Source: Brachionus manjavacas (taxonomy: Eukaryota; Rotifera; Eurotatoria; Ploima; Brachionidae). Taken from it: a stretch of 64,000 bases of DNA. The DNA lies in contig JAHQIY010000014.1 of NCBI GenBank assembly GCA_019054805.1, forward strand, positions 2,108,001 to 2,172,000, in the 5' to 3' direction. The position numbers and the translations under genes are program-made. The notes below the pieces were generated by a model. That model saw only the letters and a program-made list of their open reading frames with translations. It did no database searches and was not told the DNA's origin. This document shows, piece after piece, positions 1-64,000 of the stretch. How positions within the stretch are numbered: position 1 is the stretch's first letter; each line of letters starts with the position of its first letter.

Positions 1-1805
1 AAACTCTTTTTAGATTACCATATTTTACGGTAAATATGGTAAAATATCGTGAATTTACCATAATTTACGTAAAATATAGTGAATTCAAGGTATCGTAGCA
101 GCACTGTAACTTTTAGCTTAAAAGCTAAGCTTTATCGTACATAACGAGTTCTCCCCATTTTAACAGTTTAAATTTTAAAATTTAACACATTCATTTATCA
201 TTATATATACAAATGCTTTCAAAGTTCAATGACGCTTAAAAAATAAAGCTGTTTATATGGGACTAAAGAAATAAAATTCTTTTATTAGAGATTGATTTAA
301 AAAGATTAACTGAATCAAAATGACTGAGCTTCAACCACGCCTGAACCGTTCAATGTTATTCAAAATTTCAGAGTAAAATTACCTTGTTTCACTTTATGTC
401 ACTTAATGCTTCATATAATGTACCGGGGTTATTATTATTGCAACAATTGCTTAGTTTCATAAAATTTCCTAGATACATTAGATCATGTCTCATATGAGCT
501 CCCAGTGGGATATTACGCGAGAACGGTACTAGCATCCCTTGCTTTGGTTTTTATACCATCGAAAGTAAATGCTTTTAATATAAAAACAATTTTAGATAGA
601 TAAAATAATTAATTTCAAAATTTTTGTAACATACTGTATAAATATTTATTTTTTGATTTTGTTTACGTTTAGCAAGTTTTGTTAAAAAGCGTCAATCATT
701 AATATTTCAAAATAACGTCATCTACTTAACCAGATAATTAATAGTCATGATGTGTATTCAAAGATAGACGATGAGATTAAATCATTTTGCGACCAAAAAA
801 TATTTGGCCCTGTTCTTTTTTAAAGTAAAGAAAGTAAAAAATTTTTACTCGAACGACATCACTTATTTTATTCTTTTCTTAATTTAGAAAATCTCATGAT
901 TTTAAGTGTAAGATTCTCATTTACAATTTAAAAATTTAAACTTTTTTTCATTTTAAAATTATTCTTATTGTAATCTAATGAGACATTAAAAATTAGACCT
1001 TAGAGGTATCCCCCAATATTTTATTTGTATATCTCTACCATTTCAAAAAAGAATTAAAACAAATAAAAGAGATCAACAATAAAGATAAATAAAATAAAAG
1101 TCACAATTTATATTCAAAAATTGCTTCAATCATTTGTGAGATCTTTTAATTTTGCTAAAAAATAATTTAGACAAAGCCATGACTTGTTAGAATGGAGACG
1201 ACTTTTAAGTTCCTTTCAGCAACAAGATTAGATTTTGATTTTTTTTTAAATTACAACTAAAATTTAAAAGCGAAATTTAAAAAAAAATTATATAATAATT
1301 AAAAAAAAGAGAAAAATAGATTCATTACTTTCTAAATTTTGAATGCTAAATTAAATTTTAAACGTAATTCTTTACCGAATTGAGATAAGCTTAAAACTAA
1401 AGCAAAAAATAAAACAACCAAATTTTTTCTATTAAATATTGGAAAATCCGAAAAAAATTTTATACTTTTTTTCACTTTGAAAAGTCAAATTTCTTTTTTA
1501 TATCTTTGTTCAAAAAACGTGAAAATAAAGTTTTGAAATGGTCATTTTACTTTTGTATATAAAATCCAATTTGCACTGGTGATAGTAAATTAAGAAAACT
1601 TGTGACAAAAAAATTGATGCAAAATTTTTAATTTTAATAATTATTCTAATGAAATAATAAAAAAAATTCCATTACTTTTTTGGAAAAGCTATCTTATTCT
1701 TTTTTATTTATTATTTTCTTATGTATATTTAAAATAAAAAGTTTATGAAACAAAAAAGATTTAATAATGATAAATAAAGTTTAATTTGAATTTTTAAAAT
1801 TATAG
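1..1805. other. Non-coding, intron or upstream region of KLC
   Basis: No convincing exon is visible. The first ~90 bases are an AT-rich imperfect palindrome built on ACCATATTTTACGG and its complement. The region ends in a plausible acceptor (TTATAG) directly before the kinesin light chain exon, so at least its right part is an intron of that gene, whose 5' exons lie outside the window. Confidence 0.6.
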
Positions 1806-2350
1806 GTAAATACCCTGAAGTTGAAATGTATTACAAGCGAGCGATTGAGATTTATGTAAATCGTTTGGGACCAGATGATCCAAACGTAGCAAAAACAAAA
1901 AATAACTTAGCCTCTTCCTATCTTAAGCAAGGAAAGTACAAAGAGGCCGAACAATTGTACCGAGAAGTATTAACAGCAGCAAGTGAAAAGGACCGACCAG
2001 AGCCGAACATGTCCCAGAGCCTTAGTCAATCAATGATCGGTTCTAAGCAAGAAAAAAACTATGTAGAGTCAGGCAGCTGGCATAAAGCATCCAAAGTCGA
2101 TACACCAACAGTCACGACCACATTGAAGAATTTGGTTACTTTGTATCGCAAACAAGGCCGCAACGAGGCTGCCGATCAGCTAGACAATTGTGCAGTTAAG
2201 ATAAAAAAAGATCCGTCTGCAATCACCCAAGCCATTGAAGTTGTGCAAAAAGTACAACTGAACGAACCAATAATGAACACCGGAATGACAATGAGTCTAA
2301 GCTCGAATGGACGGTTCGCCGAATCGACTCGAAATAATGAGGTAACTTAA
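1806..2350 (+). CDS. KLC: Kinesin light chain, C-terminal exon (partial gene)
   Basis: This is the 3'-terminal coding exon of a kinesin light chain, the TPR cargo-binding subunit of kinesin-1, a cytoplasmic microtubule motor. The exon opens after an AG acceptor at 1804-1805 in phase 1 and reads GKYPEVEMYYKRAIEIY, LGPDDPNVAKTKNNLASSY and KQGKYKEAEQLYREVL, the last canonical TPR block of the family. After a variable linker comes W-x-KASKVDTPTVTTTLKNL, the conserved final TPR of KLCs. The remaining ~60 residues are a divergent tail rich in Ser, Thr and Asn. Upstream exons lie outside the window. The final codons GAG-GTA-ACT-TAA contain a good splice-donor string (GAG|GTAACT), so the true C terminus could instead lie on an unseen further exon. 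The identification is firm; the exact 3' end is less so. Confidence 0.93.
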
Positions 2351-2839
2351 CTCATTATTAGTGACTAACATGCTACTTAATTAATATTAAGCTTAAACGA
2401 ATTGGTTCTTTTCAAAAATTGACCGAATCGATTAAGCTTAATAGCTCAAGGTTTATTAATAAATTTGCCACTGACAGTAAACAAACGGTTTGCTATTCCT
2501 CTAATTACAATAAAGTTAAATTTAAAAATAGTGAATCAAAGTCCAGGTATGATCAACATGCACTAACATTGTAGGCCAATGTAGCATTCTAGTTTCTTAA
2601 ACTAACACAATATTTTTAGTTTTAATTGTTTCGTCAAAGAAATTAAAATATTTTCAAAAATTTATTTAAATTATTTTTTTAAGTCAAAATCTATTAGAGA
2701 TTTTTAATTTCTTTTTTTAATTTTTTTAATATTGAATCTACCCGATTTTGCTTTCAGATGATTACAAAAAGTTTTTTTTCTGCTAAGCTAAAGTTAAATC
2801 AATAGGCTATTGCTTGTGCCTCTTAAGACTGATTAACAC

Positions 2840-3178
2840 TTCATTTACTTAAAGCTTGGATAACTTTTTAATAAAAGAGAAAATTTAAATCTGGACACCG
2901 CTTAATGTTTGAGCAATTTTGCTTAATGCAGTAAAATAAGTCTGCAACGATCTCTGCGATGTCTTGCATTTTGCACGCCATTAAAAAGCATTCTATCCAA
3001 CTGTGCAATTACTATGCATAGTTTTTGCAGAGATCGTTGCAGACTTATTTTACTGCATTAAGCAAAATTGCTCAAACATTAAGCAGTGTCTAGATTTAAA
3101 TTTTCTCTTTTATTAAAAAGTTATCCAAGTTTTTCGGAATTGAAACGAACTTCATTAGCCCAAATTTAAGTAAATGAA
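2840..3178. mobile_element. Foldback element / MITE with 103-bp arms
   Basis: The left arm (2855-2957) and right arm (3027-3129) are each 103 nt and read as near-perfect reverse complements, starting CTTGGATAAC and ending GTTATCCAAG, around a 69-nt loop. A second, outer pair (2840-2853 TTCATTTACTTAAA and 3165-3178) is also complementary but separated by ~35 extra bases on the right. There is no ORF. It shares GCAGAG...TTGCAGA wording with the element at 5045-5384 and is probably the same non-autonomous family. I saw no clear target-site duplication. Confidence 0.8.
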
Positions 3179-3913
3179 TTGTCAATTTTTAAGTTTTTAA
3201 CATTTAAGCTGTCAATTTTAAATAAAATTAATCTAATTTTTTTATATTTTATGAGCTAACTTTATTTTTTTTTAATTATTTCAAATAACTTTGTAATAAA
3301 AAATCGGAATTTTGAAGTATATAATCAAACCAAGTTTTAATTATGAAATGAATTTTTAATATTTAAAATGAAAAACTTAAAAATTGACTCTTTTAATTTT
3401 AATCGAATTGGTCACCTCCTGTTTTTTTGATGACAAAAAATGTTTAACTCTTTAAAGCCAAAAATTAAATAAATTCCTTTTTCTTCATGCCAATTTATCA
3501 ATGTCAAATTGTTTAGACAAATAAAATAATGAAAGCTTTTAAATGTAAGATAGTTAGTAAGAAATTATTATTAAAATATTTTCAATTTAATTTTAATGTA
3601 AAAAATTAAATATCTAAAATTATAGAGCGAAAAAAATTAATAGTAATTTGATAATTTTTGGCAATAAAGGAAACTTTAGAACACTTGAGACTTTTAGGTT
3701 TAAATTTTTATAGTATGCTAAGCTTCAACGATTAAATTTTTTTTCATCCAGCTTTATAAATTTAAAAATTTAGAAATATTCAAATTTTACTTTTATAAAT
3801 CAGTTTAATAAATATGGAATAAGTCCTTTGTCTGGAAGATTAATGCAAAGCAAAAATGTTTTAGATTTGGTGACGACTAATTTTTTTTAAGAATAAAATT
3901 TTGAATATTTTTT

Positions 3914-4133
3914 GCAGTAAATTGAAGTTTACGAACAAAAATTTTTTACCAAATATAATAAATAATTACGGATCAATTTTTGCAGAGTTTTACAGGCATT
4001 ACGAATCATTGAATGTCCAGTATAAAAATATGCTTCTGTCAAAAAACAGTAATCATCTTGATAGCAAAACTAGAGGTGACCATTTTGGTAATAAAATATG
4101 TTATCTATTGATAATTAATCGGATAGATCTTTA
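3914..4133 (+). other. Possible orphan coding exon, unrecognised
   Basis: An open stretch of ~70 codons follows an acceptor-like TTTTTTGCAG (ending 3918) and stops at a donor-like TTTG|GTAATA near 4098-4101. It encodes KLKFTNKNFLPNIINNYG followed by a helical, charged and aromatic-rich segment, less low-complexity than its surroundings. I do not recognise a family. Without a neighbouring exon that clearly joins to it, it may be a pseudo-exon or chance. Confidence 0.22.
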
Positions 4134-4862
4134 ATTTCCTTTGACCGATTTTAGTGTTAACATTATGCAAATTTTGAATAATTATTTGAAATTTTAAAAA
4201 GATTAAAAAAAACAAGCTCAATGATTGTCCTAAATTATAATTAAAGTATGAATTGAGTGGCATTTAACTAGCTTTTGTTTTGAATGACTATTTTTTGTTT
4301 TTTAGTAGAAATGGCGCAGAATGGAAAGCTTGGATAGCATAAATAGCAAGTGAATCTTCAAAAGTTATCTTGGCAAAATCGTTTCATTCAAATCTTTTGT
4401 TTAAATTTGATAATTCAATTAAATTGTATAAAAAGAAAACCAAGTGTTATTTTTTATTATTATATATATTTTTGAAAAATCTCATTTTTATATTGTTCCA
4501 AGCAATGAGAAACGATATCAGTCGCGAACATTTCAATTCAAATTGCAATCACAAATTTACGTTGGTCAAAGACATTTTATTCTTCTTCTTATCATTTTTT
4601 TTTCAAAAAAAAATAAATTTATTTAATATTTTTCAATTATTTATTGATATTTATTCCTTTCAAATGATTAAGTTAAAGCAGTTTTGAAACTAAAAGCTCA
4701 AACGAGTCAAAATGACTCTTTTGATTTTTGGCCGCTTAAATCCAAGTCAATTCTTGCTATTTGAGCATAATTTTTATTTTCAGCATAAAAATAAGAATAA
4801 CATTCTAATTAACTAAATTAATGATAAATGATGATGAACGTTAATATTCAGAGTTGTTTAAA

Positions 4863-4910
4863 AAGTCACAGTTTTAAGTCTAAGTCAAAAAATTTAATTC
4901 AAAGTTAAGA
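4863..4910. repeat. Fragment of the 5624-5817 MITE family
   Basis: AAGTCACAGTTTTAAGTC and the following ~30 bases match the left end of the MITE at 5624-5817 with few differences, so this is an old broken copy. There is no matching right end nearby. Confidence 0.6.
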
Positions 4911-5044
4911 AAACACCAAAGACCTTCAATTGGATTGAGCTGGAGCTCGCAAAATTAGAAAGTACATTTCAAGGACTATTTATTGTAAAAAAATTACGTT
5001 TCAAAATTTTTTAAATTTTCAAGAAATTTTTGTTCCAATTTATG

Positions 5045-5384
5045 GACATTGTGAATTTTGAAGCAAAAAATAAAAACAATAATCTAAAAATGAAATAACT
5101 TTTTTACTAAAAGTCTAAAAATAGTTCTGCAAAATGTTTCAGCCGGTACAAACTTTGTACCACCCAAATTTAGTCTCTGCAAAAACTCTGCAAGTTTGCA
5201 AAGCACTAAAAGTATTAGAAAATCATTAAAATTAAATTGCAGAGTTATTGCAGAGACTAAATTTGGGTGGTACAAAGTTTGTACCGGCTGAAACATTTTG
5301 CAGAACTATTTTTAGACTTTTAGTAAAAAAGTTATTTCATTTTTAGATTATTGTTTTTATTTTTTGCTTCAAAATTCACAATGC
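5045..5384. mobile_element. Foldback MITE with 10-bp target-site duplication
   Basis: The arms at 5045-5182 and 5248-5384 (138 and 137 nt) are almost perfect reverse complements around a ~65-nt loop. Outer ends are GACATTGTGAATTTTGAAGC on the left and its complement minus one base on the right. The element is flanked by identical 10-mers CCAATTTATG at 5035-5044 and 5385-5394, a target-site duplication of the length typical of Mutator-like elements. It has no coding capacity beyond mirror-image ORF shadows of the palindrome. Confidence 0.88.
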
Positions 5385-5623
5385 CCAATTTATGTTCAAA
5401 ATAAATAATCATGTTTCATTTGATATAGCAAAAATAAGTAGTCAGATCAAAATATATGTTCAAATTTGAATTCTCCGCACAAAATTATTTAATAAAACAA
5501 ATTTTTGAGAAAAAAAATTCTAAATCCCTTACTAGTGTTTATGATTTGGGGCAATAAAATAGAATTTCAAAATATCCAAAAAAATTCTTGCAAATTTAAG
5601 CTTAAGAGGACTTGTATGATACC

Positions 5624-5817
5624 AGACTTGTTTTTAAGTCACAGTTTTAAGTCTAAGTCAGAAAAATTTAAGTCAAAGCCAATGACTTAAAATTTTTTTT
5701 TAGTGAAGTTTAGTCGAGTCAACTAATTTTCTGATTTTAAAACTAAACTTTTTTTGGATTAAAATAAAAAATCATATTTATTTTTTAGTTTAAAAATCTT
5801 GACTTAAAAACAAGTCT
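5624..5817. mobile_element. 194-bp MITE with 10-bp target-site duplication
   Basis: Ends AGACTTGTTTTTAAGTCA at 5624 and TGACTTAAAAACAAGTCT at 5800-5817 are perfect 18-bp inverted repeats. Both sides carry the same 10-mer GTATGATACC (5614-5623 and 5818-5827). Long TSD, short TIR and lack of an ORF fit a non-autonomous Mutator-like element. Confidence 0.88.
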
Positions 5818-6410
5818 GTATGATACCTAAAAAATGCATACTTTGGTGTATTTTTAATAATAACATAATGGTGAAAAGTAATTAAATGTCAAAAAATTTA
5901 TCTCAATCGGCTCTTTTAAATAAGCTTGTAGCAAGTTATTTCAAATCTTAATCGAGGCATTGAAAAATATGCAATAAGTTAATGTCTTCTTAGTTTCATT
6001 ATCGAACAAAAAAAATGTAAGAAAAATTTTTGAGCCTTGAACACCAGCCTTTTTTCTAGTTGATTCTCTATTTTCTTATTATTATTTAAAAAAAATAAGC
6101 TTTACCATTAATTTTACCATTATTAACATAATCATTATTAGAGCATTAATTAACATGTAAAATAATTTTCTAATAGTTTTCCAATAGTTTTCTAAATTTA
6201 ATAAGCATCAAGTCAAATATTTTTTTCACATTCGTTATTGATTTTTTTTTAGCAAAAAAGGTTTTATTTGAATTAAAATTATGCACAGCTTAAAAAATGT
6301 TTAGAAAATATTCAAGGTAAATTTAAAAATTGCTCCTGTATTTCAAAAATTTACTTCTCTTTTAAAAAAGAAAAATATCCTACTAATTTTTGAAAAATTT
6401 TATTATAAAA

Positions 6411-8567
6411 ATGAGTGAGTCGACAACATCTCCGCCGTTTAACATTAAACAGCTGAAAGAAGTTCTTGGTAATATGGGTCCAAAAAAATATACAACTGAT
6501 GTAGTTGAAATACCCAAGTTTATGGTTATATTTGGAAAAAATGGAGTTGGAAAATCAAGATTATTAAAAGCAATTCAACAGCATATTGTTAATCAAGAAA
6601 ATGTAATATTTCCGAATATGATCATTAGAAAATTAGATTATGGTGACGAGCCAGACAAGTATGACCCGAATTTAACTGAACATCCTTTGGTTTCTAAAGA
6701 TATGATTGAATCATTTTTCCAATGTACTTTTGATAAATGGGTCAGTTTGAAAGAAAAATTACTAAAACCAGTGAATCAGATTGAAGAAGATGATGTCTCT
6801 AGGACTTTAAAAGATTACAAAGATATAGTCAAACAAGAAAAATTTCGAAAAGAACCTCAAGAATGTTATTTTTTTGAATATAGAAAATATTTTAGAAGAC
6901 AAATTTTGAAAAAAGTTTGCTTTGGAAGTCTTGAACAACTATTAATGTTAAATTTGCCCTATGATGATGATATTAAAAAAATAAATGAATCCAAAACAAA
7001 ATTTGAAGAAGATTATAAGGTAAAATTTGATTATAAAATAGAGAAAAATAAATACAGTATTGTCGAAAAGTTAAGTTTAAACGAATTGATTGAATTTGAA
7101 CCAGAGACTAAGCCTATGTTTCGAATTAAATTCAATCAGTTGTCCCCAGGTGAAAAATTAATTCTTCATTTTTTATTAATATACAAAGACAAAGATAGAA
7201 TAAAAATAGATAAAACAAAAATAAAGAGTGCCCAAGTTCTTTTACTCGATGAACCAGATTCTCATTGTGAGCCAGATTTAGTAGTAAATTTAGTTAATTT
7301 AATCAAAAAATTATTGGTGGACGAAATGGAAATTCAGGTAATCATGACAAGTCATAATACAACTACCATGTTCAGTCTTCAATTTGATGATAACATACAT
7401 TTATTAGAAGATAATGGTAATGGCCAAATAAAATTTTCGAAAAAAGATAGAGATTCAACAAGAGATATTTTAGCAAAAAATATTGATTATTCAATTGATT
7501 TTATGAAATTGACTTATTATCAGCATTATAATCTAAATCGAGACTTCTTTCACAATTTAAGTAATTCTTATGAAAATATGATAAAAAAAATGACCAGAAA
7601 AGACCAGGAAAACTTTAAGTTTTCAGAAAGAAAGGAATTATTTGAAAAAATTTTAAATTTTAATGATTTAAATGATGAAATTATAGAAATAGATGACAAA
7701 CATAAAAATTTAGAAGATGTTAAAATAGAAAATTTATTAGAAACTGATGACAAAATTAGAACTTATTGGCCAATAAATAAAAATAATGAAGCATGGGATT
7801 TCATGATCTTTTACAAACAAAAACTTTATTTATATCAAGTATCTACCGGTAAAAAAACTATAAAAGAACAATATAAGAAAAGTGAAAAAGTCATGAAAAC
7901 GCTTGTTGATAAAAGATTAGAATATTGGATAAATGCAAAATTTTTCTTTGTCAATTCGACAATAGGCAAAGACATTAAAATACCTAGTACTCTGGATGAA
8001 GTATTTTCAATAACAGAGATTTTTGAAAATTTATTTATAAAAAAGGATTATTTGAAAAATAACACTGACCATAATCCAAATAAATTAATGATGTCACCGT
8101 TGTCAAATGGAGAAAAATTTTCGATATTAGGAAAAAAATTAAAAGATAATAATGATAATAAAGAATACGAGTTCGAAGAATTAATCAAAAATGTCTACGA
8201 AATAGATAAAGAAAAAAATCTGTATGCAATTATTTTCAATGACGATAAAATTATACTTATCTTAAAATTTGAAGGAAAAAAATTTTATATGATTCATTCT
8301 TTAATAGGGCACAGAGAAAAAGTAGTAAGTTTAAATATAAGTCGGGAAAATCCTGTTTCATTTATTATCAGCTCTGAAAATGAAAATGAAAAATTTATTT
8401 GGAGAATCGATATTAATAAATTAAAATCACCATTTGAAAAAAATTATTTTATGTTGAATGTTCTTAAAAAGAATAAGAAAGTGATGAAAACTAGTCCCTC
8501 TTTGAAAACAAATGGAGCAAGGACATCACTGAAAAAAGAAGATGATGAAGAAACGACAATACAATAA
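6411..8567 (+). CDS. AAA/ABC-type P-loop ATPase with REase-like segment and C-terminal WD-like repeat
   Basis: Single-exon gene. I take ATG 6411 as start; the frame runs open 21 nt further upstream but only to a TTG. The product is 718 aa and Lys/Asn-rich. N-terminal P-loop ATPase: Walker A GKNGVGKS (res. 42-49), ABC-like signature LSPGE (244-248), Walker B VLLLDEPD with D280-E281, and H-loop TSH (313-315), the SMC/ABC-type head seen in AAA_15/AAA_21 and OLD-like proteins. Residues ~450-540 look like a PD-(D/E)xK nuclease fold as in Crinkler/RHS effectors: W-D463-F-M-I, then beta strand LYLYQVST (Q476, T479) and K481. Residues ~605-665 end in a WD40-like unit (GHREKVVSLNI ... FIWRI). The tail is basic then acidic. 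Inference: an NTP-driven nuclease-like protein of host-element conflict type. ATPase call firm, nuclease-like and WD calls moderate. Confidence 0.82.
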   Translation: MSESTTSPPFNIKQLKEVLGNMGPKKYTTDVVEIPKFMVIFGKNGVGKSRLLKAIQQHIVNQENVIFPNMIIRKLDYGDEPDKYDPNLTEHPLVSKDMIESFFQCTFDKWVSLKEKLLKPVNQIEEDDVSRTLKDYKDIVKQEKFRKEPQECYFFEYRKYFRRQILKKVCFGSLEQLLMLNLPYDDDIKKINESKTKFEEDYKVKFDYKIEKNKYSIVEKLSLNELIEFEPETKPMFRIKFNQLSPGEKLILHFLLIYKDKDRIKIDKTKIKSAQVLLLDEPDSHCEPDLVVNLVNLIKKLLVDEMEIQVIMTSHNTTTMFSLQFDDNIHLLEDNGNGQIKFSKKDRDSTRDILAKNIDYSIDFMKLTYYQHYNLNRDFFHNLSNSYENMIKKMTRKDQENFKFSERKELFEKILNFNDLNDEIIEIDDKHKNLEDVKIENLLETDDKIRTYWPINKNNEAWDFMIFYKQKLYLYQVSTGKKTIKEQYKKSEKVMKTLVDKRLEYWINAKFFFVNSTIGKDIKIPSTLDEVFSITEIFENLFIKKDYLKNNTDHNPNKLMMSPLSNGEKFSILGKKLKDNNDNKEYEFEELIKNVYEIDKEKNLYAIIFNDDKIILILKFEGKKFYMIHSLIGHREKVVSLNISRENPVSFIISSENENEKFIWRIDINKLKSPFEKNYFMLNVLKKNKKVMKTSPSLKTNGARTSLKKEDDEETTIQ

Positions 8568-9234
8568 ATCAAAGAAATTTTAGTCTGTTAGAAACATGAA
8601 TTTAATTAATTTTTTTTATTTAGCTAAGTTTATTTACTTTTTTTTTTAAGCATAATTATTTATTTTTATGCACTAATGGAATATAAAGTCTTGGACGAAA
8701 ATCATCAGAGACAATGATATCTTAAGAGCGGGTGATATTAAATACACCCAACGTATCAATTGATCATCAGCTTCTCAACTGATGCGCAATGATAAGAAAG
8801 AATTAAAAAACTTGTCACGTATCTCAGAAGATAGACTCTTCTAGATGCTGGTATAAGCATTTATATAATAGCTCACATCTTGTCTTAATGATAAGCCCGT
8901 CTTCTTGACACGAACTCATGGATATAAATACTGATTCCATTCTCAGTGCTATAGAGATATATTTTAGTGATTACACTAACCATATAAATTATTAGAGCCA
9001 AACAATTATTAAATAAACTATTCAAAAGTATACTTGTTTTATCATTCATTAACCCGCCTTACAAACAAGTAAGGTGAACAGCCCTTTGTTTGACACCCTT
9101 AATTTTGTGATCATATCTCCTTGTGGTCTTGTTTTGATATTTCACACTAATTTTTGAGAGAATGTAGGAGCAGTATAACTGGCGCCATATTTCATTTTGT
9201 ATGTTGTTAATAAGTTTACAGAAAACAGAAGTTT
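8568..9234. other. Intergenic, possible old LTR-like or promoter-bearing repeat
   Basis: No ORF of note. 8690-9060 is less AT-rich than its surroundings and has a TATAAAT string (~8933) followed by AATAAA-type signals and ACCCGCCTTACA, the look of a promoter/polyA-bearing repeat. I could not find its partner copy or flanking duplication, so no element is called. Confidence 0.25.
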
Positions 9235-9640
9235 AAAGAGCTTGTTTTGGATCCTCTATTATTCATCAAATTTATAAGCGACCCTAAAGCAAACATCATT
9301 TTCGTTTGAGCTAAATGATGTTTGCTTTATCTTTGAAAACTTGCGAAGTGAACGCGACATAGGAGTATTAATTCAAGAGTGGGACTCTCAAGTTAACAGT
9401 GCAGTCACGAAAGCGAACGCCATTTTAGACAAACTTAAAAACAGCTTAAAAAATTGGGATTTAAAAACTTTTAGAGTACTGTTCACATCTTATTTACGTC
9501 TAATTTTTTAATGAATCATCAGCCTGGAACTCGTATCTAAACAAAGACATCAAAAAAATCGAAAAAGTGAAGCGAAGAGCTACTAAGCTTGTACGAAAAC
9601 TACGGAACAAAAGCTATTGTGATGTCTTAATTTTTACTTT
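9235..9640 (+). pseudogene. CR1-like LINE remnant (reverse transcriptase C-terminal part)
   Basis: Broken reading frames give LVLDPLLFIKFISD (RT palm region), then VNSAVTKANAILDKLKNSLK and LNKDIKKIEKVKRRATKLV, the typical post-RT segment of CR1/Jockey-group non-LTR retrotransposons. Frameshifts and stops interrupt it; it is an old 5'-truncated copy. Confidence 0.75.
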
Positions 9641-9939
9641 ATCTAAACTTCATAGTTCATCATGTGACCTTTTTATACATTTTCTTATATCATTATATAA
9701 ATCATTTTCAATCGTTTTACTTATACACAAGATGTGCATATTTTAAGTATTTACTCAATTTTACGCGCTTATAAGCTCAGCATAATAAAATAAAATATAA
9801 TCACTTTTTTTATACAGAATAAAATCTTTACTTAAATACACGCTCTTAATTTTACAAATAGTTCTCTTTGGCTTAGTGCTTAATTACTCGGCTCAGTTAG
9901 ATCAATGATAAGCCAAAAACAATTAACCGACAGCTCGTC

Positions 9940-10545
9940 AAAAATTTAAGATAAACAAATACACCAACGAACTAGAACAATGGCTTATTAAATGTAAAAT
10001 GAAGATATCAGTTGAAAAGTCGTGTTCTGTAGTCTTTTCTAGATACATAAAAGAGAGTAAAAATCTAAACTTAAAAATTTATGGAAACAGAATAGTGAGT
10101 CAAAAAGAAATCAAGTTTCTTGGTATAAAATTTGATTCTAGTTATACTTTAATTTACTGGTAGACGAAATTAAAGAACACTGCAATAAAAGTTTAAATAT
10201 TATTAAGATATTGTCAAATAAAAAATGGGCTCTTCCTCAAAACAGACTAAGAAATTTATCTAAATCTTGAGTCGGATCAATTCTTTTCCTTGCTTGAATT
10301 CATTTTCAGAAAATAATATCAATAAACTACAAGCAATTCAGAATACAGCAGTCAGATCTATTTTCAAGTTAAAATATGATACTCCCTCCAACATGTTGTA
10401 TCATGAGGCTTTTAATAAGCTTAAATTACTAACAGTCTCGAATCGGCTTTTTGAGTTGAGTGAGAGATATGTTGGGACAGGACTGAGTCATTTTATTCCA
10501 TTGGTTGACAGACTAGTGGATGAATACAAACAAGATTTCTGATCA
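9940..10545 (+). pseudogene. Second LINE remnant, RT C terminus
   Basis: Frames read NELEQWLIKCKMKISVEKS, EIKFLGIKFDSS and, in 10267-10542, NINKLQAIQNTAVRSIFKLK followed by a typical LINE tail ending VDEYKQDF. This is the thumb and connector part of a Jockey-like RT and a different family from the fragment just upstream. A stop around 10269 and frame changes mark it as dead. Confidence 0.78.
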
Positions 10546-12169
10546 AGACATTATTACAGTTGAATCCCTCAAAAGTGAAAACTCGCCGTCGCAAGGGATT
10601 TTTGTTCATTCATAGGGCTGTTTACATTTGAGGATGCTCTCTCAAAAGTGAACTGTTCACTTTTGTGAGATTAATAAATGTTAAGTTAATTTTTGTGTAA
10701 AACAAAAATAAAAATAAAAATAAGACCATGTATTCATTTAAGTATCAGTTGAATGATGATAAAATTAATGCAAAAATTTGAATCTCAAAATTAATCTCTA
10801 ATTAGAAAAATGTCAGCATCCAAGTTGAATAACTATAATAAATAACTATAACTCTTATTTAACTAATAATCACCCTAGTTTATGTAAAGAATTTATGACT
10901 TTCGAGAGCAATTTAGTTGATGTGGCCAATGTTAAACAATCGAAAATCGAAGATTATTTTAAAAATTAAATAAAATATGTATTATAAATTTAAAAGTCAT
11001 GTATATTATGAAGATATTAAAAAAAATTTTGAATTTAACTGTAAATAAATTTTTTTTTCGAGTTTTTTGTTCACTTTTTTCTAAATTTTTCATGTTCACA
11101 TACCGAACGTTCACATTTGAGGGTGTTCACATTTGAGGGCTTTTATGCCATGTAAAAAGATTCATTTTGGTCGGTCGCAAGAAATTTGTGTTCACTTATA
11201 GGGCTGTTCACATTTGAGGATGTTCATTTTGAGAGCTTCTACTGTATATTGAATACCCAACTCCATTGTGTAATTGCTACCTTACTATTTCCTCTTTTTT
11301 TCATGAAACTTCAACTATATAAACTTCTGTCACATGTAACAACCTATTTCAATTTATGTCTTTTAAACTTTCTTTACATTTTTTTTAGCTTATTTATATT
11401 ACTTTTATTTTTTCATACTTTATTCCGAAGGAGCTCTAGCTCGGTACAGAAAACAAATAAATAAATAATAAATAAATTAAAAAATACAATTTTTCCATTA
11501 ATTAGAGTTAGATTTGTTTTATTTTTCTTATTATCAATAAATTTATTTTTGTATATGTTTTTTCTTCAATCCGGAAGTTTTAGTTAAAATTCCTGTCATC
11601 CGAGATAACGATATCTCGGATATTCGCAAATTGTGACAAAATTTAAGAAAATAAGCTTATATATATTTTCTTTTACTTTTTTTATATTTTAATTGCTTGA
11701 ATTTATGTAATTCACAGAAATACTCCAATTTAAGTGTTGAAACGTTAATGGAGCATCTTTTTTTATTTTAACTATAACTTTTCAATCGTTCTTTTATTTT
11801 AACTAGATTTTTATCAAATTAAAGACAATATTCTCTTCTATTATTTTATTTTTTTCGACAAAAAAATTAATATTCATGACTATACAACTAATAAGCGATC
11901 AAATAAAGGAATTCACGGTTTTACCCCGTTTGACTATAATATTATTTTTATTAACAAATTATTATTTTGATTTAATTTTAATTAGTTTTCATTTAAATTG
12001 AAGTCTAATGTGAAAAAAATTTGAGCGCATGTTGAAAATTTCAATTCTAACCTTGACTCATTAATTCATCATAATTTCTAAAAATTGCAAGTACTTAGCT
12101 CCATACACAAATTAAAAAATTAAAAAAAGCATATAAATTATAAACAAATTTTAAAACAGATAGAGAAAG
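10546..12169. other. Intergenic with short repeated motifs
   Basis: No gene. GTTCACATTTGAG recurs near 10625, 11105-11135 and 11205, suggesting decayed copies of one repeat. 11420-11480 (GAGCTCTAGCTCGGTACAG then AAATAAATAAAT) resembles a LINE 3' end with a simple-repeat tail. The rest is AT-rich. Confidence 0.4.
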
Positions 12170-14502
12170 ATGCCAACCATTTCGGTCAACCGAGATATTT
12201 TATTCGCCATCATTGGTCAAAATTTCAGTAAGAGCTGATATAACAAAATAAAACTAAAATAAAATGCATTTTCCTAAAGCCGATTGCGAATTCGACAATT
12301 TATGCTTTGAATTCGGAATTGAACTCGATGCAATCGCAGTCGAGAAAGTAAACAACAAAGACGAGACTGTCTATAAGATCGAAATTCCGGCAAACCGCTA
12401 CGATTTATTGTGTATAGAGGGTCTTGGACGGGCTCTGTCAATTTTTCTGCAGAAAACAACTCCACCAAGCTTTAAACTTTTTAAACCAAGTGATGACATG
12501 ATACAGAAAATTACCATCTTACCAAATGTATTTATTTTTTTTAATTCTTTTTATATAATATGACATACTTATTTTTTAGACGGCCACAGTTAGACCATTT
12601 GTGGTCGCCGCAATTTTGAGAAATATTAATTTTAATCAGCAAAACTATGATAGCTTTATTGATCTTCAAGATAAATTACACCAGAATTTGTGTCGAAAAA
12701 GAACTTTGGTTGCAATTGGAACCCATGACTTAGACACTTTGAAAGGACCATTTTGCTACGACGCCCAGAGGCCAACTGATCTAAAATTCAGACCTCTCAA
12801 TCAAACAGCTGAAGTCAACGGAGTTGAACTAATGGAGCTCTACGTAAGAAAAATATTTCAATTTTTTTCTCTGATTTCCGTAAAATTTCCACACTAAGAG
12901 ACCCTTTCTTAGAAAATCATTTCATCAAAATTTGCAAATTTAGAAAATTATTCAATAAAATATTAGATGATATTTAAAAAAAATAATAATCAATAAATAC
13001 AGTTGGAGGATTTCTAAAAAATTATATTAAATTTTGATAAATGCATTTTTTAACTTTTAAAAATTCTAACATTTTATTATGATATAATTTATAAAATTCA
13101 AAAATTAAGTTTTAAAAATTATTCTAATTATTTATTTAATTTTATATAGTTTTTTAATTTTAACACAAATTTTATTGTTTTAAATCTTGAATTAGATCTT
13201 AAAAAAATTTTAAATAATTTTTTATAATTTATTTACAAAAAAATTAGAAAGAGAGCCACTTGAAATCATATTTGCCAATAATAAAAGATAAAGAATTTTA
13301 TCCGATTATTTTGGATTCGAATAATGTTGTTCTTTCGCTGCCACCGATCATTAACGGGGACCACAGCAAAATAACTCTGAACACAAAAAATGTACTTATT
13401 GAATGCACAGGAACCGACCTGCACAAATGTGAAATTGTTTTGGACACAATGGTCACAATGTTCAGCGAGTACTGTGCTTCAAAGTTTGAAGTAGAGGCTG
13501 TGGAAGTTACACATGTAGACGGTTCTAGACACATCTACCCGAAGTTATGTGAAAGATTTGAAGTAATTGAGACAAAAACAGTGAACAAAAAAATAGGCAT
13601 TCAAATAGATGATTCAAAAATGGCACAATTATTGGTGCGAATGGGTCTCGAGGCTCAAATAGTTGAGCCTAATAGAATAAAAGTCAGAATTCCACCTACT
13701 AGATCGGATATCTTACACGCTTGTGATATTGTCGAAGATGTAGCCATCGGATATGGTTTTAATAACATTGGAAAAACAATTCCAAAAACCAATTGCTTCA
13801 GTAATGAGGTAAATTTTAATGAATAAATTTTTTTTTTTTTAATTTTTTTGTCAAGTTTGAGCTTAATAAATTGACTGATTTACTAAGACTGGAGTTGGCT
13901 CAATGTGGCTATACCGAAGCATTGACATTCACATTGGTATAGCTTTAATAAAAGAATATTTTCTATTTTTTTTCCTAAAAGCTTTATTTCAGTGTTCTAG
14001 AGAAGATGTGGCTGATAAGCTTGGTAAAAAAATTGATGACATTCCAGCTGTGCATATATCTAACCCAAAAACACTGGACTTTCAAGTGGCTAGGACAAGT
14101 TTATTGCCCGGTTTGCTTAAGACAATTGCGTGTAGTCGAAATATGCCTTTGCCACTCAAAATTTTCGAGGTCTCCGATGTCATTTTGAACGACAAAAGAG
14201 CCGAAGTTGGAGCAAGAAATGAACGCCGTCTGGCAGTGCTAAGCTATAACAAACAGGCTGGTTTCGAAATAGTTCATGGTGTGCTGGATAAAATTATGCA
14301 ATCACTGGAAGTACCGTGGAAGACCGGCTATGAGTTAAAGCATACTGAAGATCCAACATTTATGCCCGGTAGATGTGCTGCAGTGTATGCGTATGGCAAA
14401 GTGATTGGAACAGTTGGTGTACTTCATCCTGATGTCATTCACAATTTTGAGCTTAATCTACCTTGCTGTGCACTTGAGATAAACATTGAGCCTTTTCTTT
14501 AG
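12170..14502 (+). CDS. FARSB: Phenylalanyl-tRNA synthetase beta subunit, cytosolic (6 exons)
   Basis: The beta chain of the cytosolic alpha2-beta2 PheRS, which charges tRNA-Phe. Exons: 12170-12227, 12280-12527, 12580-12843, 13248-13808, 13856-13936 and 13993-14502. All junctions are GT-AG and phases close, giving 573 aa (human about 589). It starts [12 protein letters not shown] as family members do. Diagnostic blocks follow in order: [108 protein letters not shown]-like AIGYGFNN (B5 core), [20 protein letters not shown] and FMPGRCA, ending LEINIEPFL. Four of five introns are 48-56 nt; intron 3 is 404 nt. It lies 220 bp upstream of PARG on the same strand. No damage is seen. Confidence 0.97.
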
Positions 14503-14722
14503 GCTAAAGCTAATTTAATAAATTAAGTTAAAATTTTTTTGTTTCTCAATTTTATTAAAAATTCAATCATGTGGTAATCCTAAAATCAAATATTAAATTT
14601 TTTATTCTTAATTAAGACAATTTAAATGCTCTTTTCAAAAATTAATTGAAAAAATGAATTAAACTTCAAATTAGTATTATAAAAAATAAAAAAATAGCTT
14701 TTATAATTTATAAAAAATTAAG

Positions 14723-15967
14723 ATGAAATTTTATGGATTGTGCAATTACAATGATCAAGAATGGGACCGAAAAAAATCTGCTTTACAGGCTTTTAAGGCA
14801 AACAAACCAGAAGACTTGTCCCAATTATTATCTGAATTTACTCAAATAGATTCAAATGAAATAAATAATTCATTATTATATCTTAAGAATTTTAATGATG
14901 AACAAACTTTGGTGAATTTAATCAACGAGATTGTTAAATATGCACTTAAAATACCTGATTTAATTCCGAGTGGAAAAATCCAGCGATTGACCAGATCAAG
15001 TCCCATAATGGAATTTGAACGCAAGCAAATTTTATGCATCCTTTGCCACATGTTTTTATGCACATTGGAAAAGGATGAAAGCACTCTTTATTGGGTCAGT
15101 TTTGACATATGGCTTAACTTTAGCACTAAATGTACTAATTCATATCTTCAAGCTTTGATTGAATATTTCCGTGAGTCTTTTAATCAAATCGATAGTGATT
15201 ATATGAATGAAGTTGTCAGATTTGAGAAAAAAATTTTTGATAGCAATTTATTAAAATTATTAAATGAAAAAATTGATTTATGTAATTTTGAGATAAGACT
15301 GGACGGTTCGATTGGAGATTGTTCTCAAGCCGAAATTGATTTTGCCAATATGGATATTGGTTATGGCAAAACAGGAACCCAAGAAGAAATTTTGTTCGCA
15401 GCTAGTCCTGAGATGTGCCCGTCTATTCTTTTCACAGAGACATTAGCCGACGATGAAGCAGTAATAATTACAGGAGCAAGGAAAATAGCTAAATTTAATG
15501 GTTACGGGTTGAATGTGGAGTTCAAAGAAAAAATTGTAACTAATCGAGATTGGAGTAAGAGAGTAGTAATTGCTATAGATGCATTGGATTTTAGTGGCTA
15601 TGCTAATGACTCATTTGATGTTCAGATAAAAGGTGATATTATTCTTAGAGAGTTGAAAAAATGCTTAGTAGGATTCTCGGCAGTAAAAGGTTCAGTCATC
15701 GAAACCGGACACTGGGGATGTGGATGCTTTAATGGAAACAAAAATTTAAAAGCTTTAATTCAATGGATAGCTGCTTCTTGCACTCAGAATAGAATAGTAT
15801 TCTATTGCTTCACTAGATGGGAGTTTGAACAAAAATTTTTAAATTTTGTAAAAATTTTAAAAGAAAACCATGTCAGTGTTGAAATTTTATGGAATATTTT
15901 AAATACAAGTAAACTGGATGAAATCAATTTTTTGCAAAAAATTTTGGAAGATTTAATACTTTTTTAA
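14723..15967 (+). CDS. PARG: Poly(ADP-ribose) glycohydrolase, short form
   Basis: A 414-aa intronless PARG, the macrodomain enzyme that cleaves ribose-ribose bonds of poly(ADP-ribose) after DNA damage. Residues ~85-190 match the helical accessory part (LTRSSPIMEFERKQILCILC). The catalytic block reads EIDFANMDIGYGKTGTQEEI (204-223) with the acidic pair E221-E222, followed by SPEMCPSILFTETL, IITGARKIAKFNGYG, IAIDALDF and TGHWGCGCFNG (328-338) and KALIQWIAA. The long regulatory N terminus of vertebrate PARG is absent, as in short isoforms. Oddity: the usual GGG-(x)6-8-QEE signature here is GYG with only four residues before QEE. The open frame and other intact motifs argue for a real gene. It starts 220 bp after FARSB with no obvious promoter element. 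Confidence 0.93.
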   Translation: MKFYGLCNYNDQEWDRKKSALQAFKANKPEDLSQLLSEFTQIDSNEINNSLLYLKNFNDEQTLVNLINEIVKYALKIPDLIPSGKIQRLTRSSPIMEFERKQILCILCHMFLCTLEKDESTLYWVSFDIWLNFSTKCTNSYLQALIEYFRESFNQIDSDYMNEVVRFEKKIFDSNLLKLLNEKIDLCNFEIRLDGSIGDCSQAEIDFANMDIGYGKTGTQEEILFAASPEMCPSILFTETLADDEAVIITGARKIAKFNGYGLNVEFKEKIVTNRDWSKRVVIAIDALDFSGYANDSFDVQIKGDIILRELKKCLVGFSAVKGSVIETGHWGCGCFNGNKNLKALIQWIAASCTQNRIVFYCFTRWEFEQKFLNFVKILKENHVSVEILWNILNTSKLDEINFLQKILEDLILF

Positions 15968-16479
15968 AATATATTTATTTGAAATAACAATAAAATATTT
16001 AAAATTTAGTATTTTTATTTAAAAATCATTAATTTCTAAAAAATAATGAGGTGAAACCGAATTGGAAAAATAAAGATTTAGAAAAATTTGTTTAGGATCC
16101 AATAAATTTTCACTCAGTATGATTTCTTGTGCTTGGATAAGTGATGCTGTTTATGAACGTTTCTTGATAAATAATTGATTCCTTTTGATTCATTTTATCG
16201 AAATCATTTATTTTAAAAACATTGTATTTATTGAAAAATAAATATAAAACGTTTGAAAAAAGCAAATGAAGAATGAGTCTTAAAGAAAAAATTTCTGCTT
16301 TTAAAAAAAAATTTATAAAATTAAAATAATTTTAGAAAAAATAAAACTTGAAATCTTATTTTTTATTTTATTTACTAAATTAAAAAATTTTTTTAAATGA
16401 AAAATTTAACAAAAATCATTGTTATTTAAATTCCTGATTTCAATTTTTTTATTCGTTTTTTTAATACTTTGAATTTTTT
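15968..16479. other. Intergenic, AT-rich
   Basis: Holds a likely PARG polyadenylation signal (AATAAAATA near 15989) and otherwise nothing I can identify. Confidence 0.5.
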
Positions 16480-17830
16480 AGGTAACTCTGTTCGTTAAGA
16501 AATTACCGTCCTCTTTTGTTTTCACAACAACTTTTTATCATTTGTTCTTCTAAAGTTGAGAGATAACCTTTTAGCATAATTTACATCATTTACCAATCCT
16601 ATATTATCAGCCTTGTGCACAATCTTATACATTTGGATCAAGTCACCTATTAATCGGCGCTCCTCTAAACTGATCAGATCTCGAAGTCTTTCTTCGTTTT
16701 CTCTTTAATTGATTTAATCAATTTGGAAGTTCTCCTCTGAACCTTATCAAGAATATTTATGTCCGTTTTAATCGAAGGGGACCGGACACCGACTGCGTAT
16801 TCAAGATAAGGCGAACCAGCCCCTTATAGAGTGGCACAATCGTTTCTCTGTCCAAATATGAAAAGGAACTCTTGATTTGACTCAAAACGCTATTTGCCTT
16901 TGCAGCTGCTGTGTTACATTGCTTGTTCCATTTTATATCATTTGTAAAAAACACGCCAAGATCTCTTGATTCGTCTTCTCGAGTGAATATATTTTATTTG
17001 AGATTGATATTTGGTAAACATTCTTCTTCCTTCTTCCACCAAGTTACATTGCTTTTCATTTCGAGAAATTTAACTCTGTAGACCATGTTCTACTCCATTC
17101 ACTTAACATCACCAAATCTTCTAGTAGCTCAATTGAGCTATCTAAGTTACAATCAAAAATTCCCATCAATTTCAAGTCGTTAGCATATGAAAGGCAAGGA
17201 CTTAAAAATTTTTCAAGAAGGTCATTTATGTATTTGACGAAAAATATTGGTCCAAGGACTGAGCCCTGTGGAACCCCGCTTGTTACATTCTCTCACTCAG
17301 AAACAAACACGCTGTTTTCTTCCAATTTAAAAGCTTTTTATTCATTCATAAGTCTTCACAAACTATACAAAAACATATGAGCTCAATTTGATTAATAATT
17401 TCTGATGAGAAACTTTGTCAAAGGTTTTGGAAAATCAGTGTAGATCACGTCTACCTAATACCAAATTACCACTATCAATCTCAAAAGTAACCCTGTCTAA
17501 AAACTCCAACAGGTTTGTGGTGCAAGATCTCTTAGGTATAAAACCATGTTGTTTACTACTTACTAACTTATTTTCTAACAGAAAGATCATCATCTCGTTT
17601 CTGATAATTTTTTCCATCAACTTGCCCACAAAAGAAGTAAGCGAGACTGGCCTGTAATTTTTGGCTCCGACTTTAGACCCTCCTTTGCGTAATGGGGTAA
17701 AATTAGCAATTTTCGATCTTTCTGGTAAAAGTCCCTCTGAAAATAACTTAATGAAAATTACTAATAATGGGGTCGAAAATTCCTTTGAACTACCCTTCAA
17801 AACTAAAACATTCACGTTCTGAAAAATCCA
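16480..17830 (-). pseudogene. CR1-like LINE remnant, reverse transcriptase
   Basis: On the minus strand 17815-17435 reads LRKGGSKVGAKNYRPVSLTS and GFIPKRSCTTNLLEFLDRV (RT fingers). Around 17290-17150 comes TSGVPQGSVLGPIFFVKYIN and SYANDLKLMG, where the YADD box has become YAND. 16954-16757 reads NDIKWNKQCNTAAAKANSVL, the post-RT segment. The order is that of a CR1/Jockey-group ORF2. Stops and frame shifts between blocks and the altered catalytic box show a dead 5'-truncated copy. Confidence 0.88.
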
Positions 17831-18372
17831 TTTAAGTGATCAGGAATCTCGAGGCGATGTGAGCACATTGTGTCGTTTATTTTAATTTTTATTTGGCTTA
17901 AAATTTAAGAAGATCTGTTCTGTAATTCTCATAAAATTTGTTCCCAAAATTTCGATCAAAAATAAAAAAGTAAATTAAATATAATTTCTTTTTGTAATAA
18001 ATTTAAACAGAAAAAATAGTAAAAGCTTTATATTAATTAAAAGAGATATTTTGAATCTTATTCTGTTTGATTTTTTATTAGTAAAAACCATTTATTTTTG
18101 GCCATTGAAATCGATACCCCAAATTTTTTAAAAAATACCCCAATTTTCAAACTTTTTCCCCAATTATTTATATCATAAAAAAATTAATTAACTCTAAATT
18201 ATATAGAATTCCACCTATTTTAAATAATCAATAAAATTTGAAACTTTTTATTAAATAATAACAACTAATATAGTACTAATTTAGGACCTGATTTTTTATC
18301 TTAGACACTTTTTCAATTTTTTGACTCAGTTGGAACGGACATTCCGATTCAGTCAAATCTCAAAAAAGGTAG
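17831..18372. other. Intergenic, with a possible small exon before the Cys-pair ORF
   Basis: TACCCCAA strings near 18115-18175 face AATTGGGGT near 18708, a hint of decayed inverted ends around 18110-18770, too low-complexity to call. A short open stretch 18305-18370 lies between a TTATCTTAG acceptor and an AAAAAAG|GTAGGC donor and might join the next ORF. Confidence 0.25.
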
Positions 18373-18561
18373 GCACAAATTTTAAACACTGTTACGAAAG
18401 GCTTCGAGTCTGATGAGTCTGAAGTTGAGAAAGAATTTGTTCCAAAAAGAGCAAGAATTGAGTCAATGTGTCAAGAGATAAGTGACAAAGAAATAAAATT
18501 GTGTGATCAATGCGGCGCGCAAATGAAGAAAAGACGTTACTGGGCTTGTCCAAATGAATGA
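18373..18561 (+). other. Small Cys-pair ORF, possible transposase or zinc-binding tail
   Basis: A 62-codon open frame with no ATG at its start. It has an acidic segment (ESDESEVEKEFVPKRARIE) followed by CDQCGAQMKKRRYWACPNE and a TGA. The CxxC...C and basic KKRR pattern looks like the end of a zinc-binding domain. Composition is much less AT-rich than the neighbourhood, so it is or was coding. Family unknown; a DNA-transposon tail or a host exon are both possible. Confidence 0.35.
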
Positions 18562-20229
18562 GGAAAAAAATAAAATAAAAAGGGTCGAAATTAAAATTAA
18601 ATATTGTTTTTTTTTTATTGCCATTTTAATTAATTTGTGGTCATCTATTAAAAAATAGGTTTTTTTTAATTTTTGTGTATCTTTTTTTTGTTGTGGTTTT
18701 CTAAATAAAATTGGGGTGATAATTTAATAATTTGGAGTATTTTATTAAAAATTTGTGGTTTACAATCAAAATTTCTCATTATTTTTTAGGTTTTTTTTTA
18801 CTTTAAAATACTGAAAAATGATAAACGGAAAAAAAACTCCTCATACTGATGCGTGTCTCAACTCCGGATGAAAAATTAAAATAGTGCTTCAGTTGTCAGA
18901 CAAACTTAGTGTCGTCATTTTTTTAAAAAAATTGTTTAGATAGAATTCTGGTAGTTTCAATGTCTGTAGTCAAAAGTTTAAGTATCCTTTTTTTTTGTAA
19001 ATGTGCTTGCATTCTATTTTAGTTTGTTTTGAGGTTCAAAATTTTAGTCTTATTTTAAACTTATTAGTTTGTAACCTTTGATTACTGGGAAAGGTGGTGA
19101 TTTTGATGATGAATACAATAACATAGATAAAATATGTCGAAACTAATGCTATTTTAAAAACATACACATTTAGTGTTGTTAAATTTAAATTAAAAAAATA
19201 GAATTTAAAAAATTTATTTATTTTTATTTTTTATTAATTTAAATATGTTTTTGAAAAATCGACAGTCATCTAAAGATATTTTTTTGTTTTATTTTCTTAA
19301 TTAGCATTTAGATGAGTTCATTTTTTCTTTTTCATAATTAACACCTTTTAGATTCCAATTTTCGAATTAATTTTTAATAGCTTTTTTACGAATAGTTTTT
19401 TTTTCAAAAAAATTACCTTACCAATATTTCTCCATTTTTTTAAAATAAATATTTCTAATTATGTTTTCTCAAAGCTCAATTTCATTTAATATCGGAACAC
19501 TTAAGAAATCGTTTAATAATTCAACAAAATGAAACTATAATTATATTTGTATTAAACATTTATTTATTTATTTATTATTGCAAAAAATCTTTTGAGAAAA
19601 TATGTTTTTCAATTTCAAAATCAAACTAATCAATTGTTCACATTGATGTCTTTGGCAAATACATCAGAGGAAAAATAAAGAAAATAAAATGTTAAGCATG
19701 AGTTAAAAAAAAAGAAAAATAATCTTTATGAATTTGAGCTTATCTGATTTTATCTTTAAAAAAAATGTAAATAAGTATTTCATTGCTCATTTTTCATGTA
19801 AAAACGATTCTTGTTAATTTTGTTTCGTTTGCAACAGGGCGCCCCACTCAAACTCTATTTGCAAATACAAATACCAAAAAACAAAAGTCATGTAACATTT
19901 TCATTTTTTATTAAAATATTTTTCAATTCAAATTTGGTTCATCTTAATTGCGAATATTAGAAGTTTATGCGCACATAAAATTTTAATTTAGTTCTTGCAT
20001 TGTTTTTTTTTATAAATGAAAAGAGAAAAAAAACTCACGGATTAATATTGAAATTATCTAATTTCTAAAAGTGTGCTTTTGAGTCTTGTATGTAAATTTA
20101 GGTGATTTCGATAAGCTTTAAGCAAATAAATTCTAAACTCAAATAAAAAAGAAAAAGAAAACAAAATTTTTCTATTCTTATCTTTTCTTATTTAGAGCTT
20201 TTTTGTTATTTTTTCAAGTTTACATAATT
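18562..20229. other. Intergenic / 5' region of Rab39-like gene
   Basis: AT-rich without convincing exons. 19830-19870 (GCAACAGGGCGCCCCACTC) is unusually GC-rich and could be a 5' non-coding exon or promoter core. TTTTTTCAAG at 20210-20219 may be the acceptor of a 5'-UTR intron just before the Rab start codon. Confidence 0.35.
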
Positions 20230-20969
20230 ATGTATGCTTATCAATTTCGTTTGATTGTTGTCGGAGATTCCACAGTCGGCAAGTCTTCACTGCTGCGCTA
20301 TTTTTGCGATGGCAAATTTTGCGATGACTCAGACCCAACAGTTGGCGTTGACTTCTACGCCCGTATTATCGAAATTCGACCGGGCGTACGAGTCAAGCTT
20401 CAGATATGGGACACAGGTTTGTTGCTAAAAAATTATCTATCCGTAAATTGAGAAAATGTGTTTTTAAAGCTGGCCAAGAGCGATTCAGATCAATAACCAG
20501 GTCGTATTACCGCAACTCGGTTGGTGCTTTGCTACTCTATGACATAACAAATTTTGACAGCTTTGAGCATGTGTCTGACTGGTTGAATGAAGCTAAGAAG
20601 CAGATTGAGCCCAATAGTGCTGTTTTTATGCTCGTTGGAACTAAGCAGGACAAGGAGCATTTGCGCGAAGTTCCAACCGAGACCGCGCAGCAGTTTGCCG
20701 ATTACCATAATTTGCTGTTCATTGAGACTTCAAGCAAGACGGGAGATAATGTAGAGAAGGCGTTTGCTGAGCTAGGTGTAAGGGTTTATGAACAATTGGA
20801 AGAGGGAAAATTTCGAATAGAAGAAGGATGGGATGGCATTAAGAATGGATACAACATGAAAGCGGCTACTAACGGAATAAGCCGGAAGGGTCCGTCCATT
20901 AGCCTTGTGGATGCTTCTAACGAGTCTGACTCGAGTAATGAATCAAAGGAAAAGAAAAGGTGCTGTTAA
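20230..20969 (+). CDS. RAB39: Rab39-like small GTPase (2 exons)
   Basis: A 228-aa Rab GTPase of the Rab39 group, a membrane-trafficking switch. Exons 20230-20416 and 20470-20969 (53-nt GT-AG intron, phase 1) join inside the WDTAGQE switch-II motif: WDT-G at the donor, CTGGCCAAGAG after the acceptor. Motifs: YQFRLIVVGDSTVGKSSLLR (P-loop), SDPTVGVDFYARI (switch I), WDTAGQERFRSITRSYYRNS, LVGTKQD (NKxD variant) and ETSSKT. EEGWDGIKNGY near the C terminus is the Rab39-type signature, and the protein ends KKRCC for double geranylgeranylation. ATG 20230 is preferred because the upstream in-frame extension begins with TTG and is not conserved in style. A polyA signal AATAAA lies ~90 bp after the stop. 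Confidence 0.95.
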
Positions 20970-21062
20970 AAGAAAAAGGAATTTTTTTTACTCAAATCGA
21001 TTTGTAAATAAGCCCAAAGTCCTGATATCATCCAAAACAAGAATGTAGAAATTTGTAAATAA

Positions 21063-21265
21063 AGTGTGTCCATTCAAAGAAAAATGAGATTTTATTTTAA
21101 ATTTTTTTTGTTTGGAAGTAAATCAGGTATTAAAGGAATTGAACAAAAAAATAAAATTATTATGAAATTATCTTTTAGTACTTATTACGAAATTTATCAA
21201 TGTTTAAATTTTTTTAAAGTATTTTTTTAAGGGTTTTATCTTTGATTTTTTTCTTAAATAAATAG
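21063..21265 (+). repeat. Direct repeat copy 1 (Rab39 3' flank)
   Basis: GTGTGTCCATTCAAAG and the following ~190 bases recur, diverged, at 23272-23465 in the same orientation, including GGAAGTAAATCA and TTCTTAAATAAA. Either a dispersed repeat or a small segmental duplication of the Rab39 3' region. Confidence 0.7.
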
Positions 21266-21321
21266 TTTTATCGTGAGTTTTTATTTTTTTAATTAATTAT
21301 ACTTTTTGTCTATTTATTTTA

Positions 21322-22199
21322 GTTCGCAGATGATACAACTTTCTATTTTTCTGGAAAAACTCTTGAGCACTTAATCGAAAAGTTTAAAATTTTTATTGAA
21401 TCAATTGCTTCCTAGTGTAACTTCAATAAACTAGACATAAATTGAGTCAAAAAATCTGGTATGTTTGTTACAAATGATAGAGTTACACTCCCATCGTCCA
21501 TAGTTATTTAAAATATGCAAGTAACTGTGGTAAAGGAATTTAAACTTTTGGGAGTTAAAACTGACAATAAATTGACTTTCACTAAACATGTCTCTAACGA
21601 TTAATAAAAGACTCTATTCAATAAAAAGGCTACTTTACTTTTCACCCACAGTTAAAATTCAACTTTTTAAAGCTTTCGTCTTACCTTATTTTGACTATAG
21701 TCAATCATTAATTGATTAATCAAGCAAGCCTATACTTCAAAAAATTTGTAATTTATATAATATTTGTCTACATAAACTCTTTAAATTTGGTAAAGGCTTT
21801 AATACTGTAAACAATTTCTTACAAATAAATAGTTTAATTTCCTTTCAACAAAGTTTATTATCGAAATTATTAACTTTTTCATTTAAAATTTTGAAATTAG
21901 ATAATGCACTTACAATCTTAAAAGATCAACTTCAAACAAATAACTCAAGATATTTAAAATGGAATTTGCGGAATTAAAATTTAATGGTCCAAAATGGAGC
22001 TAAATATGGTAAAATTACCTTTTCTTATTTTTTGCCAAAATCAACAAATAATTTTGTAATTGAAAAAATCAATTTAGCTTTTAATCACTTTAAGATATCG
22101 GTTTTAGATAATATCAACTTAATTTACAAAAGAACATGTAAATTATTCGATAAATTGGTCTATTTTACAAAAATTTTAAATTTAAGTGAAAAAATTTAA
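21322..22199 (+). pseudogene. LINE remnant (RT from FADD box to C terminus)
   Basis: Begins FADDTTFYFSGKTLEHLIEK (RT catalytic box), then NMQVTVVKEFKLLGVKTDNK, an RRLYSIKRL-like block and PYFDYSQSL, and ends in an open 72-codon tail (21984-22199). The order is that of the 3' half of a Jockey/CR1-group ORF2. Several in-frame stops show it is dead. Confidence 0.78.
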
Positions 22200-23971
22200 T
22201 TTAAATTAAATTAAGTTACTTATTTTTTTATCTAAAATTTGGATTTTATTTAAAATAAAAGAATAAATAATATTTTTATTTTAAAATTTTTAAATAAATG
22301 AAGTGTTTATCAGTCTTTGATTAACCTAGGAAAATAAAAAAAATAAAGTTGGAGAATTTTAATTGAATTTAATTGAAAAAGAAAAATACTAAGAATTTTA
22401 TCCTAGGCGATTTGGTCCAACGTGTTGCATTCTAGGTTCCATCTTAAAAATTTAACCATCATTAAAATACGACGTCTATAGTTTACTTTTATTAGAGGTC
22501 AGCTAATTAAAACTTAACCAAAAGCTAATTACATAATAATTTTTTCAATAACATAGGCAATAAATTAAAAAATAAGAAATATTTTAGAATTATTTTGGTT
22601 TTTTATTTTATTTAAATTATTTTTTATGAATGCGTCAATTTGACAAAAAAATATTTTTTTGAATATATAATACTTTAATTGAAGTTTCGAACTTTTTCAG
22701 AGTATCTCTTTATAATTTGTTTGTACCACGCATTGCTTTAAAAATAAAAATTAAGTTGTAATTGAGCATTATAGAAAAAAATTTGCGGCCAAGAATAAAA
22801 ATAAATTGCGGAAGAATTTTCTTCTATGAATCTTTAATTTAGTTTAAATATATTGATATTCACTTATTCTTTACAATTTTTATTTTATTATTTAGAAGAA
22901 TTAGAAAAGATCATTTAATAAAATAATTTTTTTTTTAATGGACAAGTTAAAATTTTAATTAATTATGAATTGTAATAATAATTCGTTTTTGCCTCAAAAA
23001 AAGCCCTGTGAAAGGTGCAAACACCATGGAGACAAATCAAAGAAACAGTCTCAATCCTTGTTAATCATGCTAGTATCGACCAAAAAATTGTAGTACTGGC
23101 TGTCTTAATGAAATAAAAATTGTTGAAAAATCCATCTCAAGTATATTTTCTTGTTCAAATTTTAAGGGCAAAAAGAAATCTAAATTAGGTTTTAAAATTT
23201 ATATTGTTATTTTTAAACTTAAGCAAATTTAAAATATTTTTATTTTTTTATTTTGTGGAAATTTGTTATTACAGTGTGTCCACTCAAAGAAATGTGATTT
23301 AATTTTAAATTTTTTTTGCTTGGAAGTAAATCATTCCAGATGTTAAAGGTATTGAACAATTAAAATAATATTATTCCGAAATTTATTAATGTTTAAAGTT
23401 TGTTTAAATATTTTTTCAAAAATTTTATTTTCTGCTTTTTTTCTTAAATAAACACTTTTAAGGAAAAAGGATGAATTAATAATTTCTTTTGAATATTATA
23501 TCACACAACAAAATTCGCATTTATATTTCATAGTCGTCATTAATTATAAATTAGCAAATTTTAAAGTCAATTAAAAAAAACATGATTTTTGCTTAAAATT
23601 GAAATCAATAAATTTCGTGAGATCTTTTTGTTTTGAAATTAAACTTTAATTTTTAATAAAAAATTTTTGCTCTTATATTAAAATTAAAAGTATTGACTCA
23701 AATGGTCCATAGTTGTGTTCACAATAAAGTAAAATCAATAATTAGAATTATTTTTTACAAATACATTCAAAAATTTTTAAATTATTTTAAATTTCAAGTT
23801 GATCAAAATGATCAAAAATTTATCAATTATTTTTTTGATTAGGCAACTTCGAACAGAATAAAAGGAAACATTGTTATGAACATTTTATTTGAAATTAATT
23901 TTGAAATATTGCAAAAAAAATTCACTATTTCTAATTCTGTTTTGAAGTTTCTTTGAATTTTGAAAATAAAA
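22200..23971. other. Intergenic; possible Cys-rich exon relic
   Basis: Mostly AT-rich. 22965-23095 reads MNCNNNSFLPQKKPCERCKH with further Cys codons (NCSTGC) in another frame, perhaps a decayed zinc-binding exon. 23272-23465 is direct-repeat copy 2 of the Rab39 3' flank. Nothing else is supported. Confidence 0.35.
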
Positions 23972-24264
23972 ATGGGAGGTTGGAAACTAGAAGTATTCCG
24001 AATGACTAGCTATGTAGCTATGCCCATTGTATGTTTTTATCTTTTCAACAAACCAGAGTACTTCAAAGATTACTTAATCCGAAATAAGAGATATTTTTTT
24101 TCTAACGAAGATCCCGATGCTGTATGTCCAATACATAATTAGTTAAAATATTCTATAATTCAAATTTTAAGGTTGCAAAATTAGAAGAATTCAAAAAACA
24201 TAAAGAAAAAGAAAACGAAGAAAAACTGCTTGCCCAAATTGAAGCGCTCAAAAACAAAAAATAA
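23972..24264 (+). CDS. PET100: PET100-like cytochrome c oxidase assembly factor (2 exons)
   Basis: An 80-aa mitochondrial inner-membrane protein needed for complex IV assembly. Exons 23972-24121 and 24172-24264 with a 50-nt GT-AG intron in phase 0. The start MGGWKLEVFRMTSYVAMPI matches the family hallmark M-G-x-K-L-E-x-F-R-M. Residues ~10-26 form the single membrane segment. The second exon reads VAKLEEFKKHKEKENEEKLL, the charged coiled tail typical of PET100. Human PET100 is 73 aa. An in-frame TTG 12 nt upstream is ignored in favour of the conserved MG start. GNB1L begins 62 bp downstream on the same strand. Confidence 0.92.
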
Positions 24265-24326
24265 AGAACATTTTTATTTATAAAAAAAAATTTAATCATT
24301 TAAAGTTAATAAATTTTTGTAAAATT

Positions 24327-25324
24327 ATGTCCTCAAATTCTCGACTTCCTCCCAATCCTTCATTAATTTTGCAGAACTCAAAACCAGTCAATTCAATTTT
24401 ATTCTCTAAATACAATAAACAATTGCTTTTCAGCGGAAACAGAAATGGTGATTTGAATATTTATAGTCTTAGCTACAGAAGATCGATTTTTTCCGCTAAC
24501 CCAAACTCCGAAGCAGTTCTCAGCATTGCTGAAATCGATCAAGATACATTGCTAACTCAAAGTCGCAATGGACAAATATTCAAATGGACTAAACAAGATG
24601 GAAACTCTTGGACCTTTATGTGTAGGCCGATTTTAATTAATCCCTTAAAAAAAAATAAAACCAAAAATTTATCTTAGGCATATATCAAAAAGAAGCTTAT
24701 ACATTTTGCCAATTTATGCTTAGCTATGATAAAAATCTTGTTTTCATTCCATCATCTGAGTCAGGCGCAGTTGATGCTTTAAGCTTAGATGAGCTTAAAA
24801 TTTCCTATCAGATAAGACCTGAGTCGAATAATAAAAGAGGAATGATTATGTGTTTGAAGCGAATTGATAAAAATTTAATTCTATGTGGATATGAAAATGG
24901 AGAGGTAGCTTTATTTGATGATTCAAATGAAAAAGCTCAAATAGATTTGTTTAATGGTGAGCCAGTGCTGGCATTCGATTTCTGTCCTGGCAAACAAATT
25001 GGAATCGCCGGCTCATCGGGGTCTGAGTTGAAGCAATTTACGCTAAGAAATAAGAATAGTCTTTTCAACTTAGAGTTAACTGCTTCTACTCAATTGACTA
25101 ATCCGGGCGTAAATTCGGTCAAAATCCGACCAAGTGATTCATTGATTGTTTCTTGTGGTGGCTGGGACTCAAAAATCAGATTACTAAGTCTTAAGAAGTT
25201 AAGACTCCTGGTTGTTCTGGATTTCCACAAAGAGACAATTAATTCACTTGATTTTTCTCTAGATAACAATTTGGTTAGTGGTTCAAGTGATGGGTTTATT
25301 GCAATTTGGGACATATACAAATAA
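24327..25324 (+). CDS. GNB1L: GNB1L-like WD40 protein (2 exons)
   Basis: A 313-aa WD40 beta-propeller related to G-protein beta-like 1 / ASTRA-associated protein 1, linked to the TTT/PIKK assembly machinery. Exons 24327-24621 and 24678-25324. The codon TGC is split by a 56-nt intron (T|GTAGGC ... TTAG|GC). Family blocks: LPPNPSLILQNSKPVNSILF, LLFSGNRNGDLNIYSL, LCGYENGEVALFD, PVLAFDFCPGKQIGIAGSSG, QLTNPGVNSVKIRPSD, CGGWDSKIRLLSL and ISSL-like INSLDFSLDNNLVSGSSDG, ending AIWDIYK. Human GNB1L is 327 aa. Its start lies 62 bp from the PET100 stop. Confidence 0.93.
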
Positions 25325-27323
25325 TTATTAATAAAAGTTATTCTTAAATCTTAATTTGGCGTTAAATTGTTCTTATATTTTTAAGAGTCTTAATTTATCT
25401 AAATTTTTTGCTGCATCATTTAAACTAAATAAGCTTGAAAAAAGCTCTAATTAGTTTGAACAACTTGCTTAATTTTTTCCAAAAAATTTGGTGCTACAGG
25501 TGTCAATTTTTAATCTTCAGTTATTCTTATTCCCACAATAATCTACCTAAAAATTTAAAGTCTATAAATTAAATTATTAATTTTACAATTAAATTAATTA
25601 GATTTAGTTTTTTTTTTAAAGCAGCAACAGAGATTAAGAGATTAAGTGAATGGACATTGACGAAATTTGACACAAATCCCCACTTTTTTTTCAAATAAAT
25701 CAAATTAATTTTAAATAATTTATTACTGTAATTATAATAAAATTTTGATCGATTTTATAAAAAAAATTTACTAAGGAAACAAGTTTAATCCAAAATAGAG
25801 CCATAAATAAATTGCGTGACATTACAATCAAAAGATGAAAAAACATCTCATCGCGAGCTTTGCATTAAAGTTTTGGTATAAAATTCACTATGCCATCTTA
25901 GTGTCTTAGTAAGCAAAATATTAAGTAAGTAAAAAGCTAGTAAAGTTAAAAAAATATTTTTTTTTTCTTAAAATCAAAATTTGCATTTGTCCAAAACGAA
26001 TGCCTAGCATTAAAGTTGCGTCAAAAATTCACTAACCTGATTAAAATAAGATTGTTTTAGTCATGGATTTATCAATTAGCGTCACTTCGAATTTTAAGTA
26101 AAATAATGCGCCACTATTATCTGCTAAAATCAATTTTGCCAAATTTTTTCTTAATTTTTTCAACATATCCCATTTAGGAAATATTAATTCAAAAGCTCAA
26201 ATTTTATATGCTTGACAGGAAGGAATAAATTTAATGATTCTATTAAGTATTTAAAATCTCAGCTTCTTATTTAAAGATAAATCATTTACCAAACAACTAG
26301 ATTCAAAATCATGCAGAATTCGATGAGAATCCGATGGAAAAAACACGAAGTTTGGGAGTCATCCCTCAAGCTCATTTTTTACATAATTTAATTCAACCAG
26401 CAATCACGAAACTAAGCTATAAAATTTTTATTGATTTTTTTGGTATTATTTAATTTTAATCTTTATTAATTTTGTTGTAGCAATTTTTTAAAATTTAATT
26501 TTCAACCCAACAAAAAAACATTTAACCGGAAATTGTTAAAGTAGATTTATTTAGAATTAAAAGAATGGTTATGCCAGTGATCAAAAAGTCATTCTTTGAT
26601 TAAAAAATTTGGCTACTATAGATATTATTTTCAGAGTTCACTTAAAAAAATTAAAAACTTGTTTAATTAAGTATTTTTCTGCAGGATCTTTGGCATACTT
26701 TGATTTAAATAACAGCAATACTTATTAAAAACAGACATATTGATTCAAACTAACCTCGTGGGTCTTGAATGCCAATATTTTCATTATTAAATAAAACAGG
26801 TTCTCTTTTGATAAGGCTTCATGCTTGTTTGATAAAAACATTTAACAGGGATTAGAACAAAAAATAGCATATAGTTCAATAATCAAAAATTGAAAAGTTT
26901 TTTTAATTTTTTTTTTTGATTTAAAGTTTGCATTAGACTGGGAAATAACTTGCATATAACTTAATTAAAATTACGCAAGACTGTGATTTAACTTAATCAT
27001 CAATAAATTTCAATTTTACCTGTTCCGCGAGGAATAATCAGTCTTCATTAATAATTTATTGACTAAAATCAATTTCTTTTTTAGATATAAATCTCTTTAA
27101 AAAACACATATAATTACTGAAAATTCAGTACTAGAAAAAGAATAAAAACAAATATCTTGTCAATAAATATCTTATTTGTTTCTGATGTAATCGAAAAATG
27201 AAAATAAACAGAATTAGTTTTTTAAATAAATCAGTTTGTCTTGGCAAATTCAAGTAGAAAAAAATTAAAGAACGCATTAGGCTTAAGTTTTTTGCTTGAA
27301 CAAAAAAAGTTTTAACCAGCATT
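25325..27323. other. Intergenic, nothing identified
   Basis: AT-rich. A polyA signal for GNB1L lies close to 25330. No exon, RNA gene or repeat with a partner was found. Confidence 0.5.
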
Positions 27324-27667
27324 ATGCACAATTTTTTGGACCGACTTTCCAAGATTCCGTGGTCACATTTGGCCGTGTATTTTATCAAACACAGATCATT
27401 CAATTGGCAATGCGTCACTTTTTCTATGTACATAATTCTCATGATTGGATTTGTGAATTGCCAGGTAGACTTCAATGATGATGACGAAGAAGAGATCAAT
27501 GTATACCGGCCTAAACCAATTGACTATGTAAATATTGTAAATAGCGCTTACAAGGGCCCAAGTGGTAAAGTTTAAACTCAACAAAAAATATCTAAAATTT
27601 AATTTTAATTTCAATTTCAGCTTATTCGATAGGCAACCAGCAGCAGCCAAATCAGCCCAACAAGTAA
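27324..27667 (+). CDS. Small secreted acidic protein, unrecognised (2 exons)
   Basis: Exons 27324-27564 and 27621-27667 with a 56-nt GT-AG intron (GTG|GTAAAG ... TTTCAG) in phase 1 give 95 aa from the first ATG. ATG 27426 (residue 35) gives a better protein: MYIILMIGFVNCQ is a compact signal peptide. The mature part would be a run of Asp/Glu (FNDDDEEEINVYRPKPIDYV), then VNSAYKGPSG, and exon 2 adds AYSIGNQQQPNQPNK and a stop. I recognise no family. There are no dibasic sites for classical neuropeptide processing, so it is more likely a small secreted or matrix-associated protein than a propeptide. The spliced reading and signal peptide support a real gene. Confidence 0.6.
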
Positions 27668-30630
27668 TTGTTTAATTTTTTGTTCAGCACAAAGCACATT
27701 AATTTAAGTTTGTATTTCTATAATTAAATAAATAAATATATCAAGATCAGAAAAAGAAAATAATCTGACTATGCCAAATAAACTTGTTGAAGGCTTCGAT
27801 TTTCTTATCTAACTCGAGGTTATTTTCTAAATTATTGGCTTTATTAGGACAAATAATAATCTCAACTCGGATCATTTTCTTTATCATGCAAATGTCTTAA
27901 TTTATCGAGAGCTATAAATTATTACGCCACACTATTTTTATGATTAATTACTTAAACTTTTCTGTGCAGAATAAAATCTAGTCTTTTAATTAAAAAAATC
28001 TCTATTTTCAATTGTTCAAGCTAAGGTATTGCTAAAGTTTGATCAAAAATAAAAAAATGCTAGCTTGTTTTCGGAAATTGAAAGTATTTTTCAAATATTT
28101 AACAAGTGTTTGAGCAATGGTTCAGAGCGTATTAAATTAAGCACCAGAGCATGTTCCATACATGTAACCTAATAGCTAATTTTTTCTTTAAACTGAAGGA
28201 AATCAGCGTTTCGTCAAGCCTTTCTTAGTTAATTAAATTATTGTGCTAAGTTAACGTAATTTTAAATCTAATAAAAATAGATGATGGTTTAAAATTTCTT
28301 TCATAATAAGAGTAATTATAGAAAAACTTTTAGACATGTTTTTCTTGGCTTTGAAAAGCTATTCAAATATTGAATTAAGTATCAAGAAAAAGTTGAAATA
28401 TTTGAACGAATTTTGCTAAAAAGAACCAAATGGTAAGAGAGTTTAAAGGCACTAAAATGTGCCAAAATGATGCATATATCACAAAATATCTATCAATCAG
28501 TGATATTTGCCTTATCTTAATCTTCAAAATTCAACTTAGTGGATTTTTCTAAATTCATTTGGTTGTATAATCCGAAGCCAGGCTTCATAAGACACTTTTT
28601 CATCAGAGCAAAATTGCTTTATTCTAAACGCTTTATCCGATTTTGGCGATTTATTTCGAGGAACCATAAAAAATAATTAGTTTTTAAATACTTAATGCTT
28701 TTTTATTAAAAAGAATCAGCAAAAATTTTTTTTATATTTTATTTTGAGCAGCGGAAATTGAGAGGAAAATCAGAAATAAAAAATAAATCGTCACTTTCAG
28801 AATAACCACATTTTCTTTGCAAGTTGTTTTAATTTTTTCAGACCTCAACACTTATCTGGAAGATTTTAATTAATTTTTTTTAAGCATATTAATTTACGCT
28901 CATTAATAAAATAAATTTTTAAAGATTTGCTAAATTTACCCTCATTGATGAGTAAATAAAGCAGTTATTGTTAAATAATTAAAATAAAAATTCAATAGAT
29001 AAATATTAAAATTTTCTTAATTTGTTCTATAATGCCTGGATTTTGTTGAGCCAAGAAAGAATAATTGAAAAATCTTGAAATTTTTTTTCAGCAATCGATT
29101 AAAAATTTCCTATTTAGTTTAATTAATTTGAAAAAAAATAATTGATTATTTTAATGACAGTTATTTAGAAATTAAAAAAAATTAAAATTTAATAAACTGT
29201 TAAATTAAATTGGCTTCGTTTTTGATTAAAGATAAGAACTCAATTAAATTCAGAATCTCATTTCATGCAATTTAAATCTTAGGCAAGATTAGCATTTTAT
29301 TAGATCGAGAATACCACTTAAAACCAACTTGAGCATTAAACAATAAACATAAGACTTTAATTATTTTTTATAAATGTAATCGACGCACGGAAGTTCAGAA
29401 TTAAACGGGCCCAAAAATCTTTAATCAATTTCTATCTACTACTGCTCTTGAGTAACACATCGAAATTGCTTTCGTTATCATGGCTCCTATTTCTTGGTAA
29501 AAAATCTCTATGTTCACAGATAATAAGATTAAAAGAACAATGTAAAGAAATAATATCTAACATTTAAAATAAAGTATTATTTAAAGAGAATAATAGTGTA
29601 TTATTATATAATGGAATTGCTAATAGAATTTTAGTTCTAAATGTCTTGGATAAACAATTCCACAAAAAATTAATCAAATTACTCAATTTAGGCTATAGTC
29701 AGTATTTCTAGTCTATTTTTAGTCAATGTATTCATAGATACTTCTAGAAAGTTTCCACCTGTCTTGAAACTAGTTTAGTTCGGCGAGCCTGCTGAGTAGA
29801 CTTATCCAACAACGACCTTATTAGATATAATTGAATTTTTGTTTCAGATTGATTTTTTTTATAAGAATCAAATTTTGCACTCAAAAAAGGAAGATTTTTT
29901 CAACAAAATTCACAGCTTTGGTTAATTAGCAACCAAGTGCTTGGAATATTTAATTTTTTTCTCTTACACAATAAATTAACTTATATTCAGCTTGATTTGT
30001 CCTAAAATTGCTAAATTTTTTTTTTACATTCAAAAAAGTTGATTTTTTTCCAATATTGACTTTATTAAAGAGAAAAATTAAACAAGGATTAAATTTAATT
30101 CAATTTAGTGACAAAAATGATGCGAAAAATATTTTATTTGTGATTGATGATGTCAATTAGAATACTGATTACCCGCGAGTAAATCATCATAAACCGGATG
30201 GATGGCTGGCTGCCACTTAAGTTGCTCTAATCAAGACAGATATTTCGCAAGGAAAAATATTTGCCAAAAAATTTGGAATAAGTCTGTAGATGCTAAATAA
30301 CTTCACATCAAATCAATACTTAGACACTTGTTTGCTAGCAAATAAACTCATATTCAAATAGTTAAGAATAAAAAAATATCTTTAAGCCAAGCAAATACAA
30401 GTGTCATTGATAAAAGACTCTTCCATGAATTTTTATTTAAAGAAATGAAAACTAATTCAATGCAAATTATTCCATTAAATAGTACTTTGTTTAATCAGCA
30501 ATTTAAATTTGTTCAATATCATGAATCAACTTATTCGGTTGATACGTTCCAAGTACGCATTTATCAGTTTTATTTTTATTTTTTGCTTTAGTAGATAATG
30601 TAAAATGAGTATATTTGGCTAAAAAAAAAG
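27668..30630. other. Intergenic / upstream of channel gene
   Basis: No exon recognised. 29690-29830 is locally less AT-rich (TTCTAGAAAGTTTCCACC, CGGCGAGCCTGCTGAG) and could be regulatory; there is no ORF or RNA fold I can name. Confidence 0.4.
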
Positions 30631-33600
30631 ATGGAAAGGACTAGGTTTCCGAATAGGAAGATAGATAGATGTCTAAAGTTTACAATTATCGATAATGTGC
30701 TTTATTTATTTTGTGTGTTGATTCTTAATTTAAATGTGTTGCCTGTTGTTAGTCAATTGGTCGGCAGTGAGAAAACTATGGAGCAGTTTCTCGACCGGTT
30801 GTTACACGAGTCTGTTTATGACAGGAGGATTAGACCATTTTACACGGACAGCAAAGGTAAATAAACTTGAAAAGCTATCTCTAAACACTAAATAAATTTT
30901 TTAGCTTCAGATAGCAAGCCAGTTGTAGTGTTGATGAATATGCACATAAATACAATCAGTAGCATCAGCGAAGTTAACATGGTAAATGAGATTTCTTGCA
31001 AAATTTCCTTTGAACTAATACTAGTTGGATTTTTGTTTAAAGGAGTATACAGTTGATTGTTTTTTTCGCCAAGAATGGTACGATCCAAGGCTGACTTATT
31101 CCAATTCGTCATGGAAGCACGTCGAAGATATAACTCTACACTATGATCTCGTCAACAAAGTATGGACTCCGGACGCATTTTTCAGAAATTCTAAAGATTC
31201 CAAATCTCACAAAATAACTGTACCTAATCGGCTTATTAGAATTTTTCCTGAAGGACGCGTTTTGTTTTCTCAAAGGTTTGTTTTTTTTCAAATGAATTTT
31301 AAATAAAATTTTGTTTTAAATTTAAAAGTCTAAAATAACAAAGAACAGGAACAAAAATTAAAAAATGTATTAACTTATTTATTTAGCGTACAAGTGAAAA
31401 ATCTTTCAGCTAATACAAACATTGCATCTACGAAAAAAAGTCTTTGCGAAAATCATACGATTATATTTTAACAAGTTTTAGACCTTAATGAAAAAAGTCA
31501 TAAAAATTAAAAATTTTTATTTCTGTTCCTGTTCGAAAATTCATAATGCCAGAGTTAATGCAAAAACAAATAAAATTATTAATTGTGATTTAAAATATTT
31601 AAAATTAAATAAATTTAGTTCTTTAAGCAAAAGTGACATCAATCTTTTATGATCGTACTTTTTGTATTCTGGAATACTTGAAGATTACTTCATTAACAAT
31701 TAAGAGACACATAAATAGTTGTACTATAAATAATTTGAAAATTTAGAAAAAAATAATTCTAATCATACAAGGTAAGAATTTTTAAGATTTTAATTTAGCC
31801 GGAGCAGCTTATTTTCCTAATTATACTTTTAATTTAATTTAAAATACTTGAACATGTCAATTCTATCAGATTAATAATAATATTATTTAATTATATTAGA
31901 TTAATAATAGATAACACCTTTTCTTGTTTATATCTTCTTTCGAATGAAAATATTTGAAGTATTTTAAAGTTAAAAAGGAGACTCCTTAGGAAATAATTCA
32001 CTACTTTGCGCTTCAAGGATAAAAAATTCATTAAATCAACAATCGCTTGTTTGTTTTGGGTGAATTCTATACCAGGAATTAAAATTTTCATTTTTTAATT
32101 TTCTGCAACTTGAGTTTCATTTTAACTATTCAACTTTTCAGTTATTTAATCATAAAGAATTTTTGTTTTTTAATCTTTGAATTTATCAATTTTATTAAGG
32201 ATTTTTTTAAAAGTTAAATTTCCATTTTTATTTTTTCAATGGTCAAAATTTTATTAATTATCTAAATAATTATAATTTAAAATATTTTTTTCATAAAGAA
32301 AGGCAGAATATTGTTTAAAAACATTTTTTTTGAATTTCTCTATTCGACGATAAGATTTTTTTTTAGGTTAAAACAAACAATTAACAATTTTTCAATGTGA
32401 GAACTCTTCAAATTAACAAAAAAGAAAATGAAAATTACAAATTTTCAGTTAAATTATGTTATACTCAGATTATGGCTGATTTTAGGTTTTCACCAATTTG
32501 TGGTAAAGATAAAGGGGTTTTGGAGTAATAAAGTAAGACAAAGCTAATAAAAATATTTCAAATAGAAAAATATTTCAAATATTTTTTTTTCATTGAAACA
32601 ACTTTAAAAAAAATTGTCAAAAAAAATTGAAAAATTATTAGAACAAATTTTTAATTTATTTGCAAGAATCATAACAAACAATATTAATAGAACAAAAAAA
32701 AATTTAAATTGGAATTAATTTTATTTAAAATTCTTATTTTTAGTAGATTTTCGGAAAATCTTAAATTTGTCAATTTATTGTCTTTGAAAAATTACGAGAG
32801 ATTATTATTATTATTATTATAAAAAAAAAAAAGGGATTATTTTTCTTTATTTTATTCATTAGAAATTTTTTATGAAAATAATCATGTGAATAAATGATTC
32901 TCTGAAAAAAATTCTATGAAGGGAATTTTACGATCATTGTTATTTTACGTCAAATTACGTGAAGTCAAAAAGGTTATATAAATCTAAAATAATTAATTTT
33001 GATCTATTTAAAAATCTAAAGTTAACAATGAATTAAAAAAGTGTTTTTTTTTAATACTACAAAAATTAAATTTTAGACTTATAGAAAAATTTAGGGAAAA
33101 ATGTCCACTTCCTGGCTCTTAATGATCTCCTTGGAAACTAGTGATGTAAAGTTGATTTAAGTAACTAATTTAAAATCTTCGTTATGAAAAATCTGAAAAT
33201 TGAATAATTAAAAATACAAAAATTAATCATTATTAAAGAATGAAAAAATAAATGATAATAGAAAATGAATAAACTAAAAAGTTGTTCATTAGTCGCAAGT
33301 TTTGAATAATTTGTGTTCTCTTAAAATTGTTTACTGAGAATTAGTTGAAATTTGATTCCCAATGTTCCACAAAGAGCGAATAAGGAAAAATTTAGTTGAA
33401 AAATGAAAAATAATGATTCAAAGTAGTTCCAATTTAGGATTTAAAAATAAAATCAATTGAATCATAAAAATAGAATTGTATTTTTATTTATTTTAAAAAA
33501 ATAAATAAATTATCGGGTATTGAATTTTAAAAGCAAAAAAACTGTTGACAATTTTTATTTTTAAATTTTAAAAATTAATTCTTTAAATTCTATCATCTAA

Positions 33601-36600
33601 TTTAGCTTCTGCAAAACTTATAAAAGCCTCTTAAAAATGCACATAAACATTAAAATTTAAAAATTTTAAACTCATGAGTATTTAAAGAAGCTGAAATTAA
33701 GCTGATACCATTTTCAGAAATAATTTCTCTTTTTTAAGAAAAAAAATATCACTATGGCATTAATAATGGACATTGACTATTATATTTTATTACTTAAGGT
33801 TGACTTTGCGACTTGAATGTCCGATGAAACTGCAGAAATTTCCACTTGATAATCAAACATGCACAATAAACATTGGCAGCTGTAATTCCATTTAGAAAAA
33901 TATAAATTTAAATTTCTATTTTGTTTTAAAATTAAAGTCGGATATACTTTAAAAGATATTATTTTTGAATGGAGCAAAACAACTGACACTTCTATTCCGG
34001 TCACTATAAGCAACAAGCTAGAAATGCCTGATTTTATACTCACGAATCATAAATCTTCGGTTTGTCAACGCAAAACTTCAACAGGTAATCAGTTTTAATC
34101 CTAAATTGGGCACTGTGAAATTCAGTACAAATTGAACTAAAATATTTTTTTTTGCTGAAAAATAAAATCCTCAAAATAATTTAATTTAATTTTAATTTTT
34201 TAAATAAATAAAATATTTTGTCAATTTTGTGTACTGAATTTCACAGCGTTCTCAAATTGAATAAAATCCTAATCTTTATGTAGGCGCCTACGCTTGTATT
34301 GAAGTAAGAATAGAGCTACAACGAGACTTGTCTAGTTACGTAAATGAAGTGTATATACCAAGCTCGTTTGTAGTTAGCCTATCATTCATATCTTTTTTTA
34401 TCGATCACCGAAGTGCGGCAGCACGTGCTCCTTTAGGGGTCACAAGTGTTCTCACCATAACTACAATGCTCGGCGGTAACCTTAATCTCTAAATTGATTT
34501 CAGCAACTTTTCTTATTCTAACTGGACCACGTGGACTGCCTAATGATCGAATTCCTTCTATTGAATTCATTCTATCTTTAGATTAAGATTTTCTATTATT
34601 TAAGGTGCATACGCTTGTCTTGAGGTGCATTTTTATCTAAATCGATCATTTGGTTACTATTTAGTTCAAATTTATATACCGAGTATATTAACATGTCTAA
34701 TATCGTTTGTTTCCTTTTGGATTGATTACAAGGCAGTACCAGCGCGTATTTCAGTCGGTCTTCTTACCGTTCTTACAGTCACAACCCAAAGTTCAGGTAA
34801 TTGACGAAAAGTTGCTGATTGTAGATTTCGAATTTTGAATTTTTTCAAATTAAGGCATCCGATCTCAGCTTCCCAAGGTATCGTACATCAAAGCCATTGA
34901 CGTTTGGATGTCGTTTTGTTTAATTTTTGTTTTTCTTGCCTTACTGGAGTACGCTGTAGTAAACGTCATTGCTCGCAAACAAGAACTTAAACGACTTGTC
35001 CGTCAAAATGAAAGGGTAATTTTTAAATAAATTTATTGTTAAGTTTTTCCATAAAAAACACATCTAAATTTTAAGCAGCAATTATTTTTAATTTTTTTGT
35101 AATCAGAAATTTTTTAAGTTTTGACGCTTTGAATTTTTTTTGTTTTTTCTTTAAGAAATTTCTCTTTGCTAGAAAAATCATAAGAAAATAAAAAAATTCA
35201 GATTCATTTAATAAATATTTCGTGTTCGATTAGAAAAGAATTTGATACCTTAAACTCATGAGATAGCACTGACGTTGCTTAAACAGTAAAAAAAAATGGA
35301 AAACATTGAATATGCTAATGGATCTGAAATGAGGGAAAATATCCAAAGATTAAAGTCTGGCAACTTCTTAGTATTTTTGTGATCACATATTTGTGAAATT
35401 CAGTATAAATTGAACAAAAATGTTTCCTTTTAAAAAAAAATTAAAATGAGAGGTAATGAAAATTGCAACAAACTGTAGACTCACTCATCGGTATAAGTTT
35501 TCGATTAAAAGGATACGGATAATTTATTAAAATAATAAAAAAAAATTTTAGAAAACAAAAAATTATTAAATTAAACAAGAAAAAAAAACATATTTAGTTA
35601 TTTATACTCGTTTTAGCTACCATAGTGAGACCCTAGTGTCTTGCTCTACAGGATAATACATTTCCTAGCCTATCAATATTATATTTTATTTATTGATGAA
35701 TAAACCTCCTTTTAGGAGAAGTAAACAATAAATACAAACTTTAATTTGAAAAAAATCAGAATAACAGCAATTGAGTAAACAGATAAAATATTAAAAGTAA
35801 TAAAAAAATTCAAGTTTTAAAAGCAATAAGTTATATTTAAAAAAATTGTAAATTGAATTAAAGATAAAAAGGTGGAGCATAGCATGCTTCACTTTGTCGC
35901 AATTTTTGTTGTTTATTTTCTTAAATTTTTCAATTTGTACCGAATTTTACAATGCCGATACACACAACAAAATTAAAAGAATCATTAATTTTTTTCCAAA
36001 AAGTCTAAAATTGGTTTTGCAAATTCAAAGTATCAAAAAAATTACAGAACCAATGTTGGGCTGGATCTGTTATAACACCGGTTTTTCTTATAAAAAACAA
36101 GTGTCTATTTTTAATTTTTGGTTTTCAGGGTAAGCCTGCTGCCAAAAAAATTAGAGTGGTCAATTAAAATTTTTTGACCGGTCTCATGTAAATCACTTAC
36201 TTTTTTGTATACTCTGTATTTAAGCGCAACATACTTAATTTTTTCAAGATATTTTAAGACTAAAAATTTATAAATTTAATTTAAAACTTTAAAAATTTGA
36301 ATTTGAAAATGATTATTAATTTAAACTTACTATTTTTATTTGACTTTTTTTTTCATGGATAATCAATGAGTTTAAAATCTTAAAAACCATTTTCCTTTTT
36401 TTAGTTTTTGTACTTCATCAGAATATTATTTTATTCGGTCCTGTTCTTTTTTTTAATTTTGCACTTAGTGGTTATTTTTATTATTATATTAAAAATTAAA
36501 GGGGATCAAGATTTAGCGATTCGGGTATATTGGAGGTAAGAGAAATATTAGTTACAATTTAAATTTATAAAAAGTACAAAAAGTTCAAAAAGGATTTTAA

Positions 36601-37272
36601 CCTTTTTTTTTCAAAAAAATTGATTTGAAAAATGATATTTTTAAGTCAATTTGATATGATATTTGATATGATATGATATGATATTTAACTTTAATACGTA
36701 TAAATAATTTTCCAAAGAATATCAAATTTTGGAGAAAAAAAATTGTCAGCAAAAAAAAATAATATTATAAAATAATGATAAGTAAATTTTTAAATGTCAC
36801 AAATAAATTATGGTGTAGCCATAGTGTAGAATTGTTTTTATTTTAATTTTTTTTTATTTTCCAGAATAAAAGGAAATCCCAAATTCCCAAACTAGTCAAC
36901 TACAGTCCGACAAATGAAAAGGTTCTGATGATCGGAAATCGACTAGCTCATATGAACTCTTACAATAAATGTGATTTGGATCATCACAACAGTCACGAAG
37001 CTCTCGAGTCACTTCTACAACCAAATCTATCCAGTTCAATAAAAAAAAAGCCTCAAAGCAATCATTCTTTGCATGTTGATTCAGTAGTTTCCATATCAGG
37101 CGTTTCACAGCAATCAAGTCCTCAAGCGACATCTCCACTGCCGATTTCAGCTCCTAGAGATGATGCCCAAATGTTAGACTTTGTCTGTAGCTTTTTGTTT
37201 CCTATTTCTTTTATCATATTTAACATTGTTTATTGGATGGTCTATTTGAATATGCAGGTCAATTTTGAATAG
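30631..37272 (+). CDS. Cys-loop anion channel, glycine-receptor/GluCl-like, with duplicated pore exon
   Basis: Pentameric ligand-gated channel of the GlyR/GluCl/GABA-A class, a plasma-membrane receptor for an inhibitory transmitter. Exons: 30631-30856, 30905-30981, 31043-31275, 33799-33881, 33938-34084, then 34284-34475 or 34605-34796, then 34855-35015 and 36865-37272. All are GT-AG and phases close to 508 aa with one pore exon. Seen in order: signal/anchor ~24-42, [18 protein letters not shown], Cys-loop [15 protein letters not shown] (13 residues between Cys), [12 protein letters not shown], the second Cys pair ([13 protein letters not shown]) that marks GlyR and GluCl types, TM1-TM2, [20 protein letters not shown] (TM3), a Ser/Gln-rich loop and TM4 in the last exon. 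TM1-TM3 wording is closest to GlyR. Ligand unknown. Intron 3 is 2.5 kb and intron 7 is 1.85 kb; the others are short. Confidence 0.92.
31276..33798 (+). other. Long intron 3 of the channel gene
   Basis: 2.5 kb of AT-rich intron between the ligand-binding exons. A (TTA)n microsatellite followed by an A-run sits at 32803-32832. No nested gene or TE is recognised. Confidence 0.7.
34111..34246. mobile_element. Inverted-repeat element just upstream of pore exon 6a
   Basis: The left arm at 34111-34135 (CACTGTGAAATTCAGTAC...) and right arm at 34221-34246 are reverse complements apart from a 3-nt gap, around an AT-rich ~85-nt loop. Half of the same sequence (TGTGAAATTCAGTATAAATT) recurs at 35394-35420 in intron 7, so it is a dispersed MITE-like repeat. 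It ends 37 bp before the exon 6a acceptor and could form an RNA stem there. Confidence 0.72.
34284..34475 (+). CDS. Alternative pore exon 6a (TM1-TM2) of the channel
   Basis: 192 nt, phase 1 on both sides, acceptor TATGTAG, donor GGCG|GTAACC. Encodes [35 protein letters not shown] and the pore helix [20 protein letters not shown]. Pore numbering: -2' Ala, -1' Ala, 0' Arg, 2' Pro, 6' Thr, 9' Leu, 14' Met. No stop or frameshift. About 29 of 65 residues match exon 6b. Confidence 0.88.
34605..34796 (+). CDS. Alternative pore exon 6b (TM1-TM2) of the channel
   Basis: 192 nt, phase 1 on both sides, acceptor ATTTAAG, donor TCAG|GTAATT. Encodes [40 protein letters not shown] and the pore [20 protein letters not shown]. 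Pore numbering: -2' Pro, -1' Ala, 0' Arg (the canonical anion-channel PAR), 2' Ser, 6' Leu, 9' Leu, 14' Gln, ending TTQSSG as in glycine receptors. Separated from 6a by 129 nt. Confidence 0.9.
35016..36864 (+). other. Intron 7 of the channel gene
   Basis: Contains half of the 34111-34246 repeat (35394-35420), a short ACCTCCTTTTAGGAGAAG motif at ~35705 whose inverse occurs near 55420, and a (GATAT)n-type microsatellite at 36652-36684. No coding exon supported; the open frame at 35894-36133 looks like chance. Confidence 0.6.
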
Positions 37273-39234
37273 ATTCAGCTTGATTTATTTATACCGATAC
37301 ATTTATCCATCAATAAATAATTTAAATAAATCTAATTAAAGTTTTTTTACAATTTCTTCATCTTGATTAAAAACTTTCAAATCCTTTTCTTAACTGACTA
37401 TTTGTTGATTTATGCAAATAATTGACTTCGTAATGAAAATTTATTCCCGAAACTGGCAAAATTTTTAAATTTTCAAGAATAATGAAGAGCTTTGTGATCA
37501 AGAGATCAATGTTGATGCTTACAGCATTTAAGCATTTAATATTTAACACTGTGAATTAAAAATTTACTGATTTTATTTAAAAAAATTAAACTGGAATATT
37601 TCAAACTTTTACTTTTTAAAAAAAATTTTTTTTATTTGTAATTATATTTTTATAACCAATTAAATAAAGGAAGTGATAATCAGTCTTTTCATGACTTTCA
37701 GGGGACTAGTCTGTTTATTTATTATCAAACTGAATTTAAATTGATCTATTTTTATCGATAAAATTATCCATCAATAAATAATTTAAATATATCTTTTTTA
37801 AGTTTTTTAATAATTTCTTCATCTTGACTAAAAACTTTAATATCCTTTTCGGAACTCACTTTTTATTGATTTATGCGAAAAATTGACAACCAGAAGCAGA
37901 CAAAGATTTTGTAAATTTCATATAGACACGATTAATTCAGGTTTGATGCTTTATTTAGAAAAACATTTCCACAAATTCTATTCTAAATAGGCGTTTTTAT
38001 GATTAATTCTGCATCTCTTTTTCTTCTTTATTCCAGGTATACCCAAGCTCCCTAAGTATATCTTCGTACTCTAATCCTTTTAATTCTATTACCATCTTAG
38101 TCACCCTTTTCTGGATTCCCTCCACCTTATTAATTTCACTTCTAGTCATAGAATTCCATACCGCCGAAGCGAATTCTAAATGTTCTGCCGAAAGCTGGGT
38201 ACAGCTTATTAAACAATCCTATATTAAAAAATTTGAACATTTTCCTTTTTCTACCTAAGACATTGCTTTAGATAGTGCCGCTTCTACTTGTTAACTTTGC
38301 TTTCTATCACTTGAAACCATAATACCTAGATCTTTCTCAACCTCCGATTCCTGCAACCATTATTTTTCTTCTCCATGTTGAATGTAATATTTTTTTCTTT
38401 GGTTCTTCTTCCCGCAATGCATGATTTTCCATTTCTTAAAGTTTAAGGACATTGACCACTTCTTGCATCAATTATTTATTTCATTTATATCTGCTTGTAA
38501 TTCTGATTGTGACATTTAATTCCCCTCTGAAATCACCTTACTATCATCAGTGTACATCTACATTATGTTATTTATTTTGTCTGGCAAGTCATTGTTGTAT
38601 ATCACGAAATTTAAGGGACCTAATACTGATCCTTGAGACACACTACTTGTTATATTTTTCCACCTTGACTCTGACGTGCCCATAACCACCTTTTGCCTTC
38701 TATATATTGATATATTAAAAAAATTTAAAATTAAACGAATGAAAACGAAAAAAATTATTTGATTTTTATGTTTAGATTAAAAAAAATCGTTTTTAAATAC
38801 CAAATATTTTTTGTTTGTTTGTTTGATTATCTAGATAATTTCATAATGATAAGGAAACAAAACAAAATATTACCAAGAATTTTAATAATGGTCAATTAAA
38901 AAGCAGAGAAAATATTTGAAACTAATAAGTTAGCACAGTCTTTAATATGTTAGAAAAACAAAATGTCAGATATAAAGAACAACACAAAAACATGAGCCAA
39001 ATCACTAGTGAATTAAAAATAATCAATCACGTTTTTTTTAAAATTATATATATTAATTATTAATTTAAGTTAAGAGTTTAAATAAGAATATTTAAATATT
39101 AATTAGAAAAGCCTAATTCCATTTTCAATGTTAATTTTTTAAAAGTTGGATTCTTTAAAAATGAAACTATTAATGTACGAAAAAAAATTTAAATTAAGGA
39201 AATTTTTTCATATACATGCATTTATTTAATTATG
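37250..39234. repeat. Duplicated flank, copy 1 (channel 3' end plus downstream DNA)
   Basis: 1,985 bp, matching 46167-48152 with a single visible indel (A5 versus A6 near 37957 / 46877). It starts inside the last codons of the channel's terminal exon and ends exactly where the LTR element begins. It holds a diverged internal direct repeat (37274-37428 versus 37738-37892) and a LINE remnant. Confidence 0.95.
38000..38700 (-). pseudogene. CR1-like LINE remnant (copy 1)
   Basis: Minus-strand frames read SQGSVLGPLNFVIYNNDLPD, MYTDDSKVIS (RT catalytic YxDD), SMSLNFKKWKIMHCGKK, EVEKDLGIMVSSDRK and, at the 3' end, SAVWNSMTRSEINKVEGIQK. Frames are broken by stops and the 5' part is missing. The same relic recurs at 46918-47618 because it lies in the duplicated flank. 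Confidence 0.85.
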
Positions 39235-39586
39235 TGTAAACGTTTTCAAACAGGCTTAGGATTATATTAAAAGACAACGTTTACGGTTTGATTTAATGTA
39301 TTTTATTCAAACTAAAAATGCAAAAAACGAACAAAAAACTTATAAATCATAAAAGTTAAGTGTTTAAATAGAAGAATAAAATGCTTTCACGTTTTCATAC
39401 ACGAAAACGGCTTAAGTTAAATCACTGTAATCAAACAAAGAATAATAGTGTGCGAGAGAGAGAGAGAGAATGCGAAACGAGTGTTAGAGATAGAGTGTAT
39501 AAACACAAAACAAAAAAACAAAAGAAATAATCTCTTTCAAAATAACTTATAAAAATTTGAAATTTAAAAATTCAAATACTTTTACA
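39235..39586 (-). repeat. LTR, left copy (3' LTR of the element)
   Basis: 352 bp with TG...CA ends and a (GA)n run near 39455. It follows host sequence ending TTAATTATG, the same string that continues uninterrupted at 48152, so 48152/48153 is the empty-site counterpart. Confidence 0.9.
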
Positions 39587-42500
39587 ACCCTTCCCCCCTT
39601 TGAAAAAATACGACTAACTCAAAATAAAACGACCAACCATATAACTAAATATTAAAACTAATAAAGAACTTTAGCTATATGAAGATGATCCACAGCTTGA
39701 CAATGTTTGATGTTGCAAAACACCTCGTTTGCTCTTAAACAATCTACTGCAAAATTGACACTGTCTCTCATCATTCGCCTCATCATTTGCATCAGCCCAT
39801 TCAGAATCTTCATTATTCGTTTCACCTACAACACCAAGTGCTTCGGTTTGAACTTCATGTTCAACTACTGCTGAGTTCAAATCACTTTCCGGCTCATTAT
39901 GTTTCATTCTTGTCTTATGTTTCTTTAAACCATTCTTTGAGCCAAAACTCTTACTGCATATTCTACAACTAAAAATTTGATCGTTTAGATCTTCTAAAGC
40001 AAAGTCATAACCTTCTAAAGCTGACCATTCAAAATTTTGCTGATTCAAATAATTAAAATATAAAATTGATGTTGTATCAAACTCAATTAAATCTTCATGC
40101 TCCAATTTATTTGCTTTTACATTGTTAACGGCAATGCTAGAACTAAAATTTATCGAATTGTCACTTGAATCAACTCTATGAATACCCGTTGATTGTATAT
40201 TCACTCTTTGATTATATTTGACTAGTCTATTATAATGAACATTTTGACATTTACCAGTCGATAATTCACATACTTTATAATTCACATCATTGAATAAACT
40301 TAGTATCCTAAACGGACCTATAGCTCTGGTTATAAAAGCTTGTGACTCACCTGGCTTTACTCTGCTATTTGTCAACAAAACCAAATCACCCTCTTTAAAC
40401 TTGACACCGTTCCTAACAAACTTATCGTAATGGTTCTTTTGTCTAGCTTGGGCTTGTTCCAAATTGTTACGAACAATACCATTGATCGTTTTTAAATTAT
40501 CTTTAAGATTTGATACATAATGTTTGGGTTTTGACGTTTTGTTAATCACAACTGGGTTATCTAACACTACGTCTCCTAGCTTAACAGGTTTCCTACCAAA
40601 TAGGACCTCATATGGTGAATATTTAATAGAACTTTGTTTACTAGTATTATAAGCTGCAACAGACGCTTGTAAAAATTCGTCCCAATTACTGTGTGTACAA
40701 TTCACATACATTGTTAAAATCTGTTTAATTGTTCGAACCATACGCTCAATTTGCCCATTACCAGCAGGGTGATAAAATGTTGAATTTATCTTCTTCAGTG
40801 AACATAATCTACATAACTCTTGAAACAATGCTGACTTAAAATTCACACCCTGATCACTCATTATACCAAATACCATGCCAAATTTACATATTATCTCTTC
40901 AAATACAAACTTAGCCGTTGTATAAGCTGTAAAGTCTTTTACTGCTTTAGCTAGACAAAATTTTGTAAAATAACATATGGCTAGCAAAATATAACAATTT
41001 CCAGATGGAGTAAGCTTCAGTGGGCCAACAACGTCTATACCGATGATACACCAAGGTTCACTCACTGTAATTGGCTTCAACGGAGCTTTGTTATACACAT
41101 TTAAGTGCTTCCGAGTTTGACATTGAAAACAAGTGTCACAAAACTGTTTGACTTCACTTCTGAAATTGAACCAATAATACCTTGAGCTTATTGTGTCAAA
41201 TGTTTTCTCAAAATCCCTATGTCCTGAAAGTGGAATATCATGAAAAAGTTCTAAAACTAAGTCTACAAGACTCTTTGGAACAACTCTTCTAGTCACCCCA
41301 TCTTTTCCTCTAATCACCAAAATGTCATTTTCAAGTTCAAGTCGATCTCTTGCTTTAAGCAAAGGTGTACTAATTGAACTGTCAACAAAATATTGCTTAA
41401 TACATTTTTCGTCTAATTCACCTTTAAGTTTTAATTCAATAACTCTTGCCAAAATTTCATCACTTCTTTGTTCCTTTATCCAATTCACACTTTTATTGAA
41501 AAGTAAACTACTTGAATTTATATCAATACTTTTAACTGCCTGTTCCGGCCTTGACAATAAATCAGCTGTAACATTCTCTTTGCCTGGTTGATACACTAAT
41601 GTATAATCTAAGTCTTGAATCTTATGCATGAGTCTCCCAATTCGACCCATTGGCTCTTTTAAAACTTTCATAGAAACTAATGGCTTATGATCGGTCACAA
41701 AAATCACTGGTCTACCATAAATATACACATTACACTTTTTAGCAGAGAACACAATTGCTAATAATTCCCTTTCTGTAGTCGAATACCTACACTCTGTAGC
41801 AGTTAAGTGTCTACTAATGTATATAATCGGCATAAACTTAACATTCTTGATCTGTCCCATCACTGCACCAATCGCTATAGCTGAAGCATCACACTGTATT
41901 ATAAATGGTAAACTAAAGTCTGGATATGCTAAAATCGGTTCACTAAGTAAAGCCTTTTTAAGTCGGTTAAACGCTTCATGTGCTTCCTTTGAATCACGTT
42001 TTACTTTGAACTTTTGAGTCGACTGACTCATCTTATACAAAATACTTGCTATTTCACTAAAATTTTTGACAAAATCATGATAAAAATTCACTGCACCTAA
42101 AAATCGGATCATTGCTTTAGGTGTTTTTGGAAACGGAATCTCGTTTATCGCTTTAACTTTGTCTGTATCTGGTTTTATACCATCTCGTGTGATTACAAAA
42201 CCTAGATAATTGACCTTATCCGATGCAAATTCGCATTTTTCTGGTTTTAACTTTAAGCCCGCTTTAATAATTCTTGATAAAATCTCCTGAATATGCATCA
42301 AATGCTCTTCAAAGGTTCTTGAAAATATAATGGTGTCATCAAGATACACTAAGCAATACTTGTATGTTAAACCATTCAAAATCATATCCATTAACCTAGA
42401 GAATGTTGGAGGTGCATTTGTCAAACCAAGTGGCATAACAACCCATTGATACAACCGATTGTTAGCTCTAAAGGAAGTTTTTTCCTTGTCTTTCTTACTT

Positions 42501-44713
42501 AGTGGTACTTGAAAATAACCTCTGGCCATATCAATGACAGTAAAAAAATATGCTCCTCCAAGTGCATCTAGAGCTTGGTCTATTCGAGGTAAAGGAAATG
42601 AGTCCTTTTTAGTCACTGCATTTAAACCTCTCATATCAGCTATAAACCTATATTTAATCTTTCCATCTCTTGTCTTCTGCTTCACGATCATAACCGGATT
42701 ACACCACGGACTTGTACTCTCCTCAATTAAATTGTTACTCAACATTTCGTTAATTTGCTTGTCCATTTCACCTTGAAGCGCTTGTGGTATTCTAAATTGT
42801 CTCTGATTAATTGGCTTGCTGTCCCCAGTATCAATTGAGTGTTCAATTAGATGCGTCCTACCAACGTCTCTGTCTGACCACTGAAATGCATTCAATTTTG
42901 CCTTGAGTACTCTATTCAATTTACCAAATTGGTCTTTTGACAGTCGTTTACCCTTCTTAATTTTTGTTAACTTTTCTTCAACATCAGCCATACTACTGTA
43001 TGTTCCAAGCGTCGCACTGTCAACTTCAATCTCTGTTTTTTCTTCAACTAATTCAAAATTTTCAGTTGAAAATCCAACGTAATCATTTGCTTCAACTTTT
43101 ACAGGTTTTGTATTAAGGTTTAAAACTTTAACATAAATGTCACCATTTTCATCCATTTTGCTTACACAATGACTCCAATAGACACCCTCTCCATTACTTT
43201 TAGGTGTAAACATCACATCTTTTTCAGACAACGAATTTACTCCTCTACACTTCACATACGATTCACTTCTAGGTTCTAAAACCACATGATTTACTGTAAC
43301 ACACGGTGATTGGTGTACCGCATTGTACCAATCTCCTTTTAAGTCACAAAAGTTCTCATCAATCATAATTTCATCGTTTGTATGATCTATAACAACACCA
43401 TATTTTTTCAGAAAATCCCTACCTAAAATGATGTCTTTGTCTCTTAATGACGCAGTAATCACAAAACTATGAATAGCTGACCATGAACCAATTGAAATTA
43501 GTACCGGGGCTACAACACAATCTTCAGAAACAAGGCTTGTGACACCTTTGATTGTAACTGGAAACTTTTTGAAACCCCGTTTGTTCATATCAACTTGCTT
43601 ATTCAAAAAATACTTAATTTCGTTCTGCATCTTTGTACTTAGACTATCAAAGCGTATAAGTGAATTTGTTGCACCACCATCAAACAATGCTTTAAATCTC
43701 TGTTTTTCAAAATCATTATTGAAACGTATTTTGCATTTCTTTGAAATCAAACTTGGAACACAAGCTGATAAATTAACGTCAACTTGAACCTCATTATTTT
43801 TTACATCTAACTGCACTGAATTAAACTCTAACTCATCACTTGAGCTACCATTTATTTTTCTTCTATTACCAAATTGGCCCTTTTTCGAACTACTACCATC
43901 TTTGTATTCACTACCATTGTGTCCACTTTGTTTTTCCATTGACTTTTTCCATTTGAAACAATCACTTTTTTTGTGACCTGGTTTCTTACAAAAGAAACAT
44001 ACTCCTTGAAATCTATGCTTATATTGAGCAACATTTGCATCAACCTCTAAAGGTTCAGTTTTTACTTCAGGCTCACCTGACTCAAACTTGAATTGTGTAG
44101 CCATTGTACCATCACTTCTATGACCAATAGCACTTGCTTTAACATTTGGAAGAGTTTCTTCTAGACACTGCAATAATTGATCCCATGTCTTATCAGCTTG
44201 AAACTTGATCAATAACCGCATGTTCTCTGGTAAATGTGCAGCTAATTTATTCTTCAAAAATACCTTCTTTTCGTTGCTACCCAACGTTGGAACAGCTTTT
44301 TCCAATAACCGTTGCAATGCTCTTGCAAAATCAACCACGGTTTCTTCAGGCAATGGAGCACGGTCAAGAAATTCTTGATGCATCGATTCAGCGGATTGAG
44401 AACACCCAGATATTAAAATCTCAAAAATTCTATCAGTGCTATCTTTCTCTTCGTCCTTCATTGCTTCAAACAAACGAGCAGCTTTACCAGTCAACAACAA
44501 TGGTAATATAGTTAACTTCTTTGTTTGATCCCAGTTTAACATGATAGAGTTCAACTCAAACATCCTCTTAAACTCCTTTGGATCACCATTACCATCATAA
44601 CTCTTGACGCCAATATTTTTGGTTTCCATTTCTTAACACACTAAATCAACGAAAGACTAAGCCAACCAACTTAAGCTAAAACTGAGTTCGATCAAACACA
44701 CGCTATCACCAAA

Positions 44714-45065
44714 TGTAAACGTTTTCAAACAGGCTTAGGATTATATTAAAAGACAACGTTTACGGTTTGATTTAATGTATTTTATTCAAACTAAAAATGC
44801 AAAAAACGAACAAAAAACTTATAAATCATAAAAGTTAAGTGTTTAAATAGAAGAATAAAATGCTTTCACGTTTTCATACACGAAAACGGCTTAAGTTAAA
44901 TCACTGTAATCAAACAAAGAATAATAGTGTGCGAGAGAGAGAGAGAGAATGCGAAACGAGTGTTAGAGATAGAGTGTATAAACACAAAACAAAAAAACAA
45001 AAGAAATAATCTCTTTCAAAATAACTTATAAAAATTTGAAATTTAAAAATTCAAATACTTTTACA
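44714..45065 (-). repeat. LTR, right copy (5' LTR, shared with partial copy)
   Basis: Matches 39235-39586 at an offset of 5,479. It acts as the 5' LTR of the full element and at the same time as the 3' LTR of the partial copy to its right. Confidence 0.9.
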
Positions 45066-46167
45066 ACCCTTCCCCCCTTTGAAAAAATACGACTAACTCA
45101 AAATAAAACGACCAACCATATAACTAAATATTAAAACTAATAAAGAACTTTAGCTATATGAAGATGATCCACAGCTTGACAATGTTTGATGTTGCAAAAC
45201 ACCTCGTTTGCTCTTAAACAATCTACTGCAAAATTGACACTGTCTCTCATCATTCGCCTCATCATTTGCATCAGCCCATTCAGAATCTTCATTATTCGTT
45301 TCACCTACAACACCAAGTGCTTCGGTTTGAACTTCATGTTCAACTACTGCTGAGTTCAAATCACTTTCCGGCTCATTATGTTTCATTCTTGTCTTATGTT
45401 TCTTTAAACCATTCTTTGAGCCAAAACTCTTACTGCATATTCTACAACTAAAAATTTGATCGTTTAGATCTTCTAAAGCAAAGTCATAACCTTCTAAAGC
45501 TGACCATTCAAAATTTTGCTGATTCAAATAATTAAAATATAAAATTGATGTTGTATCAAACTCAATTAAATCTTCATGCTCCAATTTATTTGCTTTTACA
45601 TTGTTAACGGCAATGCTAGAACTAAAATTTATCGAATTGTCACTTGAATCAACTCTATGAATACCCGTTGATTGTATATTCACTCTTTGATTATATTTGA
45701 CTAGTCTATTATAATGAACATTTTGACATTTACCAGTCGATAATTCACATACTTTATAATTCACATCATTGAATAAACTTAGTATCCTAAACGGACCTAT
45801 AGCTCTGGTTATAAAAGCTTGTGACTCACCTGGCTTTACTCTGCTATTTGTCAACAAAACCAAATCACCCTCTTTAAACTTGACACCGTTCCTAACAAAC
45901 TTATCGTAATGGTTCTTTTGTCTAGCTTGGGCTTGTTCCAAATTGTTACGAACAATACCATTGATCGTTTTTAAATTATCTTTAAGATTTGATACATAAT
46001 GTTTGGGTTTTGACGTTTTGTTAATCACAACTGGGTTATCTAACACTACGTCTCCTAGCTTAACAGGTTTCCTACCAAATAGGACCTCATATGGTGAATA
46101 TTTAATAGAACTTTGTTTACTAGTATTATAAGCTGCAACAGACGCTTGTAAAAATTCGTCCCAATTA
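45066..46167 (-). mobile_element. Partial second copy of the same LTR element
   Basis: Matches the internal part of the full element next to its 3' LTR (39587-40688) and covers the integrase C-terminal region with the two zinc fingers. It is incomplete and joins directly to the second copy of the host flank at 46167/46168. It looks the same age as the full copy. Confidence 0.92.
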
Positions 46168-48152
46168 TATGCAGGTCAATTTTGAATAGATTCAGCTTGA
46201 TTTATTTATACCGATACATTTATCCATCAATAAATAATTTAAATAAATCTAATTAAAGTTTTTTTACAATTTCTTCATCTTGATTAAAAACTTTCAAATC
46301 CTTTTCTTAACTGACTATTTGTTGATTTATGCAAATAATTGACTTCGTAATGAAAATTTATTCCCGAAACTGGCAAAATTTTTAAATTTTCAAGAATAAT
46401 GAAGAGCTTTGTGATCAAGAGATCAATGTTGATGCTTACAGCATTTAAGCATTTAATATTTAACACTGTGAATTAAAAATTTACTGATTTTATTTAAAAA
46501 AATTAAACTGGAATATTTCAAACTTTTACTTTTTAAAAAAAATTTTTTTTATTTGTAATTATATTTTTATAACCAATTAAATAAAGGAAGTGATAATCAG
46601 TCTTTTCATGACTTTCAGGGGACTAGTCTGTTTATTTATTATCAAACTGAATTTAAATTGATCTATTTTTATCGATAAAATTATCCATCAATAAATAATT
46701 TAAATATATCTTTTTTAAGTTTTTTAATAATTTCTTCATCTTGACTAAAAACTTTAATATCCTTTTCGGAACTCACTTTTTATTGATTTATGCGAAAAAT
46801 TGACAACCAGAAGCAGACAAAGATTTTGTAAATTTCATATAGACACGATTAATTCAGGTTTGATGCTTTATTTAGAAAAAACATTTCCACAAATTCTATT
46901 CTAAATAGGCGTTTTTATGATTAATTCTGCATCTCTTTTTCTTCTTTATTCCAGGTATACCCAAGCTCCCTAAGTATATCTTCGTACTCTAATCCTTTTA
47001 ATTCTATTACCATCTTAGTCACCCTTTTCTGGATTCCCTCCACCTTATTAATTTCACTTCTAGTCATAGAATTCCATACCGCCGAAGCGAATTCTAAATG
47101 TTCTGCCGAAAGCTGGGTACAGCTTATTAAACAATCCTATATTAAAAAATTTGAACATTTTCCTTTTTCTACCTAAGACATTGCTTTAGATAGTGCCGCT
47201 TCTACTTGTTAACTTTGCTTTCTATCACTTGAAACCATAATACCTAGATCTTTCTCAACCTCCGATTCCTGCAACCATTATTTTTCTTCTCCATGTTGAA
47301 TGTAATATTTTTTTCTTTGGTTCTTCTTCCCGCAATGCATGATTTTCCATTTCTTAAAGTTTAAGGACATTGACCACTTCTTGCATCAATTATTTATTTC
47401 ATTTATATCTGCTTGTAATTCTGATTGTGACATTTAATTCCCCTCTGAAATCACCTTACTATCATCAGTGTACATCTACATTATGTTATTTATTTTGTCT
47501 GGCAAGTCATTGTTGTATATCACGAAATTTAAGGGACCTAATACTGATCCTTGAGACACACTACTTGTTATATTTTTCCACCTTGACTCTGACGTGCCCA
47601 TAACCACCTTTTGCCTTCTATATATTGATATATTAAAAAAATTTAAAATTAAACGAATGAAAACGAAAAAAATTATTTGATTTTTATGTTTAGATTAAAA
47701 AAAATCGTTTTTAAATACCAAATATTTTTTGTTTGTTTGTTTGATTATCTAGATAATTTCATAATGATAAGGAAACAAAACAAAATATTACCAAGAATTT
47801 TAATAATGGTCAATTAAAAAGCAGAGAAAATATTTGAAACTAATAAGTTAGCACAGTCTTTAATATGTTAGAAAAACAAAATGTCAGATATAAAGAACAA
47901 CACAAAAACATGAGCCAAATCACTAGTGAATTAAAAATAATCAATCACGTTTTTTTTAAAATTATATATATTAATTATTAATTTAAGTTAAGAGTTTAAA
48001 TAAGAATATTTAAATATTAATTAGAAAAGCCTAATTCCATTTTCAATGTTAATTTTTTAAAAGTTGGATTCTTTAAAAATGAAACTATTAATGTACGAAA
48101 AAAAATTTAAATTAAGGAAATTTTTTCATATACATGCATTTATTTAATTATG
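46167..48152. repeat. Duplicated flank, copy 2
   Basis: Copy of 37250-39234 at an offset of 8,917-8,918, including only the last seven codons and 3' UTR of the channel gene and the LINE remnant (46918-47618, minus). At its right end host sequence continues (TATGG-TTTTTATTAATC) with no LTR, unlike copy 1. Confidence 0.95.
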
Positions 48153-51100
48153 GTTTTTATTAATCAATATAAAAACCTTTTATTTTTACTATTTAGTTAA
48201 TTTTTGTCAATAGTTGCTAATTAAATTTATCATTTTATGAAAACAGCAAGCAAAAAATTAAAATCAAAATTAAAATCATATTTGGGTTGAAGAGTACTTT
48301 CTTTAATAAAAAAATAAGCATGATATGATGATGCATTATACAAGAAAGAAATTTTAAATTTAGTTACACGATATTTTACAAGTTGTGTAACAATTTAAAG
48401 TTGTATTTAAAATTGACTGTCGTAGGATAATTTCCGCAAAGCATAAATTATTTTTGACGTATATAAGAAAATGTAAGGTAACTTGATGTTGACATGAACC
48501 AGTCGTCTAATCTTTAAAGCTTCTTATTTGCTTATAAAAATTCTAAAAAAACTTTTAAAACTAATAAATTTTTAATTTTATTTTCTTAATAAAAAGCAAA
48601 TTGTTGTTAAAAATTAATCGCTTGAATTTATTTAAATACTTAAGCTTTTGTACATTTATGCCATTTTGATTTTTGGAACCAAAATTGGTCTAATTTTATG
48701 AAAATGTGGCACAAGCCGCTTTCAATGAGCTACTTGTTTCGTTTTAATTTCATTTTTATTTTTTATTTAATGAATGATAAAGTTTGGCATAAAAATTATT
48801 TAAGCGCGAAGTAGCATCAAGAGGGTCTACTTGACCAACATACTATCAAAACTTTTCAGCAAACCTATTTTTCATCCCAGCATACTTTACTTATTTGCAC
48901 AATTTTTGCTGAAAAACATACCTGCCTTTTTAAAACAATCAAAAAATTGTTTAGCATACTGAATTTTTTAAATAAATAAAAAATTTACATAAAAATAAAT
49001 AAAATTTAAGTCAATCTAAGTAAATGCTTGAAAAACGAGAGAAGATGACCACCAAGCTCGGGTTTGTTCACAAAACTATTAGACTCTTGTAATTATCTTA
49101 TTAACAACAAATTTCTTCCACACATTTTAGATTAAAAAAATATTTATTACGAGTTTAAGATAGATTTTAATCTCGTCTCTAGCTTTAAAACTTATTATCT
49201 TGTTTAAAAAAGTTCCATTTCGAATGCTTGTTTGCTCTTGCTGCCGGGAGATGATTCAAGTGAAAGTTTGTGAAGTCTTTCTGAATAAATAGAATTAGTA
49301 TGTTGGGAAGAATAATGGGTATGCTGAAAAGTTTTATCGGTATGCTAAAACTACAATTCCGCATCAAGACCAGACCAAATTCATAATCTTATGTTAAGAA
49401 TTCTAGTTCAAAATGCATCAAAAATAAGTTTGTCAATTAGTTAGGATGATGCCAATCGACCTGGTTCAATGAATGACAAGGTGATTGATCTTAAAATCTT
49501 TTCAGTTTTTTTAATTTCAATTGTATTTTACTTCATTTTAATTTACTTAATTTTTTTTTATTTTAACAATTAATTTTTATTTTTTTAAATTCAAAAATTA
49601 TCACATTTACCATGAGCATAAGAAAAGTGTTTTTTCTAATTTTCAGTTATGGACCTAAATTTAATTACCTTGAGAAGAAGCAATCCTCACCTGATAAGTT
49701 ATCTATATTTTAATTTGTTCTCAATGATTTTTATTACTAATTTTTATCCTATCTAAAACAGACGTAAAATAGATCTTTGTTTAAAATTTTTAGTTTCAAG
49801 GTTATTGTTTTTATTTTTTAAAAGATTACTAATAATACTAGATAAAAATAATTTTGGTTACTTAAAACAAAAAAGTTAGATCATTTTTTTCAATTTTAAA
49901 AATTAAAATAAATTGATTAAAATAAATAAAATGAATAATTATTTTAAAATTTTCGAAGACATTCATTGAACTCAATTTTTGGTTCATTTTTGGAAAAAAA
50001 ATTGTGTTTAATTTCATGAGAATATGTCTTATTAGAAAAATAATTAAATTTTGCTTATTAAAATATTTTCTGGGTTTATTTGGGTTAATATTTTAGTTGC
50101 AAAATAAAAAGGGTCTTGTGTTAGCTTTGATATCTTTTTTTTGTGCAGAAATTATTTTTCTAGCAAGTACCTAAAGCGCATTGAGTTAAGAATCCCACAA
50201 AACTAAAAACCAAAAAATATGTTAGTAATGATTGAAAATATTCAATATAAAGGAGATCTTAATTAGTAAAGAGACATGTCAAAAAAACCCGATTGTTCAA
50301 AATAATTTTCCCTGATTTTTTAAAAATAAAATACATTAAATAACCATAGCTTTATTTTAATTAATAAAATCAATCGAGGCATTAAAAATGAAAACTGCTA
50401 ATAATTCAAAAATAAATGTGACAATCTAATCAACGTGCTCTACGCTGAATTTAATGTTAGATAAATAACGTTTCTTTTTTATGTCACGAAACTCACAATT
50501 CACAGACAATAGAATGATAAATTTTTTCTTATTTTTTGATAAATTTTTCCATCTTAAAAAATAACTGATAGTAATGTTTTTAGAATTTATCCAAAATTTT
50601 AATTTAATGCAAGCCAACAGAATTAAAAAAATAGTATTTTAATGAAAATGTAAAAACTAAAGCTATTATTAATTAAATTAATTTTAAGGTAATATTTGGT
50701 TAATTATTGATTCAGTCATCAATTAATATAAGTAAGTGGCTTTTAAGAAGATACCATATTTTTAAAAATAAATTATGGTCTCCAATATTTCTAATTAAGC
50801 TAAGATATAATCTTTTTTTAATAATAAGTCCAAGTCTCATTTTCGTCAAATTGCAATATGATTATTTTGAATTTAGTATTCTTTTCTTGGCGGTATTATC
50901 AAAATTACAACTGACGCTTTTTTGAATCTAATAAAAATTCCTTGATATTTTATATAAATCTTTAGGATAACTAAAAATATTATTTTAATAAGCTTAAAGT
51001 CTTATTTAGGTTACAAAACTAATTTTTATATTTATTTAATTAAAACAGAATTTCAGACACTAAGATACTTATTGTTCATTATTCAATAATTATTAGCTAA

Positions 51101-52316
51101 AAGAAGTTCTAAAAAGAATCAGAAGCAAATTTCAACATTTTTTTCACGAAAAAGGGACAATAAGACGGATTTTTTTTTATTGAATTTTTTTTAATACTTT
51201 TGATTATTTTTGCCAAGCTTATGCATGGTAAATCTATGAATAAAGTTTTAACAAAAGTATTTCACTTATCTATTAATAATATTTTCCGAACCAAAAAGAA
51301 ATTTGAACTACAAACAACTGTTCTCTTGGGTCATTTTCAGACAGTCAAAATTTTTAAAACCATCTCAAAGATTTAGTTTGAAGATCCATATTTTTTTTTT
51401 AATTTTTAAATGTTTTAAATAATTTAAAAAAATTTTTTAATGCAAAAATTTAATTAATTTTTTGTTTAGTAAAAATGTAAATTTTGAGCATATAGCAAAA
51501 TACTTTTAAAATTTAATTTTTTTTATTTCATTTCTATATTTATTATTAGAATTGTCGCTGTCTTGAATTAAGACAAAATGAAAGCTAGTTTTGAGTTTTG
51601 CGGTCCTTTATTTGAGCATTAAGATTAGTTCCCGTTTTTTATCATGAGTCATTTTAAAAGTTAATTATATACAATAAGGCATGATATTTCTCTGCTAGAT
51701 AATTTTTTCTTTTAATAAATATTTAATATCATTATGAATAAAATAGAATTGTATAAATAAAAAATTGACGTCTTGAAGGCGATGTTAATTTAAAAAATCA
51801 AAATTAAGAAAGAGATAAATTTTAATATGTTAAATTTTGTGGTCTCAACAAGCTTTAATTTTGAGACATATAATATTTCGCTCATTCCTGATTTAAAACA
51901 AAAAATTAAAATAAATGTGAAAAATTTTTTTCTAATAAATTTCCAGTATCAAAAAGAGTACGATCACGTTTAGTCAGCTTGCTCAGCAGAATTAACTCGA
52001 GTCGAAAGCAAGTCTGTTAATAAATAAATAAGAAGAGATAAAATCTATTTGAATATAGAATTTATAAAGGAAAAGCTCTCTTGAACAGCTACTTAATAAT
52101 TTTTTATTCTTTAAAAAAACTTTTTTGAAGTAACAATTTTCTGTCTAAATGTGAAGCGCTGAGCTCAATTTCAATCAAAAAATCGATTAAATACAAAAAA
52201 AAGAATTAAATTTTTAAAAATTTTATTAATACGGATATTTAGATGCATGTGGATTAGTCATTTGAATGCACAAATTTTTAATTTAGATGATACTTTAGTA
52301 ATTTTTTGGTGATAAA
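48153..52316. other. Intergenic, nothing identified
   Basis: About 4 kb of AT-rich DNA. I found no exon, repeat partner or RNA gene. The last few hundred bases are presumably the 5' region of the GPCR. Confidence 0.5.
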
Positions 52317-53855
52317 ATGATTGAGCAAAATTTTGGTTTGGTGAAAAACTTGACAAACAGTCCAACTGACGATGCTCTGTCCAGCAAAGGCTCGCTTATA
52401 ATAGGTCTTAGCGGTCTTTTAATGGTTTGTGTTGGCATCATAACCAATTCACTTAACTTGATAGTCTTGTCCAGAAAAACCATGAAATCCACCACCAACA
52501 AATACCTAAGCACGCTGGCTGTGTGCGATCTCTTTGTTTTGATATTTTCCCAGCTAAGCGTATCAAACAATTTCATCTATTATTTAAAAGATAGCAGTGA
52601 TTTCTATCTATCACTTATCATAAATGAATATTCTGGCCACAATAATTCCCAAATAGCCCAGTACTCGATACACGAGCAAATAATAAAAATTTACCACAAG
52701 TGGGCATTCTACATATATCCAAAAATATATCCCTACGTTTACCCGGTGGCGATCATGTTTCAGATATGCACTGTCCTTATTAATCTGGGCATGTCCACAG
52801 ATCGTTTTGTGGCCATTCATTTTCCGCTCAAGTCTCTGAATTTTTGTACCATAAAATGTGCCAAACGTGTCATCTTATACATTTTTATTTTCTCATTTCT
52901 CTACTCATTACCACGATTTTTCGAATACTATGTCCATGTCGATCAAGTGGCAATGAACAATGAGACCTATACAATTGTCCACAATGACTTCACCACAATG
53001 GGTCAATCATCTACTTTTCGCACCATCATCTACGTGTACATGTACATTCTATTCCAAAGTGTAGTCCCTCTCGTTCTGCTCTCATTCATCAATTTGGCCC
53101 TGCTGGTCAGCTTAAAAAAGTCCGGCAACAAACTACGCAAATTTAGTGTAGTCAGTGAAAACACTAAACTGAGTTCAATAAAATCAAGTAGCTTGAAATT
53201 TAGTGCCAGAGAAATTAACAAAAGAAAAGACATAACTTTGATGCTTGTTACTGTGGTGCTACTTTTTGTAGTGTTCCAGTCTCCGGCAGTAGTGTGCAAT
53301 TGTTTCTATGGATCGAACAATTATCGGCAAGAGTTCGCTGTGAAAGAGACCAATTCGTACCATACAGTGTGTCAAATAGGAAATGTTTTCATTCTGGCTG
53401 GAAGTTCGCTCAACTTTTTTACCTATTGTTGGTTTAATAGAAAATTCCGGGATGAGCTGATCACATGTCTTAGAAGGGTGTTATGTTTGAAAGCAAATAT
53501 TAAAGATACGCATCGTTTGTCAGCGACCACACAAAACTCGTTTCTGATCCAAACATCGAACCATTTTCGTAATTCGGTGCGGACTAATTCAAGTGCCAGA
53601 ATTAAGCTCAATGACGGAAGTGTTAAGAAATTTAAGTTCAAGTATATGGAAAGTTTGAAAGCAAAGTATATGAAGCAAAATTCTTGTCCTGAGCCAAATA
53701 TTAGTGATTTAGGGCACAAATCTAATTCCTTATTCAAACACTGGCGGACTGAGAATCGAACGTCCATCGATTCTTTCTATGTGAATAATTTTCACAACAA
53801 GAAAAGCAAAAAAAAATGGTTAAGAGAAAACAATTCAAATTTAGTTTATGTTTAA
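52317..53855 (+). CDS. Class A neuropeptide GPCR, FMRFamide-receptor-like
   Basis: Intronless 512-aa seven-helix receptor. TM1 ~26-51 with N44 (N1.50), TM2 ~62-83 with D71 (D2.50) in NKYLSTLAVCDLFVLIFS, a long ~50-residue first outer loop, then YPYVYPVAIMFQICTVLINL (TM3) ending TDRF (162-164 DRF for DRY). TM4 ~183-200, TM5 ~236-266, TM6 ~304-328 and TM7 ~351-372 with NFFTY in place of NPxxY. The YPYVYPVA entry to TM3 and the TM1-TM2 wording are typical of the invertebrate FMRFamide-receptor group. N-glycosylation sites: NLTN and NNET. A basic helix 8 (CWFNRKFRDELITCLRR) and a ~120-residue Ser/Asn/Lys-rich tail follow. ATG 52317 is the first in frame. Ligand inferred only as a peptide. Confidence 0.9.
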   Translation: MIEQNFGLVKNLTNSPTDDALSSKGSLIIGLSGLLMVCVGIITNSLNLIVLSRKTMKSTTNKYLSTLAVCDLFVLIFSQLSVSNNFIYYLKDSSDFYLSLIINEYSGHNNSQIAQYSIHEQIIKIYHKWAFYIYPKIYPYVYPVAIMFQICTVLINLGMSTDRFVAIHFPLKSLNFCTIKCAKRVILYIFIFSFLYSLPRFFEYYVHVDQVAMNNETYTIVHNDFTTMGQSSTFRTIIYVYMYILFQSVVPLVLLSFINLALLVSLKKSGNKLRKFSVVSENTKLSSIKSSSLKFSAREINKRKDITLMLVTVVLLFVVFQSPAVVCNCFYGSNNYRQEFAVKETNSYHTVCQIGNVFILAGSSLNFFTYCWFNRKFRDELITCLRRVLCLKANIKDTHRLSATTQNSFLIQTSNHFRNSVRTNSSARIKLNDGSVKKFKFKYMESLKAKYMKQNSCPEPNISDLGHKSNSLFKHWRTENRTSIDSFYVNNFHNKKSKKKWLRENNSNLVYV

Positions 53856-55664
53856 GATTAATTTGTGATTTTTTTTTAATAAAGAGAATAATACGGTGCT
53901 GTAAATGTTTGAGTTTTTATTAATAAAATTAAAAATTAACATTTTTTGTCTATTTTTAATTCATTTTTATCAATTACAAGTTTACCTAAAAAAAACTAAC
54001 TGAAAGGAAAGGCTTACCAAGGCCGCTTCGTCAATCCAAATTATATCTTTAATAAGTAATGGTAAAATAAAGTTACTTAACAGACTAAAATTTTCAAGAT
54101 TAAATTTCTAATTAATTATTTTCTAATTGGCCTTTCAATTAAAAAACTGCTTGGCTTAAATTTAGAAAAAAAATGAAAATTTAATTAATTTATTTAATGA
54201 TAAATCAGTCTTTAAGGAAAAGTAAAATTTTAAGGCAACTTGAAGTTCATGATCACATCATCAAAACTTGATAGATTAAAATCTGAATAAAATTTTTTTT
54301 TTAAATACTTTTTAATTAAACACAAAATGTATAATATCTTAATTTAAAAAAAAAAACGTTTTATTCCCAATTGATCTTGAATTGTTTTTTATAAAATATT
54401 TATTTGAAAATTTAAAATCCACATTAAAGCATCCAAATTATGGCTTTTATTAATTTAATATAAATATTAATTAAAATATATTCCAGCGAAACAAAGTTAT
54501 ATTTTGCATTGCGAAATTTCAAAATATTGATTGTGATTTTATTTACTTCAGATAAAAGTTCATTAAATTTTCTTCCTAATTAAAGATTAAAAAAATCATG
54601 TTTAATAAATTTTAAAAATTTAAATATATAAAAAATTGATAAAAAATACCTTTTTTTAAACCAAAAACTAAAAATTTTGATTTGAAATTTACATTTTATC
54701 ATTAACTTCAATTTTCAAAAATTTATAAATTAATATAAAGAATAAAGAGAAATAAAGGAAATGAATCTATTTTTTTACACAGTCAACTGAACATGATACA
54801 GTAGATCTCGCAAAAATGTAACGTTACCGTAAACGTTACCTTACCGTAAGCGAACCTTTAGCAGTTACCGTAAGCGTAAGCGTTACCTTCTCAAATTTTT
54901 ATTAAAAATCTCAAATTAAAAATTTTAAATGATTTTTTATTTTCAAATTAATTTTTGATTAATTTTTTGATTCTTTTTATCTTCAAAATTTTGAAATAAA
55001 TAAATTTATTTAATTATTTTATTTTAGCAATTTTTTCAATTTTTTTTTATTAAATAATTTAAGTTTGACAAGATTTAATTTTCTTTGAATAATGATTAAA
55101 ATCAAAAACTTTGTTAATTTCCACTTTTATGAGAACTTAAATAAAGTTTTTTTAAACCTTTTAAAATTCTTGAGAAATAAGTTTTTCAATCTAAATTTGT
55201 AAAACCAAGTAAAAAAAATGTGTATTATTTTAGTTTCTGACTCTATCAAAATGTGTCAAGAAAACTAAAGATTTAAAGATTATCGTTTATTTTTAAATGA
55301 ATTAATAAAGCATAATGAAGTTCAAAGCTTGAGGTTCTGAAAGTTCAATACTAACTATATTCATAATCATAATTTTTTCCCATTAACAATTTAATTTCAA
55401 TTTTTATGAACATTCTTTTTTTTACTTCTCCTGAAGGAGGTTAATTAATTTCAAAATAAAATAAATAATAAAACAAAATCATAAAAATTTTAGTTCAATT
55501 GTTAATAATGAACGGTTAAAAGACTTTTTTCTGTCAATTTTAATATTTTATTTGAGTCAAAATATTAGAGAAAATAAATTCAAAAATAAATAATTTTTGG
55601 TCCTAAAAAATAAATAAATATTAAATTTTTTACAATTGATCAAAGAAGGAAAAAATTAGATAAT
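53856..55664. other. Intergenic with a GTTACCGTAAGC repeat cluster
   Basis: AT-rich apart from 54818-54890, where GTTACCGTAA, GCGTAAGC and similar words repeat in both orientations. No gene seen. Confidence 0.5.
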
Positions 55665-56397
55665 TTAAAAAAGGGTGTCCAATTTAGATGAACTTGAGTT
55701 TCGACTTGATGAAGTACTTGAACATTCACCAGCTGAATCTATCAAGTGAATTAAAGATTGGTTCATGTGATTTGTTTGTGGCTTTTTGTGATGATGTCTC
55801 AATTTGTTATAAATTGACTGAAATAAATTTTGATTACATTTGGAATTTTTTTCTTGATTAATTTTTCTGTCTAATGAGTCCAATTTTTCAATTTGTTCAT
55901 TTAATATTATTTCATTTTGAAATATCTTTTCCAAGAAAACATTTTTTTTCATCTAAACCACCCATCATATCCATCATTAGTTCACTTGGCCACTTGTCGA
56001 CACCAGTTTCTTTTGGTCTTGAATCAAAATTTTGCTTTTGTGATTTTAATTTGGCAAAACATTTCTTGGCATTCAAAGCTTGTTTTGGTCTCATTAATTG
56101 ATCTCTCTTTCGAATGATAAAATAAACATCGGACTTCAACTCGGTTTGATTTGAAATCAGATTCAAAATGTTCTCATCTTTGCCAATCAATCTCTCAACA
56201 CCAAAAGCATTTTCATACAAACGATAAGTCTTCTTTAGTTCATTTATTCTCACATTTTTTGAAAACAATTTTTTGATCACTATTTCAATCAGTGAACTGT
56301 CGTTTAGATAGAAATTGTTCAATGTGAATCCATAATTTATTTGAAGCTTCTTGCTTCCCATTCTTACCGGAATGCAAACTTTGTTTATTTGGCTCAT
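55665..56397 (-). CDS. RASSF-like Ras-association domain protein, frame broken at an A8 run
   Basis: Read from 56397 leftwards. The first frame (161 codons) has an N-terminal ubiquitin-like Ras-association fold: MGSKKLQINYGFTLNNFYLN, KKTYRLYENAFGVERLI, LKSDVYFIIRKRDQ, then the N-type RASSF (RASSF7-10) style linker and WPSELMMDMMGGLDEKK. At the poly-A run (T8 on the plus strand, ~55942-55949) this frame soon ends, while the neighbouring frame continues in register as NVFLEKIFQNEIILNEQIEK, LDSLDRKIN (coiled coil) and a His/Ser-rich tail to 55665. One extra A in the run would explain both, giving ~244 aa otherwise. Either an assembly error in a homopolymer or a real frameshift. Role inferred from family: Ras-like GTPase binding, signalling scaffold. 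Confidence 0.75.
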
Positions 56398-58845
56398 TTT
56401 GATTTATTTTTGGATTATTCTTGGTTGTTGTGGAATACTGCTTCAAACTTAATTCAGAATATTTATACTATTTGGTGCAAGAGTCTTACGTGAGCTCTAA
56501 ATAGATTAAATTCTACTAATTAGCTAATTGATTGATTAGAATGATAAATAAAGAGGAAATTGCAAGTAAATATGAAGAGAAGGTGATTTATTTTCGACCA
56601 AAAAATAAACAAATAAATCGCGAGTTTGGTGATAGATTAAACAAAATCAAGTGTGAGTCAATCTGAATGAGAGACAAGAATGACTTTTTGAATTCAATTT
56701 AGAGTAACTCAGAATTAAAGTAAACTAGGAAATGATCTATTTAAAAGACCATCATTAATTTTAGTTAGATTAATTTTTTGTTGTTTCCAAAAAAAAATAC
56801 TCTTCCGTTCCCAAAACAGAATATAATTGAGAGCCAAAATTTTGGCGCTTTTGTTCTGATTAACATGACCAAAAAATTAAGCAAATTCAGCATACACTTC
56901 ATTTTAATTTCAATCAAGTATTCTCAAAATTCATTTCCAATAAACTTTTTTGATACTGACTTAAAAATAATTAAATAAATTTACAAATCAGCTCAAATAA
57001 ATTATTTTGTTCAAAATTAATGCGACCGGACCCTTTTTTCAATCTAAAAACAAAACTTTATTCGAAATTTTGTTGTTTATTAAAATCAAATTTATTTTAA
57101 TTAAGATAACTTTTCATTTCATCGCCCATGACGCTAGGTGATTTAAAAAAAATACAAATTTATTTAATTTCAAAATTATAAAGTTTAAACTATATCATAT
57201 TTTGATTTTTTGAATAAAATATTAAAATGCATATTCATTTATTTACCTTTTGAAAAATGAAAAAATGAATGAAATTAAACCCATTAACAGTAAATTTGAA
57301 GAAATTTTCGGTAAAAAAATAGATAAATTTAGGCAAATTGAGTTTATAATGATTAAATTCTCATGGTAATAATCGAAAATTGTCTTAAAATATTATAAAT
57401 AATAAAAACATCAATAATTATTTTATAAATCAACTCAAATAAATTATTTTGTTCAAAATTTATTTTGGACCCTATTTTCTCAATTTTATTTTAAAGATAT
57501 GCACTAAATTCTGTTTAGCCTTTTTCACATGTTTCCCAGATTTTTTTCGTTAATAGTTTTTTGATACTGATCTCATAAAAATTAAACAATTCAACATTAA
57601 CTTAAATTTTATAAAAATTTAGCAACATTTATGATCTAATTTCAATTTTTTTAGATATGTTCAAAATATTTCTTGAAATTTTTGAAAATTGCACAATTTT
57701 AATTAGGCTTTTACAATTTAAATTAATTACTTTTACTTTAGAATGTTGGAAATTCAAAGATGATCATTTCAAAATGACTTCTTTTTTTATAAAGTCAAAT
57801 TTATCGATTATCCCATAAAAATGTAAGTTATTGCTTAAAGATGTAAGCTGTAAGAATTAGCGTGAGTCTTTATCTACAAATAGCTTTAACTGAATATTAT
57901 ATCATATTATCTTGCATTTGCTTTAATTTGATTATAAATACTAAATAACTGATAAAAATAATTCAGTTAAATTTTAATTTTAAACTGGTTTTCCCAAATT
58001 ATTAGTTTTAATTATTTATTTTAATTTATTTAATTTTAAATAGAAAAGATTTTAAAAAAAAAATTACATTCTTGATATTTTTTCTTTTACTTTATTTATT
58101 AATTTATTTCATTATGTTTCAGTTGAATTTAATTTTATTTGGAAGAAGTATCTTCAACTCAGTGCATTTAAATAAATAAAATAAAAATTTATTCACTTGT
58201 TTGTCATTAATATTTCTTTTTTTTTTAATTGATTCTAAAATGTGTTAAATTGAAGAAAATCATCTTTATTTCAATATGCAAATAATTGCAAATAAGTATT
58301 TTTCCAAAGAATAAAGAGAAAAATCCATAAATTTATTAAAATCAAACAAGAATTAAATTTTTTGCATTCTTGTTTCGATTAATAACATAATCAAAAGTTT
58401 ATTTGCAATTAATAAATAATTTTAAAAGTCGATTTTTCTTCCAATATTCCCAATTAAATCTCGCTATATCAACATGCATCTAGAAATAAGAAAAAAAATT
58501 GTGTAAACAAAATCCATTTGTTTTTCTTAGCGCTAAAAACAAAAAATTTCTTTTATCTAAGAGGAAAAAATCGAAAATTTTTTCATGTCTAGTGACCTTC
58601 ATTTATTAAATAAAGGAAAATTTACACAATCATTTCTTTTCAGAGCTTTTTAAATAAAGCACGAATATAGGTATTTTATTTACTTCGGATGCATTATTTA
58701 AAAGCCTACTTATTATTTATTAAATTTTTGAAATTTCAATTTCCGTGTTAAAAATGGCGGAAATTTTAAGCCTTTGAATGTTTTATCATCGGACTAAACA
58801 ATAATTGTATTCAAGTTCCATTATGAGCAATCAATTTGAACTGAA
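56398..58845. other. Intergenic with a diverged direct repeat
   Basis: CTCAAATAAATTATTTTGTT and its surroundings occur at 56989-57041 and 57424-57475, with related wording (TTTTTTGATACTGA) at ~56948 and ~57558, so an old ~450-bp tandem duplication is likely. No gene recognised between the RASSF-like and NCKX-like genes. Confidence 0.45.
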
Positions 58846-61800
58846 ATGAATGCGTCTACAACTTCTTCGATTACCTTTACTTTCAAACAGACTAAGTGCT
58901 TTATCAATAGACCAAAGCCCCTTTTTCCAATCCAGTATTTGAAGCTAGAAGAACAACCTGATGCTGGAACAATTTTATTTTACTCAATCGCCTTAATATA
59001 CATTCTGAGTAAGACCAAGCTAACAAAAATTCTCAAGTTAAATTATTATATATATAGTTTTGGCTGATCATGTGTGCAATGCTTATTTCATGCCATCAAT
59101 TGAGTATCTTTCATTTGAAAAGCTTAAACTATCAACCAAAGTTGCTGGATCAACCATATTAGGTAAATTTGACTAAATAATAAAATTTTTTTAATAGTTT
59201 TACTATGATTTACGAGGATTAGGATAAGCAATAGATCGGAATTTTTAGATCTTGTATTCGATAGATAATCATTTACTCTTTACCTTCCTATTTGTTTTTA
59301 GAATATTAAGATAATTTTTTTTTTTCGATAAAATTCTAATAATTGTTTGCCAATTTGTAGATTTTTTTGAGCCAAAAAAATTCTATCAATTGTTTGATTA
59401 ATTTAAATGATAGTATTTTTTAATTTTAATTTTATTTATGATCATAAAAAATCTCTAATATTAGGTTATATTTTTTGTTTTATTCTTATAACTCTTCAGT
59501 GCAACATCTAAAAATTCCTATCGATAGCTTATTATAATCCTTATCAGAAAAAGTGATTTTTTTTGAAAAATAATTTAGGGTTTGAACTCCAGGGCAGTTT
59601 GAGCGATTTAATCACTCTTATTAGTAAATTCTTGATTAAATAAAGTGTTTTTTGGATTTAAATTTGAAATAAAAGGCTATGGGGTGCTAACCTAAATGGT
59701 GAACTGACATTTACGTGAGCTATAGTTCACGTGTAAAAAAATTTGTGATCGACAGTTCCAAAAAAGTTTTTGTTAATTGACACCAAAAAAATTCTCGAAA
59801 ACAAAAGTTTATTTAATAAAATATTATTTAAAAAAATCAATCAATTAATAAATATCTACTAATTAAAAATCTAATGTTTATATATTGATTATTTCGTTTA
59901 CGTTTAACTAATTTCATTGTTGCTCCAGTGCATGATACGAAATAATGCCTATGCGTTCAAATTTGTCACACAATTTAAAATTGTCCATTAATTTTATATT
60001 TTGTAATAATTTAAAACTTTTTAAAAAAAATAATTTTTTGTTTGATTTAAATTTCAAAAACTGATGACTAATTTTTTCAGTTCAAACAAAAATTAGCTCT
60101 AAAAAAAAAGTTCACAAATTTTTGGTGATTTAACTTTACTATTTTTTTTCAGTTCACCATTTAGGGTAGCACCGGCTTCGGCAGTCTTGTTATTTTTTTA
60201 AAGTCATATATTTCTTCTGCAATTAATGCGTGATTCGATCACAATTTAAGAAATTCAATGAAAAGTGAATTTGTTCTCCATCAATTTTTTTCTATTTTAA
60301 GCGTTTTGTGGATTGTGTCGATACTCGATTTAAGTGAAAAAAATCTAATTATTCATAGAATTTTGTAATGGAAAATTTGCAGATCTTTTATAATTTTTTA
60401 AGTGCCAGATTTTAGAATAACGAAGCAGTACGAAGCAATTTGGGATCTTATCAGAGATTTGTAAAACATTTTGTTAATAGAAATTGAGTTACTCCATTTT
60501 ACCTTATATTTTTCTCAAAATGTTAAATAGTCTGTAAATTTTAGTTTCGGGTCAAGTTTGATACCAAGGAATTTAGGTTTAGGCTCTAAGGAGGTAGGTT
60601 CAGATTCAATATAAAGGTTCATCGAGTATTTTCTCTGATAATTGCTTCTAAGCACAGCTGTAGTAAAGACTGAATAACATGTTATCGATTTGCTAATTTT
60701 AAAGCCCCTTTTTATACAAAAAGAGATTATATTGTGTACTGCTCTTTGAAGGATTGTTTTAATCTCGTTTTTGGATTTGCTTGTGTACCAAATACATAGA
60801 TCGTCAGAAAAAAGTGCAACTTGTACATCTGGCGGAAGACTTTTTGTTATATCACTAAAATATAAAATGAAAATTGTAGGTAAAAGGAAACTTCCTTGTG
60901 GAAAACCGGCCCTGATTGGCTTCAGTTTCGACAATGAGCTAATTTGAAAAACTTGAAAATTTCGATTTTCTAGAAGATTCTTGATCCAATTTAACAAATT
61001 TTTTTTATAACCAAAGATGTCTTGTCAAACGATTTCTCTAGATCAAAAAATACTTTCCTGTAATTTGCTTTATATTGAATCCATTGACGATCGGTTAGTT
61101 AGAAAAAATCCGGTCTTGAGTACTTCTCTTCTGCCGGAAGCCTGATTGATATTCTGGGAATATTTTCTCACTTTCAGTTCATAGCTGGACTTAAGTATGT
61201 AGCTAATACGATTTTAATTTTTTCTAAACTTAAAAATTTAGGCAATATTAATGGAACACCATGGAAGTGGTTTTTTGAAGAGATTTATAGAAATAATTCA
61301 GCCTGAGGGCTTTTTTTATTTATTTTCCTAAAAATTTTGGAGTATTTCATTTTTTATGTTTCGATTTTGAAATTAAATCAATTTTTTTCTTTGCTTATTT
61401 TGATTTCCTCCTAATTTAGTCTCAACACAATAAAAGAAAATTATAAAAAACTAACGCTTAAAAACTAATTGTGATTTAAAAAAACTCATTCTGGCTGCCA
61501 CAGTTAACGCTTTTGCTTTGTACCATAGATTTGAAGCTAATTACTACCAGGTTTTTACTAATGCTAGAAAGTCCGATTTTTTTCAAGCTGTTAGAAAATT
61601 ATAATTTAGGTTTCTGCTTAAACGAGCAAGATTCTTTTTATTCAAAAGGATATAATGAAACTTTTTTAGGCAACAAACGAGTTAAAAAATTCCTGGACCT
61701 TCTGGTGCTAATAGCTTCTAATTTTTCTCCTTGATGCCTTGTAAATTTCGGATTATAGGAGATGTTCCTGGTATTAATCTTTTGTTGATATTTTCGAAAT

Positions 61801-63306
61801 TACTTTGTGTTTTCCTTGAATATTTTTACTGGTTTTTTGAAACTTTACCTGGAAATTCAACAATTACTGGTCTTATTTTTGTTACCCCCTTGGATGTTCT
61901 TTTTATAACAATCTATTAATCGGATTATGACAGTATAAAGGCTCTTTAAAAAATTATTAAAAAAAAATCAAATAAATTTTTTTATTCTTAATAAATAAAA
62001 TTTGAGTTTTGAAAAGAAAAGAAATAATTGTAAAATAAAAAATATTAAATTGTGTTAAATATGGTGCTTTTTTTAAGCTGGAGCATCATCAAGTACAGAA
62101 CTTTTCATATCTTTAATGGGTGTATTTTTTGCCAGAAATGACATAGCACTAAATTCAATAATTGGCGCGGCATCCTACAATCTATTGGTGATAACAAGTA
62201 TTTGCTGCTTTTGCGTCTACAATATACCAACTCGACTCAAAGCAGTTCGTATTTTGAGAGATTTTCTATTCTACGCTGCAAATCTTTTATTAATTTTGTT
62301 ATTTTTGTATAAAAATAACATGACAGGTCTGTATTGGTATGAGAGTTTGAGCAGCGTTGCAATATACGGCATATTTATACTTGTAAACACATACGATTCG
62401 GATATCAAAAATTTTTTCAAACATTGTTGTCAAAAGCATTTTTCTGCTCGTAAACGAAAAAAAAACCTCAAAGTTTCGTTTTACGATGACATCAGTGCCT
62501 TGGATGTGGAAGCAGTGCCAAAAACAAATGAAATGTATCGCGTCATCAATCGAAACAAAGTAATTGACATAAACATCGATCACTTAAGTAATGACTACAA
62601 TGAGCCTTATGATGTGTTTCAGCCCTACAAACAGTTAAAACCCCTTAATTTTTCTACTAAATTCAAATTGTTGTTTGTATTTCCAGCTAGATTGTTCGCT
62701 CATTTCACCATTGTCGATTTTAGGCGCTTTGAAGATCACAGGGATAGATTTTTGTTGGTCACAATTGTGACCAGTTTATTCCAAATAGGACTTTGTTCAT
62801 ACTTTTTGCTGTTTATTCTTGTTAAATTATGTGTCACTTTTAGCTTGCCTGAGAACATAGTTGGTTTTTCTTTTCTGTCCGTAGCCTCAAGTATAGATGA
62901 GACTTTGGCTGCCATTTCAATGTGCAAGAGAGAGGTGAAACGAATTTTGTCCAAGAAAGACTCAGCCCAAAGGTTAAATTCAGCGTTGTCAAATTGTATT
63001 GCCAGCAATATATTTGGTGTCACAGTCGGAATTGGTCTGCCTTATTTTTTAAAATCGGTTTTTTCTGATTCACCGACCAGGTTTTTTACGCCAGTTTATA
63101 GCAAAAATATCGGAGTTATGCTAGCTGCTTTAATGTGCATATTTGCTTTGTACTTATTTATTTTAATTTTGTTGAATTGGAAGTTTAGTAAGATTTTTGG
63201 CTTCATTAGCTTACTAATATGGCTATTGTATTCAATTTTTATTGTTCTCATTGAGCTTAACTTTATTGAATATGATTTTTTGAATTTTTTAATAAGAAAA
63301 TGCTAG
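58846..63306 (+). CDS. K+-dependent Na+/Ca2+ exchanger-like protein (SLC24/NCKX), 3 exons
   Basis: Exons 58846-59008, 59058-59162 and 62078-63306 (GT-AG, phase 1 each) give 498 aa, a normal NCKX length. The alpha-1 repeat spans the second junction: VAGSTIL-AGASSSTELFISLM (canonical AAGSSAPELF), with E97 kept and the Pro replaced by Thr96, then NSIIGAASYNLLVI. A hydrophilic loop follows (~200-270), then the second membrane cluster with the alpha-2 repeat GFSFLSVASSIDETLAA (352-368), where canonical SIPDT reads SIDET, and SNCIASNIFGVTVGIGLPYF. An insertion of basic residues (KREVKRILSKKDSAQR) lies between the halves of alpha-2. LADHVCNAYFMPSIEYLS matches the family's C-DE-FVPSLE block. Plasma-membrane Ca2+ extrusion is the family role; the divergent repeats leave its activity uncertain. 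Confidence 0.85.
59683..60173. mobile_element. 491-bp MITE with 25-bp terminal inverted repeats
   Basis: Left end 59683-59707 begins GGTGCTAACCTAAATGGTGA; right end 60149-60173 is its reverse complement with one mismatch (24/25). No transposase ORF. A perfect-looking ACGTGA...TCACGT palindrome lies inside at ~59713. Flanks show no convincing target-site duplication, so the superfamily is open. Confidence 0.82.
60515..61920 (-). pseudogene. LINE remnant inside NCKX intron
   Basis: Minus-strand frames give IRAGFPQGSFLLPTIFILYF and VALFSDDLCIWYTSKS (RT with FSDD), NYRKVFFDLEKSFDKTSLV upstream, and a C-terminal PKFLGIKLDPKLKFTDYL. 60997-60515 is open (160 codons); the parts to 61920 are broken by stops and frame changes. 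Jockey-like group, 5'-truncated, antisense to the host gene. Confidence 0.8.
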
Positions 63307-64000
63307 TTTTTTTGCTCCCTAAAATAGTATAATGTGATTAGAATTTTGTTTTTTTAAATAAAAAATTTTAAATTATTTTTTTAATTATTTTTTAAATTTT
63401 TTTTCGAGGAATTTGAAAATATCAAAATTCAATGAATGTTTCGCGATAATTTGTTTATATTTTTTTACCTAAATTTAGAGAATAAGAACGAAAAAAAATT
63501 ATATTGATTTTTTGACATAAATTTTGTGAGAAAGATGTTCTAGGTTTTTTTTCTCTCATCGAAAAGATATTCATTAGCATACCAAATTTAAAAGTGACAT
63601 AATTATTTATGGAATTGATTTTCAGACTCGTAAAATATCTGAAGAAAAATTTGTGTTAAACTTTTTGAGAGGCATATTCATTTTTAAATAGTCATTTGTT
63701 TATAATAACAAAACTTATAAAAAAGATAATGGCATCATATTTTATTTTTTAGCCCATATAAAACTAACAACTTTAATAGTTTGATCAAGAATACTCCCAT
63801 TGAATAAATAAACCATTCTTAAATATTTTCATTTAGTTAGATTTTTCCAACTATATTTAATTAATCCGTAATTAAAAACTTAGCCACCGCACGCTAAGTA
63901 AAAAAATTGATATAAACAGTTGGCAAAATTTTTTTTTACCTACGAGTTTGATTAAATAAAAAGATTAAATTTACAATTTTTTTTTCCCAGAAGACCAACA
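63307..64000. other. 3' flank of NCKX-like gene
   Basis: AT-rich; AAATAAAAAATTT at ~63355 may be the polyadenylation region. Nothing else identified up to the window end. Confidence 0.5.

Follow-up and report, generated by a model that had tools for sequence, protein, structure and literature searches.

Splicing that exchanges part of the membrane domain of a Cys-loop receptor has been described both in C. elegans and in insects. In the C. elegans gene unc-49, a common extracellular block is spliced to alternative blocks carrying subunit-specific transmembrane exons (PMC6920096), and receptors of different composition are reported to differ in picrotoxin block (PMC6920096, PMC11296113). The insect nAChR alpha6 gene carries mutually exclusive exons 8a, 8b and 8c that include part of TM2 (PMC6393475, PMC2064938), with conservation decreasing in the order 8b > 8a > 8c (PMC1919356). 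Genes with tandem exon substitutions are described as enriched in ion channels (PMC9741552).

The window analysed here is a 64-kb stretch of DNA from the rotifer Brachionus manjavacas. It contains, on the + strand, an intact Cys-loop subunit gene of the anion clade with eight exons (30631-37272), exon 6 being present in two versions, 6a and 6b. We consider it probable that in this single anion-clade gene the TM1-TM2 exon was tandemly duplicated and that 6a or 6b is spliced alternatively to give two pores. Exon 5 would be joined to 6a or to 6b, and then to exon 7. The products would be two subunits with a common ligand-binding domain, a common TM3 and a common TM4; because TM1-TM2 would differ between the isoforms, the two pores would differ as well.

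This arrangement resembles the described systems only in part. As in unc-49, an anion-clade gene couples a common part, covering most of the extracellular domain, to alternative transmembrane blocks (PMC6920096, PMC11296113). In unc-49, however, whole 3′ exon blocks encoding the C-terminal part alternate, whereas the rotifer gene would swap one internal 192-nt exon and share TM3, the following loop and TM4. With nAChR alpha6 the likeness lies in internal tandem exons touching TM2, in an old duplication (more than about 300 million years) and in one version being more conserved (PMC2064938, PMC6393475, PMC1919356). That gene belongs to the nAChR branch, however, and the accessible parts of the papers describe its exon 8 as containing part of TM2, with no mention of TM1. 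The alternatives of GluCl exon 3 lie near ligand-binding loops, not in the pore. Insect RDL (exons 3 and 6) and GluCl (exon 3) also provide alternative exons in anion-clade Cys-loop genes, those of RDL altering parts near the ligand-binding loops and not the pore (PMC2064938). Tandem exon substitutions of voltage-gated channels are likewise tandem duplicates, mostly ancient and with convergent cases, but they concern mainly another channel superfamily (PMC9741552). A sequence-only reading of this DNA had stated that it knew of no described swap of a whole pore cassette. As a general statement this does not stand, since unc-49 (PMC6920096) and exon 8 of nAChR alpha6 (PMC6393475, PMC2064938) precede the rotifer gene. 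What stands is narrower: in the accessible parts of open-licence PMC papers we found no description of TM1 and TM2 swapped together as one internal exon in an anion-clade subunit. Titles and abstract beginnings among the open-licence PMC matches listed held no account of this rotifer gene or exon pair either. Pore swapping by splicing is already known, and its single-exon TM1-TM2 form in the anion clade looks new.

The gene model was assembled in frame. Exon 1 (30631-30856) holds the start codon, the signal region and the beginning of the ligand-binding domain, and ends at a GT donor. The ligand-binding domain continues in exon 2 (30911-30981) and in exon 3 (31043-31275), the latter placed by alignment with the Brachionus calyciflorus protein P0001; a start at 31043 gives a Glu also found in P0001. 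Exon 4 (33799-33881) contains the two cysteines of the Cys-loop, 13 residues apart (C-x13-C; gene model and PDB alignment). The ligand-binding domain ends in exon 5 (33938-34084) with the first cysteine of loop C. After the alternative exons, exon 7 (34855-35015) encodes the TM2-TM3 loop and TM3, and exon 8 (36865-37272) the TM3-TM4 loop, TM4 and the stop codon. Either isoform is 506 amino acids long. The introns have a GC content of 21%, the shortest measuring 54-61 nt.

Database comparisons indicate that the gene encodes a Cys-loop receptor subunit of the anion-channel clade (GlyR/GluCl/GABA-A-like). The query used in the protein, PDB, Pfam and 6a-region searches and in the P0001 alignment was one residue shorter than the final model. 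Pfam domains PF02931 (ligand-binding) and PF02932 (membrane) scored above cut-off in both isoforms, and PF02932 was matched along its full profile with 129.4 bits for the 6a isoform and 137 bits for the 6b isoform. With the 6b isoform, all of the best 60 distinct PDB sequences, out of 325 matched, were glycine receptor, GABA receptor or GluCl chains; in this set glycine receptors came nearest, led by GlyR alpha-3 (E = 1.2e-101), followed by GABA-A and GluCl chains. The loop-C Tyr of GlyR alpha-3, which we take to be the aromatic residue that binds glycine, aligns with a Thr in the rotifer subunit. Among the 120 matches listed of 490 in the protein database, the closest was B. calyciflorus P0001 (82% identity over 92% of the query), and the remaining near named matches came from the bdelloid genera Rotaria, Adineta and Didymodactylos. 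Pattern searches of viral and prokaryote contig collections yielded no relative of the channel gene among 69 and 171 matches, respectively.

Exons 6a (34284-34475) and 6b (34605-34796) were checked, and the coordinates first proposed for them, the length of 192 nt each, the matching phase, the stop-free frames and the GT-AG ends all proved exact. A Gly codon is split between exon 5, which contributes its first base, and either cassette, which completes it. Both cassettes open with Gly-Ala-Tyr-Ala-Cys and encode the end of loop C including its second cysteine, TM1, the TM1-TM2 loop and TM2. A further Gly codon is split in the same way between the cassettes and exon 7. Before TM2, 6a reads A-A-A-R and 6b the family-typical V-P-A-R. 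The cassettes share 28/64 residues, or about 29 of 65 with the closing Gly as originally counted, and 100/192 nucleotides. Their agreement at the first, second and third codon positions is 32/63, 44/63 and 22/63; this pattern of well-kept second positions and most divergent third positions leads us to regard them as two protein-constrained copies that diverged long ago and not as a functional copy beside a decayed one. Being homologous, adjacent, of equal length and in the same phase, 6a and 6b have the structural features expected of mutually exclusive tandem exons. The window showed no further cassette or cassette remnant, the best tblastn match beyond 6a and 6b having an E value of 1.4. Among matches at E <= 1 in the 114-Mb, 61-contig assembly, no other tandem pair of exon 6 was seen; this search covered the best candidates in six frames, 8 and 10 matches being scored in two runs. 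The same assembly contains two equal-length membrane-domain matches about 28 kb apart (C6:3577392-3578291 and C6:3605531-3606430), with similar scores of 85.9 and 83.5 bits; they may be two copies of a different receptor gene.

Related genomes had been proposed as the place to look for the same pair, and bdelloid protein sequences do carry it, at the same exon, with the same length and in the same order. Together with the codon-position pattern, this supports the view that an old tandem duplication in one anion-clade Cys-loop gene left two copies, both kept under protein constraint. One type of bdelloid cassette, b, resembles 6b, with 72-77% identity along 64-65 residues; the cassette of P0001 is 91% identical to 6b. 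The second bdelloid type, cassette a, precedes b; where the a-b joint is direct, each has 64 codons and the boundary Gly is shared. Outside bdelloids only b-type forms were seen, namely P0001 and P0002, both b-only. We classified 41 rotifer-type rows (P0001-P0040 and P0043, taken from the 120 matches listed of 490), which are mostly gene predictions: 13 are b-only, 8 a-type, 14 contain both cassettes, 5 neither, and 1 ends after the exon 5-b joint. The 5-b and b-7 joints are present in 13/13 b-only proteins, and full 5-a and a-7 joints in 6/8 a-type proteins; of the remaining a-type rows, P0028 additionally includes part of b, and P0040 breaks off after a. A direct a-b joint occurs in 11/14 proteins with both cassettes, the others having extra residues between a and b (P0005, P0006) or lacking the start of b (P0030). 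As for the proteins with neither cassette, P0035, P0036, P0037 and P0039 show a clean 5-7 joint and P0038 a shorter exon 5. The former four are annotated without TM1 and TM2; if real, they would be subunits that are probably non-conducting.

The type of prediction differs between species. According to PMC7943196, BRAKER models drew on RNA-seq of the species itself in B. calyciflorus, A. ricciae, R. magnacalcarata, R. socialis and R. sordida, on that of a relative in A. steineri and the Silwood species, and on none in Didymodactylos; judging by the species names, the protein rows studied here come from this dataset. On this basis P0031 and P0032 (R. socialis) are the only two of the six full 5-a-7 proteins from species with their own RNA-seq; for P0012, P0017 and P0021 the RNA-seq was that of a relative, and P0020 (A. 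vaga) has another source. The b-only P0001 also belongs to a species with its own RNA-seq, which counts against the reading preferred here. Joints were also observed on short contigs in one open frame: 5-a on a contig of 1150 bp (P0040), and 5-b on contigs of 1436 bp (P0043) and 2034 bp (P0002). Such contigs would fit cDNA.

Among 7/14 of the proteins with both cassettes, mean identities fall from 0.996 for b through 0.929 in the extracellular domain and 0.839 for cassette a to 0.575 in the TM3-4 loop. By this comparison, bdelloid cassette a is clearly constrained, less than b and far more than the TM3-4 loop. Outside rotifers, the Elysia protein P0121 was considered as a case of a doubled cassette in another lineage and rejected; its two cassettes are identical, which suggests an artefact of assembly or gene modelling. 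Similarly, P0126 from Plakobranchus ocellatus combines a receptor protein with a reverse-transcriptase domain (PF00078), and is probably a gene-model artefact.

Alternative use of 6a and 6b is likely in view of these proteins, and we infer that in B. manjavacas both cassettes are spliced, are used alternatively and form functionally different pores. Two other fates of the pair have to be weighed. In one, 6a would be a relic, or a poison or little-used exon, open by chance or because it was used until recently, and 6b would form the only productive pore. A monogonont product of 6a was indeed not found: the 6a-region search, which reaches relatives sharing 5-residue words, had the bdelloid P0029 as its single hit among 60 candidates. 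Clustering of the database at 90% identity could, however, hide an isoform that differs in exon 6 alone. The long branch of 6a in the cassette tree (2.77), the unusual A-A-A-R before TM2 and the Pro at 2′ also speak for this fate. Against it, 6a keeps 64 codons free of stops, an event with a probability of about 0.0014 at intron composition; its GC content is 42% (36% in 6b) as compared to 21% in the introns, and its in-frame codon score of 0.46 is higher than that of its five other frames. The holding of second codon positions and the conservation of cassette a in bdelloids point the same way, and we regard a relic 6a as improbable.

In the other, 6a and 6b would be included together, to give a subunit with six membrane segments (TM1a-TM2a-TM1b-TM2b-TM3-TM4). 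Since 192 is a multiple of 3, as had been pointed out, the frame is kept with both cassettes in, and in the gene model also with both skipped. A double TM1-TM2 would presumably keep the membrane topology because each cassette begins and ends outside. The proteins with both cassettes described above, most of them with a direct a-b joint, agree with joint inclusion. Merging of in-frame exons is a common tendency of gene predictors; these proteins are therefore an expected artefact and carry little weight, whereas those with a alone or b alone, which also exist in bdelloids (mostly as predictions and not as reads), carry more. The a-7 joint in six a-type proteins and the 5-b joint in 13 b-only proteins argue against this reading, and we know of no receptor with a doubled TM1-TM2; joint inclusion therefore seems highly improbable to us. 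The earlier claim that exclusion must be regulated is nevertheless too strong, as bdelloid annotations include 14/41 proteins with both cassettes and 5/41 with neither, all in frame, and the latter, with their clean 5-7 joint or shorter exon 5, count against strict exclusion. Crowding is no obvious explanation of exclusion either, because the 6a-6b intron has 129 nt as compared to 54-61 nt for the shortest introns, and surveillance of frame shifts cannot explain it because both joinings stay in frame.

Alternative splicing of 6a and 6b being the preferred reading, we asked whether the monogonont and bdelloid pairs go back to one duplication. A cassette tree was computed from 41 hand-picked rows and 65 columns, with 6a, 6b, P0001 and P0002 (b-type), 11 bdelloid-type a, 5 bdelloid b and 21 outgroup cassettes. 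The best tree sets 6a apart from bdelloid a, and places bdelloid a and b together on one side of a branch (support 11/0), which would be expected of independent duplications in the two groups. Six columns agree with this by uniting 6a with b against bdelloid a. Eight columns, on the other hand, unite 6a with bdelloid a against every b; one of them is 7′, where 6a and 9/11 bdelloid a cassettes have Ser while 21/21 outgroup rows have Thr. In constraint tests, forcing the a cassettes into one clade lowers the likelihood by 2.2 lnL units (p = 0.364), and forcing a monogonont-only duplication lowers it by 7.4 (p = 0.144); neither is rejected. The tree thus leaves the matter undecided. Because position, order and length are the same in both rotifer groups, we judge a single origin of the pairs to be likely, and independent duplications to be rather unlikely.

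Within the pore, the residues named at the outset are correct: -2′ Ala in 6a and Pro in 6b, 2′ Pro and Ser, 6′ Thr and Leu, 14′ Met and Gln. Bdelloid b cassettes have the same residues as 6b at these four positions (Pro, Ser, Leu and Gln). The bdelloid a row P0012 has Pro at -2′, Leu at 2′, Leu at 6′, Val at 9′ and Lys at 14′. As judged from such alignments, 6b appears to be a slow-evolving pore typical of the family and 6a a fast-evolving variant; 6a and the bdelloid a cassette of P0012 both seem to depart from the usual pore, in different ways. The Pro/Ala difference at -2′ had been put forward as a functional theme of the pair. It does not extend that far, since Pro is kept in 11/11 bdelloid-type a cassettes of the tree and the contrast is limited to the B. 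manjavacas lineage. The motif P-A-R before TM2 is present in 6b and absent in 6a, which has A-A-R. GABA-A beta subunits are without P-A-R, yet they are anionic. P-A-R is found in RDL and is absent in GRD and LCCH3, an absence that may underlie the cation channels formed jointly by GRD and LCCH3 (PMC2064938).

A possible element of the splicing choice was found in the introns on either side of 6b. A 13-nt arm at 34500-34512 in the 6a-6b intron is perfectly complementary to a 13-nt arm at 34806-34818 in the 6b-7 intron (both given on the + strand). Pairing of these arms would loop out 6b, bringing the donor of 6a toward exon 7; with the helix formed, 24 nt before it and 36 nt after it would separate the two, about the length of the gene's short introns. 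A run of 13 nt was reached in 1/1000 dinucleotide shuffles in each of two runs. The test covered seven exons in all, and around the six others, with introns trimmed to the adjacent 200 nt, the best runs were equalled in 154-658/1000 shuffles. The duplex energy is the weaker measure, 41/1000 shuffles doing as well. The predicted local fold includes the helix with a probability of at least 0.96 per pair. Around 6a, the best competing pairing was a 9-nt run, reached in 363-378/1000 shuffles, and pairing of intron 5 with the 6a-6b or the 6b-7 intron, was at chance level. The Dscam1 docking site-selector system also uses base pairing beside alternative exons; its pairings rest on species comparison (PMC8042237), however, whereas the rotifer match is a single one of 13 nt in one genome. 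Because no comparable pairing flanks 6a and one genome was read, we treat the helix as a candidate mechanism of splicing choice and not as an established docking system. A scan of positions 30000-38000 against Rfam gave nothing at gathering score.

Put together, the observations allow a far-reaching picture: a pore switch kept since before the monogonont/bdelloid split, chosen by the helix that loops out 6b, in which the 6a pore, with its Pro at 2′ and without P-A-R, would be altered in selectivity or drug block. That all of these parts hold at once is very doubtful. If they did, one gene would supply receptors that share a ligand-binding head and differ in conductance. Alternative use of 6a and 6b would by itself yield a natural receptor pair, differing in TM1-TM2 alone, and with it a clean test of the part played by the pore in conductance, selectivity and block. 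It would also add a single-exon pore swap of the anion clade to unc-49 and nAChR alpha6, and would point to several origins of splicing-based pore exchange within the Cys-loop superfamily.

The intron between exon 5 and 6a contains another structure, a hairpin at 34113-34246 (+ strand) with perfect terminal inverted repeats of 17 nt. It folds far better than shuffled sequences (z = -7.1, 0/200) and was considered as a splicing structure specific to the gene. We rejected this idea because the hairpin belongs to a dispersed, MITE-like inverted repeat. The repeat gave 32 match rows across the assembly, including the window's own two, and the channel gene's last intron holds two further copies of its end, at 35392 and 35928, which carry 1 and 3 mismatches. 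Downstream of the gene, broken pieces of a non-LTR reverse-transcriptase-like frame can be recognised by eye on the - strand at 38003-38776. Also on the - strand, the list of open reading frames contains a frame of 1653 codons at 39671-44632, which we take to be a retrotransposon polyprotein of the Ty3/gypsy type, with zinc-finger-like motifs at its end.
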